Source: Gautieria morchelliformis (Eukaryota; Basidiomycota; Agaricomycetes; Gomphales; Gomphaceae). Taken from it: a DNA stretch of 64,000 nucleotides. The stretch is taken from positions 372,001-436,000 of the forward strand of contig WHVA01000012.1 in the NCBI GenBank assembly GCA_015179125.1. Reading direction: 5' to 3'. The notes beneath the pieces were generated by a model, which saw nothing but the letters and a program-made list of their open reading frames with translations, ran no database searches and was not told the origin of the DNA. Both the position numbers and the translations under genes were made by a program. Shown piece by piece: positions 1 to 64,000 of this stretch (position 1 is the stretch's first letter; each line of letters begins with the position of its first letter).

Positions 1-326
1 GATTTTCAGTATGAGTAGTAAGTGGAAGTTTCTACAGAATGTCGGACTGCCAGTGAACGCGCACGCTGTGGCGTAATCTCCATAGGCACGTGACCTTGGC
101 ATTGGTAACACGCTTCTGACATCGTTCTCAATCTCACATATGATTAAGTATAGAATAATTTTGATGCTAGAGATGCCTTTTATAATGAAAACGTTTCACT
201 GGATAGTGTTTGGAGTAATTAGGAAAATATGTGGGCGTCGATGGACAGCAAAGCTGAACGAGCGATGCCGGTACTTATTTGTTTCCACCACTTGATCAGA
301 TACTGGCTTACGAATGCACGCACACG
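1..326. other. 5' edge, no gene recognised
   Basis: No conserved coding sequence is seen before the first MFS exon. An ATG at 229 opens a short reading frame that could be a more upstream start of the transporter, but joining it would need a 29-base intron, shorter than any other in the window. It is treated as leader sequence. Confidence 0.4.
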
Positions 327-2857
327 ATGTCATCTGCTTATAACCGAGTCTCTGGACTATGGTCTGATTCCTTTGATGCAGAGCCAGGAGAGCCCGATGA
401 GGACGAAGATGATCAGCGAACAGAGTTGGATAAGACTATCGATAAAATAGGCATGGGTGAGTTATGCTAACCTATTTGCTAGCAAATTTGCCTCATACGA
501 AGATAGGCCCTTACCAGTGGTCATTGCTGTCCTTGTGCGGATTCGGTGAGATACACATATACTGCGCTTTTCCGCCGACCTCGGAATTCACCTCTGTAAC
601 ACAGGATGGATGGCTGATAACGTGCGTCTGGAGTCTTCTTTTGGTCTCTCCTGGTGCTCATGTTGCCTAGTGTTGGATTCAAGCAACTGCGATAATCTTA
701 CCTCGTGTACAGCAGCATTACGCCGTTCCGGACAGCTATATAGGTCGGTTCTAGCAGAACCGCAATCGCTCGAATAAATCAAACCAGTTCTGTTAGGGAT
801 TCTCTCTTTCTCCATGTTTTTCGGGATGATGTTTGGGGCTGTGGGTTGGGGGACCTGTAGCGACCTCATTGGACGAAGCACCGCGTTCAACGCCACCTTG
901 TTCTTCACGGCACTGTTTGGTGTTCTGGCGGGTTTTGCACCCAACTTCTTCTGGCTTTGCGTCGCCTTATTTTTCTTAGGGAGTGCGGTAGGGGTGAGAA
1001 TGTACGAAGTGCCTTCCTCTGATCTCTGTTGACCTTCGTCCAGGGGTCTATGCCGACCGACGGAACGCTTCTTCTGGAACATATGCCTAACGGAAAGCGA
1101 TATCTTTTAACTGCATTATCCGTGTTTTTCTCCTTGGGCGCTGTCTTGTCTGCGCTCGTTGGGATCATAATCATTCCACGTTACTCATGTCTGACGACAA
1201 GCTCTGACCCATGTTCACCGGAGTCCAATATGGGATGGAAATACATGCTGATTATACTAGGACTCATTGTGCGTATTAACATTTGGCAATTTTTACTTAT
1301 TCATCCTTCTTTCAGACGCTACTAATGTTCGTCGCTCGAGTGGCATTTTTCCGTTTACACGAGTCCCCAAGGTATCTCGTGCATGCAGGAAGACCCCATG
1401 ATGCTGTCCTTTCTTTGCGCAAGATCTCGGAATTCAATGGCGATGATCTAGCCATTGACCTTGGCAATGTTGAGGATCGAAGAGAAGCTGTGCTTTTTGC
1501 AGCTGAAGATGCAGATATAGAAGCAATAGAATCAGTACCATGTCCTGCCAAGCGCTATTCGCACGACGACACTAATGATCACGCGGAACCTACCATGAAC
1601 GGGGCGATCCACCCTAATTTTAACTACCATGCAACGGAATCTACTCCATCTCCTCCAAATCCAGTGGCGTACGAGGATGCTCCCGCTGGCAGCAGCCGCA
1701 TGGACGATGGTGGCGAGTCTGAGACGGACCCTTTCTTCTCTGTGCACGAAATCAAGACCGCACAGGTGTCGAATCCTCCCGCCAGACCCTTGCTATCATC
1801 TTCCCACACACGACATACACCAATGAAGGTTCAATGGAAGTCTTTGCATCGGCTTCCGTGCTGGGCGAGGAGACCAATAAGTGCCTGGCTAAGCCGGCTA
1901 GCAATGGTCCTGTCGAAAGAATGGCGTTCGACAACATTACTTGTTTGGTGGATCTGGTTCGCGATCTCGCTCGGTTAGCATTGTCTAAACCATGATATAC
2001 CGGGACGTTGACATGCCAGATAGCATACACTATGTTCAATGTTTACCTGCCAAAGTTGCTCGAGACTCGAAGCACGACCAATATTGGTTCACATAAGACA
2101 CTTGAGGAGACAATGTGGGACGTCGTTATATTCACTTTAGGAGGTTGTCCAGGCGCTATTGTACGTTACGCGCCTCATTCCCTTGCGTGAGATAATCCTT
2201 GCACTTAAAACTCCCGTTTATTCAGTTGGGAGCATATCTCATACAGTCTCGTTTGGGTCGTCGTCTCTCTCTTTCGTTCAGCACTTTGACAACTGCTGGT
2301 TTTTGCGTCTTCTTTGTGACTGTAGATAGTCGGTGGGCTGTCAGAGCCAGTACTGTTGGAATCAGTCTGAGTGCCACTGTGAGCGATCAGATCCTTGCCT
2401 GTTCATTTAAACGTTAAAACAATGCTTATAGACTATGTGGGCTGTATTATATGGGTAATGTCTAATGTTCCTGTCAAAAAGTTGTGCCCTGACAAACAGC
2501 AAGAATGACTCCTGAGATTTTTGCAACGGAAGGTATGTCGCTTCCCCGTGCACATATGATAACTCAATAAAGGTGGAACCTTCAAGTCCGTGGGACGGCT
2601 TGTGGAACCGCCTCGGCTTTATCCCGAGTGTAAAAAAGTTCACTTCTACGTCATTTCTCTAACGTGTTGACACTTTTCTGTCATGTAGAGGAGGAATGTT
2701 GGCACCACTGGCAGGTGGTGCATTGTTAGTGATCAACACTTCTTTTCCCGTCTATGCTAGTATCGTCGTTTTTACGGCGGGTGGTCTCTGTGTACTACCT
2801 TTGAAGGTTGGCGATGTTCCCGGGGGAAACAAGGGGAGACTACATCGATGGGTTTGA
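327..2857 (+). CDS. MFS transporter, SV2/SVOP-like (sugar porter type)
   Basis: A multi-exon gene for a 12-helix major facilitator transporter of the SVOP-like group found in fungi. Substrate is not predictable; relatives move organic cations, anions or sugars across the plasma membrane. Visible landmarks in order are LDKTIDKIGMG and YQWSLLSLCGFG before helix 1, the loop 2-3 signature GWGTCSDLIGRS (about 840-885), GSMPTDGTLLLEHMP, LHESPRYLVHAGR after helix 6, a long acidic and Ser-rich cytoplasmic loop (about 1430-1820), LLVWWIWFAI, MFNVYLPKLLE and the final helices near 2700-2815. Introns are about 50 bases. Frames join cleanly across introns, for example GSAVG to GSMPTDG over the intron starting near 994, so the gene looks intact. 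The start at 327 is the first in-frame ATG; the stop at 2855-2857 is inferred from the last helix. Confidence 0.85.
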
Positions 2858-3987
2858 ATTTTTGTTGCGGCCTATAGCTGTTCTCGAAATGGAGGTGAGA
2901 CATGATATTTCCGGACGTGTCATCTACTGGACTCGATAGTTTGCTGCTGGCGCTGCCAGCCGGGCAAGCGGCTGTTGTACACTGTGTACTGCTGAAAACA
3001 GATGCTAAGCAACCTCATGTAGGTGTGAGCCTGGTGTTATAACCTAAGTTTATACCGATTACTACCGGTAGTAGCCCAGGAAGTGACATCAAGGTTGTTA
3101 ATGTTCTAACATAATGCAACCACTAAGTATATATGCGCAAGACGAGCAGATACGATGAGGCCTCCACCCAAAATTCAGCCAGCACGCACATACCGGGGAT
3201 GTTCATGATGGCGGCTTGACTATTCCCTTGCTCACACGATAGTACACGATTGATGAATCATCACTGACGATGGCTAAGTAAATTTCTGATGTCTCAACCA
3301 ACTCTCCGAAAACAGATGACAACCTGCGATACTGTCAGCAGCACACTTCGGGATACACTGCCTCAAGCTCACCAGTTCAAGGAGAGCGACTCGGTGAGAT
3401 TGCAGGGCATGATTATATGAACAGTTTTCTACAGATATGCATTAGCCTGTGTAGACGAAGTGACCTAGTGAAAGCTGCACAGTTTCAGGTCGTGTGCCTT
3501 TCAGAACAATTCTCCCACAAGTTGGAAGGGCGAGAGTTTCCAGATCCTCCCATCTTTGAGCTACAGTCCCGTTAGCTTAGCCTGAGAAGGAACCAGCACC
3601 CTAACCGTGCAGTATATCGTTATACACTTGAAAAACACAGCCAGCTAGATGTGGATACTTGGTGATGTGCGGTAGCAGAGTTGAGTGCTGTGCATTCATT
3701 AGCGAATCACACGCACGAAAATGGGAATAGTTACAGAAGGATGTGAGTCCATCTTGACAGATTTCAAACTGAGCAGAACTGGACAGTACTAGTATATTCA
3801 GTGGATCTACTGTATCTTACTAAATGACATAGCCTAGACGCCCACGTCACGTGACCGAACGTGACTCCATCGCGTGCAAATCTCTCATTACCTTTTACCA
3901 CACTCACGCCATCAGGGGACATGTTCACTTGAGTTGCTGAGGTCCTAAGGTCCTCCCCTTCTCTTGCACCATCACCCAAAGCTCGCC
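2858..3987. other. Intergenic, no gene seen
   Basis: About 1.1 kb between the transporter and Gcn2. Only short unconserved frames occur. A CACGTG-containing stretch (3841-3862) lies about 130 bases before the Gcn2 ATG and may be part of its promoter. Nothing else is recognised. Confidence 0.5.
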
Positions 3988-6900
3988 ATGGAGCTGTCGC
4001 AATCCCCAGCCAACAAGCAGCTAGAAGAACTACAAGTATTGCGGTCCATCTTCTCCGCAGAGGACTTTCTACCGCCCCCGCCCAAAGATAATGCATGGAA
4101 AGTGAAGGTGATTGAATGGCTCCAGATCACGCACAGTTGTGTTGAATATATAAAAGGGTCCACCTGAATTCATGCTGAAAGTTCGGCATCCTGAGTCAGA
4201 CTGGTCGGAGACCGTCTGGTTTGATCTTCATGTTGCGTGAGCAATTCTCTTTCCCTTCAGGTTCTCCCCTCATAGATATAGTCAGCTTTACCCAGACATA
4301 CCCAGTCAATCCTCCTCTATTGAAAATTCGGAGACCCGTGCTTGGTTTAGCAGAGCGCCATGTGGACACCCTTCAGAGACTCATCAACTCGAAAGCGAAA
4401 GAGCTCGTTGGCAACTCAATGATTTACGATGTAGGCCGTTTCTTATTTGAATAGCATGAGACCTTTCATCGGTAAATTAGATCTACGACTTTTGTTTGGA
4501 TTGGCTTCGCAAGAATATAAAACCCGAAACCGCTTCTCTATCACTGGCAAGTGAGATGACACATAGGGCCGCACAAGAGGAAGAAGTGATGGGTGTCCAG
4601 TGTTGATTATTTTTCTTTTGCTTAACCTCAATAACAGGACTTACAAATCCGGAGAGAGGCCGAGGCAGACCTGCAACGTCAGGCGGAGGAGACACGACGG
4701 CAGCAACTCACGCTCCAATTGGATCTTGACTCACTACGGAAGAAAGAAACGCAGCGGGTCGAGCGCCAGAAGGCTAGGAAACGAGGTTTATCCAATGCTC
4801 ACGAAGCTGTCCAAACCGTTGAAGTTCCTATCGAAGTCTTCAAGGAAAAGATTGAGATATATTGCTCCAGCAAAGGGGAGAAGATTGTGTTTGATTCTGT
4901 CATGACGTTCAACCCTCGTGCTGGTCAGTATTCCGAGCACGATGCGTCGTTACACTTTCATATTGAATACCCAGAGTACCTTGGAACTACCTGGCATGCC
5001 GAGCCTATATGTGATGCTCCCAGAGGCTTGCTTGCTCTTGATCTCCATGTCGTCAGTTTTGATAGTAACTACTACGGAACCGCCAAAGGTATCGCGATAG
5101 CCTTTTAGCCGTCTATCCACGTCTAATGGACGCTATTAGGTCGTAAGAAACTGGAAGAGGTGGAGAGGGTCCTTCGCATCCAGTCAATGATTCGTCATTC
5201 GAATTTAGTGAGTCTGTACGCGGTGAAATTGTCTTTAGGACAATTCCCGAGGATTGCAATCCTCATGGAGCAACGCCCTGGGATGTCGGTCTGTGATATC
5301 CTGCGAACTTCGTCCTCTCTGAGTGTGGACAAGGCGGCTGTGAGTGTGGCCTTCGATCCTCAGAAGTCTTCCATATCTTTAGGACACTTCTAGGATTTTC
5401 TGCGCCAATGTCTTTCCGCTTTGAGCGTGCTACATGGCCATGGTCTTCTACATAGGGGTACGTTTGGTGCAATGTTCTTCGGGGGGATCCCTGACACCCT
5501 TTACAGGACTAGTCGCGACCTGCTTGGGTCTGTCTGACTCTGACGACATGCCTGGGACGCTGGTAATTAAACTGGAAAGAGCATCCTGGCACACAATTCT
5601 AGGTGATCTTCATAAGTCTAACCCTTTTGGGCATTTGCGCCCACAACCTGGGGAGATAATACCCGAACCATGGTGAGCCTGTGATTTTTGCAATAAGTGC
5701 AGTATCCCATCTCATTAGTCACCCAGGCTTTCCAGGGAGATTGTCGACTCGCCTCTGAGCTATACGCCGACAAGGTACTTGAAATAGCGTTTCGAGCGAC
5801 CAAGCCAATAATATATTTATGTGTTCTGTTGTTAGAGACATATCACAATTGGGCATCGTTTTCATTCAGATGCTTCTTGGAATTGACGTCTTTTTACAAT
5901 ACCCCGATCCTCTCGCTGCCATTAATTCCCGTACGTCCATATTGTACCACCCTGCCCTACCTTGCTATTGACGTAAATTTTTAGTTGTATTTCCCGACAC
6001 CCTTCGGGATTTGACGATCGCTATGTTGGAAGCAGGGAGGAAAAGATCAACGACATGCCTTAGTTTGCTGAATAATCTACCGACAGTTAGCTCACCTGAC
6101 AAGCGATTAAATATTACCATGACGTCTCCCTCTATACTGAAACTTCCGGGACGGTCATGGTCTGGAAGGTCTCCAGAGAATGAGTTGACTCAGAGTATGA
6201 GTTATCGTTCTCACCATAGTCGATGGCGGGAGGATTGGGACGAGCTTGAACACTTGGGAGAAGGCGGCTTTGGGCGAGTAGGTATGGCTTTGCCTCTTGC
6301 ACCATCATACTAAAAAAACTTACGATGTCCATCAGTCAAAGCCCGTAATCGTCTGGATGGACGTATCTATGCGGTATGGTGGATGCTGGCACCATCATCT
6401 TGGTTTCACAATATTTTCACAGGTGAAGAAGATCAAGTTGCTACAGAAAACCCAGGACGACGAGAAGATCTTTCGTGAAGTGAAGCTTTTAAGTCGGCTG
6501 CAACATCGTCATATCGTGCGATATTATACGACATGGCTGGAAACACCGGATGGGATTACATCCGAATCTAGCTCAAATAGCGATGATTCGTCAGACGCAG
6601 GTTCCGCAGAGACATCTCGTCAGCAAGGCACTGAAGATGACCCATTTACTGTCGACTTGGATGACCTCACAACTCGCAGCCACAATACAAGCACGTCCTT
6701 CCCGAGCATTCATTTTTCGCAGGAGAGCTCTGGACGTCTGTCATCGATGGACGACCCAGACTCGGAAAGCGAAATGGGTTCCGGGAGTTTGTCGCCTGTG
6801 TTGTCTCGGTACACAGAGAAGCAAACTTTATCAAGCTCCAATCGCATTCTCTATATTCAAATGGTATCATAATTGCAGCTTCCGCCTGTGGTGTACGTGT

Positions 6901-9900
6901 TGATATTCATTTATTTTAGGAATTCGTAGAAAGACAGACGCTGATTGAGGTAAGTGGTGTCCTTCCAAACTACTTATAGTGTGACATTCGACCTCCCTTA
7001 GCGTATCGCAGAAGGCTTGAGCGAGGAGGAAGCTTGGAGATTATTTCATCAAATTTTGGAAGCCTTGGTTCACATGGCGAACCTCCAGATAGTACGTATT
7101 TACCCACATTGCTGATATAAGGGAGGATTGACTTGATGTATGTCCCTTGTACCACTAGCTGCACCGTGATAGTTGGTCACAATTATTATTCTGCGTTTTC
7201 CAACAGCTGATGGTGTCTCTGCACCTCTTTCAGTAAAGTGTGGGAATATATTTATCGGTGCGTCAGATCATTGTGGTCGTTCCACTAACTTCAAATACAC
7301 CTACCTATCCGCTAGACAAGAATGGGGACATCAAAATAGGCGACTTTGGCCTTGCAACGTCCAGCCTTGCCGCTGTTCTACCATCCGAGGCAGCATCCGA
7401 GATCGGGGATATCACTGGTCGCAACGAGATGACTTTGGATATTGGCACACGTCTTTACACCGCTCCCGTACTTTATACTTTATAGTCACCTATTGAACGC
7501 CTAGACACTGACCCACTTTTACCCATTTTGTGCAGGAGGTCATTGGATCGAGGTTGAATCGTAACCATGACCATACCAAGGCTGATATGTACAGTCTTGG
7601 AATCGTCTTCTTCGAGATGAACTTTTCATTCAGTACACAATCTGAACGCATTACGGTTCTGGAGGGGTTGAGGAGACCTGAGATCGTCTTTCCAGATGCA
7701 TGGCAAGGTCGTCATCAGCAGAAAGAGAGTGAGTACCGTCTACGAGCGTTCAAGGAAGCTGCTCAGTCGTTCATAGTTATAACTTCATTGCTCCAGCATG
7801 CTGTCTCAGCGCGCCCGACTGCCCAACAGTTATCAAGCAGCGAACTTCTACCTCCAAAGGTCCAAGACGAATATTTCAGAAATGCACTTCAAGTGATGAG
7901 TGGGAATTGAACAGTTGAATAGGCAGTGCCTTCGATCACTGAGATCGTTCTCTTCATTCAGCTCAACGAGGCTCTGTCCATTATGCGGAAATCTTGAACT
8001 CATTCTTCGACCAGTCGCCGCTACCAACGGCTCTGGGTTACGATAGGGAGCTGAAGGTGCCACCATACGCCTCTTTGCTTCCGATTGTTCAAGATCACCT
8101 ATCGGAGATATTTCGACTGCATGGTGCAGTGGATTCTCCACTCCCACTAATGCTGCCGAGGGTCGATCGTGAAGACCATGGTCCAAACGCCGTCGTCCTT
8201 TTGGATCGTCAAGGAGATTTGGTTGCTCTACCCAGGAATGGTCTTGTCCCAATGGCACGACGCGCAGCTCAAAGCTGTATTCGGAGGATCAAACGTTACC
8301 ATATCGGTGACATGTATACGGCGAAGTATATGTAACCTTTATGCTGAGAAGTCTCACCTAACTCTTACACTCACTCAGTACTGGCGGTGGCCATCCAATT
8401 GTTCGCAAAGCAGCCGTAGTTGACATTATCACCCCTGATTTAACAATGGGTGCTCAACCTGCAACCGCTGAATTACTAGGTGTTGCTGATCGATGTCTAA
8501 ACGCATTTCCTGGACATGAGCTTGCCGACTATGTGATCCACATCACTCACACCAAAGGTCAGCCCTGGTTCTCCCGCCCATTCAGCAGTCGTTCATCTTT
8601 TGCAGTTAAGGGATGCGTCTATAATCGCATCCCTTCAGTACGACGCGATTCTGTTCAGGATGTGCTTTCGCATCCCAAGTCTTCATGGCGTACGAAACGT
8701 GGGCTATTAGTCAAAGCCAATGTTCCAAAGGGTACGCTGGATGAGTTGGAGGTCTTATCTGAAGCTGGTAAGGTTCTTCCCATTCTGCCATATGTATATA
8801 CTCAATCAGCAGTGTCCGCAGAGGACCTCGAGCTGCTGATGGCAAATGTCAACAGGGTATCGCCAAGTTTACATTCGACGCTCAGCCCGTTAGTAGATGA
8901 AATTCGACAAGTCATTTGGTATGCAAAGGCTATTGGAGTCTCACGACCAGTCAAATTTCGACCGTTCATGGAAAGTAAAAACTTTGTCGATTCTGGCGTT
9001 TGGTTTCAAGTCGTGAAGGGTTCGAAACGCGCTGAACTCATTGCCGCAGGTGGACGGTAAGAAAATCCACTGATTCCATATTTTTCTAAATTACTTGCCA
9101 GATACGATCATCTTATTAGAAAATTCGCGGACCCTGCTATCAAGGTCGATGCTGTCCGAGCGTTTGGCTTACAGATTGACGTGGAGCGAATTGCCATGCA
9201 TCTCGCGGCCCACCAGAGCATATCTGTGGGCAACTTGATCAGGGAGAAGCGATCATTCGGTGTCTTCTCGCCTAGGCGTTGTGACGTCTATATATATGTT
9301 CGTTTGCTTCAGTCCTGTTACAGCGTCAGGTTTTTGATGTTTCCCTCAAGTCATTTCAAGTAGGGCATGTAGCTGAACGGCTAGAAGTGGCCGCTTTGTT
9401 ATGGAAGCATAACATTAGTGCAGACCTTATGTACGACGATGCCCTCAATAGTGAAGAAGACCATATGAAAATCTGTGCCGATCAGGGCATTTTGTAAGTG
9501 GCCTCCCGGTACTTGCACCACTGATTAAGACGGTTTGTTTTCTACAGGTTCATAGTATATCCCAAACCAACCACCGCTCGTCCCGATCAGCCGTCTTTCA
9601 AAGTGAAGTCTGTTCTCCGAGAAACCGAGACGGGAGGTCAGCCTGCCACTTATCTCATGCGTTGGGCTCACCTTCACAGTCACCTTCAACCGCAGTATCG
9701 CGACATGATTTGGTACCATTTTTACAAGCGCAGATTACAGAACAGCGGAAGATCGACGTGGCTACATCTACGTCGGCAGGGGTGCCAACACAAACATTGA
9801 CCAAGGAACCGACAGCCAGTGAAAACTTGCAATTGGTCCTGCTGCAGGATGCGAATCGCAAAGTTAAAAAGCCTCCTAAAGGCGTCAAGGATTCAATAAA

Positions 9901-10219
9901 CCCTGCCAAAGATAAGGCCAGTGACCTTGTGCATGGGTTTAGCAACTCGCTGCGACAAAGCTTTCAACATGGCTTACCTATTGTTGCCGTTGACATACCA
10001 GCACTCGCATTCAATGCTATGATCAGCGATGCAAACGCAGGTTGGCTAACAAATGAAGATGCTTGGAAAACAGTTCTAGCCGCTATGCCTCACATCCCGA
10101 GTGCAAGAGCGGCTGCCATAAAAGAGGCTGTTTTCAAGAGCAAGGAGGAAGGTAAAAGACATGTTTTACTGTTTCATGTACACGATGAACGGGCTTTCCT
10201 GTTCACTTTGCATTCATGA
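3988..10219 (+). CDS. GCN2: eIF2-alpha kinase Gcn2 (general amino-acid control)
   Basis: Encodes the sensor of uncharged tRNA that phosphorylates eIF2-alpha in amino-acid starvation. All five Gcn2 parts appear in order over many exons. The RWD domain (3988-4440) begins MELSQSPANKQLEELQVLRS. A charged coiled coil follows (about 4640-4800), then a pseudokinase (about 4810-5700, IRHSNLVSLYAV). The true kinase (about 6225-7905) has LGEGGFGRV, AVKKIKLL, the usual long acidic Ser-rich insert (about 6550-6830), the HRD loop and DFGLATSS. A histidyl-tRNA-synthetase-like region (about 7960-9360) shows FRLHGAVDSPLPLMLPRVD, YHIGDMY and GGRYDHLI. The C-terminal anticodon-like and ribosome-binding part ends at 10219. 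The catalytic loop reads HRDIKCGNIFI after splicing, with Cys where Pro is usual. The start is the ATG that opens the RWD domain. Confidence 0.95.
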
Positions 10220-10563
10220 TTGTACTTTTGTCGATTTGACATGTATTTGAATTCACAGCACGTTTACCACCAACATTATGTGTGTTTGGCGAGGTGGACA
10301 CCTTGCTACATACCTTGCCACATATGACACACTGCTTATCTGCTGTCACCGCAGGAAGTCTAGACTTTGACTTGATCTCGCCAACTTGCTCTCGCGCCTC
10401 TTTCATTTCAGCAAGAATATTTGTCAAGACAAAAACTATACATCGACTTCCAACTTGGAATGATGTTAACTCTGTAATCGGCCAAACGCTCCAATATTGG
10501 CTGACACTTAGCAGCACATCTCGCAAGGACAGCATATGATATCCGCGCAACCTAATTGAGCTG
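10220..10563. other. Convergent intergenic region
   Basis: Lies between the Gcn2 stop and the proposed stop of the small Cys-rich gene on the other strand. A minus-strand reading frame stays open here to 10203. It would be a C-terminal extension of the Cys-rich protein if the frame change proposed for that gene is wrong. No other feature is seen. Confidence 0.4.
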
Positions 10564-10987
10564 TCAGCAACACAACTCGCAGGGGGAGATATCATAGGGA
10601 GATATTCACACTCGCAGCAAGTCTATTCGATGTGGAGAATCAAAAGGTATCCGAATGTCCAGACGAGTGGATACTGACCTTGCAACATTCAAAGCAGAGG
10701 AAGCACTCTATGGCTCCCAGGAGACAATCCTGCGGGTTCCCGCGCGTCGTCAGCCATCGCCATGGTCTCTGAATGATGAAATCAAGGCTGCACCTTTCCT
10801 GCACCTCCACCACGCAGACGCATCGTCTTGTGTGTTTTCTGCTGGGCCTCGAGCTGGGCCTGCTCTATGGAGGGCTGCACCGACAGGACTAAACGATAGA
10901 GAATGAGAACACATGTCCACAACGAGATGTGGTATACACACCCATTCCTGAAGATGCCGTGGGCTGGTTATTGGTCTTGGGATCCAT
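10564..10987 (-). CDS. Small Cys-rich MRLRGGG protein (CYSTM-like)
   Basis: A short spliced gene. Exon 1 starts MDPKTNNQPTASSGM. A second exon gives a Gln-rich helix ending KTHKTMRLRGGGAGK. After another intron comes DCLLGAIECFLCFECCK, then a last exon with TCCEC. It resembles short agaricomycete proteins with an Arg-Gly-Gly stretch followed by a Cys-rich hydrophobic tail, which may sit in or on membranes, perhaps palmitoylated; no function is established. The Cys-rich tail is in one frame to CCEC, and the natural-looking end ISPCELCC plus stop (10564-10566) is in another. Either the copy has a small frameshift, or the protein really continues in the first frame to 10203. A TATA box lies about 70 bases upstream of the ATG at 10987. 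Confidence 0.6.
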
Positions 10988-11054
10988 AGATATCTCGTGA
11001 GTGTGATGGTGGTAGGTCGCAACTTAGGCGAGTTTGCCTCGAGTTCGCTTCCTG

Positions 11055-11065
11055 CTATTTATAGA
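11055..11065 (-). promoter_or_regulatory. TATA box of the small Cys-rich gene
   Basis: On the minus strand the sequence reads CTATAAATAGC, about 70 bases upstream of the ATG at 10987. Distance and sequence fit a core promoter. Confidence 0.5.
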
Positions 11066-11953
11066 GTCCCGCCGAGGTTGCCTGAGAAGACTGAAGTCGG
11101 TAGGTAAGGCATGTATGCTCCCCGTTATATACTACTGGACACATAAGTAAGCGTACAACGTATAGGTAACCTTTACTCCGTTTAGAGAATCTTAAGAAAT
11201 GGTGAAGCTCGGATGGGCACCGGCCGGGTTTTGGTGCCGACATTGAGTGCATCAAATTACTGACGCACGTTGTTACAGTCGCGACGTCACTCTTACTCTT
11301 TCAAGCCGCCAAGCAGCCCCAGATAATATTGGTGAACCTTGCAGGTGCCACACGCTGGGTTGTTTTGTGAATATTTGACCACGAGTGGGCGAGCCTCCAC
11401 GCCGGGCTCACTGAAGGCGTCTTGCGCAGCACAAGACGCTGTCGATCACAGTACCAGTTATGTTGTCCGTCCACATTTGGCGAGTGAAGAGATGTGAACA
11501 TGTGATCAAACGGGAGTCCCGCAACCTTGCGGATGCTCCTAGTCACATGGTGCGCAGGACCAAGATACATGTAGTATAGTCAGAGATTCGCGCCAGGGCT
11601 TGTGCAAAGAAACCGAGGCAGGATCGGTGAATGTGCGAAATTGAGTGAGGTGTAGACTAAGAACTAGTAAGCTGGGCCTGGTGCTGAGAAATTTTAACAC
11701 ACCTCAGTCTATCTAAAGAAGGCTGGGCAACCCAGAGGGGTCTGCATATTTTCGTAGGTGCTGCCATCCCAGGCGATCGGAAGCTTCTTGTCAGGACCGA
11801 GCCAAATCCAATATGCATGGTTCGAAGGCACTACCTTTGTCACGTCATGCTTGTCCAAAGAGATCGATTGATGGTTTTCTCAAGGTATTCGGTATTACGG
11901 TCTCGAGCTCTACAATTACTTTACTTACGTGTCCAATGAAAATGTCATGCCCC
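11066..11953. other. Intergenic, no gene seen
   Basis: About 0.9 kb between the Cys-rich gene promoter and the Erg2 stop. An 89-codon minus-strand frame (11301-11570) shows no recognisable domain and is not called. Confidence 0.4.
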
Positions 11954-12828
11954 TTAGATTTTACCTATCATCAAATTTCTGATTGTTTCTCTCGCAGTAA
12001 TCCTCGCAGTATGGTAAAATGTTGGGAAGTCTAGGGTTGAAAATAAGATATCGGCCAGACCGAAGGGTAACATTGGAGGGATCCATCCTGGCTCAAACGT
12101 AAGGGGCTGTCGCATAAAGAAGACGTTTGGCCTACCCCGGGCGTATTCGAGGGCGAAGCAGCCCTCGTGCATTTTGTATTGCTTAGCGGTTCCTCGAGGC
12201 AATACGTGAACTGAACCGGCTGGATAAACCTAGAATGTATGTCTGTTAGCGGCTCGCCAAGACCAGACAAGGGCCTGTGAACAAACCTCCTTCTCTAGAG
12301 CACCAGGCAAAAAGGCCCATTGCTCGCCAACAAGGATGTTGAAATAATCGTCCGCAGTATGCCGACCGGTGTGACCTTCTGTGCCCAACGGGGTACCAAA
12401 TATGATGAGATACTCGGTAATGGACGCGTGGATTATTAGCATGGCTCCCATTGCTCCTCCGGCATTGTTAAATACCCAATTCTCGGGTGTAGTAGCGGTC
12501 TGAAGGACAACTTGTGGCGCGTTAGCTGTGGTCGCGTATTTTTCAGTCAAGTTGGATATGATGTGCGAAACAATGAGATCCGTCGCGTTGCCGTGGGTCG
12601 ATACAGCATCCTTGGACAACTCATGCAAGAACACTGGATCGAAGATGTAAAAACGTTCCTAGATCACTATGAGAATAATTTCTAGCCAATAAGACTGTGG
12701 TCTTAACTAACCCGGATTGAATCAAGGTAAGTGCCAGCTGCGATGGCAAGGAAAAGGATAGAACCCCATACAAGAGCCAACCCAGTATAATCTCGTCGCT
12801 GAGGTGGAGTAATGGGTTTGTTTCCCAT
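11954..12828 (-). CDS. ERG2: C-8 sterol isomerase Erg2
   Basis: Moves the sterol double bond from C8 to C7 in ergosterol synthesis, in the endoplasmic reticulum membrane. It belongs to the family that includes the animal sigma-1 receptor. The start MGNKPITPPQRRDY is followed by one membrane segment (LALVWGSILFLAIAAGTYL), then family blocks: FDPVFLHELSKDAV, HGNATDLIVSHI, NNAGGAMGAMLIIHASITEY, GTEGHTGRHTADDYFNIL, GEQWAFLPG, YKMHEGCFALEYARG, WIPPMLPFGLAD and TLDFPTFYHTARIT. The stop is at 11954-11956. At least three introns are present; for example AFLPGALEKE joins VYPAGSVHVLPRG across one. Length near 220 residues is normal. It shares a 287-base divergent promoter with the WBP11 gene. Confidence 0.95.
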
Positions 12829-13115
12829 ATCGTACAAGGCAACGAGGGTAATACTACTTTTGGAAAGCGACCGAATTGGATACTTCTATAGGACCCCAGA
12901 ATCTCCGACGCACGTAAGATCTGAAGCTTGAAGCATCGTCTAGCTGCAGCATTTCCGGAAATCAAATATTAATGAAAATAGAATAAAATATGTAACACTC
13001 TACATTGAGTAAGAGAGAAGAAAATACGAGAGCAAGCAAACCGCTGTGCCATAGGTGTTTCTTGGGGCTTTGCTTACGCAATGGACCGGTGGCTCTATCG
13101 GGCAACCAAAGGGTC

Positions 13116-14977
13116 ATGGCGAAAGGCAAGAGTCTCAACCCAGCGGACGCACAGCGTGGGCAGCACCTTTATCTGTTTGATATATGTGTATTTCTCATAC
13201 CTTGGTTCGCAGGTAAGGCGGAGAGGAAGAAGGAGCTCAAGAAGGTATAGATTCCGTGTGCACTCCCTGCTGCTTCACACCACTATGTTCCTAGAACAAG
13301 ACAGAACGACAGAAGAATCGTGATTTTGCGCTGGTTAAGAAGGACACAACTAGTAAGTAGCTGGAATCATACTGCCAATATCACGACCAAGTGCATCGGT
13401 GTTCTTTACCTGCAGGCATCGAAGAAGATCTCCAACGCCTGGAAAAAGCTGGCGAGTATGAATGTTATAAGCTGCGGAAATAATGTGACACTTGTGTCTA
13501 GAAACCGATGGGGTGATATCTGGTGCACAAAAGATAGAACTCTCATCGCTTCGGGCTGAATTAGCTCGAATTAACAAGAAGAAAGATGAGTGGGTTTCTG
13601 AGCACCCTGAGCATCGGAAACTCGTTTACCGTGCGCGATACAAGAAATCTGATCAGGAAGCAGAAGGGGAGGAAGGGGGGCATAAAATTAAGGAGCGCAA
13701 AGTCTTCGACAAAAATGGCATTCCCAGGCATCCTGAACGGAGCGTTTACTATGACCCCGTCATGAATCCCTTCGGTGTTCCTCCCCCCGGGATGCCATAC
13801 ATGGAACGACGTGAGTATCTCTGTAGGTTTTCTGGCCTGCATGCTGATTAACCTGTATGAAGCTTTGCAACCGGACGAGGTGGACAGCCAGGCAGAAGAC
13901 GGGAGTGATGAAAGTGAAGGTGAGGCATGTCGAATATAGGAAATATGTCGGAATTTGACCGACGTGCTTAGGTGTTTCAGATGATGAGATTGCAATGCCC
14001 TCTGGTCCCCCACCTTCTGCAAAGCCCGATAACGATATCGAAGATTCTGATGATGAAATTCCAATGCCGGAGGGTCCTCCTCCATCGCAATGTCAGTTTT
14101 TCTAATCTGTCTTCCCCTTTCCCCGATATTCATGACATGCCGACTAGTGCCTCACATACCGCCACCTCCGCCACCACCGCCACCTTCTGGTAGCTTTCTT
14201 CCTCAATCACATACGTATCAGCCCCCGCCTCGCGGTTTTCTACCCCCACCCCCACCCCCACCCCCACCCGGATTCCCGGCCGTCCCACCTATAGGATTTC
14301 CCTCTTTCCCTCCATATTCTACCCCACACATGGTGCCTCCACCTCCTGCGGGATTTCCCGTTCCACCTCCTCACTCTGGAATTGGCCGCCATTCTCCAGG
14401 ATGGACAAATCACCCTTCAAGTTCACGTTCTCGTCTTCAATCTAACGGTGCGATGCAGGATCCTCTCACGTCGTTGCCACATCAGACCTTCCAGGCTTAC
14501 CGTGCTCAGCAAGGAAACATGAGCCATCCTCTTCCTGATAAACCAACTCAAGGCATGACGACAAATCAAGTATCATCAGCCCAAAGCAGTACTCAGTCTA
14601 CTTCATCTACCGAAAGTGGTATAATTTCGGCACCTGCACAGCTACGAGACTTGAAAAAGGAAAGTACCTCTTTTGTACCCTCGTCTCTCAAACGTAAGAA
14701 GGCGGGGGGTATGTCAAATACTTCTGGAAAATCATCAGCCAGTCGCATCAACGCTGCTCCCGAAGCTAATGATGCCGACAAGGCAAGTGGACATGGTGAG
14801 GCCGAGGCAGCACGACCAGACCTCCTCGGAGCCTTGAAGACCAACTTTCCTGCACCCATCACGAAAAGTGGAACGGATGACGCTAGGGTCAAGAAGCGAA
14901 AACTTGAGGTGCCAGAGATCACAAAAGGGAAGGACGATTATGAGAAGTTTATTGAGGAAATTGGTGATATATTATGA
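13116..14977 (+). CDS. WW-domain-binding protein 11 homologue (splicing factor)
   Basis: Nuclear proline-rich protein related to WBP11/NpwBP, linked to pre-mRNA splicing and partner of WW-domain proteins and PP1. The N-terminal block MAKGKSLNPADAQR-KAERKKELKKNK, split by an intron after AQ, is the family signature. NRDFALVKKDTT and LRAELARINKKKDEW follow. The middle holds acidic DDEIAMPSGPPP and DDEIPMPEGPPP repeats, then long Pro runs (about 14158-14390). The C-terminus ends in the conserved DDYEKFIEEIGDIL. The ATG at 13116 opens the signature block and is in good context; an upstream ATG at 13005 is in another frame. The gene looks intact. Confidence 0.93.
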
Positions 14978-15147
14978 ACTCAATTAGGGGTGTATATGTA
15001 TTTAAGAGATGGCGACTTCATCATTAATGGCAGTATCGGCGCATGCCCGTTCCGTGAATGTTACATAAGGGTCAGCCTCCACCCTCTGTTGGTGGCGTGT
15101 CAACTCTCGAGTTCAACTGTCCTATTTATCACTCAGGTAGCTCTCGT

Positions 15148-17187
15148 ATGACCTCTACGGCAGTCAATGGACCCTTGTCAAACCCAAGTCCCAACTCCAA
15201 GCGTGGGACGAAGATGTCCTCGGCTCAATCTCTCAACCATCTGCTGAACTTCACATTGCCACCCCGAGAATCCCCCATTAGCGTGCCTAGGAGGAGTAAT
15301 AGGAAGTCCAGTGGGAACGCCGCCTTTGGAGTCCGGAGCACAGAGAGTGAGCAGCCATCATAGATGAGCGATGACCTCATTCCAAGCTGCGGCTGCCGTT
15401 TTGTGCAGGGTTTGTGAACGCCCAGTATAGATTTATGATGAAACCCTCTGGAGACTATACTGTCCATTTTGCTGACCCAGATATGTGAGTTTATCCCGAT
15501 ACTTAGGTGCCGCGACCCTTATCTTTTCATCGGGTAGCTTTTTCCAATGGCACGATGTTTTACAAGTCATTATTCCTCGTACTTCTGCAGGTGCTGCTGT
15601 GGGAGCACGTGGAGATGAAGAAGGTTCAATGACTTGTCCTATTTGCCTTTCGCCGCCCACGGCACCGCGAATGACGAGGTGTGGGCATGTGAGCCCATCT
15701 AAGAGTCTCTCTCCTCGATCCCTGCTCATCCCAAGCAACAGGTCTTCTGTTTCCCGTGCATTCTGCATTATCTGAACACATCTGACGTCGAAAAGTGGAT
15801 TCGCTGCCCAATCTGCTTTGACTCTGTGAACGAGAAGCAGCTTAAGAGTGTCAAATGGTTTAATGGCCATCAAGATGCTGTGGCTGGTTCAGAAACAGTA
15901 TCAGTTGATTCGCAGGCCAAGACACGCAGGAAACTACGAATGCGTTTAATGCAACGCCCTCATATCACAACACTCGCCCTGCCACGATCGTCAACATGGC
16001 CTTCAGATCTTCTTTCGCCGCATCAGGCGCCACTGCATTTTCTTCCAGATGTATTCGCCTTCTCCAAGTTTATGCTTGCTACCCCGTCGTACCTCCTTGC
16101 TGACCTAGAAACTGACCTCAATGAGCTTCAGACCGAACGACGAATGCTTGAAAGCATGAGCGATGAGCTTGGCATTATTTTCATAGATGCTGCCCAAAGC
16201 AAAGTGCGCTTGCAGATGGAGGACTCGCAAGTAATGGACACGGTACTGCTCAAGCGTGCCGTGGACAAGGCACAGCGAGAGTTGGACCAAATACAGAATC
16301 GAGAGGCCCGGATGGAGGCAGCCTTAGCTAGGGATGCAGAATCCTATCGAGCACGTGAGGATACTCCTCAGGAGTTGTTATCAGTCAAACCCATGGTCTC
16401 TCAAATCCCTAAGGATAGTGGCCATCGGTCGTCCAAACCACGCCGTAATGTCAATCCCCCGCCCCCATCTACGTCAACATATTACTACTATCAATCTGCT
16501 TCTGGGAGTCCCATCTTTCTTCATCCACTTGACAACCGCATTCTCCTTTCTCACTTCACCAACTACCCATCTTTCCCAAATGACATTAATGTGGAAATAG
16601 AAGCAGTCTCTGAAGGCGCCGTCAACGATGAATTGCGTAAACGATGCAAGTACCTTGCCTTGCCGGAAGGTGCAGACGTAGTTTTTGTCGAAGCCGACCT
16701 TGAATCGGTCGTTGGAGCGGATACTCTGAAGAATTTTGAGGGTGCGTTAAAAACGCGTAGAGCCAAGCGAAAGGATAAGTCGAAGAAAGAGGATCGAGCT
16801 AAATGGCGAGCGGAAGAAAACGAGAAAGAGCGGGCATATGGTAATCCATTGAAATGGGGCGACCTTGGTGGTTTCAGTTCAGCGAACCATATCCCGGACT
16901 GGTCGACCGCACGGCCTGACGCTGAGACGGGACCGGAAGTGCCGCCCACTTCGCTAGCGCAGCAGCCTACAGGCGCATGGGGCTCTCGAAGTTTTGCTTC
17001 TGCACTACATGCATCGCCATCTACTCAACCTTCGCCGCAGGCGGCGAAAGGGGAGGAAGATAAACATGACGAGTGGGACTTGGACGTAGCTTGGCACGAG
17101 ATGCAGGGGAACGGACGGCGGAAGCAGGGACGAAATCAGAAGATGGTAATTCTAGGAGGGGGTACGAGTGGAGCACGGCGCCGCTAA
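15148..17187 (+). CDS. RING finger protein, RNF10/Mag2 type (E3 ubiquitin ligase)
   Basis: Homologue of mammalian RNF10 and yeast Mag2, ligases that ubiquitylate small-subunit ribosomal proteins on stalled ribosomes. The family-specific strip FVNAQYRFMMKPSGDY, then FADPD and WHDVLQVIIP, precedes a C3HC4 RING. The RING reads CPICLSPPTAPRMTRCGH, an intron, FCFPCILHYL and CPICFDSVNEKQLKSVK. Further on are helical segments (LETDLNELQTERRMLESM; RAVDKAQRELDQIQNREAR) and a charged, disordered tail ending GGTSGARRR. Most of the protein is one 453-codon exon. The start at 15148 (MTSTAVNGPLSNPSP) is the first ATG in frame with the SNHLLNFTLPPRE region. It is convergent with FHIT, 185 bases apart. Confidence 0.9.
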
Positions 17188-17372
17188 CATTTAAGTTATG
17201 GCTGTTGCTTGGTTTCATCATATTGCTGAAGCTTTCAGCAGGTAAGTCAAGGTAGAGTTGGTCCTTGTAGTGAACGATTTTCTTGTCTGATTACACCCTG
17301 TTTGTTACATTGTAAGACAAATAAATTGCAACGAAATCTACAACCGACGACGCCGTATGCAGTAACTGGTAT

Positions 17373-18053
17373 CTAGGCTGAAGATATAAAGGAGGTCAAC
17401 CAGAGCGTTTCCTTCTCCATTTCCTCGAGCGTCCTTGGCTGCCGATTGTCACCAGCGTCAACCTTGAGGCTTTGTATATCTTTTGTCCCCCGCGCCCGCA
17501 GGTGATGAGGAAGCTCTTCCTCGGACTGTTCAATGGCGGGATAAATCTCGTCATTGACCCCTTCAAATCTGTCGCCCTTGAAATGTCGCGGAAGGACGTG
17601 CACGTGCACATGTGAGATTGACTGCCCTGCAGCCTTGCCGTCCTGGTGTAGGTTATATTAGTTCCTCCTCCGCAATAGCCGAGAAATGGTAGCAAACTTG
17701 TAAGGCGATGGTCAATGCATCTGCCTTGTAGGCAGTCTCCACGGCCTTTCCGACCTTCTGGACTGCTGAAAATAGTGCAGATAGTTCCTCCTGGGTCAGA
17801 TCAGCGAGCCTGACTGCAGGGCGTGTAGGAATAACAAGTACATCTGCCACCGGAAGGTTAAGGATCATCCGAAAGCCTAGCATCAACCGTGCTTACGCCC
17901 CGGGACAATCGGTTTGAGATTTACAATAGCAGCTGACAGAGAGGTTCGGTAGAATGCTGCGAAAGCAGCAGGATAAAAAGTGAAAGAACAGCTTAAACTG
18001 ATAACCAAACCTTGCCGAGTGACATCAATTGTTGAAAAAAGTAAAGGGCCCAT
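17373..18053 (-). CDS. FHIT/Hnt2 diadenosine polyphosphate hydrolase
   Basis: HIT-family nucleotide hydrolase that splits ApppA-type dinucleotides. The first exon reads MGPLLFSTIDVTRQ, joined to FYRTSLSAAIVNLKPIVPG, then LVIPTRPAVRLADLTQEE, as in fungal Hnt2/Aph1. The catalytic histidine triad HVHVHVLPRHFKGD lies near 17570-17620, preceded by DGKAAGQSISH, so the active site is complete. The C-terminal extension (DEIYPAIEQSEEELP to the stop at 17373) is usual in fungi. An in-frame ATG eight codons upstream (18077) is possible, but homologues start close to 18053. Confidence 0.92.
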
Positions 18054-18758
18054 TGCCGTCGACAACTTGATCAACAACTGAGTCGGTTACACCGTTATAA
18101 TGCACGGAATTACTTGTAAAACGACGAAGGTCTGTGCGCAAATTACTCGCTTAGCCTCAAGAGCCCACAGACTGACGCGTACCGTCACGATGTCACAGGA
18201 CCCACAATTTACAACCTCAATTACCTAAGCAAGGGCAGTTACGTTGACTAACAATTATAATGATGACTCGAAAACAAAAAAAAAAAAAACAGAAAACACC
18301 GCTTTACTTTGCGCCTTATGGCGAGTAGTTAATTACTGCACAGCTGGTACTCAGCTTCAAATAGGCACCCGGAGGCACCATCGTGATATCGCGGCAACAG
18401 CCACAGATTTCATTATCATCATCATAATTATCATCAACACGTTATTACTCAAATACTTACCAACTCCATTTGTACCATGATGTCGAGGCTCCGACTATGA
18501 ACGAAACAACTAACACCACCCACGTACACAGCTGTGGAGCCGCCAGGGTGCCGCGCTGCGGACCTCTCGCACACACCCACGATGTCAAAGTTCTTAGCAC
18601 TGGCACACAAGCATTCTAATGCATTATTCACGAAGGTAGGCCGTGGCCATAGAAGCAGTAAAAAACACAGTGCATGGAATTACACAATTACGAACAGAGG
18701 AACTCGAATGAACGACTACCATTACAGTCACTAACAAGGGCACCATGTGTACAAATCC
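18054..18758. other. Intergenic, low-complexity
   Basis: About 0.7 kb upstream of FHIT. It holds an A12 run near 18280 and ATCATC/ATTATC microsatellite-like sequence near 18410-18440. No gene, tRNA or repeat family is recognised. Confidence 0.5.
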
Positions 18759-19909
18759 TCAAGTGACGACGCACGACGAACCCTGCTTCATTCCCTCGTG
18801 GGGGTCCTGTGGCCTGCCACTGTCACCTTGCCTCCCCACCTCTGTGGCAGTCTCCCGATCCTCTCGCGAGCTCGTTCGTTCGATTTCAGCAGCATCAATC
18901 TCTTCCACTACATTTTCTGTGCCTTCCGAATGTTCTTCAGGCAAGGCGTTCAGAATTTTGGCGAGGGCCAGGCTTGCTAAACGCAACAAGGCATCGGCGT
19001 GAGGTATCCCCTGCGATTTCGCAAACTTTGAGACGCCAATGATTACCACAGGATGATTTAGGGCCTTGTCTAATACGATGATAACATCTCGGCCATTTCT
19101 TGAGACTGATTGACAACATCCACATTGCCATGGGTTGCGTGCCAGGGCGTGAGTCAGCTAAGTAGCCAGATTTGACATGTATCACCTTGCATGCTTACCT
19201 GATTGACGTATCTTTGGTCCGTAATCGACGTTCAGCTGCCGCAGCTGAGCCTGCGCCCTTTCCACGGAACTAGAAACGACGAGAACGGCATTGTCCCTGA
19301 CACGCATGCTGTCAGTGGAGCCTCGACAAGATATTGAAAATTCATCGCCCACCCGGCAGCTTTCAGAACCTCTGCCGTCTTTCCAGTATCAATTTTTCCG
19401 GCCTTCAGCTTCCCGTCGACTATGACTACAATGTCCCGACTAGTTGTAGAAACAGCCACCCGGATCTCCTCTGCTGCCCCCATCAAGTTGGCCGTCCCTT
19501 TTCTGAACTGCGTTCCAACCTTTGTTCCCGGAGACAAAGCTTCTCCCATTAACCTGTAATTATGTCCTTATGGAGTCAAATGTCATTCACTTTCCCACTC
19601 ACCATACCGGCGAAAGCCCAACCCAAGTTTGAGCGTACGCGCCTAGCCAAAGCTGAGATGGAATGTGCGATACTTATGCCAGATGGGAAAATACGAACTG
19701 AAAAAATGGCGAGCAACATCTTTGTTCTGTTTTGAAAGTGCCCGCCCCAGGAAACTTGAGCGTTTGTGATTGGTTGAAGATGAGGCCGTAGCGGGTTCTG
19801 CCAGTGGTGGGCTATGAGCAGAGATATCCGGGTGCAGGGGAAGTGCCTCGTCGACTTCTGTAGTCCCCTTACTATGATCTGGAGGGTTAGAATTAACCTT
19901 GTCAGTCAT
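18759..19909 (-). CDS. Hypothetical protein, function not recognised
   Basis: Several open exons on the minus strand form a plausible gene between Gos1 and FHIT, in the same direction. The N-terminus (MTDKVNSNPPDHSKG, from 19909) is polar and Ser/Pro-rich. A hydrophobic stretch (LWLGAYAQTWVGLSPVW, about 19590-19640) appears if an intron is removed. It is followed by MGEALSPGTKVGTQ and a Val/Ile/Thr-rich segment (AAEEIRVAVSTTSRDIVVIV). A similar segment, VVIIGVSKFAKSQG, comes later, so two related alpha/beta units are possible. The C-terminus is acidic (ENVVEEIDAAEIER) and ends at 18759. I cannot name the family, and the exon joins are tentative. Confidence 0.45.
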
Positions 19910-20032
19910 AGTTATAAGAGAAAGGTTACGAGCTTTGCAATGACGTCATGCAGGGATTTGGTGGAGCCTGAGTGTTCAGACTATTTTTCCAAGCTTACTG
20001 TATTTAATGCTGGCTGTGTGTACCAACAAAAA

Positions 20033-20986
20033 CTAACGGGACATATAACTTAGTAGGAATACAATGCCAAGTCCTATGATGCAACCAACGATAACAGTGT
20101 CTCGCCGTCGTCTGGTCTTGATCATTGAAAGTAGGGAATCGATGCCAGGGAATGTGCCTGAAACATCGCATGGTGAGCTAGCGTACGTAGATTAAGACGA
20201 GATCTTACTAAGTACCCCGCCCATCCGGGCGTTGATGGATGCTAATGAAGAGCGTTGTCGGGAAAACTCGTCGCGGGTAGCATATGCCTGCCTATACAAT
20301 AACATCAGTATGGATGCTGTTGAAGTTACTGCGCTCAGTATATATTCACCCAAGTAGGTCATCGGTCATTCGGTGGGAGCTGTCTATACGACCTCGCTCA
20401 GCCAACAGCGAGTCTGCGGCGGAAGAGCGGTGATAGGCACTGAAAACAGCAGATGAATATAGTCCGGTGAATTTATGTGCAATAAGGATACTACGCACTC
20501 GATGTCATTGCGAACATTCGTCAAAAGGTTTGCCCTGTCCATAGCTGTCCGTACGTTTGTCTTATTCATTGTGAGTGGGAATAACGAGAAAATGCAAGGA
20601 TCCGACCTCACACCTTTGTCCACGAAAAGTCCCTATTATAATCCCTCAGGACGTCACGGTGCCTTTGCACAGTGTGCTGAATGGCTTGCGATGGCGGACT
20701 ATCCTTATCACTAAGCAACGTAGACATCCCTTCATTGATTTCGTTCAGCTACCAAAGACGCCATACAGTATGAGAGTGCATTCAATCTGCAAATCGCTCT
20801 ACCCACCTTTTCCAGCAGGTCCTCGACTTCTGCTTCGAGGTCTTGCCATCGTTCTGCAGCTCCAGCAGACTCAACGTCATTCCCATCCTTAGTTATGGTG
20901 GTCACGATACGAGAGTATGCAGTTAATTTGGAGTCCAAGAGGAATTCTAGTGTTCTAGCCTGCCGACGAAGAGAGTCGTAGTCCAT
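20033..20986 (-). CDS. GOS1: Golgi SNARE Gos1 (GOSR1 family)
   Basis: Qb-SNARE of intra-Golgi and ER-Golgi transport. The N-terminus MDYDSLRRQARTLEFLLDSK is diagnostic of fungal Gos1. Next come an acidic helix (ERWQDLEAEVEDLLEKV), the middle segment with RHRDVLRDY-type sequence, and the SNARE motif. The motif's final part reads YATRDEFSRQRSSLASINAR and carries the central Gln. GTFPGIDSLISMIKTRRRRD leads to a C-terminal membrane anchor (TVIVGCIIGLGIVFLLSYM) and stop at 20033-20035. Six or so short exons are implied. The length of about 230 residues is normal. The unknown gene downstream begins only 124 bases away. Confidence 0.93.
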
Positions 20987-21819
20987 TTAGGTTTCACCGG
21001 ATGGACAGATGTGGGCGTCAGCGTTAGTTAGTGATACAGGCTTCTGTCATTCATCGATCATAGACTTCGTCGTGCTTAATGGGATAGGACTTCTGCTGAC
21101 TACATAACGTAATCTTAGCATGGTTCAAAATGTCGAATCCGCGATAAGTATACCAATATTATTACCCTGCAAGTTGAGGTCTAAGATCTAAGGCCAAGGC
21201 CCTAGGGATGTCGTCGGCGATATGATCGATCAGACAGACGCCTTTACTTTCCAGCTTTCCCTCGTAAGTATATTCTGGTAGGGCGTCTGAATCCAGCGCT
21301 CACCAGGATAAACTACACACGTGGGCTGTTCTAGATTTGCCTTCACGAGGCCTCAGGCTGGATGACATGGATATATTAAGGCAAGTCACCAGATCAGTAC
21401 TGTATGTCGGGTGAGTCCTTGTTTCTTCGGTCGCGTCCACTCGACACGCTGCTTACGTTCTGCCGGGTTATATCCCTCTTTCACGGTCTATCAATCTGAT
21501 GTCTCAGCGCAGTTCTGAGATCCCTGTTCCTATAGCCAATACTCACCCAATTGGCGTCTGTGTATAGCGCTCCCTCTGACTACGGCTCGCAAGGCTTACA
21601 GTACCTGAGAGGCTCGACGATGATCGATGAACAATCAGTGGTCGAATCTATGATTTCATCTGGTAGGCGCTAGCCACAGTGCGGTTCCGTATGGCATGGG
21701 ATTGTCCCACGGCGCATCGACCAACATGTTCTGCTCCTGCGGAAGAAGTCTCAACTGCTGACAATAGCTGATCTCATGACGTCTTAAGAATTAAATATTT
21801 TGGACTTGCGTCTCGGTGC
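20987..21819. other. Intergenic, no gene seen
   Basis: About 0.83 kb between the Gos1 start and the bL9m stop, both on the minus strand. Only short frames without recognisable motifs were found. Confidence 0.5.
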
Positions 21820-22558
21820 TTAGCCTACAACGGAGATTGGCTCTACGGCTATACCATCACTCCGAGGAAGCTGGGCCTGATTTTTGGGAGCCACCTCGGG
21901 CTCCACCAGGACAGTCAGAGATACGATATCACCGGTCCGAAGGTGAACTAGAACGACATATGATCCCGTCTTTCTGATCTTGTCCCTCAGGTTCTTCTCC
22001 TGGAATGTCAGGACTGCATCTGGGGGCACCAGGGCCAAGTGATAGGTGTCTTTCAAACGCTGAGCAATGTCTTCAAGTGTCACGGATCCATGGATGGCTT
22101 GCGCATTCACCGATGGTAGTGGTATTTTGCTGCTTCCAGCTGAGATAGTGAGGGACCGGTGAAAGACAAGCGGGACCAGGGCTTCGAGCCGGCGTTTCAA
22201 ATTTGCGAAATCAACTTCCCCTTGGGAAGATAGTGTCACCTAGCTAATGAATGAGGTGGCGGAGCCAATCTCAGTGGGAGCGGACGTACGCTAGGTCCTT
22301 GATCCACAATTGACGGCAGTTGAGGTGTGGCGTTTTTTAAAAGATACACTGCTTTCCTCTGGGGATGCAAAACAGATCGCATCCGCCCAGGAGCAACACT
22401 TTGAATCGAACCTGATTTACATGATGCGGTGGGCATCAGAAAATTGAAGAGGGGGATCACGACTAACCTAGTCGTCCCAGCCTTTCAACATCGGCCAGCA
22501 GTTGAACTTTGATGGTACGATTCGGTGGTTGGTGTCTGAAGCGCTGCAGCGGCAGCAT
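21820..22558 (-). CDS. Mitochondrial large-subunit ribosomal protein bL9m
   Basis: Homologue of bacterial L9. The N-terminal L9 domain reads IKVQLLADVERLGRLGS, an intron within it, then VAPGRMRSVLHPQRKAVYL. The family core VxLLxDVxxLGxxGxxxxVxxGxxRNxLxPxxxAVxx is matched with Met-Arg-Ser in place of Arg-Asn-x. The C-terminal half has AIHGSVTLEDIAQRL and IRKTGSYVVLVHL, with TVLVEPE near its end, like the L9 C-domain. The ATG at 22558 (MLPLQRFRHQPPNRT) starts a basic leader suited to mitochondrial import. At least three exons are present. The yeast equivalent would be Mrpl50. Confidence 0.83.
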
Positions 22559-22776
22559 GTCTCGAGTCAGCTTCTGACCTCGTTTTGCATGATTGTATTA
22601 CACACGTGTTGTAAGAAAAAGGTGTCGGCCACTTTGTGGGGTGCTGTATTGCTTCGTATAGAGTAAGAGAGCATTACAGTAAATAGACCATGAGTTAATT
22701 CAGCCTCCGTTACCAGCGCTAACCGTTTCGGGCCCTGCCAGCACACATTTCCTTTCTACCTAACCGTACCACAAAC

Positions 22777-22959
22777 TCATTTCTCGGCTTGGTCGAATCG
22801 AGACATCAACGCCTCGGATTTTTTACCAGGCTCGTCTACTTGGACACTGACAGCTGCCGGTCTCAACAGCGATAGCGCCTTGGACCATTTCTTAATATGA
22901 CCCGACCTTTGCCCTGCCACCGTTAATACGGGGTATCTGTTCCCGCCTGTGGGTTCCAT
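22777..22959 (-). CDS. Possible small protein, 60 codons
   Basis: A single open frame, MEPTGGNRYPVLTVAGQ onward, lies between bL9m and the divergent amidase. A TATAA-like stretch on the minus strand (about 23015-23030) sits 60-70 bases upstream of its ATG and could serve either direction. Composition is plausible for a small basic protein, but no family is recognised and a chance frame cannot be excluded. Confidence 0.25.
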   Translation of the reverse strand: MEPTGGNRYPVLTVAGQRSGHIKKWSKALSLLRPAAVSVQVDEPGKKSEALMSRFDQAEK

Positions 22960-23091
22960 TCTGGCACCATGCTATGCTGTAAACTTTATGGCTTTCAATT
23001 GCCGCCAAATTTGATGCGTTATAAAAAAATATAAGACGCAGATCCTACGAAGTTGGTACCCCACTCAACCGGATACCCCCCTTTATCAAAC

Positions 23092-25352
23092 ATGCGGGAT
23101 CCCCTCCCGGAACGACTTCCTAATGGCAAATGCGTGAACGGGTCCATCAATGGACTCGCGAACGGCGTCACCAATATTGCGGTCGAGCAACTACAGTGGA
23201 GGAAAACGGCGGCGGCGAAGCAACTGAAACGGGAGCAAATACTGGCCGCTCACCAAAACTGGCGGCTGAAGGAACCCGTCCCATCTGCAGTGAAAGATGT
23301 GTCTACGCTCGCCCTGAAGGAACTCACGGATCGCGAGCGAGAGATTGTGCATTTGGACGCAACTGACTTAGTACGCTTCCTTCGCAATGGTCATTATTCC
23401 GCAGTCGAAGTCACCATCGCCTTCTGTAAAGTGTGTTATATGTGTTTTAATTCAATGTTTCCTGTTGACACTTTCATTTAGGTAGCGACCGTGGCACAGG
23501 ATCTTACAAAGTATATCTATCTTTCTGTGATGCTGTATTACCACTGATGGTCATTTGTCAACGAAGTTGTTTGACAGAGATCTTCTTCGACGAAGCTCTC
23601 CAGCGGGCTATAGAGTTGGACGACTATCTGAAACAGACTGGCAAGGTTCTTCTTTCTATCTTTCTTTTGTTACACCGCCTGATTGTAATCCATTCGAAGC
23701 CTGTCGGACCTTTACATGGACTGCCAGTCACTGTGAAAGACCACATTTTGATGAAGGGACATGATACATCTAGTGGTGAGTCTATTTCGGCAATTTGAAA
23801 AACAATAAAGATTGAGTGGTTCTTGCGCCACCACAGGCTACATTTCATGGGCATTTCAAAGGATAGCTGACAGAGATGCCGTGGCCGTGCGCATCCTTCG
23901 TGATGCCGGTGCCGTGTTCTACGTCAAGACAGCCAATCCCCAAACACTATTGGCAAGTCGATACCTGCTGCGGTGTACTTAGATCTGATGGCCATATGCA
24001 GTCGCTCGAGACTAATAATAACGTTTGGGGTCGTACAGTGAATCCGTATAACCGGGCCCTGACACCGGGCGGAAGCAGCGGCGGTGAGGGCGCGCTCATT
24101 GCGCTGAAAGGAAGTCCGCTGGGTTTAGGTACTGATATCGGTGGTAGCATTGTGAGAACAGCGCTCTTCTTAGATCCGAAATATCCCATTCACAGAGAGG
24201 CAGCGGTTACCTGCAGCGCACTCAGGGCTTTATGGCTTCAAGGCCTCAGTTGCTCGCATTCCACATGCTGGCCTATTAGGCATGTCCCGCCCGAGCTACG
24301 TTTACGTATATTTCATTTACTTTCTTGTTGCAATAGGTTCTCATGATGGAATGGATGCGTAAGTTTAATCAACGTCAGTTGTTTGCGTCCAGATTTTAAC
24401 GGCTTTATTTTTAGCATCGTTGGTGTTTTAGGGCCTCTAGCAAGGTCAGCGCGGGACCTGGCCTTGTTCTGCAGAGTAATGCTAGCCGCACAGCCCTGGC
24501 TCCTTGAAGCGCCCCTTCTCGAGATGCCTTGGAAAGATGGCCTGGCAGACGGCATTGGACTGCCGCCGAAATTGAGCTTTGCCATGGTGTGGGATGACGG
24601 AGTAGTTGCGCCACACCCCCCCTTAGCACATGCATTAAACCGCATCAAGCGCACTCTGATTGGCGCTGGACATGAAGTGATCGACTGGATTCCCCGGAAT
24701 CATCAGGAAGGGTGGGATTTGATTGTGCGTCACCGCCTGGATCCTTCTATCGTCAAAGGGCTGACCAGTCGTTGGGCATTCGGTACTGTTGCAGACACAA
24801 CTTTATTTTCTTGACGCAGGAAAGGAATATTTCGACACCCTAGCAGAGTCGGGCGAACCTGCGGTGCCGCAGAGCGAGTGGATTTTCTCTCACGCCAGGG
24901 ACAAGCCATATAGCGCTGGCGAGATCTTTGAGCTGAATCTGGCACGAGATGCCTTTCGAGCAGACGCCCTGGCTCACTGGAATCAGACAGAGTCGCGGAC
25001 GTCGACTGGCCGACCTGTGGATGCAATTATTTCCCCCGTTGCGCCTACTTTGGCACCTCCCCATGATACCACTGTATCGTGGACTTATACATCACACTGG
25101 AACCTGCTTGATTATCCGGCGGCTGTGTTTCCCATGGGCAGGTGCACCGCATATGAGGCCGAATTGACGGCGTCTTTTGGTCCGGCACGGAACCCAACGG
25201 AACACCTTGTGCAGGACCAGTGGAATGAGGCCCCGGAGCGCGCCATTGGGCTCCCGGTGGGCATGCAGCTCATTGGCAGACGTCACAACGAAGAAAAGGT
25301 GTTGGCTATGCTGCAGGTGGTAGAACACGCTTTAAACGAAGGCAGGACGTGA
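23092..25352 (+). CDS. Amidase, AmdS-type (amidase signature family)
   Basis: Hydrolyses carboxylic amides, releasing ammonium; fungal members are acetamidases or broad amide hydrolases. The catalytic Lys lies in GPLHGLPVTVKDHI. The Ser-Ser-Lys signature strip follows as RALTPGGSSGGEGALIALKG and GTDIGGSI. RLPAAHSGLYGFKAS and ARIPHAGLLG are then joined to SHDGMDA and VGVLGPLARSARDL. Near the end, DAIISPVAPTLAPPHD and GLPVGMQLIGRRHNEEKVL complete the fold. Intron positions make every block in frame. One intron, after GLL near 24287, appears to use a GC donor. The ATG at 23092 opens MRDPLPERLPNG with a TATA-like region about 60 bases before it. No signal peptide, so cytosolic is likely. Confidence 0.93.
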
Positions 25353-25995
25353 TTTGATACGCGTAGATAACCGCATAGATAACCCTTTTAGTCTGCCCGG
25401 AGATGCATCTCCCGTAGCGCCACAGGGTCTATAATAACTGTGTGCCCTGAATGTCATAGAAAGCTGGATCTGCGCGTGGACAATAATGGCTCACCCAGAG
25501 CGCAGCGCTTGGATGGCGGTAAGACCTCTGTGGACGCGAGCTGGAAGCGCGAAACGCTCGAGCTCCGGAGGTGGCCACCGTCGTCTGGTCGCCGCCGGAT
25601 CCACCTGTTGGCTGTGAGGTTGCCCGCGGAGAAGAGAATGATGCGACAGCTTCCTGAATATTGCTTCTCATAATTCGAAGCGGCCCTGCATCTCAGAAAA
25701 GGTATAATGGTGGATCACTAATCGCCTCCCAGTGCTTGCCGCCACGTGGGTATCCGCCGAGAGATCCTGCTGTGATTGCAGTATCGTATGAAGGCTGACT
25801 CATTCGCATAATGACTCCTGCGCTCATAACTCATATCCAAATTCCCTGGCACAGCAGTGATGGATGGTTGACATAGCCCAGTACAGGGCTCCGGCTGACC
25901 GTAGAAGTGACAACTCCATGCCTTGGTTACCAACTGCTGGACTGGTGCCACCGTATTCGCATCGCTCTTAGATCCTGTCTCCCCCAATGCCGGAC
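25353..25995. other. Intergenic, no gene seen
   Basis: About 0.64 kb between the amidase stop and the promoter of the first GNAT gene. Short frames on both strands have no recognisable motif. Confidence 0.5.
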
Positions 25996-26004
25996 GTATA
26001 TAAG
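25996..26004 (+). promoter_or_regulatory. TATA box of the first GNAT gene
   Basis: GTATATAAG lies about 80 bases upstream of the ATG at 26081, followed by a CT-rich leader (26020-26070) typical of fungal core promoters. Confidence 0.55.
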
Positions 26005-26080
26005 CTCGTTTGTTCTCCCATTGCTCCTCACCTACTTCCGACAACCTCTAGCCACCCTCTCCTCCTCCTATATCCTTATA

Positions 26081-27231
26081 ATGCCTGGAATCGCTCAGTA
26101 CAAGCCTGCCCATACATCGGCTCTTGGCATCTATCTTTCTACATACACTTCAGCCCGTTCCCTCCCCAGACATGTCTGGACTGCCCTCCAAGAAAACGAA
26201 CGCGCTGCAAACGTCATCCTGCCCCACGCCCTTGCTAGCATTTGCAAGGAGGACATTCCGGGCCAGCTCTGGATCACATGCGAAACCGCCCTCACTCCCA
26301 ATGCTGAACCTCAGCTCGAGTTTATTTTGAGCTGTGTCAAATGGCAAATGGGCACCTATCCCATTTTTATTGTTTCCACCCTCCCCACCTCGTCTCTCAC
26401 CCCCGCCTTCCTCGCTCCCCGCGTAGCCATGTTAGCTGCCGAACTGCAGGTCTGGGTCCCCTCGAGCCGGGTATACTCGATATTCGCCCCCGCTCCCCTC
26501 ACGAAAGCCTTTTCACAAGCATGGTCCAACGTGACTGGCGTCGAGCTCGAGGATCAGCCTTACTACGCTGCACGGTTTACAAACTGCTCCAGGAGAACAT
26601 TTGTCGACCGGTCTCTGACATTGCTCCCGGATTGTGTCTACAATCTTCGCCTTGCTTGTGAGGACGATATCCCGGCGGTGGCTGCCTTGTGCAAGGGTTT
26701 CGCATCCGATGCTGTCCGTGCTCTTTATGCAAACTATATCATGCCTGAACTCACAGTCTTGTATAGGACCCCTTCATCCTAGACGATGCTGGAGCATTGA
26801 ACGAGGCAACTTACCTCGTCAACAACAAAATTGCCTGGGTACATGAAGTACTTCGAAACGGCGCCTCGGAACTCGCTTGCCTGGTCGCAACCACTCGAAA
26901 CAGCGACAACGTGGCCACCATTTCAAAAGTATATACTCCTCCGGCATGGAGAAAGCGGGGATGTGCCGAGCGTCTCGTTCGCAGAGTATGCAAACAGTCA
27001 GTGCGCCTAACTGTCGCCAGTTGGCACTTGAAAGCTCACAGCCAACTTTGCAGCTTCTTGGTTACGCAACGGAAGCAGTGGGTTGTGTTATATGTGGCGC
27101 ACAACAATCCAGCGGCAGCCAAAGTCTACGACAAAGTCGGGTTCACTGGGTTGTGTGGAAAACCGCGCGCGGACGGCGTAGACGACTGGCTCGAGATTGG
27201 ATGCCGCAATGCAGAAATTGGCCACTGGTAG
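26081..27231 (+). CDS. GNAT N-acetyltransferase, paralogue 1
   Basis: A protein of about 350 residues with a C-terminal GCN5-related acetyltransferase domain. The N-terminal part (MPGIAQYKPAHTSALG onward) is lineage-specific and includes SRVYSIFAPAPLTKAFSQAW, shared with paralogue 2. Acetyl-CoA binding motif A is ISKVYTPPAWRKRGCAERLV, and motif B includes QWVVLYVAHNNPAAAKVYDK. The end, IGHW, is also shared. Two introns are inferred: one near 26763-26794 with TAG acceptor before DDAGALNEATYLV, one near 26998-27053 inside the domain. Substrate is unknown. It may be cytosolic as no targeting sequence is seen. Confidence 0.82.
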
Positions 27232-28059
27232 ACTGCCGCCAGGAGACAAAATTAATTCCGCCACTTTTATTAACTAACATCAAAGCGTGTCGATCTATTT
27301 ATCTATCAAGTTTCAATCGGGCCCAGTCGCACGAGTCAAATTTGTCCTCGTTATCATCAGAGCCGTCTCAATCTCTCCCCTCTTCCGAGCGCCGCTTCCC
27401 CTCCAGACATCTATATTTTACTAGTTCACTCTCGATGTATCGTTAACACAAAATTTCCAAGGGAATAAATAAACCATTATTCACTATACTTGAACGCAGT
27501 AGCATAGCATTGCGTAGTATTAATACAACCCCCTAACTGCTCACAGGGCCTCTTGCTTGTAACCACACGGCCCGATCCGAATTTAATATTGTCAGATTGA
27601 GGATTCCGCATGGTGTACTATACCTCACCGCCATGGAGGTGTCCGTGAACCCCGCAGCCAAACCCGTCTACTAATAAACTCTACCTTGACTACCCACGGC
27701 TGTGCGTCCTGACTCGGGAATGGGTGCCCTCACACAACGTTGCCATTACTTATAGTGTCGACACGGACACCACCATTCTGGAACATGGATGACGTAAGGA
27801 GTGGCAGGCAACTGATGATGCTGCTGATGCATGGACTCGATCTTTGATTGGACGATGATACCAAGATGTTTCATTCTCTGTTACCGTCACCGAGGTTGTT
27901 GATCGCGACGAGCTGGCTGAAGATTTTCCACCGTTCAACCCGGGAATCGGCCTTCCTCCTCGCAGACTTTTTTGATGACGCCCGCGCATCGTTAGGGCTT
28001 TTAGCCCTTTAAGCTTCTGAAGATCTAATATTGGGCTTGAGGCTCATTAACTGGCGTCA
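27232..28059. other. Intergenic or 3' part of an unknown gene
   Basis: No conserved coding sequence. A minus-strand frame (27750-27989) and an overlapping one encoding LPATPYVIHVPEWWCPC could be 3' exons of the weak gene starting at 28527, but this is not supported by any family match. Confidence 0.3.
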
Positions 28060-28527
28060 CGGGAACGTGGCACTTTGGATCGTAGTGTGGGACAAGGAGC
28101 TGTGAACGCAGTGATCATCGATATCTCCCGCCGTGCCAAATTCCTTGGCAATCTCGATGAGGTACCTGGTGCCCATGTGACGATCAAGCTTCAAGTTCCT
28201 TCACGTCGGTGGATGCGGTTTCCCTGGCAGAAATGGGTTCATTCTCGAATAAATCTCAGCTGCGCAGCGAGCCTTCCGCCTTTAGCTATGTCCGTCGTGA
28301 TCATCCCAGACTGTTGATCTAACAAAAGAATCAGTTTCATCATCGTTTCTCAAGAAATCCATTGTAAAAGCAAGCTCCTCACTTACCACGTCGGAGGACT
28401 CCCTATCAACGTTGCGGGTGCGAAACCTCGAGTCTTCAGATGCGTGGCTCCCAGGGCAACTGGAGGAGATAGAAGAACAACAACCAGTGTGCTCTATATC
28501 CAGATCTTCTTCCTCCAGTTTCGACAT
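28060..28527 (-). CDS. Weak gene candidate, function unknown
   Basis: The minus strand opens with MSKLEEEDLDIEHTGCCSS (ATG at 28527) and carries a textbook donor GTAAGTGAGG at 28386. An acceptor TTGTTAG follows 68 bases on, which is the right intron size. Past it, plausible coding pieces read MITTDIAKGGRLAAQL and RYLIEIAKEFGTAGDIDDH. The frames do not join in one obvious way and I recognise no family. The 3' end is not known. It may be a real orphan gene between the two GNAT paralogues, or chance. Confidence 0.25.
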
Positions 28528-29263
28528 CAGGTGTGACCAGACAAGGTTCCACCCCAGACCATTAGAGGCAAGAACAGCTTCACGTGCGAGTACTTTGTTG
28601 AATAAGGACGTTTCTGCTCAAACATAGTTCCTAGTTGAGAATGAGTGTGGTCGAACTTTCGACGTCATACAATAATGTGCTGTAGACCTAGAGAGCGTCG
28701 TGTTGACCTAGAGAAACCGTGTCGGCTTGCGAACTTCAGAGTTAATTGTTCAATGTGTTCATACAATTCGAATGGGAGTACTTGCTACTCTTGCCACTTG
28801 CAAGAAGGGTGCAAAGTAATACTAATTTCGCCACAACTTTTGTTTTCAGTATCTGAACCTAAACCCGGACAGGACGGTCGAGGGGGAAGCTGGGGCCAGC
28901 TCTTAGATGTCATAGTAGATACTCAAGCTAGCAAAAGAAACCGGCGCGAGAGATAACCCAGAACTTGAACTTAGCTAGCTATCTATCCCTGGCCGAATTA
29001 ACAATATTCTAGACTTTGTTGCTACGCGTGAGCACGCCACGCCACCACCCGTAAAGCAGGCAAGGGCCACTGCAGAATAATTATGGGACCACTACACTAC
29101 CTCTAGCCTCTGCTGGCTTTAAAAACTCCTCCTATAGTCGATACCCTTTTCACTGCGGCTGTCTCACCTACCCGCGACCATAACCCGCGCCTTAAATGTC
29201 CCACCTCCGGTAACAAACAAACATACGACACCTTGCACTCTCCCACATCATATCACATACGCT
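28528..29263. other. Intergenic, no gene seen
   Basis: About 0.74 kb between the weak candidate and the next plus-strand gene. A TTTAAAA element near 29119 followed by a C/T-rich leader could be the promoter of the gene at 29264. Confidence 0.4.
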
Positions 29264-30025
29264 ATGCCCGCCCTCTTCTCCTTCCTGTGTTCTGCGTGCC
29301 TCCTTCCGCAGAGAATCCTGACTCGCGTCCTTCGATCGATGGCTCACGAGTTTTCTTCACTCTTCCTCACCTCCACTCAGTCCTCGTCGCTTGAGCACAC
29401 TGCAACCCAGACAGACGACACCAGGAGGTTGTACATGCGAGCCGCGAACGAGGCAAGAAGGCAGGCCCTTCGAACTCGCCGTCATTTCGACATGCATGGC
29501 CCTCCAGATTGGGTCGACCCAGCATTGGTGCGTCTCATGCTAAGTTGACGCACAATCCCCACTGATTGGCTCGCACAGTCAATCCTGCCACATATCGGGC
29601 TCCTCCAAGAGGATAGTTACTGTCGTGGTTTCATTCCTTCTCCATGTCCCTTCCTGGCGCCCCATATTCTTATATCCGAACCCTTGGTTCCTGATGTGTA
29701 TCCTGACATCGCATGGACCAGCATCCTGGAATGTCAAGACCAGGATTATGGGGATCGCCTGGTTGTAGCTGAGGCACCATCTCTGGGCAGTCCCCGTCCT
29801 CGAGTGTTCAATCCTGCGCCCCAGGCGACTATGGAGGCAGATGAGGTCCCCGGCCGAACGTGTTGGGGTTCTCCAGCTTCGAACATTCCAGGGTTGGAAT
29901 GCGACTCTGCCAGTGACGGTGAATCGGGTAGTGAATTTAGTGAGTGCCCGACGGGTGAGGATACTGCTTTCGTCCCGACATTCTGGATCGATGAAGACTT
30001 GCCTGGGCTCCCTGCAGACTGGTAG
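29264..30025 (+). CDS. Hypothetical acidic protein, two exons
   Basis: Starts MPALFSFLCSACLLPQ, a hydrophobic Cys-containing beginning that could be a weak signal or anchor sequence. ATQTDDTRRLYMRAANEARR and FDMHGPPDWVDPAL follow. An intron (about 29528-29579, GTGCGT..CACAG) joins it to SILPHIGLLQEDSYCRGF. The second exon is acidic and Pro/Ser-rich, with PGLECDSASDGESGSEFSEC, and ends PTFWIDEDLPGLPADW at 30025. The single clean intron and consistent acidic composition argue that it is real. No domain is recognised; it is probably a lineage-restricted agaricomycete protein. Confidence 0.55.
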
Positions 30026-30952
30026 CTTGCTGCGGCTTGAATAACGTACTCATATCAATACGTCTGTCTCATTTAATATAAGTTTTTCGGCGTCTTCCTC
30101 TTCAAAGTGGCTGCAGGAACTGATGCTAAGATTCGGAAGCCGGTGCTTCCAGTGGCTATGAGGACATATAGGCGTAAGGACGCGTTAGTGAATGAAAGGT
30201 AAGCCAGAATATCCGGGAACATCAGAGGGTTGAACTACCTAAGATATCGTCGCATCGAGGCGTGTGACGGTGACACTAGATGTGACCGTATGATGACATT
30301 TTCGAGGCAAGTTTTTAGGTCAACTTTGTCCTGATCTTGGTCTCACAAGTATTTGACCGAACTATTCCAAGCCAAATTCGCAGAGCCGTATATTTATCGA
30401 TTATGAATTGACGATGCCGACTCGGATTGGAGTCTCGGTCCGACGCATGGTTATGGAATTTACTGATGGCATCGTATAAGCAAGTCTCTTGGAGATGTCA
30501 AAATAAAACTCAATGATACTGGTCGTTTTCTCCCCGCCCTGTATCTGTCTCCAGGCTTTTCGTCAAAAATACTTACTGTACTTCCATCCTGTCAGGTTCT
30601 CTGGTGCAAAACGGATGTTATATATCAGACCGCCTTTTTTAAAATTGATTTAATTGATGTTCATTTCAAATATAAATCACGAGGACGCTACTTGTTCTTA
30701 TTTTTGGTCAAAGTGACAAGCTACTTCTGTATCCAGGCCCCTCTTCTATCAAGAAGCTCGACGAAGTTCGAAGACTGGTAGGAACCCTCTCTGAAAGCAC
30801 AAGCACAGTCGCTACCTCCTTGCTCACGGCCTGGTACATCTAACTCATCGCTCCAGCGCGTGTAGCCTTACGGTAAATATTAAAGGAGTCGCGACAACAG
30901 CTTCTCTATGGGTATGAAATGGAGAAGACCACTGTTCCATTAGTAGCTCGGA
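30026..30952. other. Intergenic, no gene seen
   Basis: Region between two convergent genes, with an AT-rich part near 30620-30700. No repeat or gene is recognised. Confidence 0.5.
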
Positions 30953-32056
30953 TCACCAGTGACCCCGGCAAGTCCCTCTGAAACCCACCTCCAACCACTC
31001 TTCTACCTCTTCTTCCCTGTCTTCTCGCTCGTCACCAACGAACCCAACCCGACTATAAACCTTAGCCGCGGGGTTTCTGTTGCCAACATAGAGGACGACA
31101 CGCTGCTTTCCCAAGGTGTGAAGCATTTCCCACACTACTTTCGTCAGCAGTCGTTCAGCACAACCCCTTCTTCTCCGCACGACACAGGTGTAGACTTTGG
31201 TGACCGTGGCGACATTCGGTGAGACACGAGCAACCGCCACCATGGTGGCTATTTGACCCCCATCAGTCTCGTAGACCCATACCTGGTGATTGAGTATAAG
31301 CTCTGTCGCTTCTCGTATAGCTTCATCGTACGAGAGTGGGTAGTAGACTGACGTCTCCGAGAACTCTTTACAGAGTTCCCCGATCGTCAATGTGTCATGT
31401 GGACTCCCCGGGCGAATGCAATCACCCGGCGGCAAAGGTAAACATTCGGCGAGTGTATCCCTCGTTGTGTATAATAGTCTGGCGGCATACAGCGGTTCTA
31501 CCATCTGTGTCACACGGTTGATATGCGACCACCGTCTCGAAAAATTCTTCGTGAGGGAGGTGGGGCCAAAGACGGAGAACACGCGCGTGACGGGGACGGT
31601 GGCTGCCAGACATTCAACCAGCATGACAATCTGATGGTCTAGATGCTCTCGAGTGGTCTGTGACGGCGTCGAGCTGGACCATAGGAATATAGGCTGGGGT
31701 CCAAAAGAACCATCCGTACAGGACAGTATGATGTCAAGATACGGTGCTCGCCCCTCGTTCTTGGACCAGCAGGTGAACCACAGATAGCCGTCGGAATGGC
31801 CGTCCCTCGGTATCCTCGGTGATACGCTTGCTATATTGGAATGGACCTGGGAGCCATCGTGGGGTTTTAGTACCTCCTTCTCGACTCTGCCTGGGGTGGC
31901 CCTGATGGCTCGCTCAAGGGAAACCACCTTGAGTGCGTAAGGAAAAATAGTGTTTGCAGTAGACTCCCGTTTAGAAAGCCAAGGCCAGGCAGCATTAAGG
32001 AAGCCGCTTGCAGTTCGATGTGTAAGAACCTGAATGGTAGACGAGCGGACAGGCAT
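30953..32056 (-). CDS. GNAT N-acetyltransferase, paralogue 2 (apparently intronless)
   Basis: One uninterrupted frame of 367 codons. It shares with paralogue 1 the middle block (RVFSVFGPTSLTKNFSRRWS), motif A (VTKVYTCVVRRRRGCAERLL), motif B (QRVVLYVGNRNPAAKVYSRV) and the last residues GHW. It is therefore the same family of GCN5-related acetyltransferase with a family-specific N-terminal half. It has about 30 extra residues around EKEVLKPHDGSQVHSNIASV that paralogue 1 lacks. Lack of introns contrasts with paralogue 1 and with most genes here. A TATATATTA element lies about 40 bases upstream of the ATG. Substrate unknown. Confidence 0.82.
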   Translation of the reverse strand: MPVRSSTIQVLTHRTASGFLNAAWPWLSKRESTANTIFPYALKVVSLERAIRATPGRVEKEVLKPHDGSQVHSNIASVSPRIPRDGHSDGYLWFTCWSKNEGRAPYLDIILSCTDGSFGPQPIFLWSSSTPSQTTREHLDHQIVMLVECLAATVPVTRVFSVFGPTSLTKNFSRRWSHINRVTQMVEPLYAARLLYTTRDTLAECLPLPPGDCIRPGSPHDTLTIGELCKEFSETSVYYPLSYDEAIREATELILNHQVWVYETDGGQIATMVAVARVSPNVATVTKVYTCVVRRRRGCAERLLTKVVWEMLHTLGKQRVVLYVGNRNPAAKVYSRVGFVGDEREDREEEVEEWLEVGFRGTCRGHW

Positions 32057-33587
32057 GATAGGCAGGGGGAGGGACTTTAGACCATGACTCCTCTAATATA
32101 TACGATAGCGCAACTGAGATTGGCTGTGCGTGCAAAAAATGGCTCACAGGAGTCAAAGTTAAACGAGCCAGATACCCCATAGTTGCCATGGACAATACAT
32201 GGCGAGCGGGGATCATTACCGTAATGTCTGCCATTGGCTAGCATATTGAACAGGGTGGCCATGAGCCAGAGGGATATTGATGCCAGCTTAATTGCTATAG
32301 TTTGTGCCTGCTCGGCGCTGCCGCAGTCATCGTTGCAACTGTGAAATCTCCTGAGTCCAAGTCCGCCACCGTACACCAACTTAATGTCCAATTAATAAAT
32401 GGCCGCTGGTAGTTAACCAGAACCAGATCAACTACTCTTACATACGCTTCTAATAATGCTCCAATTATCAATCCAGTATTCAGCCCTATTTTCAATTCCC
32501 TTCCTATTTATTTTATACATAAACCTCTTTCTAATGGGTAATAAAAGAAAAAGTATCCCTGGAGAGACCTTATGAAGGATTTTTGACCTGGTTCATAGAG
32601 GTAACACAAAAGATTACTATTGACCTGGTTCATAGAGTCATTAGGTCAAGAGTTTTACACTCATGGAGCATTATGGTTAATTTTATGTAGTTTAATCTGA
32701 TTACTTTCCCTAGTTGCTCCTATCTTTATATCTAGAAACAATAATTTTCTTTCTCTCCTTCAAATGGTCTTGAAAATTTGAAAAATTAAATTTGAAGGTT
32801 AGGTCCAATACCACCGGGGGTGGGTTGAAGGTCTTGTTATGCTCGGAGACATAAAGTCACTCACTGGCCGACGACCCTAAAGATATCAAAATGGGATGTC
32901 TTGAGAATGAATTAGCTCGCGAGATCAGTCTACATATTTTCCTTTGGACACTGATGATCTAGAGTTGGCTCACGAGACAAAGCCCCTGGGAGAGTACAAA
33001 GAGCAGCCGCGTATAGCTACCGGCGCCTGCGTAGCGGCCGCCAATAAATCTAATCCCATAAATCCTTCTCTCTTTTTAAATCATCGACCACCTGACCGAT
33101 GCTGCTGCTTACTGCGCGTTCTGGGATCCCGGGTTCTCTCGATGTTTAACCTATAAACTCCCAGCCACTGGCACTCAACATGTCTCATGTTCGTCGTAAT
33201 TGGAGATTGGCACCCCTGACGAAACGAGAGCTGGTGAATGGTCTGCGGGTCTGGTCCCAGAAAAAACGCCATGTTCATAGGCTAGTATTGTAGGTTTTGT
33301 GGCGTTCACTAGTAAAGCTTAGAGTCATGTGGCCAATGGTCCCAAGGACTGAGCTCAAATCACCATGAAGCCACAAACACTGGCAGCTCTTCGCTCCTTT
33401 AACATCCACGTTCTTACCTCAAGGATGATATTGAAGGCTATTGTGGGTTAACGTAATTCAGGCTGTTCTTAGGTTGGAGGCCCCACACACACGCTGCTTT
33501 TAGCTTTCTTCGATGGATTTCTCAGGCTAGTCTGTTAAAACATTGTGCGCTCAGTCTGGGGTGCGGGTACGACCTTGTCATTTCCCC
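32057..33587. other. Intergenic, AT-rich, with a short direct repeat
   Basis: Includes the TATATATTA element of paralogue 2 on the minus strand (32094-32102). From 32400 to 32830 it is AT-rich, with an 18-base direct repeat TTGACCTGGTTCATAGAG at 32583-32600 and 32620-32637. No reading frame resembles a known protein. The 3' part should hold the promoter of the acetate transporter gene. Confidence 0.5.
32583..32637. repeat. Short direct repeat, two 18-base units
   Basis: TTGACCTGGTTCATAGAG occurs twice without mismatch, 37 bases apart start to start, in AT-rich intergenic DNA. It may be a leftover of a transposon or replication slippage. Confidence 0.8.
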
Positions 33588-34942
33588 ATGTCTGACGAAA
33601 AATTCACCACGTCTCATCGCGAACTTGACCTGGAGAAGAATGAAGGGCTCAAGCGCTCCATGACATCTGTGACGCTCACACCAGAGCAGTTCGAGGCTCT
33701 TTACCTGCAGCCGCAGCAAGCAGCAGGTCGCTCAAGTCTCATTCGGAGAGTCGGCAATGCTGCACCCTTGTGGGATTATATGTTTTCATTTTTTCTTTCA
33801 GCTAATGTGATATCGCAGAGGAGTAACAGCTTTCCTGCTAGGTATGCTTGGACCAAAACGGCAGGCACATTAGTGGTATGACCACCATCTAGCACAGACA
33901 CCATTATCTATGGATCTCCTCGGATTCCAAGGCGCAGATGGGAATAGTGGTCTAACTACCCTTGGTGTGAGTCCCTGCATAGCACCTGTAGAGTATGGTT
34001 GAACCAGTATTGTATTTAAGGCATTTTACGGCTGTGCAAGCCTCGGTCTTTATCTTGGCGCAATTTTGGAATGGGCTGCAGGAAATACGTACGTCAAATC
34101 ATTAATTTTTTTTGGCCAATCTGACTTAGTTATTTAACAGTTTCCCCATGGTCATATTCAGCTCGTTTGGTTTGCATACGTTTCGTCTCTTCTCAGCTCA
34201 CGAAGCTAATTAACCCTGAATGTACTATGAAGGTGGTTTCTGGGCTAGCTATGGCATCTTGATCCAACCAACTTTCAGAATAGCTGCTGGGTTTGCCCCG
34301 GCCAACGTAACCGATACCAGTTTTGCGGGAGTCACTGCTACAGCAGCTGGCGCTGCCACTCGCAGTTATAATGCTGGAATCGGATTGTACTTTGTGACCT
34401 GGGCGGTGCTCTGCGTCATTTACACCGTCGCCGCTACTCGAACGTGAGGTTTCTCCTCTGCATAATGTCGTATGTCATCTGACATAGGTTGCAGCAATGT
34501 CCCCTTCTGCATAATTTTCTTCAGTGTGTTTATAGTTCCAAGCACATCCGTTGTCCAGCGCTGACCTGCCATACCAGCGCTGATTATCTCCTTCGGTTTC
34601 TTGGCCGCTGCTCACTGTGAGTCCCAAACGTAACGTTCCATCATAATAAATAAAAACTCACATCACCAGTCCACACGGGCGTCGGACAACTGAGCCAAGC
34701 CGCTATGGAGTTCAAGGTGGCTGGAGGTTTCGGTCTTGTGACGGCACTGGTGAGTTCCACCCTTTGAGCTTCAGCATTCAACGCTGAACACGTTTATGTA
34801 GGCTGGTTTTTGGGTAGACATATCCCTTATCTTGAAAGCCGTCGATTTCCCATTTGAGGTTCCAGTCTTTGATTTATCCGGTCTGAAATTCATGCAGCCA
34901 CGCCGCAAGGTAGAGGACACGGTGAAGGAACGAGCCGACTAG
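33588..34942 (+). CDS. Acetate transporter, GPR1/FUN34/YaaH (Ato) family
   Basis: Six-helix plasma-membrane transporter for acetate and perhaps ammonium. A charged cytosolic N-terminus (MSDEKFTTSHRELDLEKNEG) ends in IRRVGNAAPLW, then introns and TPLSMDLLGFQGADGNSG. GAFYGCASLGLYLGAILEW, FPMVIFSSFG and GGFWASYGILIQPTFRIAAG follow, then the later helices and the tail FMQPRRKVEDTVKERAD. A hydrophilic loop (ANVTDTSFAGVTATAAGAAT) lies between helices, as in basidiomycete members. The usual N-terminal NPxPLGL signature reads NAAPLWD here. Seven or so introns; the ATG at 33588 gives a normal-length product of about 270 residues. Confidence 0.92.
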
Positions 34943-35367
34943 CCATGTAATGTCATAGAGCCCCGAATCATCTAAGTACACTCCGCCGTGAATCTACTCA
35001 GTTGTGTCTATTGGGGTCTATGTTTATAAATTACGGACTTCTGGCCTGTACTTATACTATTAGTATCACACATGTCGACTACCTCAACATCAGAGTATCA
35101 CCCACACCAGTACATACAAGCTCAAATGATAAATTCAAGCATTATGAACCCTAGATTAGGCTCCAATGACCAAGCGAAAGGTAATGAGAGGGTGCGGGAT
35201 GAACAAAACGATGTCCGTGAGTGATAGATAGCGAGTGACAACATTTATATGATATAGCATTAATTCCGCCACCATTTCGTTGCACGTGTAAATGAAGTTG
35301 TTTAGGAACCCAGGAAAAAAATTGGCAGGCCAGGCCATGAAAAGTGTGAAGGCCCACTGGTGCTTGT
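34943..35367. other. Convergent intergenic region
   Basis: Spacer between the stops of the acetate transporter and the Thr-rich protein gene. No further feature is seen. Confidence 0.5.
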
Positions 35368-38109
35368 TTACAAGCGACGGTAGCCGGCACCATAGCTACT
35401 TCCGGAGTAACCGGAATAACCAGAGGCCTTCGGGCTCGCAGCCGCGGGCATTGCGTAACCTCCTGCGGATCCGGAGGACCACGACGATGGACTCGGCATT
35501 GGGGGGGCATAACCACCGTAACCGTTCGAGCTACCGCTGTAACCGTTCGAGCTACCACCGTAGCCGTTCGAGCTACCACTGTAACCGCTCGAGCTCGGGG
35601 GTGTAAGACCCCAAGAAGACTTGCACTGTCATAACATCAGTACTTGACGCCGGCAGACAGTGAGTATACGAACCTTAGATAGACAGCCAGACAAGGCTGT
35701 GGCATCCGCCGTCTCTAGAGCTGTAGAGGTCGCAGTTTCAGTCTGCGTTGCGGTTTCAGTTGCAGTTGCAGTCTGAGTCTGGGTCTGGGTCTGGGTCTGC
35801 TCGTGAGTCTGAACGACGGTGACCGAGTCGGTCTAATCATCAGGCAACGCATTTTAGCATCATGACAGCCAGCAGCTGATACAGAAGACTTACCATGACC
35901 TGTGTCATAGTCTCTTCCACAGTTTTGGTGTTGTCGATGACATTGGTAGACACATAGACGCTAGTGAAAGTTGTGGGTTGAACCTATATGCACAAATCAG
36001 AATCACTAGCATATATGGGTGATGCAACCGACTAACCATCGTTGAGACAACAGTTTTGGTCACAAAGTCCGTCATGACAGAAGTGTCGGTCTTGAAATAG
36101 ATGATTTAACAAACACTGAAGTTCTGACGGCAGAGCAACTTACCTGAGTGGCAGTTACACTCTATCAAAAGATCCACGACAATTAACATCTACTAAATAC
36201 ACAGAACTCGATGAAAAAAAACTCGCACCTGAGTCATCGTCATGACGTCGGTCTATGCAAATCATCAGCCTCAACGCTTATACGTGGCGCACATCAGAAC
36301 ACTCAGGACTCACCATGACCTGGGTCTGTGTGTGCTCGACTGTCTGGGTGTTGTTGATAACCTCAGTCGATACCCAAAGGCTTGTGAACGTCGTTGGCTG
36401 AGTCTGCAAGTAATGGTTAGTCAAACTATCCAAATTTACCACTGCTTCTACTCACCACTGTCACCATATCAGTCACGTGGTCGGTCTGAGTTGCTGTCGC
36501 AGTCTATAAGAATTGTTAGCAAGCATGACATCACCAGAAAGGACGACGGGCATACTTCGGTCGCAGTTACACTCTAGCAAAACGAAATGAAGGTCAGAAC
36601 GACCCAACCGGTATGAGATACCCCGAAAAGCGGGCTTACCTGAGTCTGGGTCATGATGTCGGTCTGCACGTGTGGATTAATCAGAAGTCACCCATATATA
36701 TCCATCAACGACTCACCATAACCTGTGTCTGTGTGTGCTCAAGTGTCTTGGTATTGTCAATAACCTCAGTGGACACCCAAACACTAGTGTACGTGGTCGG
36801 CTGAATCTGCGAGACGAAGGAATGTAAACAAATATATGAAGCATCATTATTCAAGTACGGACGATCGTGGACAGAACGGTCTTGGTGTCAATTTCAGTCA
36901 TGATGTCGGTCTGAGTGGCGGTGTCGGTCTAAGCATAAGTAGTCAGTCATAGTGATCAGGACCAATGGGGGCAAATGAAGTTGCCTTTGTGGCTGTGGCA
37001 GTGAGCGTGTTGGTCTGCGTCATGAGCTCAGTAGCAGTCATAGTGTGTTCAATGCTGATGGTCTCGTTCATGATTTCCGTCGAGACGTATACGCGGGTGG
37101 TGGGCACAAGCTGCAAGTGAATGAGCTATCACGCTTGACGTGTCGGCGTTTTGAATGCAACTAACCTCTGTCGAAGTCTTGAGTTGATCACAAGTGGATT
37201 CAGTATTATAATCGATATGCAACATATATAAATGGGACGCACCATGACCTCAGTCATGGTTGCCGTCATGAAGTCTGTGACTTGCCTACGTACAAGAATC
37301 ATATATATCAAACCTTTGATATCATAAAAGAGAGAATCTTACTGGGTCTGGGTTTGGTATACTGTGACGGTCGTTGGCTGGACTACGGTGGAAGTGTAGA
37401 CCTGCGTCGCCACCTCGGTTTTAGTGACCGTGTAGGGAGGTGCCTGGTAGCATTGCTGCTGTCTAACACACATTCAGAAGGGAGAGCGTGGCGGCGAAAA
37501 TAAGATACATACTGGTCGATGATGATGGTCTGGTAACATCCCCATTCTGTGGAGGAGTACTAGGTGGGCAAGGTCAGCTTGCAAGGAAATTGGGCAACTA
37601 GACTGCATTACCCAAGATTCAACGGAGCACCTGCCATCACTGCCTTTCGAGTAACCGTAACCACAGTCCATGCTCGAATATCCACCGCCAGTGAACTGAG
37701 AGTAGTATGAGGACCCCATGGACGACGAATAGGCGGGGGGAGGAGTGTACTGCGACGGGTTTGCACTGTACACCCCGCTGGGGGCGCTCGTGTACTGAGG
37801 GGGGGCGCCACCATACGAAGACATGCCGTAAGGAGGAGCGGAGCCATAGGGAGGAGCAGAGCCATACGATGCGGATGCAACGGAGCCATACGACGGGGAT
37901 GCAGCGGAGCCATACGATGCGGATGCAGCGGCAGACGATGCTGCAGAAGGGGCTGCAGAGGAGGCTGCGGAAGCCGAGGATGCGGCGGAAGAAGCTGCAG
38001 AGGCGGACGCGGAAGCCATGGAAGGCATGGACATGACCATGGAAGTTCCAATGACCTGCTGGGCAGCAGCCCCACCGGCAAGCAATAGACCAATAGCAAG
38101 AGAAATCAT
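35368..38109 (-). CDS. Secreted Thr/Val-rich repeat protein, many small phase-0 exons
   Basis: Begins with a clear signal peptide (MISLAIGLLLAGGAAAQQ). A Ser/Ala-rich, then Tyr/Pro/Ser-rich region follows (YGSAPPYGSAPPYG), and a Cys-containing block (SSMDCGYGYSKGSDGRC). From about 37440 down to 35700 the gene is an array of small exons coding Thr-rich beta-prone repeats. The main unit reads VQPTTFTSVYVSTNVIDNTK, TVEETMTQVM, and is followed by exons for TDxMTxTQ (24 nt), SVTATQ (18 nt) and a longer Thr exon. Four copies of the main unit are seen, the first diverged. A QTQTQTQTQ stretch and a Gly/Tyr/Ser-rich tail (GYSGSSNGYGGSSNGYSG) end at 35368-35370. This looks like a heavily O-glycosylated cell-wall or adhesin-like protein. 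No GPI-anchor signal is evident. Function unknown. Confidence 0.75.
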
Positions 38110-39558
38110 ATTGTAGGTGAAGGCAAAAGAAGAAGACGAAAGATCGGTTAACAGTTCACTGAAGTTGTAAACGCAAGGTCGAAGAACAAATTGCTAGCGG
38201 TCTACGCTGGTAGTGTCTGAGGGCACTGCCGTCAAGTGAGGGACCGCCCTGCAAAACTGTGAGTACATATAGCGCAAACATTCGGCAAAAAGCCAACCTT
38301 TAAAAAGAGGGGGAGGGGGTTAGAGGGAAGAGGATTAGAGGGAAGGCGAGGGAAGGCGAACGGGAATGTCATGATGCTTTTGGCGAGAGATATAGCCATC
38401 GGAGTCGAAAGTTGTACCACTTGGTCGGCTCCATCAAACCTGCCGCGTGAGTACCGCCACGAACTCTAATTATGCGATGCTGTCATCTATCCGCTCTTAT
38501 ATATATCGGTTCTTCACTCTACAACGTTCTGGCTGGTGATTTCTTTCATGTTTGTGGTCTCGCAGAGTCGAGTCGAGTCGCCCGTCGGAGGCGTGTCATA
38601 AGTTATCGGTTGACCCTGCGGCATGAGCCAGACAGTGACGGGACATCAGGACCCCATGATATCCGACTATTTCGACAGAATATGTCGGTATGAAACAACA
38701 GCGCCTCGAACGGATTGGATCCATCATCTCCCACCCTGCAGCAGGCGCCCTGCTGCGATTCGCCAAGCCCGATCTGTATCAACCAAGGCAGCATCTAGCC
38801 TAGGTGCCTGTGTCGCGCAAGATTTGTTGCGCTCGTCGGGCCTGTCGTGGCTGGCACCTCGACGGTGATCTGCGGCTTAAGACTGTCGGCGACGAGATAG
38901 ATCGAGGGCTAGCCCACTGCTGCCATTCAGCGCTGCTGTCACACCTGGGTACAAATCCGTGAGATCAGGGTTCTGGTATCAAGGGTTACAAACGCAACAA
39001 TTGGGGTCCTGCTGGTGGCGAACAGTCTTCGGCAATCCAATATGGATGTCTATCATGATTGCCTAACCACTGAGTGCTCCGTATTAGTAAGCGCCGCTTC
39101 CAAGGCGACATGTTGACCGCTGGGAACGAGCTGCAGGTGGGGACTGTTTCACTTAGCATACCTGTCTCGACAAAGCAACGTTCGAGACATGCGCATGTTT
39201 CAGTGCTGGCATCCAACTGAAGAATTCGTTTCACCCGCATGCGACAAGGATATTCATCATTCAAATCATAAATACAACGGTCCAGGACCGCCAACAATCT
39301 AAGTGGTAGTATTACTACGACGCCCGAAATCCCCGTGAACATCGAGAAGAATTTTGAGCGCGTTCCGGGCGCTGTAACACAAGTAAATCGAGGTAGGCGA
39401 CCAAGATGCATGCGGACCCACCGGACACGCGATAAATCAGAGTCGCCAGAGGTTAGCATCGTTTCTAGTTGCCTTGGTTGCTCATCCCATGGGTACTGAA
39501 GGCGACTAGGTCGGACGGCAATAAACGGCGAGTCTAAGACGAAACTTACAGGAAGGAA
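38110..39558. other. Intergenic, with purine-rich tract
   Basis: A G/A-rich tract (38300-38362) lies about 200 bases upstream of the Thr-rich gene; on its coding strand it is a C/T-rich element of the kind found in strong fungal promoters. A 157-codon minus-strand frame (38986-39459) has no recognisable motif and is not called. Nothing else is seen. Confidence 0.4.
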
Positions 39559-42401
39559 CTACACGACCCAGAAGATCAGCTGAATATTTCAAATAAACAG
39601 AGTACAGCCAACCCACCTTGTGCAGATACTCGTACGCCACCAAAGTGAAACCGAACTGTGGACTACTCCGTAAAACACGGGCGAGGCCGCCCTTGAAAAG
39701 CGCCTTAGGGCCCTCTTCCCGGTCTTTGTCTTGGGTTAAACGCTATGTACTCGTCAATTCACACTACACACTCACAGATCTTTATGAACGCGTCCCCTAA
39801 ACCCTTGTACGTTGTTTGGCCCTTCCTTGCTTCAACTTGCAAGCGCGTCTTCACCACGTCTGATCGCAGTGTATCATGAAATGGTTATAGGTTGCCCGTT
39901 AGTGTGACCAGAACTGCAACGAGCATTTAGGCTTACCAGCGGGTGTGGTAAGATAGGCTGCTGGCATCCCGCTGAGGAGATTACGTCAAGAATCAAAGTT
40001 GCAACGGTGAGAGTCATATCCAAGCCTCGCCAACAAGCAAAACGCACGCAGCGGCAGCGGACCCCAATGTCTCGAAAAAAGACAGCTTTTTGCCATTGTA
40101 ACCCTCATGGAACAAATCTCGTTTGAGATGCGAGTAGGCTGAGGCGAAGGACTGAGAACATGCCAGAAGAGATAATTGCATACATACGCACCAGGGAAGT
40201 AGATGGCAGAGAAGGGGATATCACGTAGTAGACATGCCGAGGCTCCTCGGTACAATCCCAGCAAACCTAGTTGCTTCACTATATGGATCGCACCCCGTGG
40301 GACAGCACCTTCAGCTTTCGCTGCTTCGCCCTGTACCTGTAATCTGATCTTGCTACGGCCCCAGAGTTCGCATTTAAGATTCGCTGTATAATAGATGATG
40401 GCTCACACAATCTCTAGTGGATTTGTAAAGACCTACGAATGTATGTAAGGACGATGCTAATGGCTAGATATATCAGGGGCGATACGCACCACTTGGCAAC
40501 CTCCTGCAGTACCACCCGCAATTAGCTCCCACATCAGTTTAATTCTACCCGTCTCGGGGTCCATGGCTCTTCCGCGCACAAGATCGTTGACAGTCAACTT
40601 GATGGCTTTCTCAGGAGCGACACCCTGTAGCAACATTGGTATCTCTAGACAGGTTGTCACAAACGTATCTAGGAACGCACCACAAGCTGAGGTCCTAAGC
40701 CACGATAGAAGCCTAACGCCCCTTCATTTCGGAAAACCTTCTTCACGCAGTCCATGCTGTTCACATATAACAACTGGCCAACGACTGTACTGCGTTGATT
40801 CTGCATTCTACAGGCAAGGTTAGGGCATTGAAGCTGACCAAAGGTGACTAGGACAAACCGTGTCTAAAGAAATAAAAACACCGAATAAACTTTGAATGGT
40901 AAGCGAAAGCAACTAGAATTACCTTGACTATTGCACGCGTCAGGCAGAGGATTCCATGCTATATAGAGAACGCCGCTTACCCAGATCTATAGGATAGACA
41001 ATGGTGGCACCAAAGGACCCCGCAAGTCCTCCCAACAGGAAGTTATACGCAGAGTGAGCGAATCCTTGTAAAAACGATGTCACGTCTGCTACGGCCGGTT
41101 TTACTATTTCGTCCGATGGTGTCTTCCAGCGCGGATCGAGGAGCTGTGCGAAATCTAGGAGGGCAAGCCTTCGCGCGCCGCTTCCACGACCGGCAAAGTG
41201 GAAAATTATGGATGCCTCCATGGGACTGAAAATGCCGTAGCGTGTAGAGGAGGCTGCGTGGTTCAAGAAATCTACTTGGTCTATACGGCCATCTTTGGAT
41301 TTTGCCGTGGCCTCACGAATTACTCTGCAAAATGTCAGCTTAAGATTTGATGGAGTCTAGGCACACAAACCGCTCGACCATGTCCATATCTATGTTTAAA
41401 TAGTTGACAGAAGATAAAAACAAGAGTAACTTTGACACTCGTACCTCTAATTACGTTGTGAAATGCAATTACTTCCGAATACGATATACGTCCTCCTGGT
41501 GTTATTGTGCATAAAGTAGGCAATCGTTCAATCACCGCATCCGATAGTTTATGTCCAGCCAATTCCTATGAAAGTAGTCTTACGAGATGTCTGCCTAAAA
41601 GAAATGGAAGGACATACTACAATAATTCGTCGAAATTGCTCAGGACGAATGAAGCCATCCTGATTGTCGTCCAGATATTTGAACGCCTGTCGCAACCGTT
41701 CGCCCTGGAGACCCTTCATGAGTTGCGTAAACTCGTTATCTTAGAGATAGGTCAACCACAGTCTAGTCCAGCTCGGCGAAAAGCACTCACATCCGAGTAC
41801 ATGGGTTCCGTCCTTTTTGCCAAGGTATAATTTCACCCAATCACTGAAATGGCGATCAGATTGCCTTCAGAAAAAACGTCGTCGGAGGCGTACCAGTCAA
41901 AATCAAACGGTATGCTGCCAGGTCCAAGGTTTGCCGAAAATACATTCTTAAATTCGTCGTAAGTTATTGTCCCAGAACCATCTCTGAAGCGAAGACGATG
42001 AGAATTGTATAAGCGGATTCACGTCATGATACTCACATGTCAAAATATTGGAATGCCATCCAGTAATCAGCATCTGGCCGTTTGAGCATGGTCTCAAACA
42101 CGCAGAAATCATCCCAGGAAACAAGCCCGCGCCGAGAGCTATCAGCTACACGGAAGAGTATAGAGTACTGCGCGCGGTCAATTTTATCCAGATCACCCTT
42201 CGGCGCAATCGCATTGACAAATGTATCTTTGTCAAGGTACCTGTTGGCTTTGTTTGTAGCCATCACCGCCGAAAAGAACGTGAAGGCGTACTTTTGTCCA
42301 TTGACCTCCTTCTTGGAGTTTGTTTCAAACGTTCGCCTCCACCGTCTAAGCTCGCTTTCCGGAGCGGCGACTGTCTGCCTTATGGCATTAAGTGCTGACA
42401 T
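39559..42401 (-). CDS. AGC1: Mitochondrial aspartate/glutamate carrier (Agc1/aralar type) with EF-hands
   Basis: Exchanges aspartate and glutamate across the mitochondrial inner membrane as part of the malate-aspartate shuttle, with calcium control through its N-terminus. The first exon ([20 protein letters not shown]) leads into an EF-hand region, with canonical [11 protein letters not shown] near 41950-41990 and [13 protein letters not shown] near 41660. The three carrier repeats show YPIDLVKTRMQ, NPLEIVKIRLQ and [11 protein letters not shown], each with the expected charged residues; [16 protein letters not shown] follows the first. Repeat 1 is joined only if two successive 5-base exons are used (40923-40927 and 40859-40863). 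The end, after LVAYEYLHK, is a short last exon giving LIFWVV and stop at 39559. No sign of inactivation. Confidence 0.95.
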
Positions 42402-44258
42402 GGTCAGGGCCTGGAGAATATCACCGTATCACAACAAGTCTTGACGACTGCGTCTAATGACTGGAAGTAGAGAGATAATTATCTGGGGTATCTCTATAGG
42501 AGAGAGAGGTGCGAGAGGTTGAAAGACAGTAAGAGTTGTGCACAAAGCCGTGACATTAGGCGCGTGTGACGAGGAAAACTGAATCGGAATGTCACGTGCC
42601 AGCGAAACATCCTCTAGTCTTTAGACTGCCGTGCTCTACACTGCACGCTGTCGGACCAGGTGTAAGCGGAATGGTCGGCCATCCGCTCCGCTTCGTTCCG
42701 GCTCGAAGGGAGAAGGACATGCGCGTTATCTGCCCATCTGCTGCGCCCCACACGACCTACAAATAACAAAGTAATTGCCAGAGAAATTGGTTTTTCTAGA
42801 CCATTGGGTATTGGGTGTTGTTCCATCTATGTGCCCTGGAACATTGAAACCTTAATTCGAAGGCTCGCTGGCATGTATAGTTGTGGATTTTGTCTGTTAC
42901 GTAAGGTGCCTGGGCCGCCATTAGGCAATGCGAAGTGAGGGTAACGTCAGCTGTGAAACTAGTTATATATTCGTTACGTGCTCTGCGGACGTGCAGTGTC
43001 AAATGGCAGATAATTCTGATTCGCGTCATCGAACTAGTCTGGCATCATAGAAGAGAACAAGCCCTATGATATTGCCAGTGGCAATGACGCGGGTGGTGAA
43101 CCTGGGGATTGTGGTGAACGCACTTTGGCACTGCAGTTAGACAATGTGAGATACGCTAGTCTGGAGTACAGGTGCGATAGACAGGCACGCGGGAGAGCAC
43201 CCGTGGAAGGTGTGTAAAACGGCGCACGTGGCACCGGAGAGAATATATATAGGACCGGGTGTTTTCAGCATTGGAGCATGCTGTGTGTGATGGTATGGTG
43301 TGAGGAACAGTGAACAAGCTCGAGGTAGGCACTTTGAGGTCGTTCTGTATTGACAGCTGCCAGGAGTCAGGTAGCAAGATCATCCCACTATGGCATACAT
43401 ACATATGATGGCGGGTTTGAGCCTACGCAGCGCGACCATATGGCGCGACGACGAGAGCGAGTTGAACGAGCATACGAGTGTGTGAGGCGCAATATTTGGA
43501 TCAGAGACTAACAGCAACTTGTTCCGAACATACCATGCGATGAAACTGGTTTCTTAGTCGCGCATTTGCAGAGTATTGCTGTCGGCCACTGGTAGCCAAT
43601 AGGGCGAGGGTTCGGTTCGCCGTTGCCTTCGTGGAAGCTCGACATTTCGAAGACTCTCCTTCGCAGTCGGGAAGCACTCAGCTCGGATTACTTGGCACTG
43701 GTATATGGAATCTACCCTGTCATCGATTATCGTAGCGCCAGTCCCGGACTGTGGAGTATCTTTCGACAATGTCGACCCACTGGGCCGAGGGAGAAAGAGA
43801 CATGTATTTACCAGAAGGTGAACTAAGTTCGGAAATATATTGCAGGATATCCTCGAATACAGTATCCACAGAACCCTCCCTCCCACGTCCGAGTCGCGAT
43901 AACCTCGGAGCAGAGCACTGGCAACAACTAGTAGCCGGCATCGCTGACGCCATACCTTCAAAAGTATGTATACCTACTGTATGTATTCCGGGGTTCGGAG
44001 GTGGTTCAACCGGCATCGATGACCCCAGGCACATGCACAATAGGCAGTGGGACAGCCTGGTGCGACTCAATTGCGGTAACGTCTGTAGCTGGCAAACATT
44101 ATACATTCGTCGGAGTCGCAACACACAGCCCGAAGAAAAACTCAAACTCTACTATTTCAATATGCCCATGTTGCACATACAAATGCATGTGCGGTTCAGA
44201 GGGCGGACTTGCGCCTACTTCTGAGTATCCTTGAACCCATCGCACTTGTCCTCTGATC
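42402..44258. other. Intergenic, no gene recognised
   Basis: About 1.9 kb. A strong TATA-like GAATATATATAGGACC (about 43240) is followed on the plus strand by no recognisable coding sequence. Frames of up to 157 codons overlap on both strands near 43550-44220 without conserved motifs. The 3' part should carry the promoter of the transporter at 44259. Confidence 0.4.
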
Positions 44259-46859
44259 ATGTCTCGTGCGACACGACGTGCAGCTGGGGAAGCCGAACGC
44301 GGCCAGCACATGGTAGCTGATGCATCAATCGCTGAGCGAGGTCTGCCTGGGACTGAAACTTCAGGTATTGATGCCACTTTTGTCATTTTCTCTCATTATT
44401 GAAACCATACAAGCAAACTCGACTCAATTGCCCTCTGGCGATGACGATATTAAAACCACCACTCGAACCCAACAGGTCAAGCATTCGAATGCCTATTCTG
44501 ACCCAGGAGATAATTATTGGGATTCTACTGTCAGCACTTTGATTTACTCGCCCCACTGCGTGTGAACCTGACTGTATTACGCTTCTCTAGAGGCAGGGCT
44601 CCTTGGCTTACCTCGAGTTATCAGAAGATGACATTGCAACTGCTATGCATCGAATATCTGAAAAGCCTCCCACAGTTGGTCAGCTTCGCGGTACAAGTTT
44701 GCCTGGAAACAGTATGACCTCGTCCGTCTTCTATGCATTCCCCGCTGGTATGTATTTGGACTTCACAGCATGGCCGGTGGCTCACTAAAATGTCCAATTC
44801 CAGTCACAGCCGCCGCGTCTATTTTTTCTCCCATATCTCTCCTTATTGCATGCCTCATTTTGTTCCTATGGAGGCCCATCTTCCTGGAGCTTGGGTCAGC
44901 GATTCGGTTGAACGGCGGCAACTATGCATATCTTCTCCAGGTCAGTGGAACGACGCTAGGTCTCATTGGCGCTGCCGCGACATTACTTGACTCCGTCGCG
45001 ACATCTACCGAATCGGCGGCAACAGCGGCAAGTTACCTGAGAGGCGAATTTACATCATCCTTGACCGTCTCAGAGGCTTCAATCACTATTGCATTGTTAA
45101 CCGTTCTTGCCATTTTATGTCTCGTCAATGTGAGAAAGAGCAGTACACTGACCTTGTCGTTTTTCTTCATCCATGTCAGTAAATCCCTTGGTAGCTCTGA
45201 GTCAATTTTGACCTTCCGGATTCTCAGCTTCTTACCATGGCGATTCTGATGGTCGCTTCAGTAATAGTTTGGAGTCGACATGGATCTGACACTCTCAGAT
45301 CCAATTGGGACCTTAGGCCGCGAGGAACATCTAACACCGCAAGAGCCATATTCAACGGTATATGCGTAGGTTTCTTGGGTGTCACAGGTTCGTTCCATTT
45401 CGACTCCCATGGCCAGGACTGATATTCCGCCAGGCTTCGAGACCACACCAACCTATATCGAGGCTATCCATCCAGACGCTTATGGACCAGTACTCCGAAA
45501 CATTCTCTTTTGCACCCTCTTTTTGAATGCCCCCTTGATGTTAATGGTCTACGCTGTTCTTCCGGAACAAACCATCAACTCGGGGACAAATATCCTCTCT
45601 ATTCTAGCGGAAACTGTAGCGGGACGATGGCTAAGGATTCTGGTCGTCGTGGATGCCATTCTAGTTCTGGCCGGTGGCGTTATAGATGGGATCTGTTCAG
45701 GATGCGCATTGCTCGACAGGCTCGCAAAGTTAGGAGGGTCATTTTGGTTATTGTGGATGATATTGATTCGGTGTAATTGATGCAGAGATCAAGTATTTTC
45801 CGAGGCGCTATTGAAGACACTACCCGTCACTGGCTCCCAGTATCTCTTGATCATGTTCTGTTTTGCCCTCAACATCCTCCTATATGCAGCTTCTGGGTTC
45901 AGTCTCACGACGATCTCGGCTGTATTTACAGTCACCTTTTTGTCCACCCTTCTAATGGTACGCGCTGAAGGCTTTTAGCCCCTTTTGTTACTTACAGCAA
46001 CGCCCGACTAGTTTGTTTTGAGTGATATACTTCTCAAATTCAACCGCGATAGACTTCCACGCAGCCATAAACCTAGCCTTCTAGCAGTCTTCTTTACCTT
46101 GGCGGTAGTCATCGTGCTCCTAGTTGGTAACATCTTCCCAAAGTCAGTCCCGGCTGGCAGCTGCATGCCTCCCTGGTTGCTGTCACTGACCCGTGATTTT
46201 GCATTGACAGCCCCAAGATTCTGGCCTTATTCGCCATTTATTTCCTTGCAACGCTTCTCCCGCTTCTGGCAACGCAAGCAGAAGATCCAGCAGCCAGGGT
46301 GTTGTTATGGCTCTATTATCAATGCAGGCTACACAAACTGCGCTGGACTGAAGGTTGGGACATGAAAATTATTGATATTGTCAAACGCGCTCGTCGACAT
46401 CCCGTCTGCGTTTGGGTAGGTCGAGGCGATGTGAGTAATTTTATTCCTCGAGCGCTGTTTAGTTCATGGAAAACGACCTTCATCATCAGACTATGAACCT
46501 GATGAACTTCATACTTTATATCCGCAACAACGAAATCACTTCCCACGTCACCTTCGTGCATGCATACCGAGACATAGAATCGATCCCCTCGGAGCTGGCT
46601 CCGAACATCAAGTTATTAGACGAAGCATCGACATTTACTATTGATCTAATGTTCGTTCGTGGAAATTTTGAACCAGCAGTGAGTAGTTGGTGGAAATCTA
46701 TTGCATGAAAGGGGTGACTTACGACTGCCGCAGCTTGTGGAAGCCGTCAGTGCCAAGACGGGTATCCCTCGGAGCAAGATGTTCATGTCCTGCCCAAGCG
46801 AGAGCCATGGATGGGAGATAGGAGATTACCAGGGCGTCCGAGTGGTGACGAAATGTTGA
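44259..46859 (+). CDS. APC-superfamily amino-acid transporter
   Basis: A large multi-spanning permease of the fungal amino-acid/polyamine/organocation superfamily. The cytosolic N-terminus (MSRATRRAAGEAERGQHMVA) leads to YLELSEDDIATAMHRI, then the first helices with the APC glycine-rich strip (FLELGSAIRLNGGNYAYLLQ) and GTTLGLIGAAATLLDSVATS. NTARAIFNGICVGFLGVTG and a middle group of helices (ILFCTLFLNAPLMLMVYAVL) follow, then VIDGICSGCALLDRLAK and further helices to 46290. A soluble C-terminal part of about 150 residues (WDMKIIDIVKRARRHPVCVW to the stop at 46857-46859) goes beyond the transporter core. At least eight introns. Substrate cannot be deduced. Confidence 0.83.
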
Positions 46860-47054
46860 GCATCGGGTGGTATCAGGGCTCGTATGCAGGCGTCGCCCCC
46901 TTGCGGTAGAGGATTCTTTGTGGATGCAAGTCGGACACAGTATATCATCCGTCGAGAAGAGCAGTTGATTGCAGTAACTTTACAAGCGAGAGAGATAATT
47001 CGGGTGTATGCTCTTACAGTAAATCAAGTAATGCATAATTATAGAACAGTCTCG

Positions 47055-47379
47055 TTAGGGAGTCTGAAACTGATACAATATCTTTGTTCCGAGCAACACC
47101 CTGATCTTCACCGACGGTTTGACTCCCTTCGGCTTCAGTGGTGCTGGTCTGGGCATCCTCACCACCGGCCCCTCAGCTCCGCCCCCTGCCTTCTGTTTCC
47201 GCTTCCCATCGGTGAAGCTGCAATGCACTTTCCGCAGGTTGCAGTCCTGACAAGCTGTCTTTGTCCCACAGATGCAGGGCACATTCTGCCTCAGGCAGTT
47301 ACTGCATGGCCAATCCTAAAAAAGTCAAGTCAGAAAGCTGAACCGAGCCGAGATAAATCCTGACCACTCACCTCTTCAT
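47055..47379 (-). pseudogene. Interrupted host gene, 3' piece: Cys-rich zinc-cluster-like end
   Basis: Third and last part of a gene split by two insertions. After an intron (GTGAGT to TTTTTAG, about 47306-47371) the frame reads DWPCSNCLRQNVPC, then CGTKTACQDCNLRKVHC and SFTDGKRKQK, and ends at 47055. The spacing of paired Cys with basic residues recalls fungal zinc-cluster DNA-binding domains, and similar WPCSNCLR proteins recur as repeated families in agaricomycetes. The piece abuts the TTCAT target duplication of the solo LTR. It joins the coiled-coil piece at the GMN-EE junction in frame once the LTR is set aside. Confidence 0.7.
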
Positions 47380-48397
47380 TGTCATGACCCGTCTATTTCC
47401 CTTACCTCGCTGCCTCTACATTCCCCCTCATCGCTCTCCCTGCATCTTTGCTTGAGTTCACCCTACCCTTCGACCACTCCTCCTCTATGTTCACCCCATT
47501 TGCCCTTCGCCCCATTTGCCGAATGGCCATCCGCTGCTCGCATCATTCGCCAGCAGGCATGCCATCAAACACGATCGACACCCTCTACCTGGCGTGATGG
47601 TTCATCACTGGCCCCATCATCTTCTTGATCCAACCCCTTTGGGTGTTCATATGGCCGGAGTGCATTTGCGGGATGTCCTAACTGAAGGTTGTGCGGGATC
47701 AACCCAGCAGACAAAGAGTCTGTGCAGGGTAGCGTATATGCAGGTCCCAAGGCGTGTTTTCGTACATAATTACCTTTGTCCCCTTTCCCCCTTGTCATTC
47801 CACGTTTGCACTCCTCTTCCATTCTATTGTACCTGCATTTCATCTATTTGTATCCTGACTGTGCACCCCTATCCAACCCTGACTCCAGACGGCCTCTTTC
47901 CTATTCGCTAGCATCATATGAGCATTCGATATAAGTAGTCTACATTCGCATGTATATTCCCCAGTTCAATTATCATATGTCCATCTTGTGCAAAACTTGA
48001 CCTCGCTGTGACTATCGTCTTGAGCCTTCTCCTGTAGATTTCTATCTTCGACCAGAGGAAGACTTAGGCATCACTGGTGAGTTTTCATACTTCAACTTCG
48101 CTACCTTAGCCTTCGAACTATTTTCTGTGCTGTCGGCGAAGGGCTCTGAAGGAGCACCTTCGCCGGCGAAAGGATTGTTGCTACTTAAACAACCTTTCTG
48201 TGACACCTTGCACGTTACATCGTCAAGTGCCACGGGCTATTTTCGCTATGACTGTAGATAGGGTGAGCCCCGATCGGGCAGCCCTCTTATCTTCCAAACA
48301 TTTATTGGTTCACCCTATTCGCCGAACAGCATACTTATTCGGGCATTCACTGTGTTCACTAATACATGATATTAACGCCTAAAAACCAATCTTGACA
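47380..48397. mobile_element. Solo LTR, copy 1 (1018 bp), TSD TTCAT
   Basis: A 1,018-bp element starting TGTCATGACC and ending AATCTTGACA, with TG..CA ends and a TGTCA/TGACA inverted tip. It is flanked by a perfect 5-bp duplication TTCAT (47375-47379 and 48398-48402). A second copy lies at 55377-56407. No internal coding region is adjacent, so it is a solo LTR from a retrotransposon other than the neighbouring gypsy element, whose own LTRs differ. It interrupts the coiled-coil/zinc-cluster gene. Confidence 0.9.
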
Positions 48398-48906
48398 TTC
48401 ATCCCCTGACTCCTCCTCCACTGCTTTCCATTTCTTTGGTCCCGTGGCCTCAGCTTCGACTTTGCCAGATTCTGCTTGATGGCCTGCTTGGACATGAGTG
48501 TCCGAGCCATGGCCATGGCCAAGTCCATGACAACCGGCTCAGGTGATGGAATCCTCAAATTCTGGGCGACCGAGGCTTGCCAAATACAGTGCTCCTTGAG
48601 CAAATCGTCAAGTCATTTCTTTAAAAGAGCTCATTTGGCTACCTCGGCCTCTTTCTCAGCCATGGCCTGCTGTTTCCACTCCTTCTCAGCTTCCTGAGCC
48701 TTGTGTGCTTCTTCCTCAGCTTTCACTTTGCATTGCCATTCCCACTCTTCCTCAGCTTCCTTTGCTTTCCTATCCTCCTCCACTTTCTTTTCAGCCATTT
48801 CCTTGTGCTCCTGGGCAAGGCAACATTTTTCCATCAGCTGTTTCTTCCTCTCATCAGCCTCCCGCACCTCACTCTCAAGTTCTGCATTCAGCTTGTTGAC
48901 TGTTGG
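48398..48906 (-). pseudogene. Interrupted host gene, middle piece: coiled coil
   Basis: Minus-strand coding sequence just inside the gypsy insertion. It reads VNKLNAELESEVREADERKK, then a Glu/Lys/Ala-rich coiled coil (AEKKVEEDRKAKEAEEEWEW and on), then an apparent splice or frame change near 48600-48630, AMARTLMSKQAIKQNLAKSK, and RNGKQWRRSQGMN at the solo LTR. The upstream seven codons lie 9.3 kb away at 58188-58210, and the downstream zinc-cluster end is at 47055-47379. The gene must be inactive as an ordinary transcription unit unless both insertions are removed from the transcript. Confidence 0.75.
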
Positions 48907-49315
48907 TGTAAGGGCAACCCTAGCTGGCTGTGGAGATCACACTACCACACAACTGACAAGGGGAAATCTGAAGAGAAAAGTCTAGGGACCCCCAATGTCA
49001 GCGAGCCCGTGTTATACTATGCTCCACAGCCAGGGACAACACTTGGCACTTGCCCTCAACCCTGTATCCCCCTGACCTCCCTGACCCTTGATCGACCCTT
49101 GATGCCACCTATTATGCAAGTCGCTTGGCTTCTGACACTGTTCCGAGAGCAGATGTCAGAAATTGGAGTGGAATTGGCAAAGTGAACAGAACTGGTGGAA
49201 GTTCTCCCAGAAGCGGAATCATTTGTGAAAGTGAAGTCGGAGATGGAATCGGAACCGGAAGCGGAGTCAGAAATGGAGTCGGAACTGGAAATGGAAAACA
49301 GGGTGTCCCCTGACA
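48907..49315 (-). repeat. Gypsy 3' LTR (left in window)
   Basis: 409 bp, matching the right LTR except for a 65-base-class indel. Plus-strand ends TGTAAGGGCAACC and GGTGTCCCCTGACA. Immediately inside lies AGAGGGGGGGTGA on the minus strand, a polypurine tract, which fixes the element's orientation. Confidence 0.9.
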
Positions 49316-49356
49316 TCACCCCCCCTCTAGCGTGCTGCGTCCTTGAAGCATGGGAC

Positions 49357-50430
49357 TTTTAGATTAAGGTGTCAATTAGTGCCTTTTAACAAGTAGAATC
49401 TATTGCTCAGTGATTAAAACCACTGCGTTCGTCCCTCTTCTATGTGCTGACTAAGCCTTTCGAGGCGCGTCCAGCACTGATGAATGAGGGTCACGTGACC
49501 GTGTCGACAAAAGAACTGTGTCGATCCAAGGGATAGTCAAATCAAAAGCGTTCGCTTTTAAGGTAGTATAGAGTAAACAATGATAGTAGACCCTCGACGA
49601 AGATTTGGAATAAACTATCAAGATCTGAGCTTTGTAGCTATCAAACAAGACTACAATAATTTCAGGAGGCAGAATAATCGATTCTGGATGATTTCGTTCA
49701 TACATTTGTACTAGCTATCTATACTATATTGATAGTAACTACTAGTGTTCAAGATATTGGATGGATGGGTCGAAAAACTACTTTGTAACTAAGGGGTTAC
49801 TAATTTATAGTCATAAAGTCATGGGGTGATGGGGATGGTGTTAGGATTGTCTGGGCTTTGGAATAGAGATCTGTACCTAGTATACAAAGCCCCTGTCCAC
49901 ATGATGTTAAGATAGTAATCAGTCAGATGTGTCATGGGATTCAAATAGAAAAATGGAGTTGAATCTACCCTGCCCAGCATATATGCTGGGCTTGGAGATG
50001 GTGCCGCTGTCTCTGTGCCCTTTCTGTGGGGCAGCTGATTGAATATGTATACTGCAGGTGACTTTCTCAGGTCGCTCCACAGCACCCTATACTTCTGCGC
50101 AGTCTATTGCTCTCTGTGGCATTTGGTGCCCGCACCCCTCGGTGCCTATGGCCTGGCGCCTGTCGACGTCATGGCCGATGCCATCACTCGATAGGCGCGC
50201 CGTCCCTGATCGACCGCACGTGGTCGACGCTCGAACTCCTGTACATTACCCGATCTATGGGTAATATAGCATGTCATAAATTCGTATGATCGTCGTCTGC
50301 CCCGACGTCTATCATAAATGTAATTTCTGTTTCTTTTTGATTTTTTTTTTTTTTTGATTTTCTTTCTTTCTTTATTAGTTTCTTTTATATATAAACGATT
50401 TGAAATGAAATAATTGCGTTTATCACAACA
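49357..50430 (+). mobile_element. 1.07-kb element, copy A, TSD GGGAC
   Basis: Begins TTTTAGATTAAGG and ends TTTATCACAACA, with a perfect duplication GGGAC at 49352-49356 and 50431-50435. It has no coding capacity. A poly-T and TTTC-rich stretch and TTTATATATAAAC lie near the right end. Copy B (51282-52346) is the inverted form with its own TSD, and a diverged third copy starts near 63590. A TG..CA unit (TGTCAATTAG..ATCACAACA) lies 11-13 bases inside one end, so it may be LTR-derived, but both TSDs lie outside that extra stretch. Class uncertain. It sits just after the gypsy chromodomain. Confidence 0.88.
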
Positions 50431-50755
50431 GGGACACAAGGGATTGAAAGGCCAGCAAGCGAATTTGGTGAGGGGCACCAGGGTGTGTCCTATAGAACTC
50501 GCGGAGTTTGTATGGAGTGGAGACATCTTGCTCCAGGACCCACGAACTCTCCTCATACCCATACCCTTCCCATTTCACGAGGAATTGGAGTCGTCCTTGC
50601 ACAAACCGGCTGTCCAGGATCCATTCCACTACATAGTGCTCTTCCCCATCTACAATTTCTGGTGGAGGTGGCAGACGAGCCTTCTGACCTGGAATTGGGT
50701 CCTCAAGTGCAGGGAGAAACTTCACTACATTGAAGACGGGGTGTAGGTGGGACAT
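50431..50755 (-). pseudogene. Gypsy chromodomain
   Basis: End of the gypsy polyprotein: HPVFNVVKFLPALED, then the chromodomain EEHYVVEWILDSRFVQGRLQ and FLVKWEGYGYEESSWVLEQD. Chromodomains of chromoviruses steer integration to heterochromatin through histone H3 lysine-9 methylation. Copy A lies immediately downstream and replaces the natural last codons before the polypurine tract. Confidence 0.85.
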
Positions 50756-51276
50756 GGAGTTCGGAAGTCAGAGGCGGTACGTGTTCTGTCCAACCCTCCG
50801 CATCACTGTGAAGGGCCCAAGGTAGCGGTGGGCAAGCTTCACTTGCATCTAGATACACCTTGTCTCCAACTTGGTACTCCGGGGCAGGAACCCGGCATTG
50901 GTTGTAGTACCTTGCCATGTCATCCTTGGCCTTTGCAAGGGCAGACTTGGCTTCTGAAAGGGTGGAGTCCATGTGGTCTCGGAACTCATTGACTGTCTCA
51001 ATTCGGGACTCTGCCTGGCATGGCTCAAAGCCTATCCGTGGGTGTCATCCAGAGTCGAGCATAAAGGGAGTCTGCTGTGTGGCGGAATGCACATGGTTGT
51101 TGTATTGGAATTCCGCCAGTGGAAGTAACTCATCCCAGTCATCCTGCCTCTCATTGACAAAGAGGCGGAGATATTGCTCCAGCTCCTGATTGACCCATTC
51201 CGTCTGTCTGTCACCCTGTGGATGGTATGCTGTGGTGGTAGCCAGCTTTATGCCGAGCAGGTGGTAGAGCTCCCAA
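50740..51276 (-). pseudogene. Gypsy integrase, C-terminal half
   Basis: Continues the integrase after copy B: WELYHLLGIKLATTTAYHPQ, then GDRQTEWVNQELEQYLR, which holds the catalytic Glu, then FQYNNHVHSATQQTPFMLD and PAPEYQVGDKVYLDA. A frame change near 50840 precedes the segment leading to the chromodomain. Confidence 0.85.
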
Positions 51277-51281
51277 GTCAG

Positions 51282-52346
51282 TGTTGTGATAAACACAACT
51301 ATCCCATTTCAAATCATTTATATATAAAAGAAACTAATAAAGAAAGAAAAGAAAAGAAAAAGATCAAAAAGAAACAGAAATGACATTTATGATAGACGTC
51401 GGCGCAGACGACGATCACACGAATTTACGACATGCTATATTACCCATAGATCGGGTAATGTACAGAAGTTCGAGCATCGACCACGTGCGGTCGATCAGGG
51501 ACGGCGTGCCTATCGAGTGATGACATCGGCCATGACGTCGACAGGCGCCAGGCCATAGGCACCAAGGGGTGCGGGCACCAAACGCCGCAGAGGACAATAG
51601 ACTGCGCAGGAATATAGGGTACTGTGGAGCGACCTGAGAATGTCATCCGCAGTACACATACTCAATTAGCTGCCCCACAGAAAGGGCACAGAGACAGCGG
51701 CCCCATCTCCAAGCCCAGCATATATGCTGGGCAGGGTAAACTCAACTCCATTTTTCTATTTGAACCCCATGACATGTCTGACTGATTACTATCTTAACAT
51801 CATGTGGACAGGGGCTTTGTATACTAGGTACAGATTTCTATTCCAAAGCCCAGACAATCCTGACACCATCCCCATCACCCCATGACTTTATGACTATAAA
51901 TTAGTCACCCCTTAGCTACAAACAGCTTTTCGACCCATCTGTCTAATATCTTGAACACTAGTAGTTACTATCAACATAGTATAGATAGCTAGTACAAATG
52001 TATGAACGAAATCATCCAGGATTGATTATTCTGCCTCCTGAAATTGCTGTAGTCTTGTTTGATAGCTATAGAGCTCAGATCTTGATAGTTTATTCCAAAT
52101 CTTCGTCGAGGGTCTACTATCACTGTTTACTCTATACTACCTTAAAAGCGAACGCTTTTGATTTGGTTATCCCTTGGATCGACACCGTTCTTCTGTCGAC
52201 ACGGTCACGTGACTCTCATTCATCAGTGCTGGACGCGCCTCGAAAGGCTTAGTCAGCACACAGAAGAGGGGCGAACACAGTGGTTCCAGTCACTGAGCAA
52301 TAGATTCTATTCGTTGAAAGGCACTAATTAACATCTTAATCCAAAA
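51282..52346 (-). mobile_element. 1.07-kb element, copy B, TSD GTCAG
   Basis: Inverted copy of element A, 1,065 bp. Plus-strand start is TGTTGTGATAAAC and end is ATCTTAATCCAAAA, with a perfect duplication GTCAG at 51277-51281 and 52347-52351. It splits the gypsy integrase between VVEL and the following WELYHLL. Removing it and one TSD restores the frame. Together with A it makes an inverted repeat with an 851-base spacer. Confidence 0.9.
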
Positions 52347-52351
52347 GTCAG

Positions 52352-53131
52352 TTCCACAACTAACTGTGGACCTCGGTTGGAAATGACTTGCTTTGGGAGC
52401 CCATGCAACTTCCAAACATGTGCAAGGAACAGGCGGGCCGCTCCGAGGGCTGTGATCATTGTGTGCATCGGAATGAAGTGGGACACCTTGCTTACTGAGT
52501 CCATGATGAAGTCGACACTGATGGTGTCCCAGCAGGATTCTGGAATAGGGAGTGGAACAAGCTCTCCGATGGGCGGATGTCACTGTGCTTTGGTCTGGAG
52601 ACAAAGGTCGCACGTCTTCACATACTGTCCAATGTAGCGGGACATCTGAGGCCACCAGTAGTTCCGAGCCACTAACTCCAGCGTCTTCCACCTGCCAGCA
52701 TGCCCAGCAACACGGGTGTCATGGTGTTGGGACACAATGCGGCGGCGGAGGTCCGCCCCACCTGGAACATAGACCTTGCCTCTGAAGTGGAGCAGCCCAT
52801 CACGTTCTGACCACTCTGCTGCCCATACAGACTGTGAGTGCCCTTTCCGCAGTTCCTCCACTGCCTTCACCACTGATTCCTCCTTCTCTCCATTCCAGTA
52901 CTGTCTCTGGATGTCTCGGAGCATTTCCGCTTCCGCCCCAACTGCAGTCACTCCTTTGAGGGCGCAGATTGCAAAGAGACTTGGGTGGAGCAATGTCATG
53001 TCAGCATTGTCACCGCTTCCGCTTCCATGATCCACGCGGCGGGATAGGGCATTGGGCTTGCCCATGGTGCGGCCGGGGCGGTGGTGGAGCATGAAGTCGA
53101 ACCGGGACAGGTGTAGGGACCACCGTGCTTG
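52352..53131 (-). pseudogene. Gypsy integrase, N-terminal half
   Basis: Holds the RNase H/integrase junction (FDFMLHHRPGRTMGKPNALS), then the His-His-Cys-Cys zinc domain (QHHDTRVAGHAGRWKTLELV and YVKTCDLCLQ). A TGA stop at 52580-52582 follows AKAQ; integrase then continues WDTISVDFIMD and VISNRGPQLVVEL. The second catalytic Asp, normally in SDRGPQF, is Asn here, so the enzyme would be inactive even without the stop. Confidence 0.87.
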
Positions 53132-54424
53132 TCATCGGTTCAACTTCTTAGACGTGCGGAAGTACTCAAGGTTCTTGTGGTCTGTCCAGATCTCAAACGG
53201 GCATAGAGCACCCTCGAGGAAGTGTTGCCACTCCTCCAGCGCTCGGATGATTGCCAGCATTTCCTTGTCGTGGATCTCATAGTTCCGCTCGACCAGACTA
53301 AGGCTTTTAGAGAAGAAGGCAATCGGATGCCACCCCCCACCATCTTCTGATGACTGCTGTGACAAGACCGCTCCGGTGGCTGTGTTGGAAGAATCCGCCT
53401 TGACTTGATAAGGGCGAGAGTCGTCGGGAAAGATCAGGACCGGGGAAGAAGTGATCAGCTCCTTGAGTTTGTCAAAGGAGGCCTGTTCTGGCTGCCCCCA
53501 CCGCCATCCAACATCCTTCTTGGTGAGGTTGAAGAGGGCATGGGCATGGCAGGAGAAGTCCTTGATGAACCGCCGGTAGAAATTGACAAACCCAACGAAG
53601 GACTGGACCTCCTTCTTGTTCCGCGGCACAGGCCATTCCGACACACCAGAAACTTTGACTGGGTCCATTTCCACCTTTCCTTCCAACAGGATCACCCCAA
53701 GATACTCTATCCACGTCCGCTCAAATTCGCACTTTTCCGGCTTGAGACAAAGGTTGTACTCCCGGAGCCGTTCCAGCACTCTCCGCATGACCTCCCGATG
53801 TTCCGACATTGTTTTCGTGAAGATGAGGATGTCATCAAGGTAGACGCAGACAACCCCTTCTGCTATCATGTCACGGAAGATGTCATTCATCATTGTCTGG
53901 AATGTGGCAGGACTGTTGGTGAGGCCAAAGAACATGACCTGTGGCTCAAAGAGTCCTCGGTTGGTGCGGAATGCAGCCTTCCACTTGTCTCCCTCACAGA
54001 TCCAAACATTATTGAAGCTCCAGTGGACATCCAGCTTAGTGAAGTACCTTGCCCCACGGAGTTGTGTGATCAGTTTGGAAATGAGTGGAATGGGGTACCG
54101 GTTCTTGATTGTGATCACATTCAAGGCCCGGTAATCCTGCACAAGTCTGAGTGAGCCATCCTTCTTCTTGATGAAGAACACCGGAGATGCCATGGGTGAC
54201 TTGGAGGGGCGGATCCTCCCTGTACAGAGGTTTTCCGCAAGGAATGCATTGAGCTCTACCTGCTCCCTGGGTGACAGTGGGTAGACCTTGCAGTTGGTGG
54301 GCTTTGACCTTGGCTCCAACCTGATGGCATGGTCCCACAGCTTCTGTGGAGGCAGGGCATCAAACGACTCCTTCGCAAAGATGTCCTCAAACTCCCGCAG
54401 GTACTCTGGAATCTCCACCTCCAC
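53132..54424 (-). pseudogene. Gypsy reverse transcriptase and RNase H
   Basis: The longest open piece of the element, 430 codons. RT blocks include SPVFFIKKKDGSLRLVQDYR, FRTNRGLFEPQVMFFGLTNS and the catalytic VYLDDILIF. RNase H follows, from KADSSNTATGAVLSQ to EIWTDHKNLEYF. The frame is ended by TGA (53132-53134) in the sequence CGA-TGA-CAA where an Arg codon CGA is expected. Confidence 0.92.
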
Positions 54425-54554
54425 TTTATCATGCTTCCTTTAGGCTTCAGCGAGACGTTGTGAAAGATTTCCGCTGGCGCGGATGTGTTCTGCTTCCAGT
54501 GAGGTTTACGTACAGCAAGCGCTCCCCCTCCGCCAGAGTGTCTTCCAGGCCGAG

Positions 54555-55376
54555 TCAGACGATGTTGGAGTCGGAATCGGAATTAGAATTAGAATCGGAA
54601 TTGGAATCGGAAGTGGGAGCTGGTTCAAATTCCGCTTCCAAATCTTCTTCAGCAAGCAGTGGATGGGGGCCAGAACGACATGTCTGTATGAGCTGCTCGG
54701 TCTTCCGTTGCTCCTGGCGCTCCCTCCGCACTTCCGACCGATACATGTGACACTTGGCTGGGCATCGACTCATCAGCACCTTCCGAGTCTGCCAGTTGAT
54801 CTCCGGGTTGTGCTCCTGTAGCCAGGTAAACCCGAGGATGATGTCTTGCTTACCCAGGCTGGTGACTGCAAAGGAAGTGTGTTCCGTGTGTCCATCGTAG
54901 CGGAGAATTGTGTCTACTATCTCCGTGATGGACCCTGCCTCATTGGGGCTTCCATCCATGTTGAACACTGGGATTGCACGTTGCAACTTCCGGGTGGTCA
55001 GTTAGTTCTGTTCCACATGGTCCTGGTCCATAAACTGACCAATGGCCTCGCAATCAACAAGGGCGGGTCTGGATTTGACTTCCGCCGTATCGGTCGTCTG
55101 GATATCCACCTTAATGACTAGTGACTTGGGGCCAGGGGTGGCAGCAGCAACATAGTGCTTCGGGAGACGTCTCTCCCAAGGGCGGATGCAGGATGGACGG
55201 GGTGTCAGATTCGGTTTTTGTGTGACTTTATCAGGTGGGTCTGTATGAAGCGAGGGGAGTGGGGGCTTTTCATTCTCTACTTCGAGACAGGCAAACCGGT
55301 TATGTACAGGCAGCAGGGGCACACATCTCACCTGCTGCATGTCACAAAATCCAACGCATCTTCCACTTCTGATGTG
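54555..55376 (-). pseudogene. Gypsy protease region
   Basis: Two open pieces separated by a stop near 55000. The first carries KSLVIKVDIQTTDTAEV and the protease site, which reads VDCEAIGQF where D-(S/T/C)-G-A is required, so Gly is lost. The second has TIVDTILRYDGH-type sequence and DIILGFTWLQEHNPEINWQT. A low-complexity Asp/Asn/Ser stretch from GGAATC hexamers (54560-54612) follows, then a TGA that likely replaced Arg CGA. Confidence 0.8.
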
Positions 55377-56407
55377 TGTCATGACCTGTCTATTTCTCTT
55401 ACCCCACTGTCTCTATGTTCCCCCTCGTCACTCCCTAGCATCTTCGCCAGAGTTCGCCGCACCCACCGACCACTCCCCCTCTACGACCACTCTACCCGCT
55501 GTTCGCCCCATTCTCCGAACCGCTATTCGCTGCTCGCGCATTTTGCCAGCAGGCACACCATCAAATATGATCGATACCATTTACCCGGCATGATGGCTCA
55601 TCATTAACCCCATCATCTTCTTAATCCAACCCCTTTGGGTGTTCGTATGGCCAAAGTGTGTTCTCAGGACGTCCCTTCCATAGGTCGTGCGTGATCAACC
55701 CAGTAGATGAAGAGTCCGTGCAGGGTAGCATGTATGCGGGTCCCAAGACATGGCTTTGTCCATAAGTGCCTTCGCCACCTTTACTCTCCATCGTTTCATG
55801 TTCGCACTCTTCCCCACTCTATTGTATGTTTATTCCATCTACTTGGTATCATGACTGCGCACCCCTATCCGACCCTGACTCATGACGGCCTCTTTCCTAT
55901 TCGCTGATGCCTTACGAGCATTTGATATAAGTAGTTTACATTCGCATGTATATTCTCCAGTTCAATTATCATACGTTGTCCACCTTGTGCAAACTTGACC
56001 TAACTGTGATCATCATTTTTGAGCCTTCTCCTGGAGATTTCTATCTTCGACCAGAAGAGGACTTAGGCATCACTGGTGAGTTCTTATACTTCATCTTCAT
56101 TACCTTAGCCTTCGAACTATTTTCTGTGCTGACGGCGAAGGGCTCCGAAGGAGCACCTTTGCCGGCGAAGGGATTGTTGCTACTTAGGCAACCCTTCCGT
56201 GGCACCTTGTACGTTACACCGTCAAGTGTCACGGGCTATTTTGCTATGACTGTAGATAGGGCGAGCTCTGCTCAGGCAGCCCTCTTATCTTGTGAACATT
56301 TATTGGTTCACCTATTCGCCGAACGGCATACTTATTCGCACAAGTCATTCGGGCATTCGCTGTGTTCACTAATACACGATATTAACGTCTAAAAACCAAT
56401 CTTGACA
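55377..56407. mobile_element. Solo LTR, copy 2 (1031 bp), diverged TSD
   Basis: Same family and orientation as 47380-48397: starts TGTCATGACC, ends AATCTTGACA. It interrupts the gypsy polyprotein between VEHGA and EDALDFVTC, and the frame is restored when it is removed. The flanking 5-mers are ATGTG (55372-55376) and ACGCG (56408-56412), identical except for two C-to-T changes, both at CpG. Confidence 0.88.
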
Positions 56408-57738
56408 ACGCGCCATGTTCCACATTTTCGGAAATTTCTTCCGCAGTGGGCACTCTGCTTATGTCTGCGAGTGCGAGGAACTCTGGTAGGAGCTTGAGTT
56501 TCTCCTCTGTGGTCATAAGCTGGATGTCAAAAGCTTGGGGGCACTCGCGGGCATAGTGGCCTGGCTGTTGGCATCGGAAGCAGGTGATGGTTCCATTGCC
56601 TTTTCCACGCATGCGGTCATCATCCATCAGGGCAGGGCCACTCTTCGAGGGAGGGGGGCTAGGGTTCCTAATAGGAGCAGGCGGAGCAACTGTCGGAAAT
56701 ATTTTCCATGTGGGAATGAATGTACTTCCGGGTTTTGTCACAAGTGGAGTAGGATGAGTGGAACTGTGTGTCATGTTCCGGTCTGTCTCCACGAAGGCCT
56801 CATTTGCTTCCCTGTTTTGGGACACCCTCTGCACAGCTTGGTACCACCCTTCCAGGCCATCGAAATCCAGAGCTCCATCCCCAAGCAGCGCAACTTGGTT
56901 CTGGAGTGTCGGATCAAGTCTTCGTTGGAATTTGATGACGATCGTCTTGTTGTCATCATACTCCGCAAGGTCAATGGGCTCCTGGAAGTGATCGATATAG
57001 TCATCGACCAGATCCTTGGCCTGGTACCAGCTGGTCCCCTTGAGCCTCATAAGGGCTGTGAGCTGCTCGTTTTTCAGGCAGAACTGGTTAGAAAAGTTTT
57101 CTCGAAGGCGTCCCAGTCCTGGAAGTAGTTGCCCTTGCCCTTTGCTTCATGTCGGATCACCTTGTTTGCAAAACGGGCTGCGCGGTCTGACTTGAAAAAG
57201 GACAATGCCCAATGAATCTGAGCCTGGTTGTTTGGAAAGAAGTCTCTGACAATTGTGAAGTAGATGCTGCATGTGTTGAAGAATGCGCATCCCTTCTCCT
57301 GATCTCTGTCAAAGTCCGCTGGAGTTGCAGGTTTGACTTTTGCCAACTTCGCAGGCATCCTCTTTTCTGCTACTTCCGCTTTTCCAAAATCCGACTCATC
57401 CTGCATTCCATTTCCACCACTTCGTGGACTATCTAACTTATCAAAATCGTTTGTAAGACTGTTTCAATCATGTCGGTCTTCATCTGGTTCCGTGTCAACT
57501 CCTCCTCCATATTCTGAAGACAATCATCTGGATTCATATCTGAAGGAGGAGAAGTATGGGATGGGATTTCCGGGGTTGGGAGCTTTACGTAAGAAGAGGG
57601 GCTGTCGTACGCCGTGTGCACGGAAGAGGTTGTGATCTCCGAGTCGCTATCTCCGATTCCAAATGTACCTATGGCGAATGCAATGTGCAGTATGACCACT
57701 GGTCCCCTAGGGGAGAGACTTTTCTGCTGTAAGGGCAA
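56408..57738 (-). pseudogene. Gypsy gag
   Basis: Starts near 57738 (MPLQQKSLSPRGPVV), with a frame change near 57430. It continues as capsid-like sequence (IHWALSFFKSDRAARFANKV, and WYQAKDLVDDYIDHFQEP), then the zinc knuckle CFRCQQPGHYAREC near 56560. The last codons before the solo LTR are ISENVEHGA. Confidence 0.88.
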
Positions 57739-58187
57739 CCCTAGCTGGCTGTGGAGATCACACTACCACACAAATGACAAGGGGAAATCTGAAGTATGTA
57801 TAAATGAACAGAGTATACAAGGGAGGGGATTCTCACCTGACAAGGGGAAATCCGAAGAGAAAAGTCTAAGGACCCCCAATGTCAGCAAGCCCGTATTATA
57901 CTAGGCTCCACAGCCAGGGACAACACTTGGCACTTGCCATCAACCCTGCATCCCCCTGACCCCCCTGACCCTTGATTGACTGTTGATGCCACATACTACG
58001 CGAGTCGCTTGACTTCCGACACTGTTCTGAGAGCAGAAGTCAGAAATTGGAGTGGAATTGGCAAAGCGAACAGAACTGGTGGAAGTTCTCCCAGAAGCGG
58101 AATCATTTCCAAAAGTGGAATCGGAACCGGAAGCAGAGTCGGAAATGGAGTCGGAACTGGAAATGGAAAACAGGGTGTCCCCTGACA
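57728..58187 (-). repeat. Gypsy 5' LTR (right in window)
   Basis: 460 bp with the same ends as the left LTR. It contains an extra stretch of about 65 bases bounded by two copies of TGACAAGGGGAAATC(T/C)GAAG; the left LTR has one copy, so a deletion or duplication by recombination between these repeats separates the two. Confidence 0.9.
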
Positions 58188-58210
58188 GTCGGTTCTTGAG
58201 TGTCAGACAT
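58188..58210 (-). pseudogene. Interrupted host gene, 5' piece: first seven codons
   Basis: Minus-strand ATG at 58208-58210 opens MSDTQEP. The next base runs into the gypsy target duplication, and the frame resumes exactly as TVNKLNAELES at 48906. A TATA box lies about 60 bases upstream. The start exon and promoter were therefore separated from the rest of the gene by the 9.3-kb insertion. Confidence 0.75.
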
Positions 58211-58263
58211 GTTTTACAATTCCTGATGGTGATGGGAGGAAGCAAGGAGAGAGACATGAAACA

Positions 58264-58276
58264 AAGCTTATATAAT
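58264..58276 (-). promoter_or_regulatory. TATA box of the interrupted gene
   Basis: Minus strand reads ATTATATAAGC about 60 bases upstream of the ATG at 58210. It appears intact and could now drive transcription into the gypsy 5' LTR in the same direction as the element. Confidence 0.5.
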
Positions 58277-58342
58277 GTACATGCCCCCGGCAATCTCTGG
58301 GATCTCACTTATCACCTCATGGGTTTGGCCATAAGGGGGTAC

Positions 58343-58692
58343 TGTTAAGACCCATTCATTCCTGAGTCCAGACCTGAGGCCTCATCCTCAGATCTCACTC
58401 AGGAACCTTTCTCAGCTCAACTCGGGTTTCCATTGGTTCATCATTCACCCTGACTTATAATCCTGTTCCATTCCTGATGATCTTCTCCCTACCCTTTTTC
58501 CTGCTCGATATAGGCATTGATGCCCTCTTTCTGTTCCTTGCAATTAGTATATAAACCCCTTGTCATGTACACTAAATCCTCAGTTCTGATATTGACTTAG
58601 ATCCTCGTATCTTCTCCTCTGTCTGATCTCGTTTCTCGAAACTTGGCTCAAAGCTGAATCTGCCCCCGAACCCGCTTCTTGAAATTAGGGCA
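58343..58692 (+). mobile_element. Possible solo LTR of another family
   Basis: Starts TGTTAAGACCC, contains a TATA-like AGTATATAAACCCC at about 58550 followed by a C/T-rich leader, and may end near AAATTAGGGCA. The layout is LTR-like, but no target duplication was found and the ends are uncertain. Confidence 0.3.
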
Positions 58693-59149
58693 GTGTATGG
58701 GATCCTGCTTTGCCGGGCAAATAGGATATTTTCCATGTATTTTCAACATAGTGACCTTAAAATATAGCATACAGGCATTGCTATCATTGGGGATGAACTA
58801 TTTAAACTTCCTCTTATTTCCTACCATTTTTTCGCTATTTTTAAGGAAGTCTTTGGCTCAAAACACTTCTATTCTGTTGCAGCAGAGTTATGAATCCACA
58901 TGTATCCACAACTCTGCTTATTCAAACTCCGACGCGCGCGAACCCGAACTCGAACCTGTGGACACTTACGCACCCACTCTGGCCAACCTACCGGTTCGGA
59001 CTCAGCACTCTGGAAATAGCAATTTATTCCCAAGCCTCCACAACACAGTTTGTGCAATGCAAACTCAGCACAGCCAATGCTACCATAGCAACAAGGCTAT
59101 GCTAGGCTGTGCTGTCCCATGACTCCACTCCTAATTGGAATTAGGGTCA

Positions 59150-60008
59150 TGACTCACTGCCAAGCTGGAGTATTATTGGTCCAAAGTCTTGTGACTTGGG
59201 AAATGACTCCTGCATGACTCAGAGCCTGGCTTGGCACGTAACTCATGCTTGGACTCTGGCGTATCATTGGCTGAGAGGCCTCTTACCCAATGATAGGCTG
59301 TGTTGAGCTAATCCTCTTTAAGAATAAGGGTGTATCTTATTCTTAGACGTGACTCATGCCTGACTCACTCCCTGATTGTGGGCTGCGATTGGTCAACATG
59401 AGTTCTGACTCATTACCCCTTTTCACTCTGACTCACTCCCTAATCGTGAACTGCGATTGACCAACACATGCTCTGACTCACTACCACTGGAGGCATATAA
59501 AATTTTTCTGGTCTGAAAAACTGTGCAAAAAACTGTAAAGATATTCCAAATTTTTTTAGTGGTTTTAATGTAAAAAAAACTTTAACAAAATTTTGTGTTT
59601 TTGTTAGAATTTGTTGAGCAAGAAAATTGTAAAAAAGTTTAAAGTTTTTTGCAGGGTTTTTTATGTGTTTTTATAAGTTTCTTTGTGAAAACACAAAGAA
59701 ACCCATAAAAAACCCTGCAAAAAACTTTGATGTTTTTTACAATTTTCTTGCTCAACAAATTCTAATAAAAACACAAAATTTTATTATAGTTTTTTTACAT
59801 AAAAAACACTAAAAATATTTGGAAAATCTTTACAGTTTTTTGAACAGTTTTTCAGACAAGAAAACTTTTCTATGCCTGCAGTGTACCCTTTTTCTCTCTG
59901 ACTCACTACCCCATTTCTGCGTGACTCAGTGCATGACTCACTCCCTAATCGTGAACTACGATTGGCCAACATATGCTCTGACTCACTACCCTATTTCTTT
60001 GTGACTCA
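59150..60008 (+). repeat. Repeat region with twelve TGACTCA motifs
   Basis: Degenerate units containing TGACTCACTCCCT, ATTG(A/G)CCAACA and CTCTGACTCACTACC recur on both sides of the MITE. TGACTCA occurs twelve times on the plus strand between 59150 and 60008, far above chance. No coding sequence is seen. Confidence 0.75.
59485..59883. mobile_element. Hairpin MITE with CACTG ends, TSD TAC
   Basis: A 399-bp near-perfect palindrome. Left end is CACTGGAGGCATA and right end, read inward, is CACTGCAGGCATA. The arms pair almost throughout, with a centre near TTTCTTTGTGAAAACAC. TAC flanks both sides (59482-59484 and 59884-59886). CACT(A/G) ends with a 3-bp duplication fit the CACTA (CMC) superfamily. 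No protein is coded. Confidence 0.85.
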
Positions 60009-60618
60009 TTCTAGTCTCATCTACTATCCACGTACCTCATGTGACTTGCCAAGCTCACACAGCTTACTAAGCTGCTAACCCCAGCTAGGGTTATTACACT
60101 TACTTAGTGTATTAATTCTCAGTTAAGTAGTTGCGTTTCTACTTAGCCACCCGGACTAACACTCCAGGTGAAATTCTGCAGAGTGAGTCTGACAATCGAT
60201 TTCCTTGTCAATTAGCTCTCCAATATCTGAGACGAACTGATCAGTGACTTTCCTGTTCAGTGACTTTCACAAGTCACTTCTTAAACCCTAGTTGCTCGTT
60301 TATTGCAGTGCATTGACGTTAATCAGGTCAGTCCACTTACAAACTCTCCTGTGAAGCCATTCCTATCTTTTTGGAATACTTGGACCCTGATAGTCGTCCT
60401 CGAAACTACAGACTAATAGTTTGTTATTCATTACGCCAGTAGTGTTTAATATTCTTGCAGTTTCGTATACAACACATTCTGATAGACCATTAGCTCTGAC
60501 ACCAAAGTCTTGAAGGGTTCCAAAACAGGCAGAACACTGTAGTGGGTGCAACCTACGAAGTTGAAGCCAAGCCCTCTGCTCCTGAACCTCAGCTTGGCCT
60601 TCAGGTTGAGTCTTAAGT
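60009..60618. other. No gene seen
   Basis: Contains CTTAGTGTATTAATTCTCAG-like AT-rich sequence and short frames without motifs. It may be the LTR or leader of the copia relic that follows, but no ends could be fixed. Confidence 0.35.
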
Positions 60619-60834
60619 GTGACTTACATTCTTAACATAAGCTCACACAGATGGATGTTTGACTCAGGCTGTACTGACCATATAACACATGATATAACCG
60701 ACTTTTTCATGTATTGGACACTCCTGATACTATGCATTGTATTCCTAGCTGACAAAAAGAAAGGAATACCTTATATTGGCATTGGCACAGTCAAACCAAT
60801 CTCATTATATTCTATTGGTCTAATACATAGCTAA
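60619..60834 (+). pseudogene. Ty1/copia protease relic
   Basis: Reads SSHRWMFDSGCTDHITHDIT, the copia protease active-site strip (D-S-G with TDH), and 60 bases on FLADKKKGIPYIGIGTVKPI, the following conserved strip. The intervening sequence is scrambled and both flanks lose similarity, so this is a short decayed fragment. Confidence 0.75.
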
Positions 60835-61682
60835 TGGTTTTGTTAAATTGACACTCGACTCAAGCTGGGGTATTGGTCTAGAAATCGATGTGCTGCACTG
60901 GCATTGGTGCCTGGGTGCCAGGTTAGAAGATAAAATACTACAGGACCTAGAAGTCTGTATGGAGACCTCGGATGTGATGGGAATCACAGAAGATAAGATA
61001 GAAGTCATCTTAAACTGGCACCTCTTATGTAAGCTGAGCACAGTCCAACGGTGAGCTCAATAACACTCGAAGGCAAACACTTTTTGCCAAATGGCTTCCT
61101 AGAGTCTCTTTGGGACATGTCTACCTACAATACTTAGGAGAGACTTAGGATATATCTATATTTATTGAGGAGATATATATCATCCAAAATGTGACATAGA
61201 AAAAATATCAAATTATTTTTCCAATGTCCTAGAATGATTTCCTGCAATTTCGGTTTTTCGACCGATGGAATTTGGCGGTCGCGTGATAGGTCACGTGACC
61301 TATTTGTCAGCCTTTCGAACCTTTGGATGATGCATGAAAAAAGCTTCAAACTGCTCTGGGGCCCTTGCTACACATTTCTACTGCTTAAATCGGGGTTTAG
61401 GTAGGTACAACCTTACACTAGGTGAGTTCCACTGCAGGCCGTTTACTTAGTCATCACTTTGACCGCCCAGCAGGTTGTGTTTGACCCCATTCACACATTC
61501 AGGCCTCAGGGGTCGTGGCTGTCTAGATGATGTCCCCTTGGTACAGATTCAGAGGTGTGTGAGAATTGTTTCCTATCAGCAGATTCTAACTCCTCAACAG
61601 GTATGCTAATAGGTTGGCCCGATTTATAGATGCCTACAAAAAAGGGTTGAAGGGTTGAATGGGGCACAAGCTGTCTGGGAAA
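60835..61682. other. No intact gene; transposon debris
   Basis: Holds the first copy of a direct repeat (60995-61023) whose translation EDKIEVILNW hints at a retrotransposon RT fragment, and a perfect palindrome GGTCACGTGACC at about 61290. Nothing else is recognised. Confidence 0.4.
60995..61023 (+). repeat. Dispersed direct repeat, copy 1
   Basis: A 29-base stretch beginning AAGATAGAAGTCATC and ending ACTGGCACCT recurs at 62873-62901 with the same following TTATGTAAGC. Probably part of a fragmented transposon. Confidence 0.75.
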
Positions 61683-61838
61683 ACCGTAAATATAGTGATG
61701 GGCATGGTCTGGCCCAGGCCGAGCTGCCAATAGGCCGGGCCAAGCCAGGCCAAAGCTGTTGGTGCAGCCGGCTCCATGGCCCGGCTCAGGTCTTGCCAGG
61801 CCAAAGCTGAGCCAGGAAGCCGTGGCCTGGCGAGCGCC
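61683..61838 (+). repeat. GGCC(A/T)GG-type degenerate repeat, copy 1
   Basis: Opens with GTGATGGGCATGGTCTGG and continues as short GGCCAGGCC/GCCAAAGC units. A related tract at 63098-63262 opens with GTGATGGGCACGGCCTGG. Low-complexity GC-rich DNA in AT-rich surroundings. Confidence 0.65.
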
Positions 61839-62020
61839 TAAATACAAGATCTTCGGTCACAAAAAAGGATATGTCTGCTCTGATACTGCCAGTGAATATA
61901 AATTTTTTTGATGATAGCATAGTTACAGTCTCCTTATCCCTTACTCTTTACCCCACTTGCTATGCCCCGCCCTTGCATTGCTGATTCTGATAGAGAAATT
62001 GAGGCAGTTAACGGTGCCGA

Positions 62021-62074
62021 CAGTCACAAGCACCGGACATATGGTGAAACCCAGTGCGGCGTTGCGTGATCCCC
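62021..62074 (+). repeat. 54-bp direct repeat, copy 1
   Basis: CAGTCACAAGCAC to GCGTGATCCCC, repeated at 62464-62517 with four differences, all transitions. The pair brackets about 390 bases of GC-rich DNA. Confidence 0.8.
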
Positions 62075-62463
62075 TAACGATCAAAAATGTCCCGCTCATG
62101 CTGCTTCTCCTCCGAGCATGCGACACCTCGAGCTTCTTCCTAATCGCTGCGGGCTCCCTCTCGCGCTCCTCGCCAGTCTTCTCGTTCTCACCTTCGCCGC
62201 ACTCCCCGTCCTCCTCGTCCACGCTGGATGCGTCGATGTCCATGCCCGTGCCTGCAGTGCCCAGCTAGCCACGTGTCGCCACGCTCCACAGTGCTAATCC
62301 GCACGCGCTTCATCTGCCTGCTGTCCGTGTCCCCACGCGCAGCCTCTGTGACCCGAGCAGCTCGTGGCTCGTCCCCGGCGCCCCGCCACGCTCCGTGCAT
62401 CGCGGATGCGCACTGTCCGGACCGTGGGGTTGTGCTCTGCGCGATGGGCCTGGGCACGTGTCG

Positions 62464-62517
62464 CAGTCACAAGCACTGGACGTGTGGTGAAACCCAGTGC
62501 GGCATTGCGTGATCCCC
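62464..62517 (+). repeat. 54-bp direct repeat, copy 2
   Basis: Second copy of the 62021-62074 repeat. The intervening GC-rich segment has open frames on both strands (for example 62188-62457 minus) but no recognisable protein. Confidence 0.8.
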
Positions 62518-62581
62518 GAAATGTGACCCGGCAACACACCAAGAAGACAGGTGCAGGAGACAAAACAGCCCCGATGAAATT

Positions 62582-62824
62582 CAAAGTTTTTTGCAGGGTT
62601 TTTTATGGGTTTCTTTGTGTTTTCACAAAGAAACTTATAAAAACACATAAAAAACCCTGCAAAAAACTTTAAACTTTTTTACAATTTTCTTGCTCAACAA
62701 ATTCTAGCAAAAACACAAAATATGTTAAAGTTTTTTTACATTAAAAACACTAAAAAAATTTGGAATATCTTTACAGTTTTTTGAACAGTTTTTCAGACCA
62801 GAAAATTTTTGTATGCCTCCAGTG
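62582..62824. mobile_element. Hairpin MITE, partial copy 2
   Basis: Matches the centre and right arm of the MITE at 59485-59883, from CAAAGTTTTTTGCAGG to the end TATGCCTCCAGTG. The left arm is missing, replaced by the 54-bp repeat region. Confidence 0.85.
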
Positions 62825-62872
62825 TGTACCTCTCTCCTGAGGTAGCGACTTGGCATGTCCCTCTATGGGACT

Positions 62873-62901
62873 AAGATAGAAGTCATCTTAAACTGGCACC
62901 T
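62873..62901 (+). repeat. Dispersed direct repeat, copy 2
   Basis: Second copy of the 60995-61023 repeat. A T15 run follows about 50 bases further on (62958-62970 region). Confidence 0.75.
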
Positions 62902-63097
62902 TTATGTAAGCGGGCGCTTAGATCACGTGATGTGCCAAATCCTCGCCTCGGGGATTTTTTTTTTTTTTTCCCCCTTTCAGAAGGCACCTTGGTGCAATGA
63001 CATGTTCTATAATATAATTAGTGACATTGAATCATATTACATGAATTCCTTGTCCAACTCAGACATAATGTTTGGAGGTAAAGTACGATGGGCATGG

Positions 63098-63262
63098 TAT
63101 TTACGTAGTGATGGGCACGGCCTGGCTTGGCCTGAAAGCCGTGGCTTTGGCTTGGCTCGCCGTGGCTTTGGCTTGCTCAAAACCTGAGCCAGGCCATTAG
63201 CACTTGGCCTGGCTTGGCTCCGGCTTGGCCTTGGCTTGGGCCGTGGCCTGTTGGTGGGGGAA
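63098..63262 (+). repeat. GGCTTGG-type degenerate repeat, copy 2
   Basis: GTGATGGGCACGGCCTGG followed by GGCTTGGC, CCGTGGCTTTGG and similar units. Related to 61683-61838. Confidence 0.65.
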
Positions 63263-63343
63263 TAGCCTTGTAGACAAGATATCATTCTTATATTGTATGT
63301 AGCATACCAAAAGGTATTAAAGCTCTTCCTCGTTGTCGATGAT

Positions 63344-63489
63344 CAATTTTCTTGCTCAACAAATTCTAATAAAAACACAAAATTTTATTATAGTTTTTTT
63401 TTACATAAAAAACACTAAAAATGTTCAGAATATCTTTACAGTTTTTTGAACAGCTTTTCAGACAAGAAAAATTTTATATGCCTGCAGCG
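63344..63489. mobile_element. Hairpin MITE, partial copy 3
   Basis: Right arm only, from CAATTTTCTTGCTCAAC to TATGCCTGCAGCG, where the usual terminal CAGTG has become CAGCG. Truncated on the inner side. Confidence 0.85.
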
Positions 63490-63589
63490 ACAGAGATGGC
63501 AATGGCCTTGCCAAGTGTGCTGCATGCATACAGCACAAGAGACATGAAGATTTATTCTCTATTCAATTCCCCTGACTAGTCCCACTGAC

Positions 63590-64000
63590 TATGAGCTATG
63601 TTTCATGTAGACAGGGTCTTTGTACATCATTCCCAGGTCCCCGCTTGGATAGTGATCAGTAGGATCACTATCCACAAGTCTATTCCTGCTCCACAGCTGA
63701 ATGCAGCCTGTGGAGCATTTCCTATATCAAAACTTACTATCTTGACCCATTTTCCCACTATTTCGAATCCTAGTAGTTACTGACTTTTTAGTAGAAGTAG
63801 TTACTATCAAATGTATGATAAAGCAATCCTGAAAAATACTGTTTCACCCCTGAAGCACCTATATGCATGTTTGATTGCTGTAGAGCTTAGTTCTAGATAG
63901 ATTTCTCTAGTTCGTCGTTGAGAGTCTACTACTATTGATTACTCTACACTGACCCAAAAGTGAACGTTTCAGGTCCACCGTTCCTCTGTTCTTCTCTGTT
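63590..64000 (-). mobile_element. 1.07-kb element, diverged copy C, cut by window end
   Basis: Parallels copy B from GACAGGGTCTTTGTA through CTAGTAGTTACT, AAATGTATGA, ATTGCTGTAGAGCT, GTCTACTA and AGTGAACG. It is more diverged than A and B are from each other. It continues past the right edge. Confidence 0.7.

What the first reader, a model, noticed from the sequence alone, without database searches (positions are those of the whole stretch)
40808..40985. Two consecutive 5-nt micro-exons in the aspartate/glutamate carrier
The first carrier repeat must read PIDLVKTRMQNQR. On the minus strand PIDL plus one base ends at a GTAAGCGG donor (intron 40928-40980). The only way to supply VKTR is exon TCAAG (40923-40927), intron 40864-40922, exon ACACG (40859-40863), intron 40808-40858, then ATGCAGAAT. 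All three introns are 51-59 bases with GT..AG ends, like others in the gene, and reading through meets stops. Single micro-exons are known in basidiomycetes; two adjacent 5-nt exons coding a signature motif are striking, and automatic gene finders would miss them.
Basis: partly seen in the sequence, partly recalled or inferred. Interest (0 to 1): 0.8.

Follow-up and report, generated by a model that had tools for sequence, protein, structure and literature searches.

The report
Twin five-letter exons in carrier gene
A fungal gene for a mitochondrial transporter splits four essential amino acids over two neighbouring exons of only five DNA letters each, and many public gene models of mushroom-forming fungi lose or garble those residues.

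Summary
The carrier gene (minus strand) has two adjacent 5-nt exons, TCAAG (40927-40923) and ACACG (40863-40859), between GT-AG introns of 53, 59 and 51 nt. They supply VKTR in the first carrier signature. Of 927 GT/GC-AG splice paths one gives VKTR; by chance 0 of 20,000 GT-only and 1 of 20,000 GT/GC shuffles did. All 41 transcript-like relatives listed carry VKTR and, as guides, pick exactly these introns at intron penalty 14; at 18 or more the three guides tested prefer one GC-AG intron. The NCBI Gautieria morchelliformis protein equals my 664-aa model except that VKTR reads GK and FLP is missing: it lacks these two exons and a third, 9-nt, micro-exon. Of listed agaricomycete gene models 55 of 103 are broken here, against 0 of 41 transcript-like rows and 0 of 26 NCBI-sourced rows of an ascomycete search. 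Best reading: constitutive micro-exons, spliced sequentially; skipping either or both shifts the frame. Adjacent micro-exons are known in plants, so this is a new member of a known kind. No RNA of this species was available.

The parts
40923..40927 (-). micro-exon 9, TCAAG (5 nt): last two bases of Val355 and Lys356
40859..40863 (-). micro-exon 10, ACACG (5 nt): Thr357 and first two bases of Arg358
40928..40980 (-). intron, 53 nt, GTAAGC..TAG, phase 1, CTNAY branch-like A 13 nt from the 3' end
40864..40922 (-). intron, 59 nt, GTAATT..TAG, phase 0, CTNAY branch-like A 37 nt from the 3' end
40808..40858 (-). intron, 51 nt, GTTTGT..TAG, phase 2, CTNAY branch-like A 13 nt from the 3' end
40981..41324 (-). 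exon 8 (344 nt), ends PIDL plus G
40681..40807 (-). exon 11 (127 nt), begins with the third base of Arg358, then MQNQR
39550..39558 (-). micro-exon 19, TTCCTTCCT (9 nt, Phe-Leu-Pro), also missing from the NCBI model
39299..42401 (-). whole coding region, 21 exons, 664 aa: calcium-regulated mitochondrial aspartate/glutamate carrier
   Evidence: the stretch 40400-42391 matches only itself in the genome
40808..40976 (-). rejected single GC-AG intron (169 nt) that would explain the GK join of the public protein

Best explanation
The gene encodes the calcium-regulated mitochondrial aspartate/glutamate carrier (AGC1, SLC25A12/13 type) of Gautieria morchelliformis or a very near relative. Three short introns interrupt the first carrier signature, leaving two constitutive 5-nt exons, TCAAG and ACACG, that complete PIDL-VKTR-MQNQR. 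Shown here: the sequence, the uniqueness of the path, VKTR in all listed transcript-like relatives, and the absence of these residues from the public model. Inferred: the introns are recognised by intron definition (donor and acceptor paired over 51-59 nt) and removed one after another, since splicing complexes can hardly sit on both ends of a 5-nt exon at once. Computed: leaving out either or both exons (5, 5 or 10 nt) shifts the frame to an early stop; inferred: so only full inclusion gives a carrier with its signature lysine.
For: Unique path, 1 of 927; 0 of 20,000 GT-only and 1 of 20,000 GT/GC shuffles; 41 of 41 guides choose these introns at intron penalty 14; VKTR in 41 of 41 transcript-like proteins, 28 of which lie on contigs under 2.7 kb, shorter than the 3,103-nt span of the gene here; public G. 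morchelliformis protein identical elsewhere; Pfam repeat 1 gains 12-17 bits over three alternatives; VKTR lies in uninterrupted DNA in ascomycete-like contig L010 and in 26 of 26 NCBI-sourced rows of the search made with it; leaving out exon 9 or exon 10 gives 383 aa, both 369 aa.
Against: No RNA from this species. The spliced aligner prefers one GC-AG intron (40973-40808, GKR) once the intron penalty reaches 18, in 3 of 3 guides tested, and every guide contained VKTR, so the guide test is only as good as that motif. 37 other GT-AG paths keep the frame open. The donor after exon 10 (ACG|GTTTGT) departs from the consensus, though the gene uses GTTTGT also at 41370. 'Transcript-like' is inferred from database source, unbroken frames and contig length, not from sample records; 13 of the 41 lie on contigs of 2,985-6,048 nt.
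Confidence: 0.95

Rival explanations
1. The public model is right: one GC-AG intron (40976-40808) joins PIDLG to K-MQNQR, and the carrier lacks VKTR.
For: Open in frame; NCBI protein P0001 reads so; an aligner with intron penalty 18 or more prefers a close relative of it, 40973-40808, in 3 of 3 guides.
Against: 169-nt GC-AG intron in a gene whose other introns are 46-77 nt GT-AG; removes the signature lysine's place in the motif; Pfam repeat 1 drops from 88.8 to 71.8 bits; 0 of 41 transcript-like relatives have anything but VKTR.
Confidence: 0.02
2. Both products exist: a regulated switch between micro-exon inclusion (carrier) and a shifted donor that gives an in-frame protein without VKTR.
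For: A shifted join keeps the frame here; 33 of 34 two-residue replacements in public models begin with Gly, as a shifted donor predicts.
Against: All of those are gene models; none of 41 transcript-like rows shows it. Only the best 120 rows per search were listed, and the databank is clustered at 90% identity, so minor isoforms could be unseen.
Confidence: 0.03
3. A single micro-exon or a longer exon, or an assembly error, hides a simpler structure.
For: Short exons are easy to misjudge; only one assembly was at hand.
Against: No single exon in the interval gives VKTR; the rest of the protein is letter for letter the NCBI record.
Confidence: 0.01

Closest known systems
Adjacent 5-nt and 12-nt micro-exons in rice and of peptidase M1 genes in Zygnema and land plants (PMC8831610, PMC11096116; passages read)
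   Same: Two neighbouring ultra-short coding exons, overlooked wholly or partly by genome annotation, verified by RT-PCR or RNA-seq.
   Different: Plants and a streptophyte alga; another gene; 5+12 nt. The pair here is 5+5 nt in a fungus, without RNA proof in the species.
Single-nucleotide exon of Fusarium CYP621A (PMC12940212; abstract and passages read)
   Same: Fungal ultra-short exon inside a conserved motif, wrong in nearly all gene models, inferred from a phase mismatch.
   Different: Ascomycete, one exon of 1 nt, supported by SRA reads.
Micro-exons of Phanerochaete chrysosporium P450 genes (PMC1184071; passages read, abstract passage included)
   Same: Basidiomycete (agaricomycete, recalled), frequent introns of 45-55 bp, small exons; shortest reported 6 bp.
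   Different: P450 family; no adjacent 5-nt pair in the passages read.
Trichoderma virens Xlr2 micro-exon (PMC11121469; start of abstract and two passages seen)
   Same: Micro-exon in a filamentous fungus.
   Different: Alternative, glucose-dependent; here inclusion appears constitutive.
Metazoan aralar/citrin, SLC25A12/13 (PDB 4p5x, 4p5w by sequence)
   Same: EF-hand regulatory domain of the same carrier type.
   Different: The exon structure of the animal genes was not examined.

Membership tests
Micro-exon (internal exon of about 15 nt or less) | Short internal exon flanked by AG and GT of introns typical for the gene | tested here: met
   5 and 5 nt; introns 53, 59, 51 nt against 46-77 nt for the other 17
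Micro-exon (internal exon of about 15 nt or less) | Coding sequence needed for the mature protein | tested here: met
   VKTR in 41 of 41 transcript-like relatives; leaving the exons out gives early stops
Micro-exon (internal exon of about 15 nt or less) | Inclusion seen in RNA of the species | not testable with these tools
   no RNA reads of Gautieria among the tools
Mitochondrial aspartate/glutamate carrier (AGC, SLC25A12/13) | N-terminal EF-hand domain followed by three mitochondrial carrier repeats | tested here: met
   EF-hand families and three Mito_carr stretches, 241.3 bits; Aralar1 chain 4p5x matches residues 52-318 and Aralar2 chain 4p5w residues 80-318 of the uncorrected 683-aa query
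Mitochondrial aspartate/glutamate carrier (AGC, SLC25A12/13) | Carrier signature PX[DE]XX[KR] in each repeat (motif recalled) | tested here: met
   PIDLVK, PLEIVK, PADVVK in the 664-aa model; the first depends on the micro-exons
Mitochondrial aspartate/glutamate carrier (AGC, SLC25A12/13) | Aspartate/glutamate exchange | not testable with these tools
   needs a transport assay
Stwintron (intron nested in a splice site of another intron; definition recalled) | No exon sequence kept between the nested introns | tested here: not met
   5 and 5 coding bases are kept and encode conserved residues

The most novel reading that the evidence does not exclude
The tandem pair is ancestral to Agaricomycetes and has been kept through the radiation of mushrooms, so that making the aspartate/glutamate carrier depends on strictly ordered splicing of two 5-nt exons; failure gives only frameshifted mRNA or an in-frame product without the signature lysine, so splicing fidelity could tune carrier dosage. 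What the evidence allows: 55 of 103 listed gene models break at this spot, in many orders (orders recalled, not looked up); 33 of 34 two-residue replacements begin with the Gly predicted for a phase-1 intron after PID[LM]-G; six models keep TR but have altered residues before it, as an intron between K and T could produce. DNA of the other species was not available, so conservation of both exons is inferred, and regulation is a guess.
Probability: 0.3. Interest if true: 0.7.

Novelty: new member of a known kind. Interest (0 to 1): 0.48.

Why it matters
It is a concrete, checkable case of a conserved carrier signature that about half of the listed public gene models of a fungal class get wrong (55 of 103), with a likely simple cause: loss of 10 nt is masked by moving the donor four bases. 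It offers a natural test of how intron definition handles two exons too short for splicing complexes to bind at both ends, and a marker motif (PID[LM]-G-x-MQNQR) for finding broken models.

Tried and rejected
Second gene copy or allele as a conservation test: none found; the stretch 40400-42391 (1,992 bases) matches only itself in the genome. DNA of relatives: none in viral contigs; one ascomycete-like contig, L010, in prokaryote genome contigs, without introns at the motif. Chance: rejected. Single-exon or GC-AG solutions: rejected on conservation and Pfam score, although one search shows that an aligner with a high intron penalty favours the latter. My own first gene model (683 aa) wrongly retained intron 42291-42241 and misplaced one acceptor; it was corrected, but searches used the uncorrected protein. 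Trm5 as neighbour: models fusing the two in other species suggested it, but the one PF02475 match found in this genome is on another contig. A bacterial promoter/terminator scan was of no use here. Not done: structure prediction, a genome-wide micro-exon survey, a taxonomy look-up of the rows (class and order names beyond those printed are recalled).

Full report
Observation. The minus strand reads ..CCT ATA GAT CTG G|gtaagc..tag|TCAAG|gtaatt..tag|ACACG|gtttgt..tag|A ATG CAG AAT.., at exactly the coordinates given. The three introns are 53, 59 and 51 nt; all 20 introns of the final model run from GT to AG and the other 17 measure 46-77 nt. CTNAY branch-like motifs are present in all three (13, 37 and 13 nt from the 3' end) and in 7 of the other 17 introns, so the motif is weak evidence.

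Gene model. A hand-built model was corrected by spliced alignment with P0002, a protein 85% identical to the uncorrected query. The result is 21 exons, 42401-39299, 664 aa, with EF-hand families and three Mito_carr stretches, hence a calcium-regulated mitochondrial aspartate/glutamate carrier. The 664-aa protein differs from NCBI P0001 (named Gautieria morchelliformis) only at VKTR, which reads GK there, and by loss of FLP. So the window comes from that species or one very near it, and the public protein lacks what the three exons of 9 nt or less encode. The GK join fits a GC-AG intron 40976-40808; the record's own exon coordinates were not seen.

Is it more than chance? Splice paths between PIDL and MQNQR with introns of 40-200 nt and at most four introns were listed: 290 with GT donors, 927 with GT or GC; one gives VKTR. 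Of these, 38 and 113 stay open and end in QNQR, so frame alone does not decide; the residues do. In dinucleotide shuffles of the interval, with the first six and last three bases fixed, 0 of 20,000 (GT) and 1 of 20,000 (GT or GC) gave a VKTR path of 10 nt in one or two exons.

Independent evidence. Three protein searches gave 4,238, 4,095 and 3,597 proteins, of which only the best 120 each are listed. The first two, made with this carrier and with P0075 (Ceratobasidium), gave 144 distinct rows, all counted: 41 of sources lgn (34), jgi (6) and ena (1), called transcript-like here, and 103 others with NCBI, UniRef or nr entries, called gene models; one of these (P0135) has no contig listed. VKTR is exact in 41 of 41 transcript-like rows and in 48 of 103 gene models (Fisher p 3e-11, but rows are related, not independent; P0001, the public version of this very gene, is among the 55 broken ones). 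28 of the 41 lie on contigs under 2.7 kb, too short for a 3.1-kb genomic copy with this many introns; the other 13 lie on contigs of 2,985-6,048 nt, and their cDNA nature rests on the unbroken frame. As a control, the third search was made with the ascomycete-like L010: 26 of 26 NCBI-sourced rows (23 with a name, 3 without) have VKTR; of the 94 other rows 91 have VKTR, two have IKTR or AKTR, and one does not span the motif. All three queries contained VKTR, which may favour intact rows slightly. Along the protein, among 643 columns filled in at least 97% of 35 transcript-like rows, the most often gapped in 85 NCBI models were Lys (38%) and Val (36%) of VKTR, then the three FLP columns (22-24%), then Arg (8%) and Thr (6%) of VKTR, whose places are partly filled by the stand-in residues; the 99th percentile was 4% (uncorrected numbering).

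The error has a signature. Of 55 broken models, 34 replace VKTR by two residues, and 33 of those start with Gly. A donor moved four bases to the next GT of G|GTnnGT would read GGT (Gly) plus one codon and restore the frame lost by skipping 10 nt. This points to a phase-1 intron at the same place in those species; it is an inference, since their DNA was not seen, and in this genome the shifted site is GC, not GT. The remaining 21 are varied: three have a single Gly, six keep TR after altered residues (VMTR, VTTR, VITR, GKTR, DLSTR, ETR), two lack the stretch, and ten show other insertions or replacements. That both exons, not one 10-nt exon, exist elsewhere is therefore possible but not shown; the 48 intact models may or may not have the micro-exons.

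Spliced alignment. With intron penalty 14, all 41 transcript-like guides (105 aa around the motif, VKTR included) return exactly the three introns. For the three guides tried at other settings, penalties 6, 10 and 14 give the same, and 18, 22, 26, 30 and 40 give one GC-AG intron 40973-40808. This trade-off is a likely reason why gene finders fail, and it shows that the guide result depends on the penalty. Pfam repeat 1 scores 88.8 bits with VKTR, 71.8 with GK, 72.3 with GKR and 76.5 with VYSV.

Mechanism. Leaving out exon 9 or exon 10 gives 383 aa, leaving out both 369 aa, each ending soon after the join. The order of removal and the need for sequential splicing are inferred from exon size. 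In the solved ADP/ATP carrier, PIERVK aligns with PIDLVK, so Lys356 is the signature basic residue; its role in the matrix-side salt-bridge network is recalled knowledge. Repeats 2 and 3 also carry introns at their signatures (40406-40353 in the Val codon of PLEIV, 39936-39860 in the Asp codon of PAD), so intron crowding at these motifs may have created the micro-exons; this is inference.

Literature. Ten searches of the held library were answered. Passages were seen of PMC8831610 and PMC11096116 (adjacent 5- and 12-nt plant exons), PMC12940212 (1-nt Fusarium exon), PMC1184071 (P450 micro-exons, shortest 6 bp), PMC11121469 (Trichoderma), and PMC4014442 and PMC3990503, whose single mention of micro-exons is a read-mapping option. 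[quoted passage not shown] In the titles and abstract starts listed (searches listed 20 of 25 and 20 of 36 papers; one search found none) I saw no adjacent micro-exon pair in a basidiomycete or in this carrier.

Verdict. The finding is real, well supported and correctly interpreted. It is a new member of a known kind, raised in interest by the adjacency of the two exons, by their place in a signature motif and by the widespread annotation error.

Noticed in passing
39558-39550: A third micro-exon, TTCCTTCCT (9 nt, FLP), in the same gene; skipping it is in frame and the NCBI protein lacks it. Its three columns are gapped in 22-24% of 85 NCBI models but in none of 35 transcript-like rows.
   Followed up: partly
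40406-40353 and 39936-39860: Introns also interrupt the carrier signatures of repeats 2 and 3, in the Val codon of PLEIV and the Asp codon of PAD.
   Followed up: no
L010 (NYXK01000071.1): A contig filed under a deltaproteobacterial MAG encodes a carrier piece 88% identical to that of the ascomycete Lachnellula suecica: likely fungal contamination.
   Followed up: partly
P0034, P0074, P0093 (other species): Gene models that join the carrier to a Trm5-type tRNA methyltransferase domain, PF02475, probably neighbouring genes run together; in this genome the one PF02475 match found is on another contig.
   Followed up: partly
44770-45249 and 45379-45780 (+): Two reading frames matching AA_permease_2, probably exons of one amino acid permease gene upstream of the carrier on the opposite strand.
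   Followed up: no
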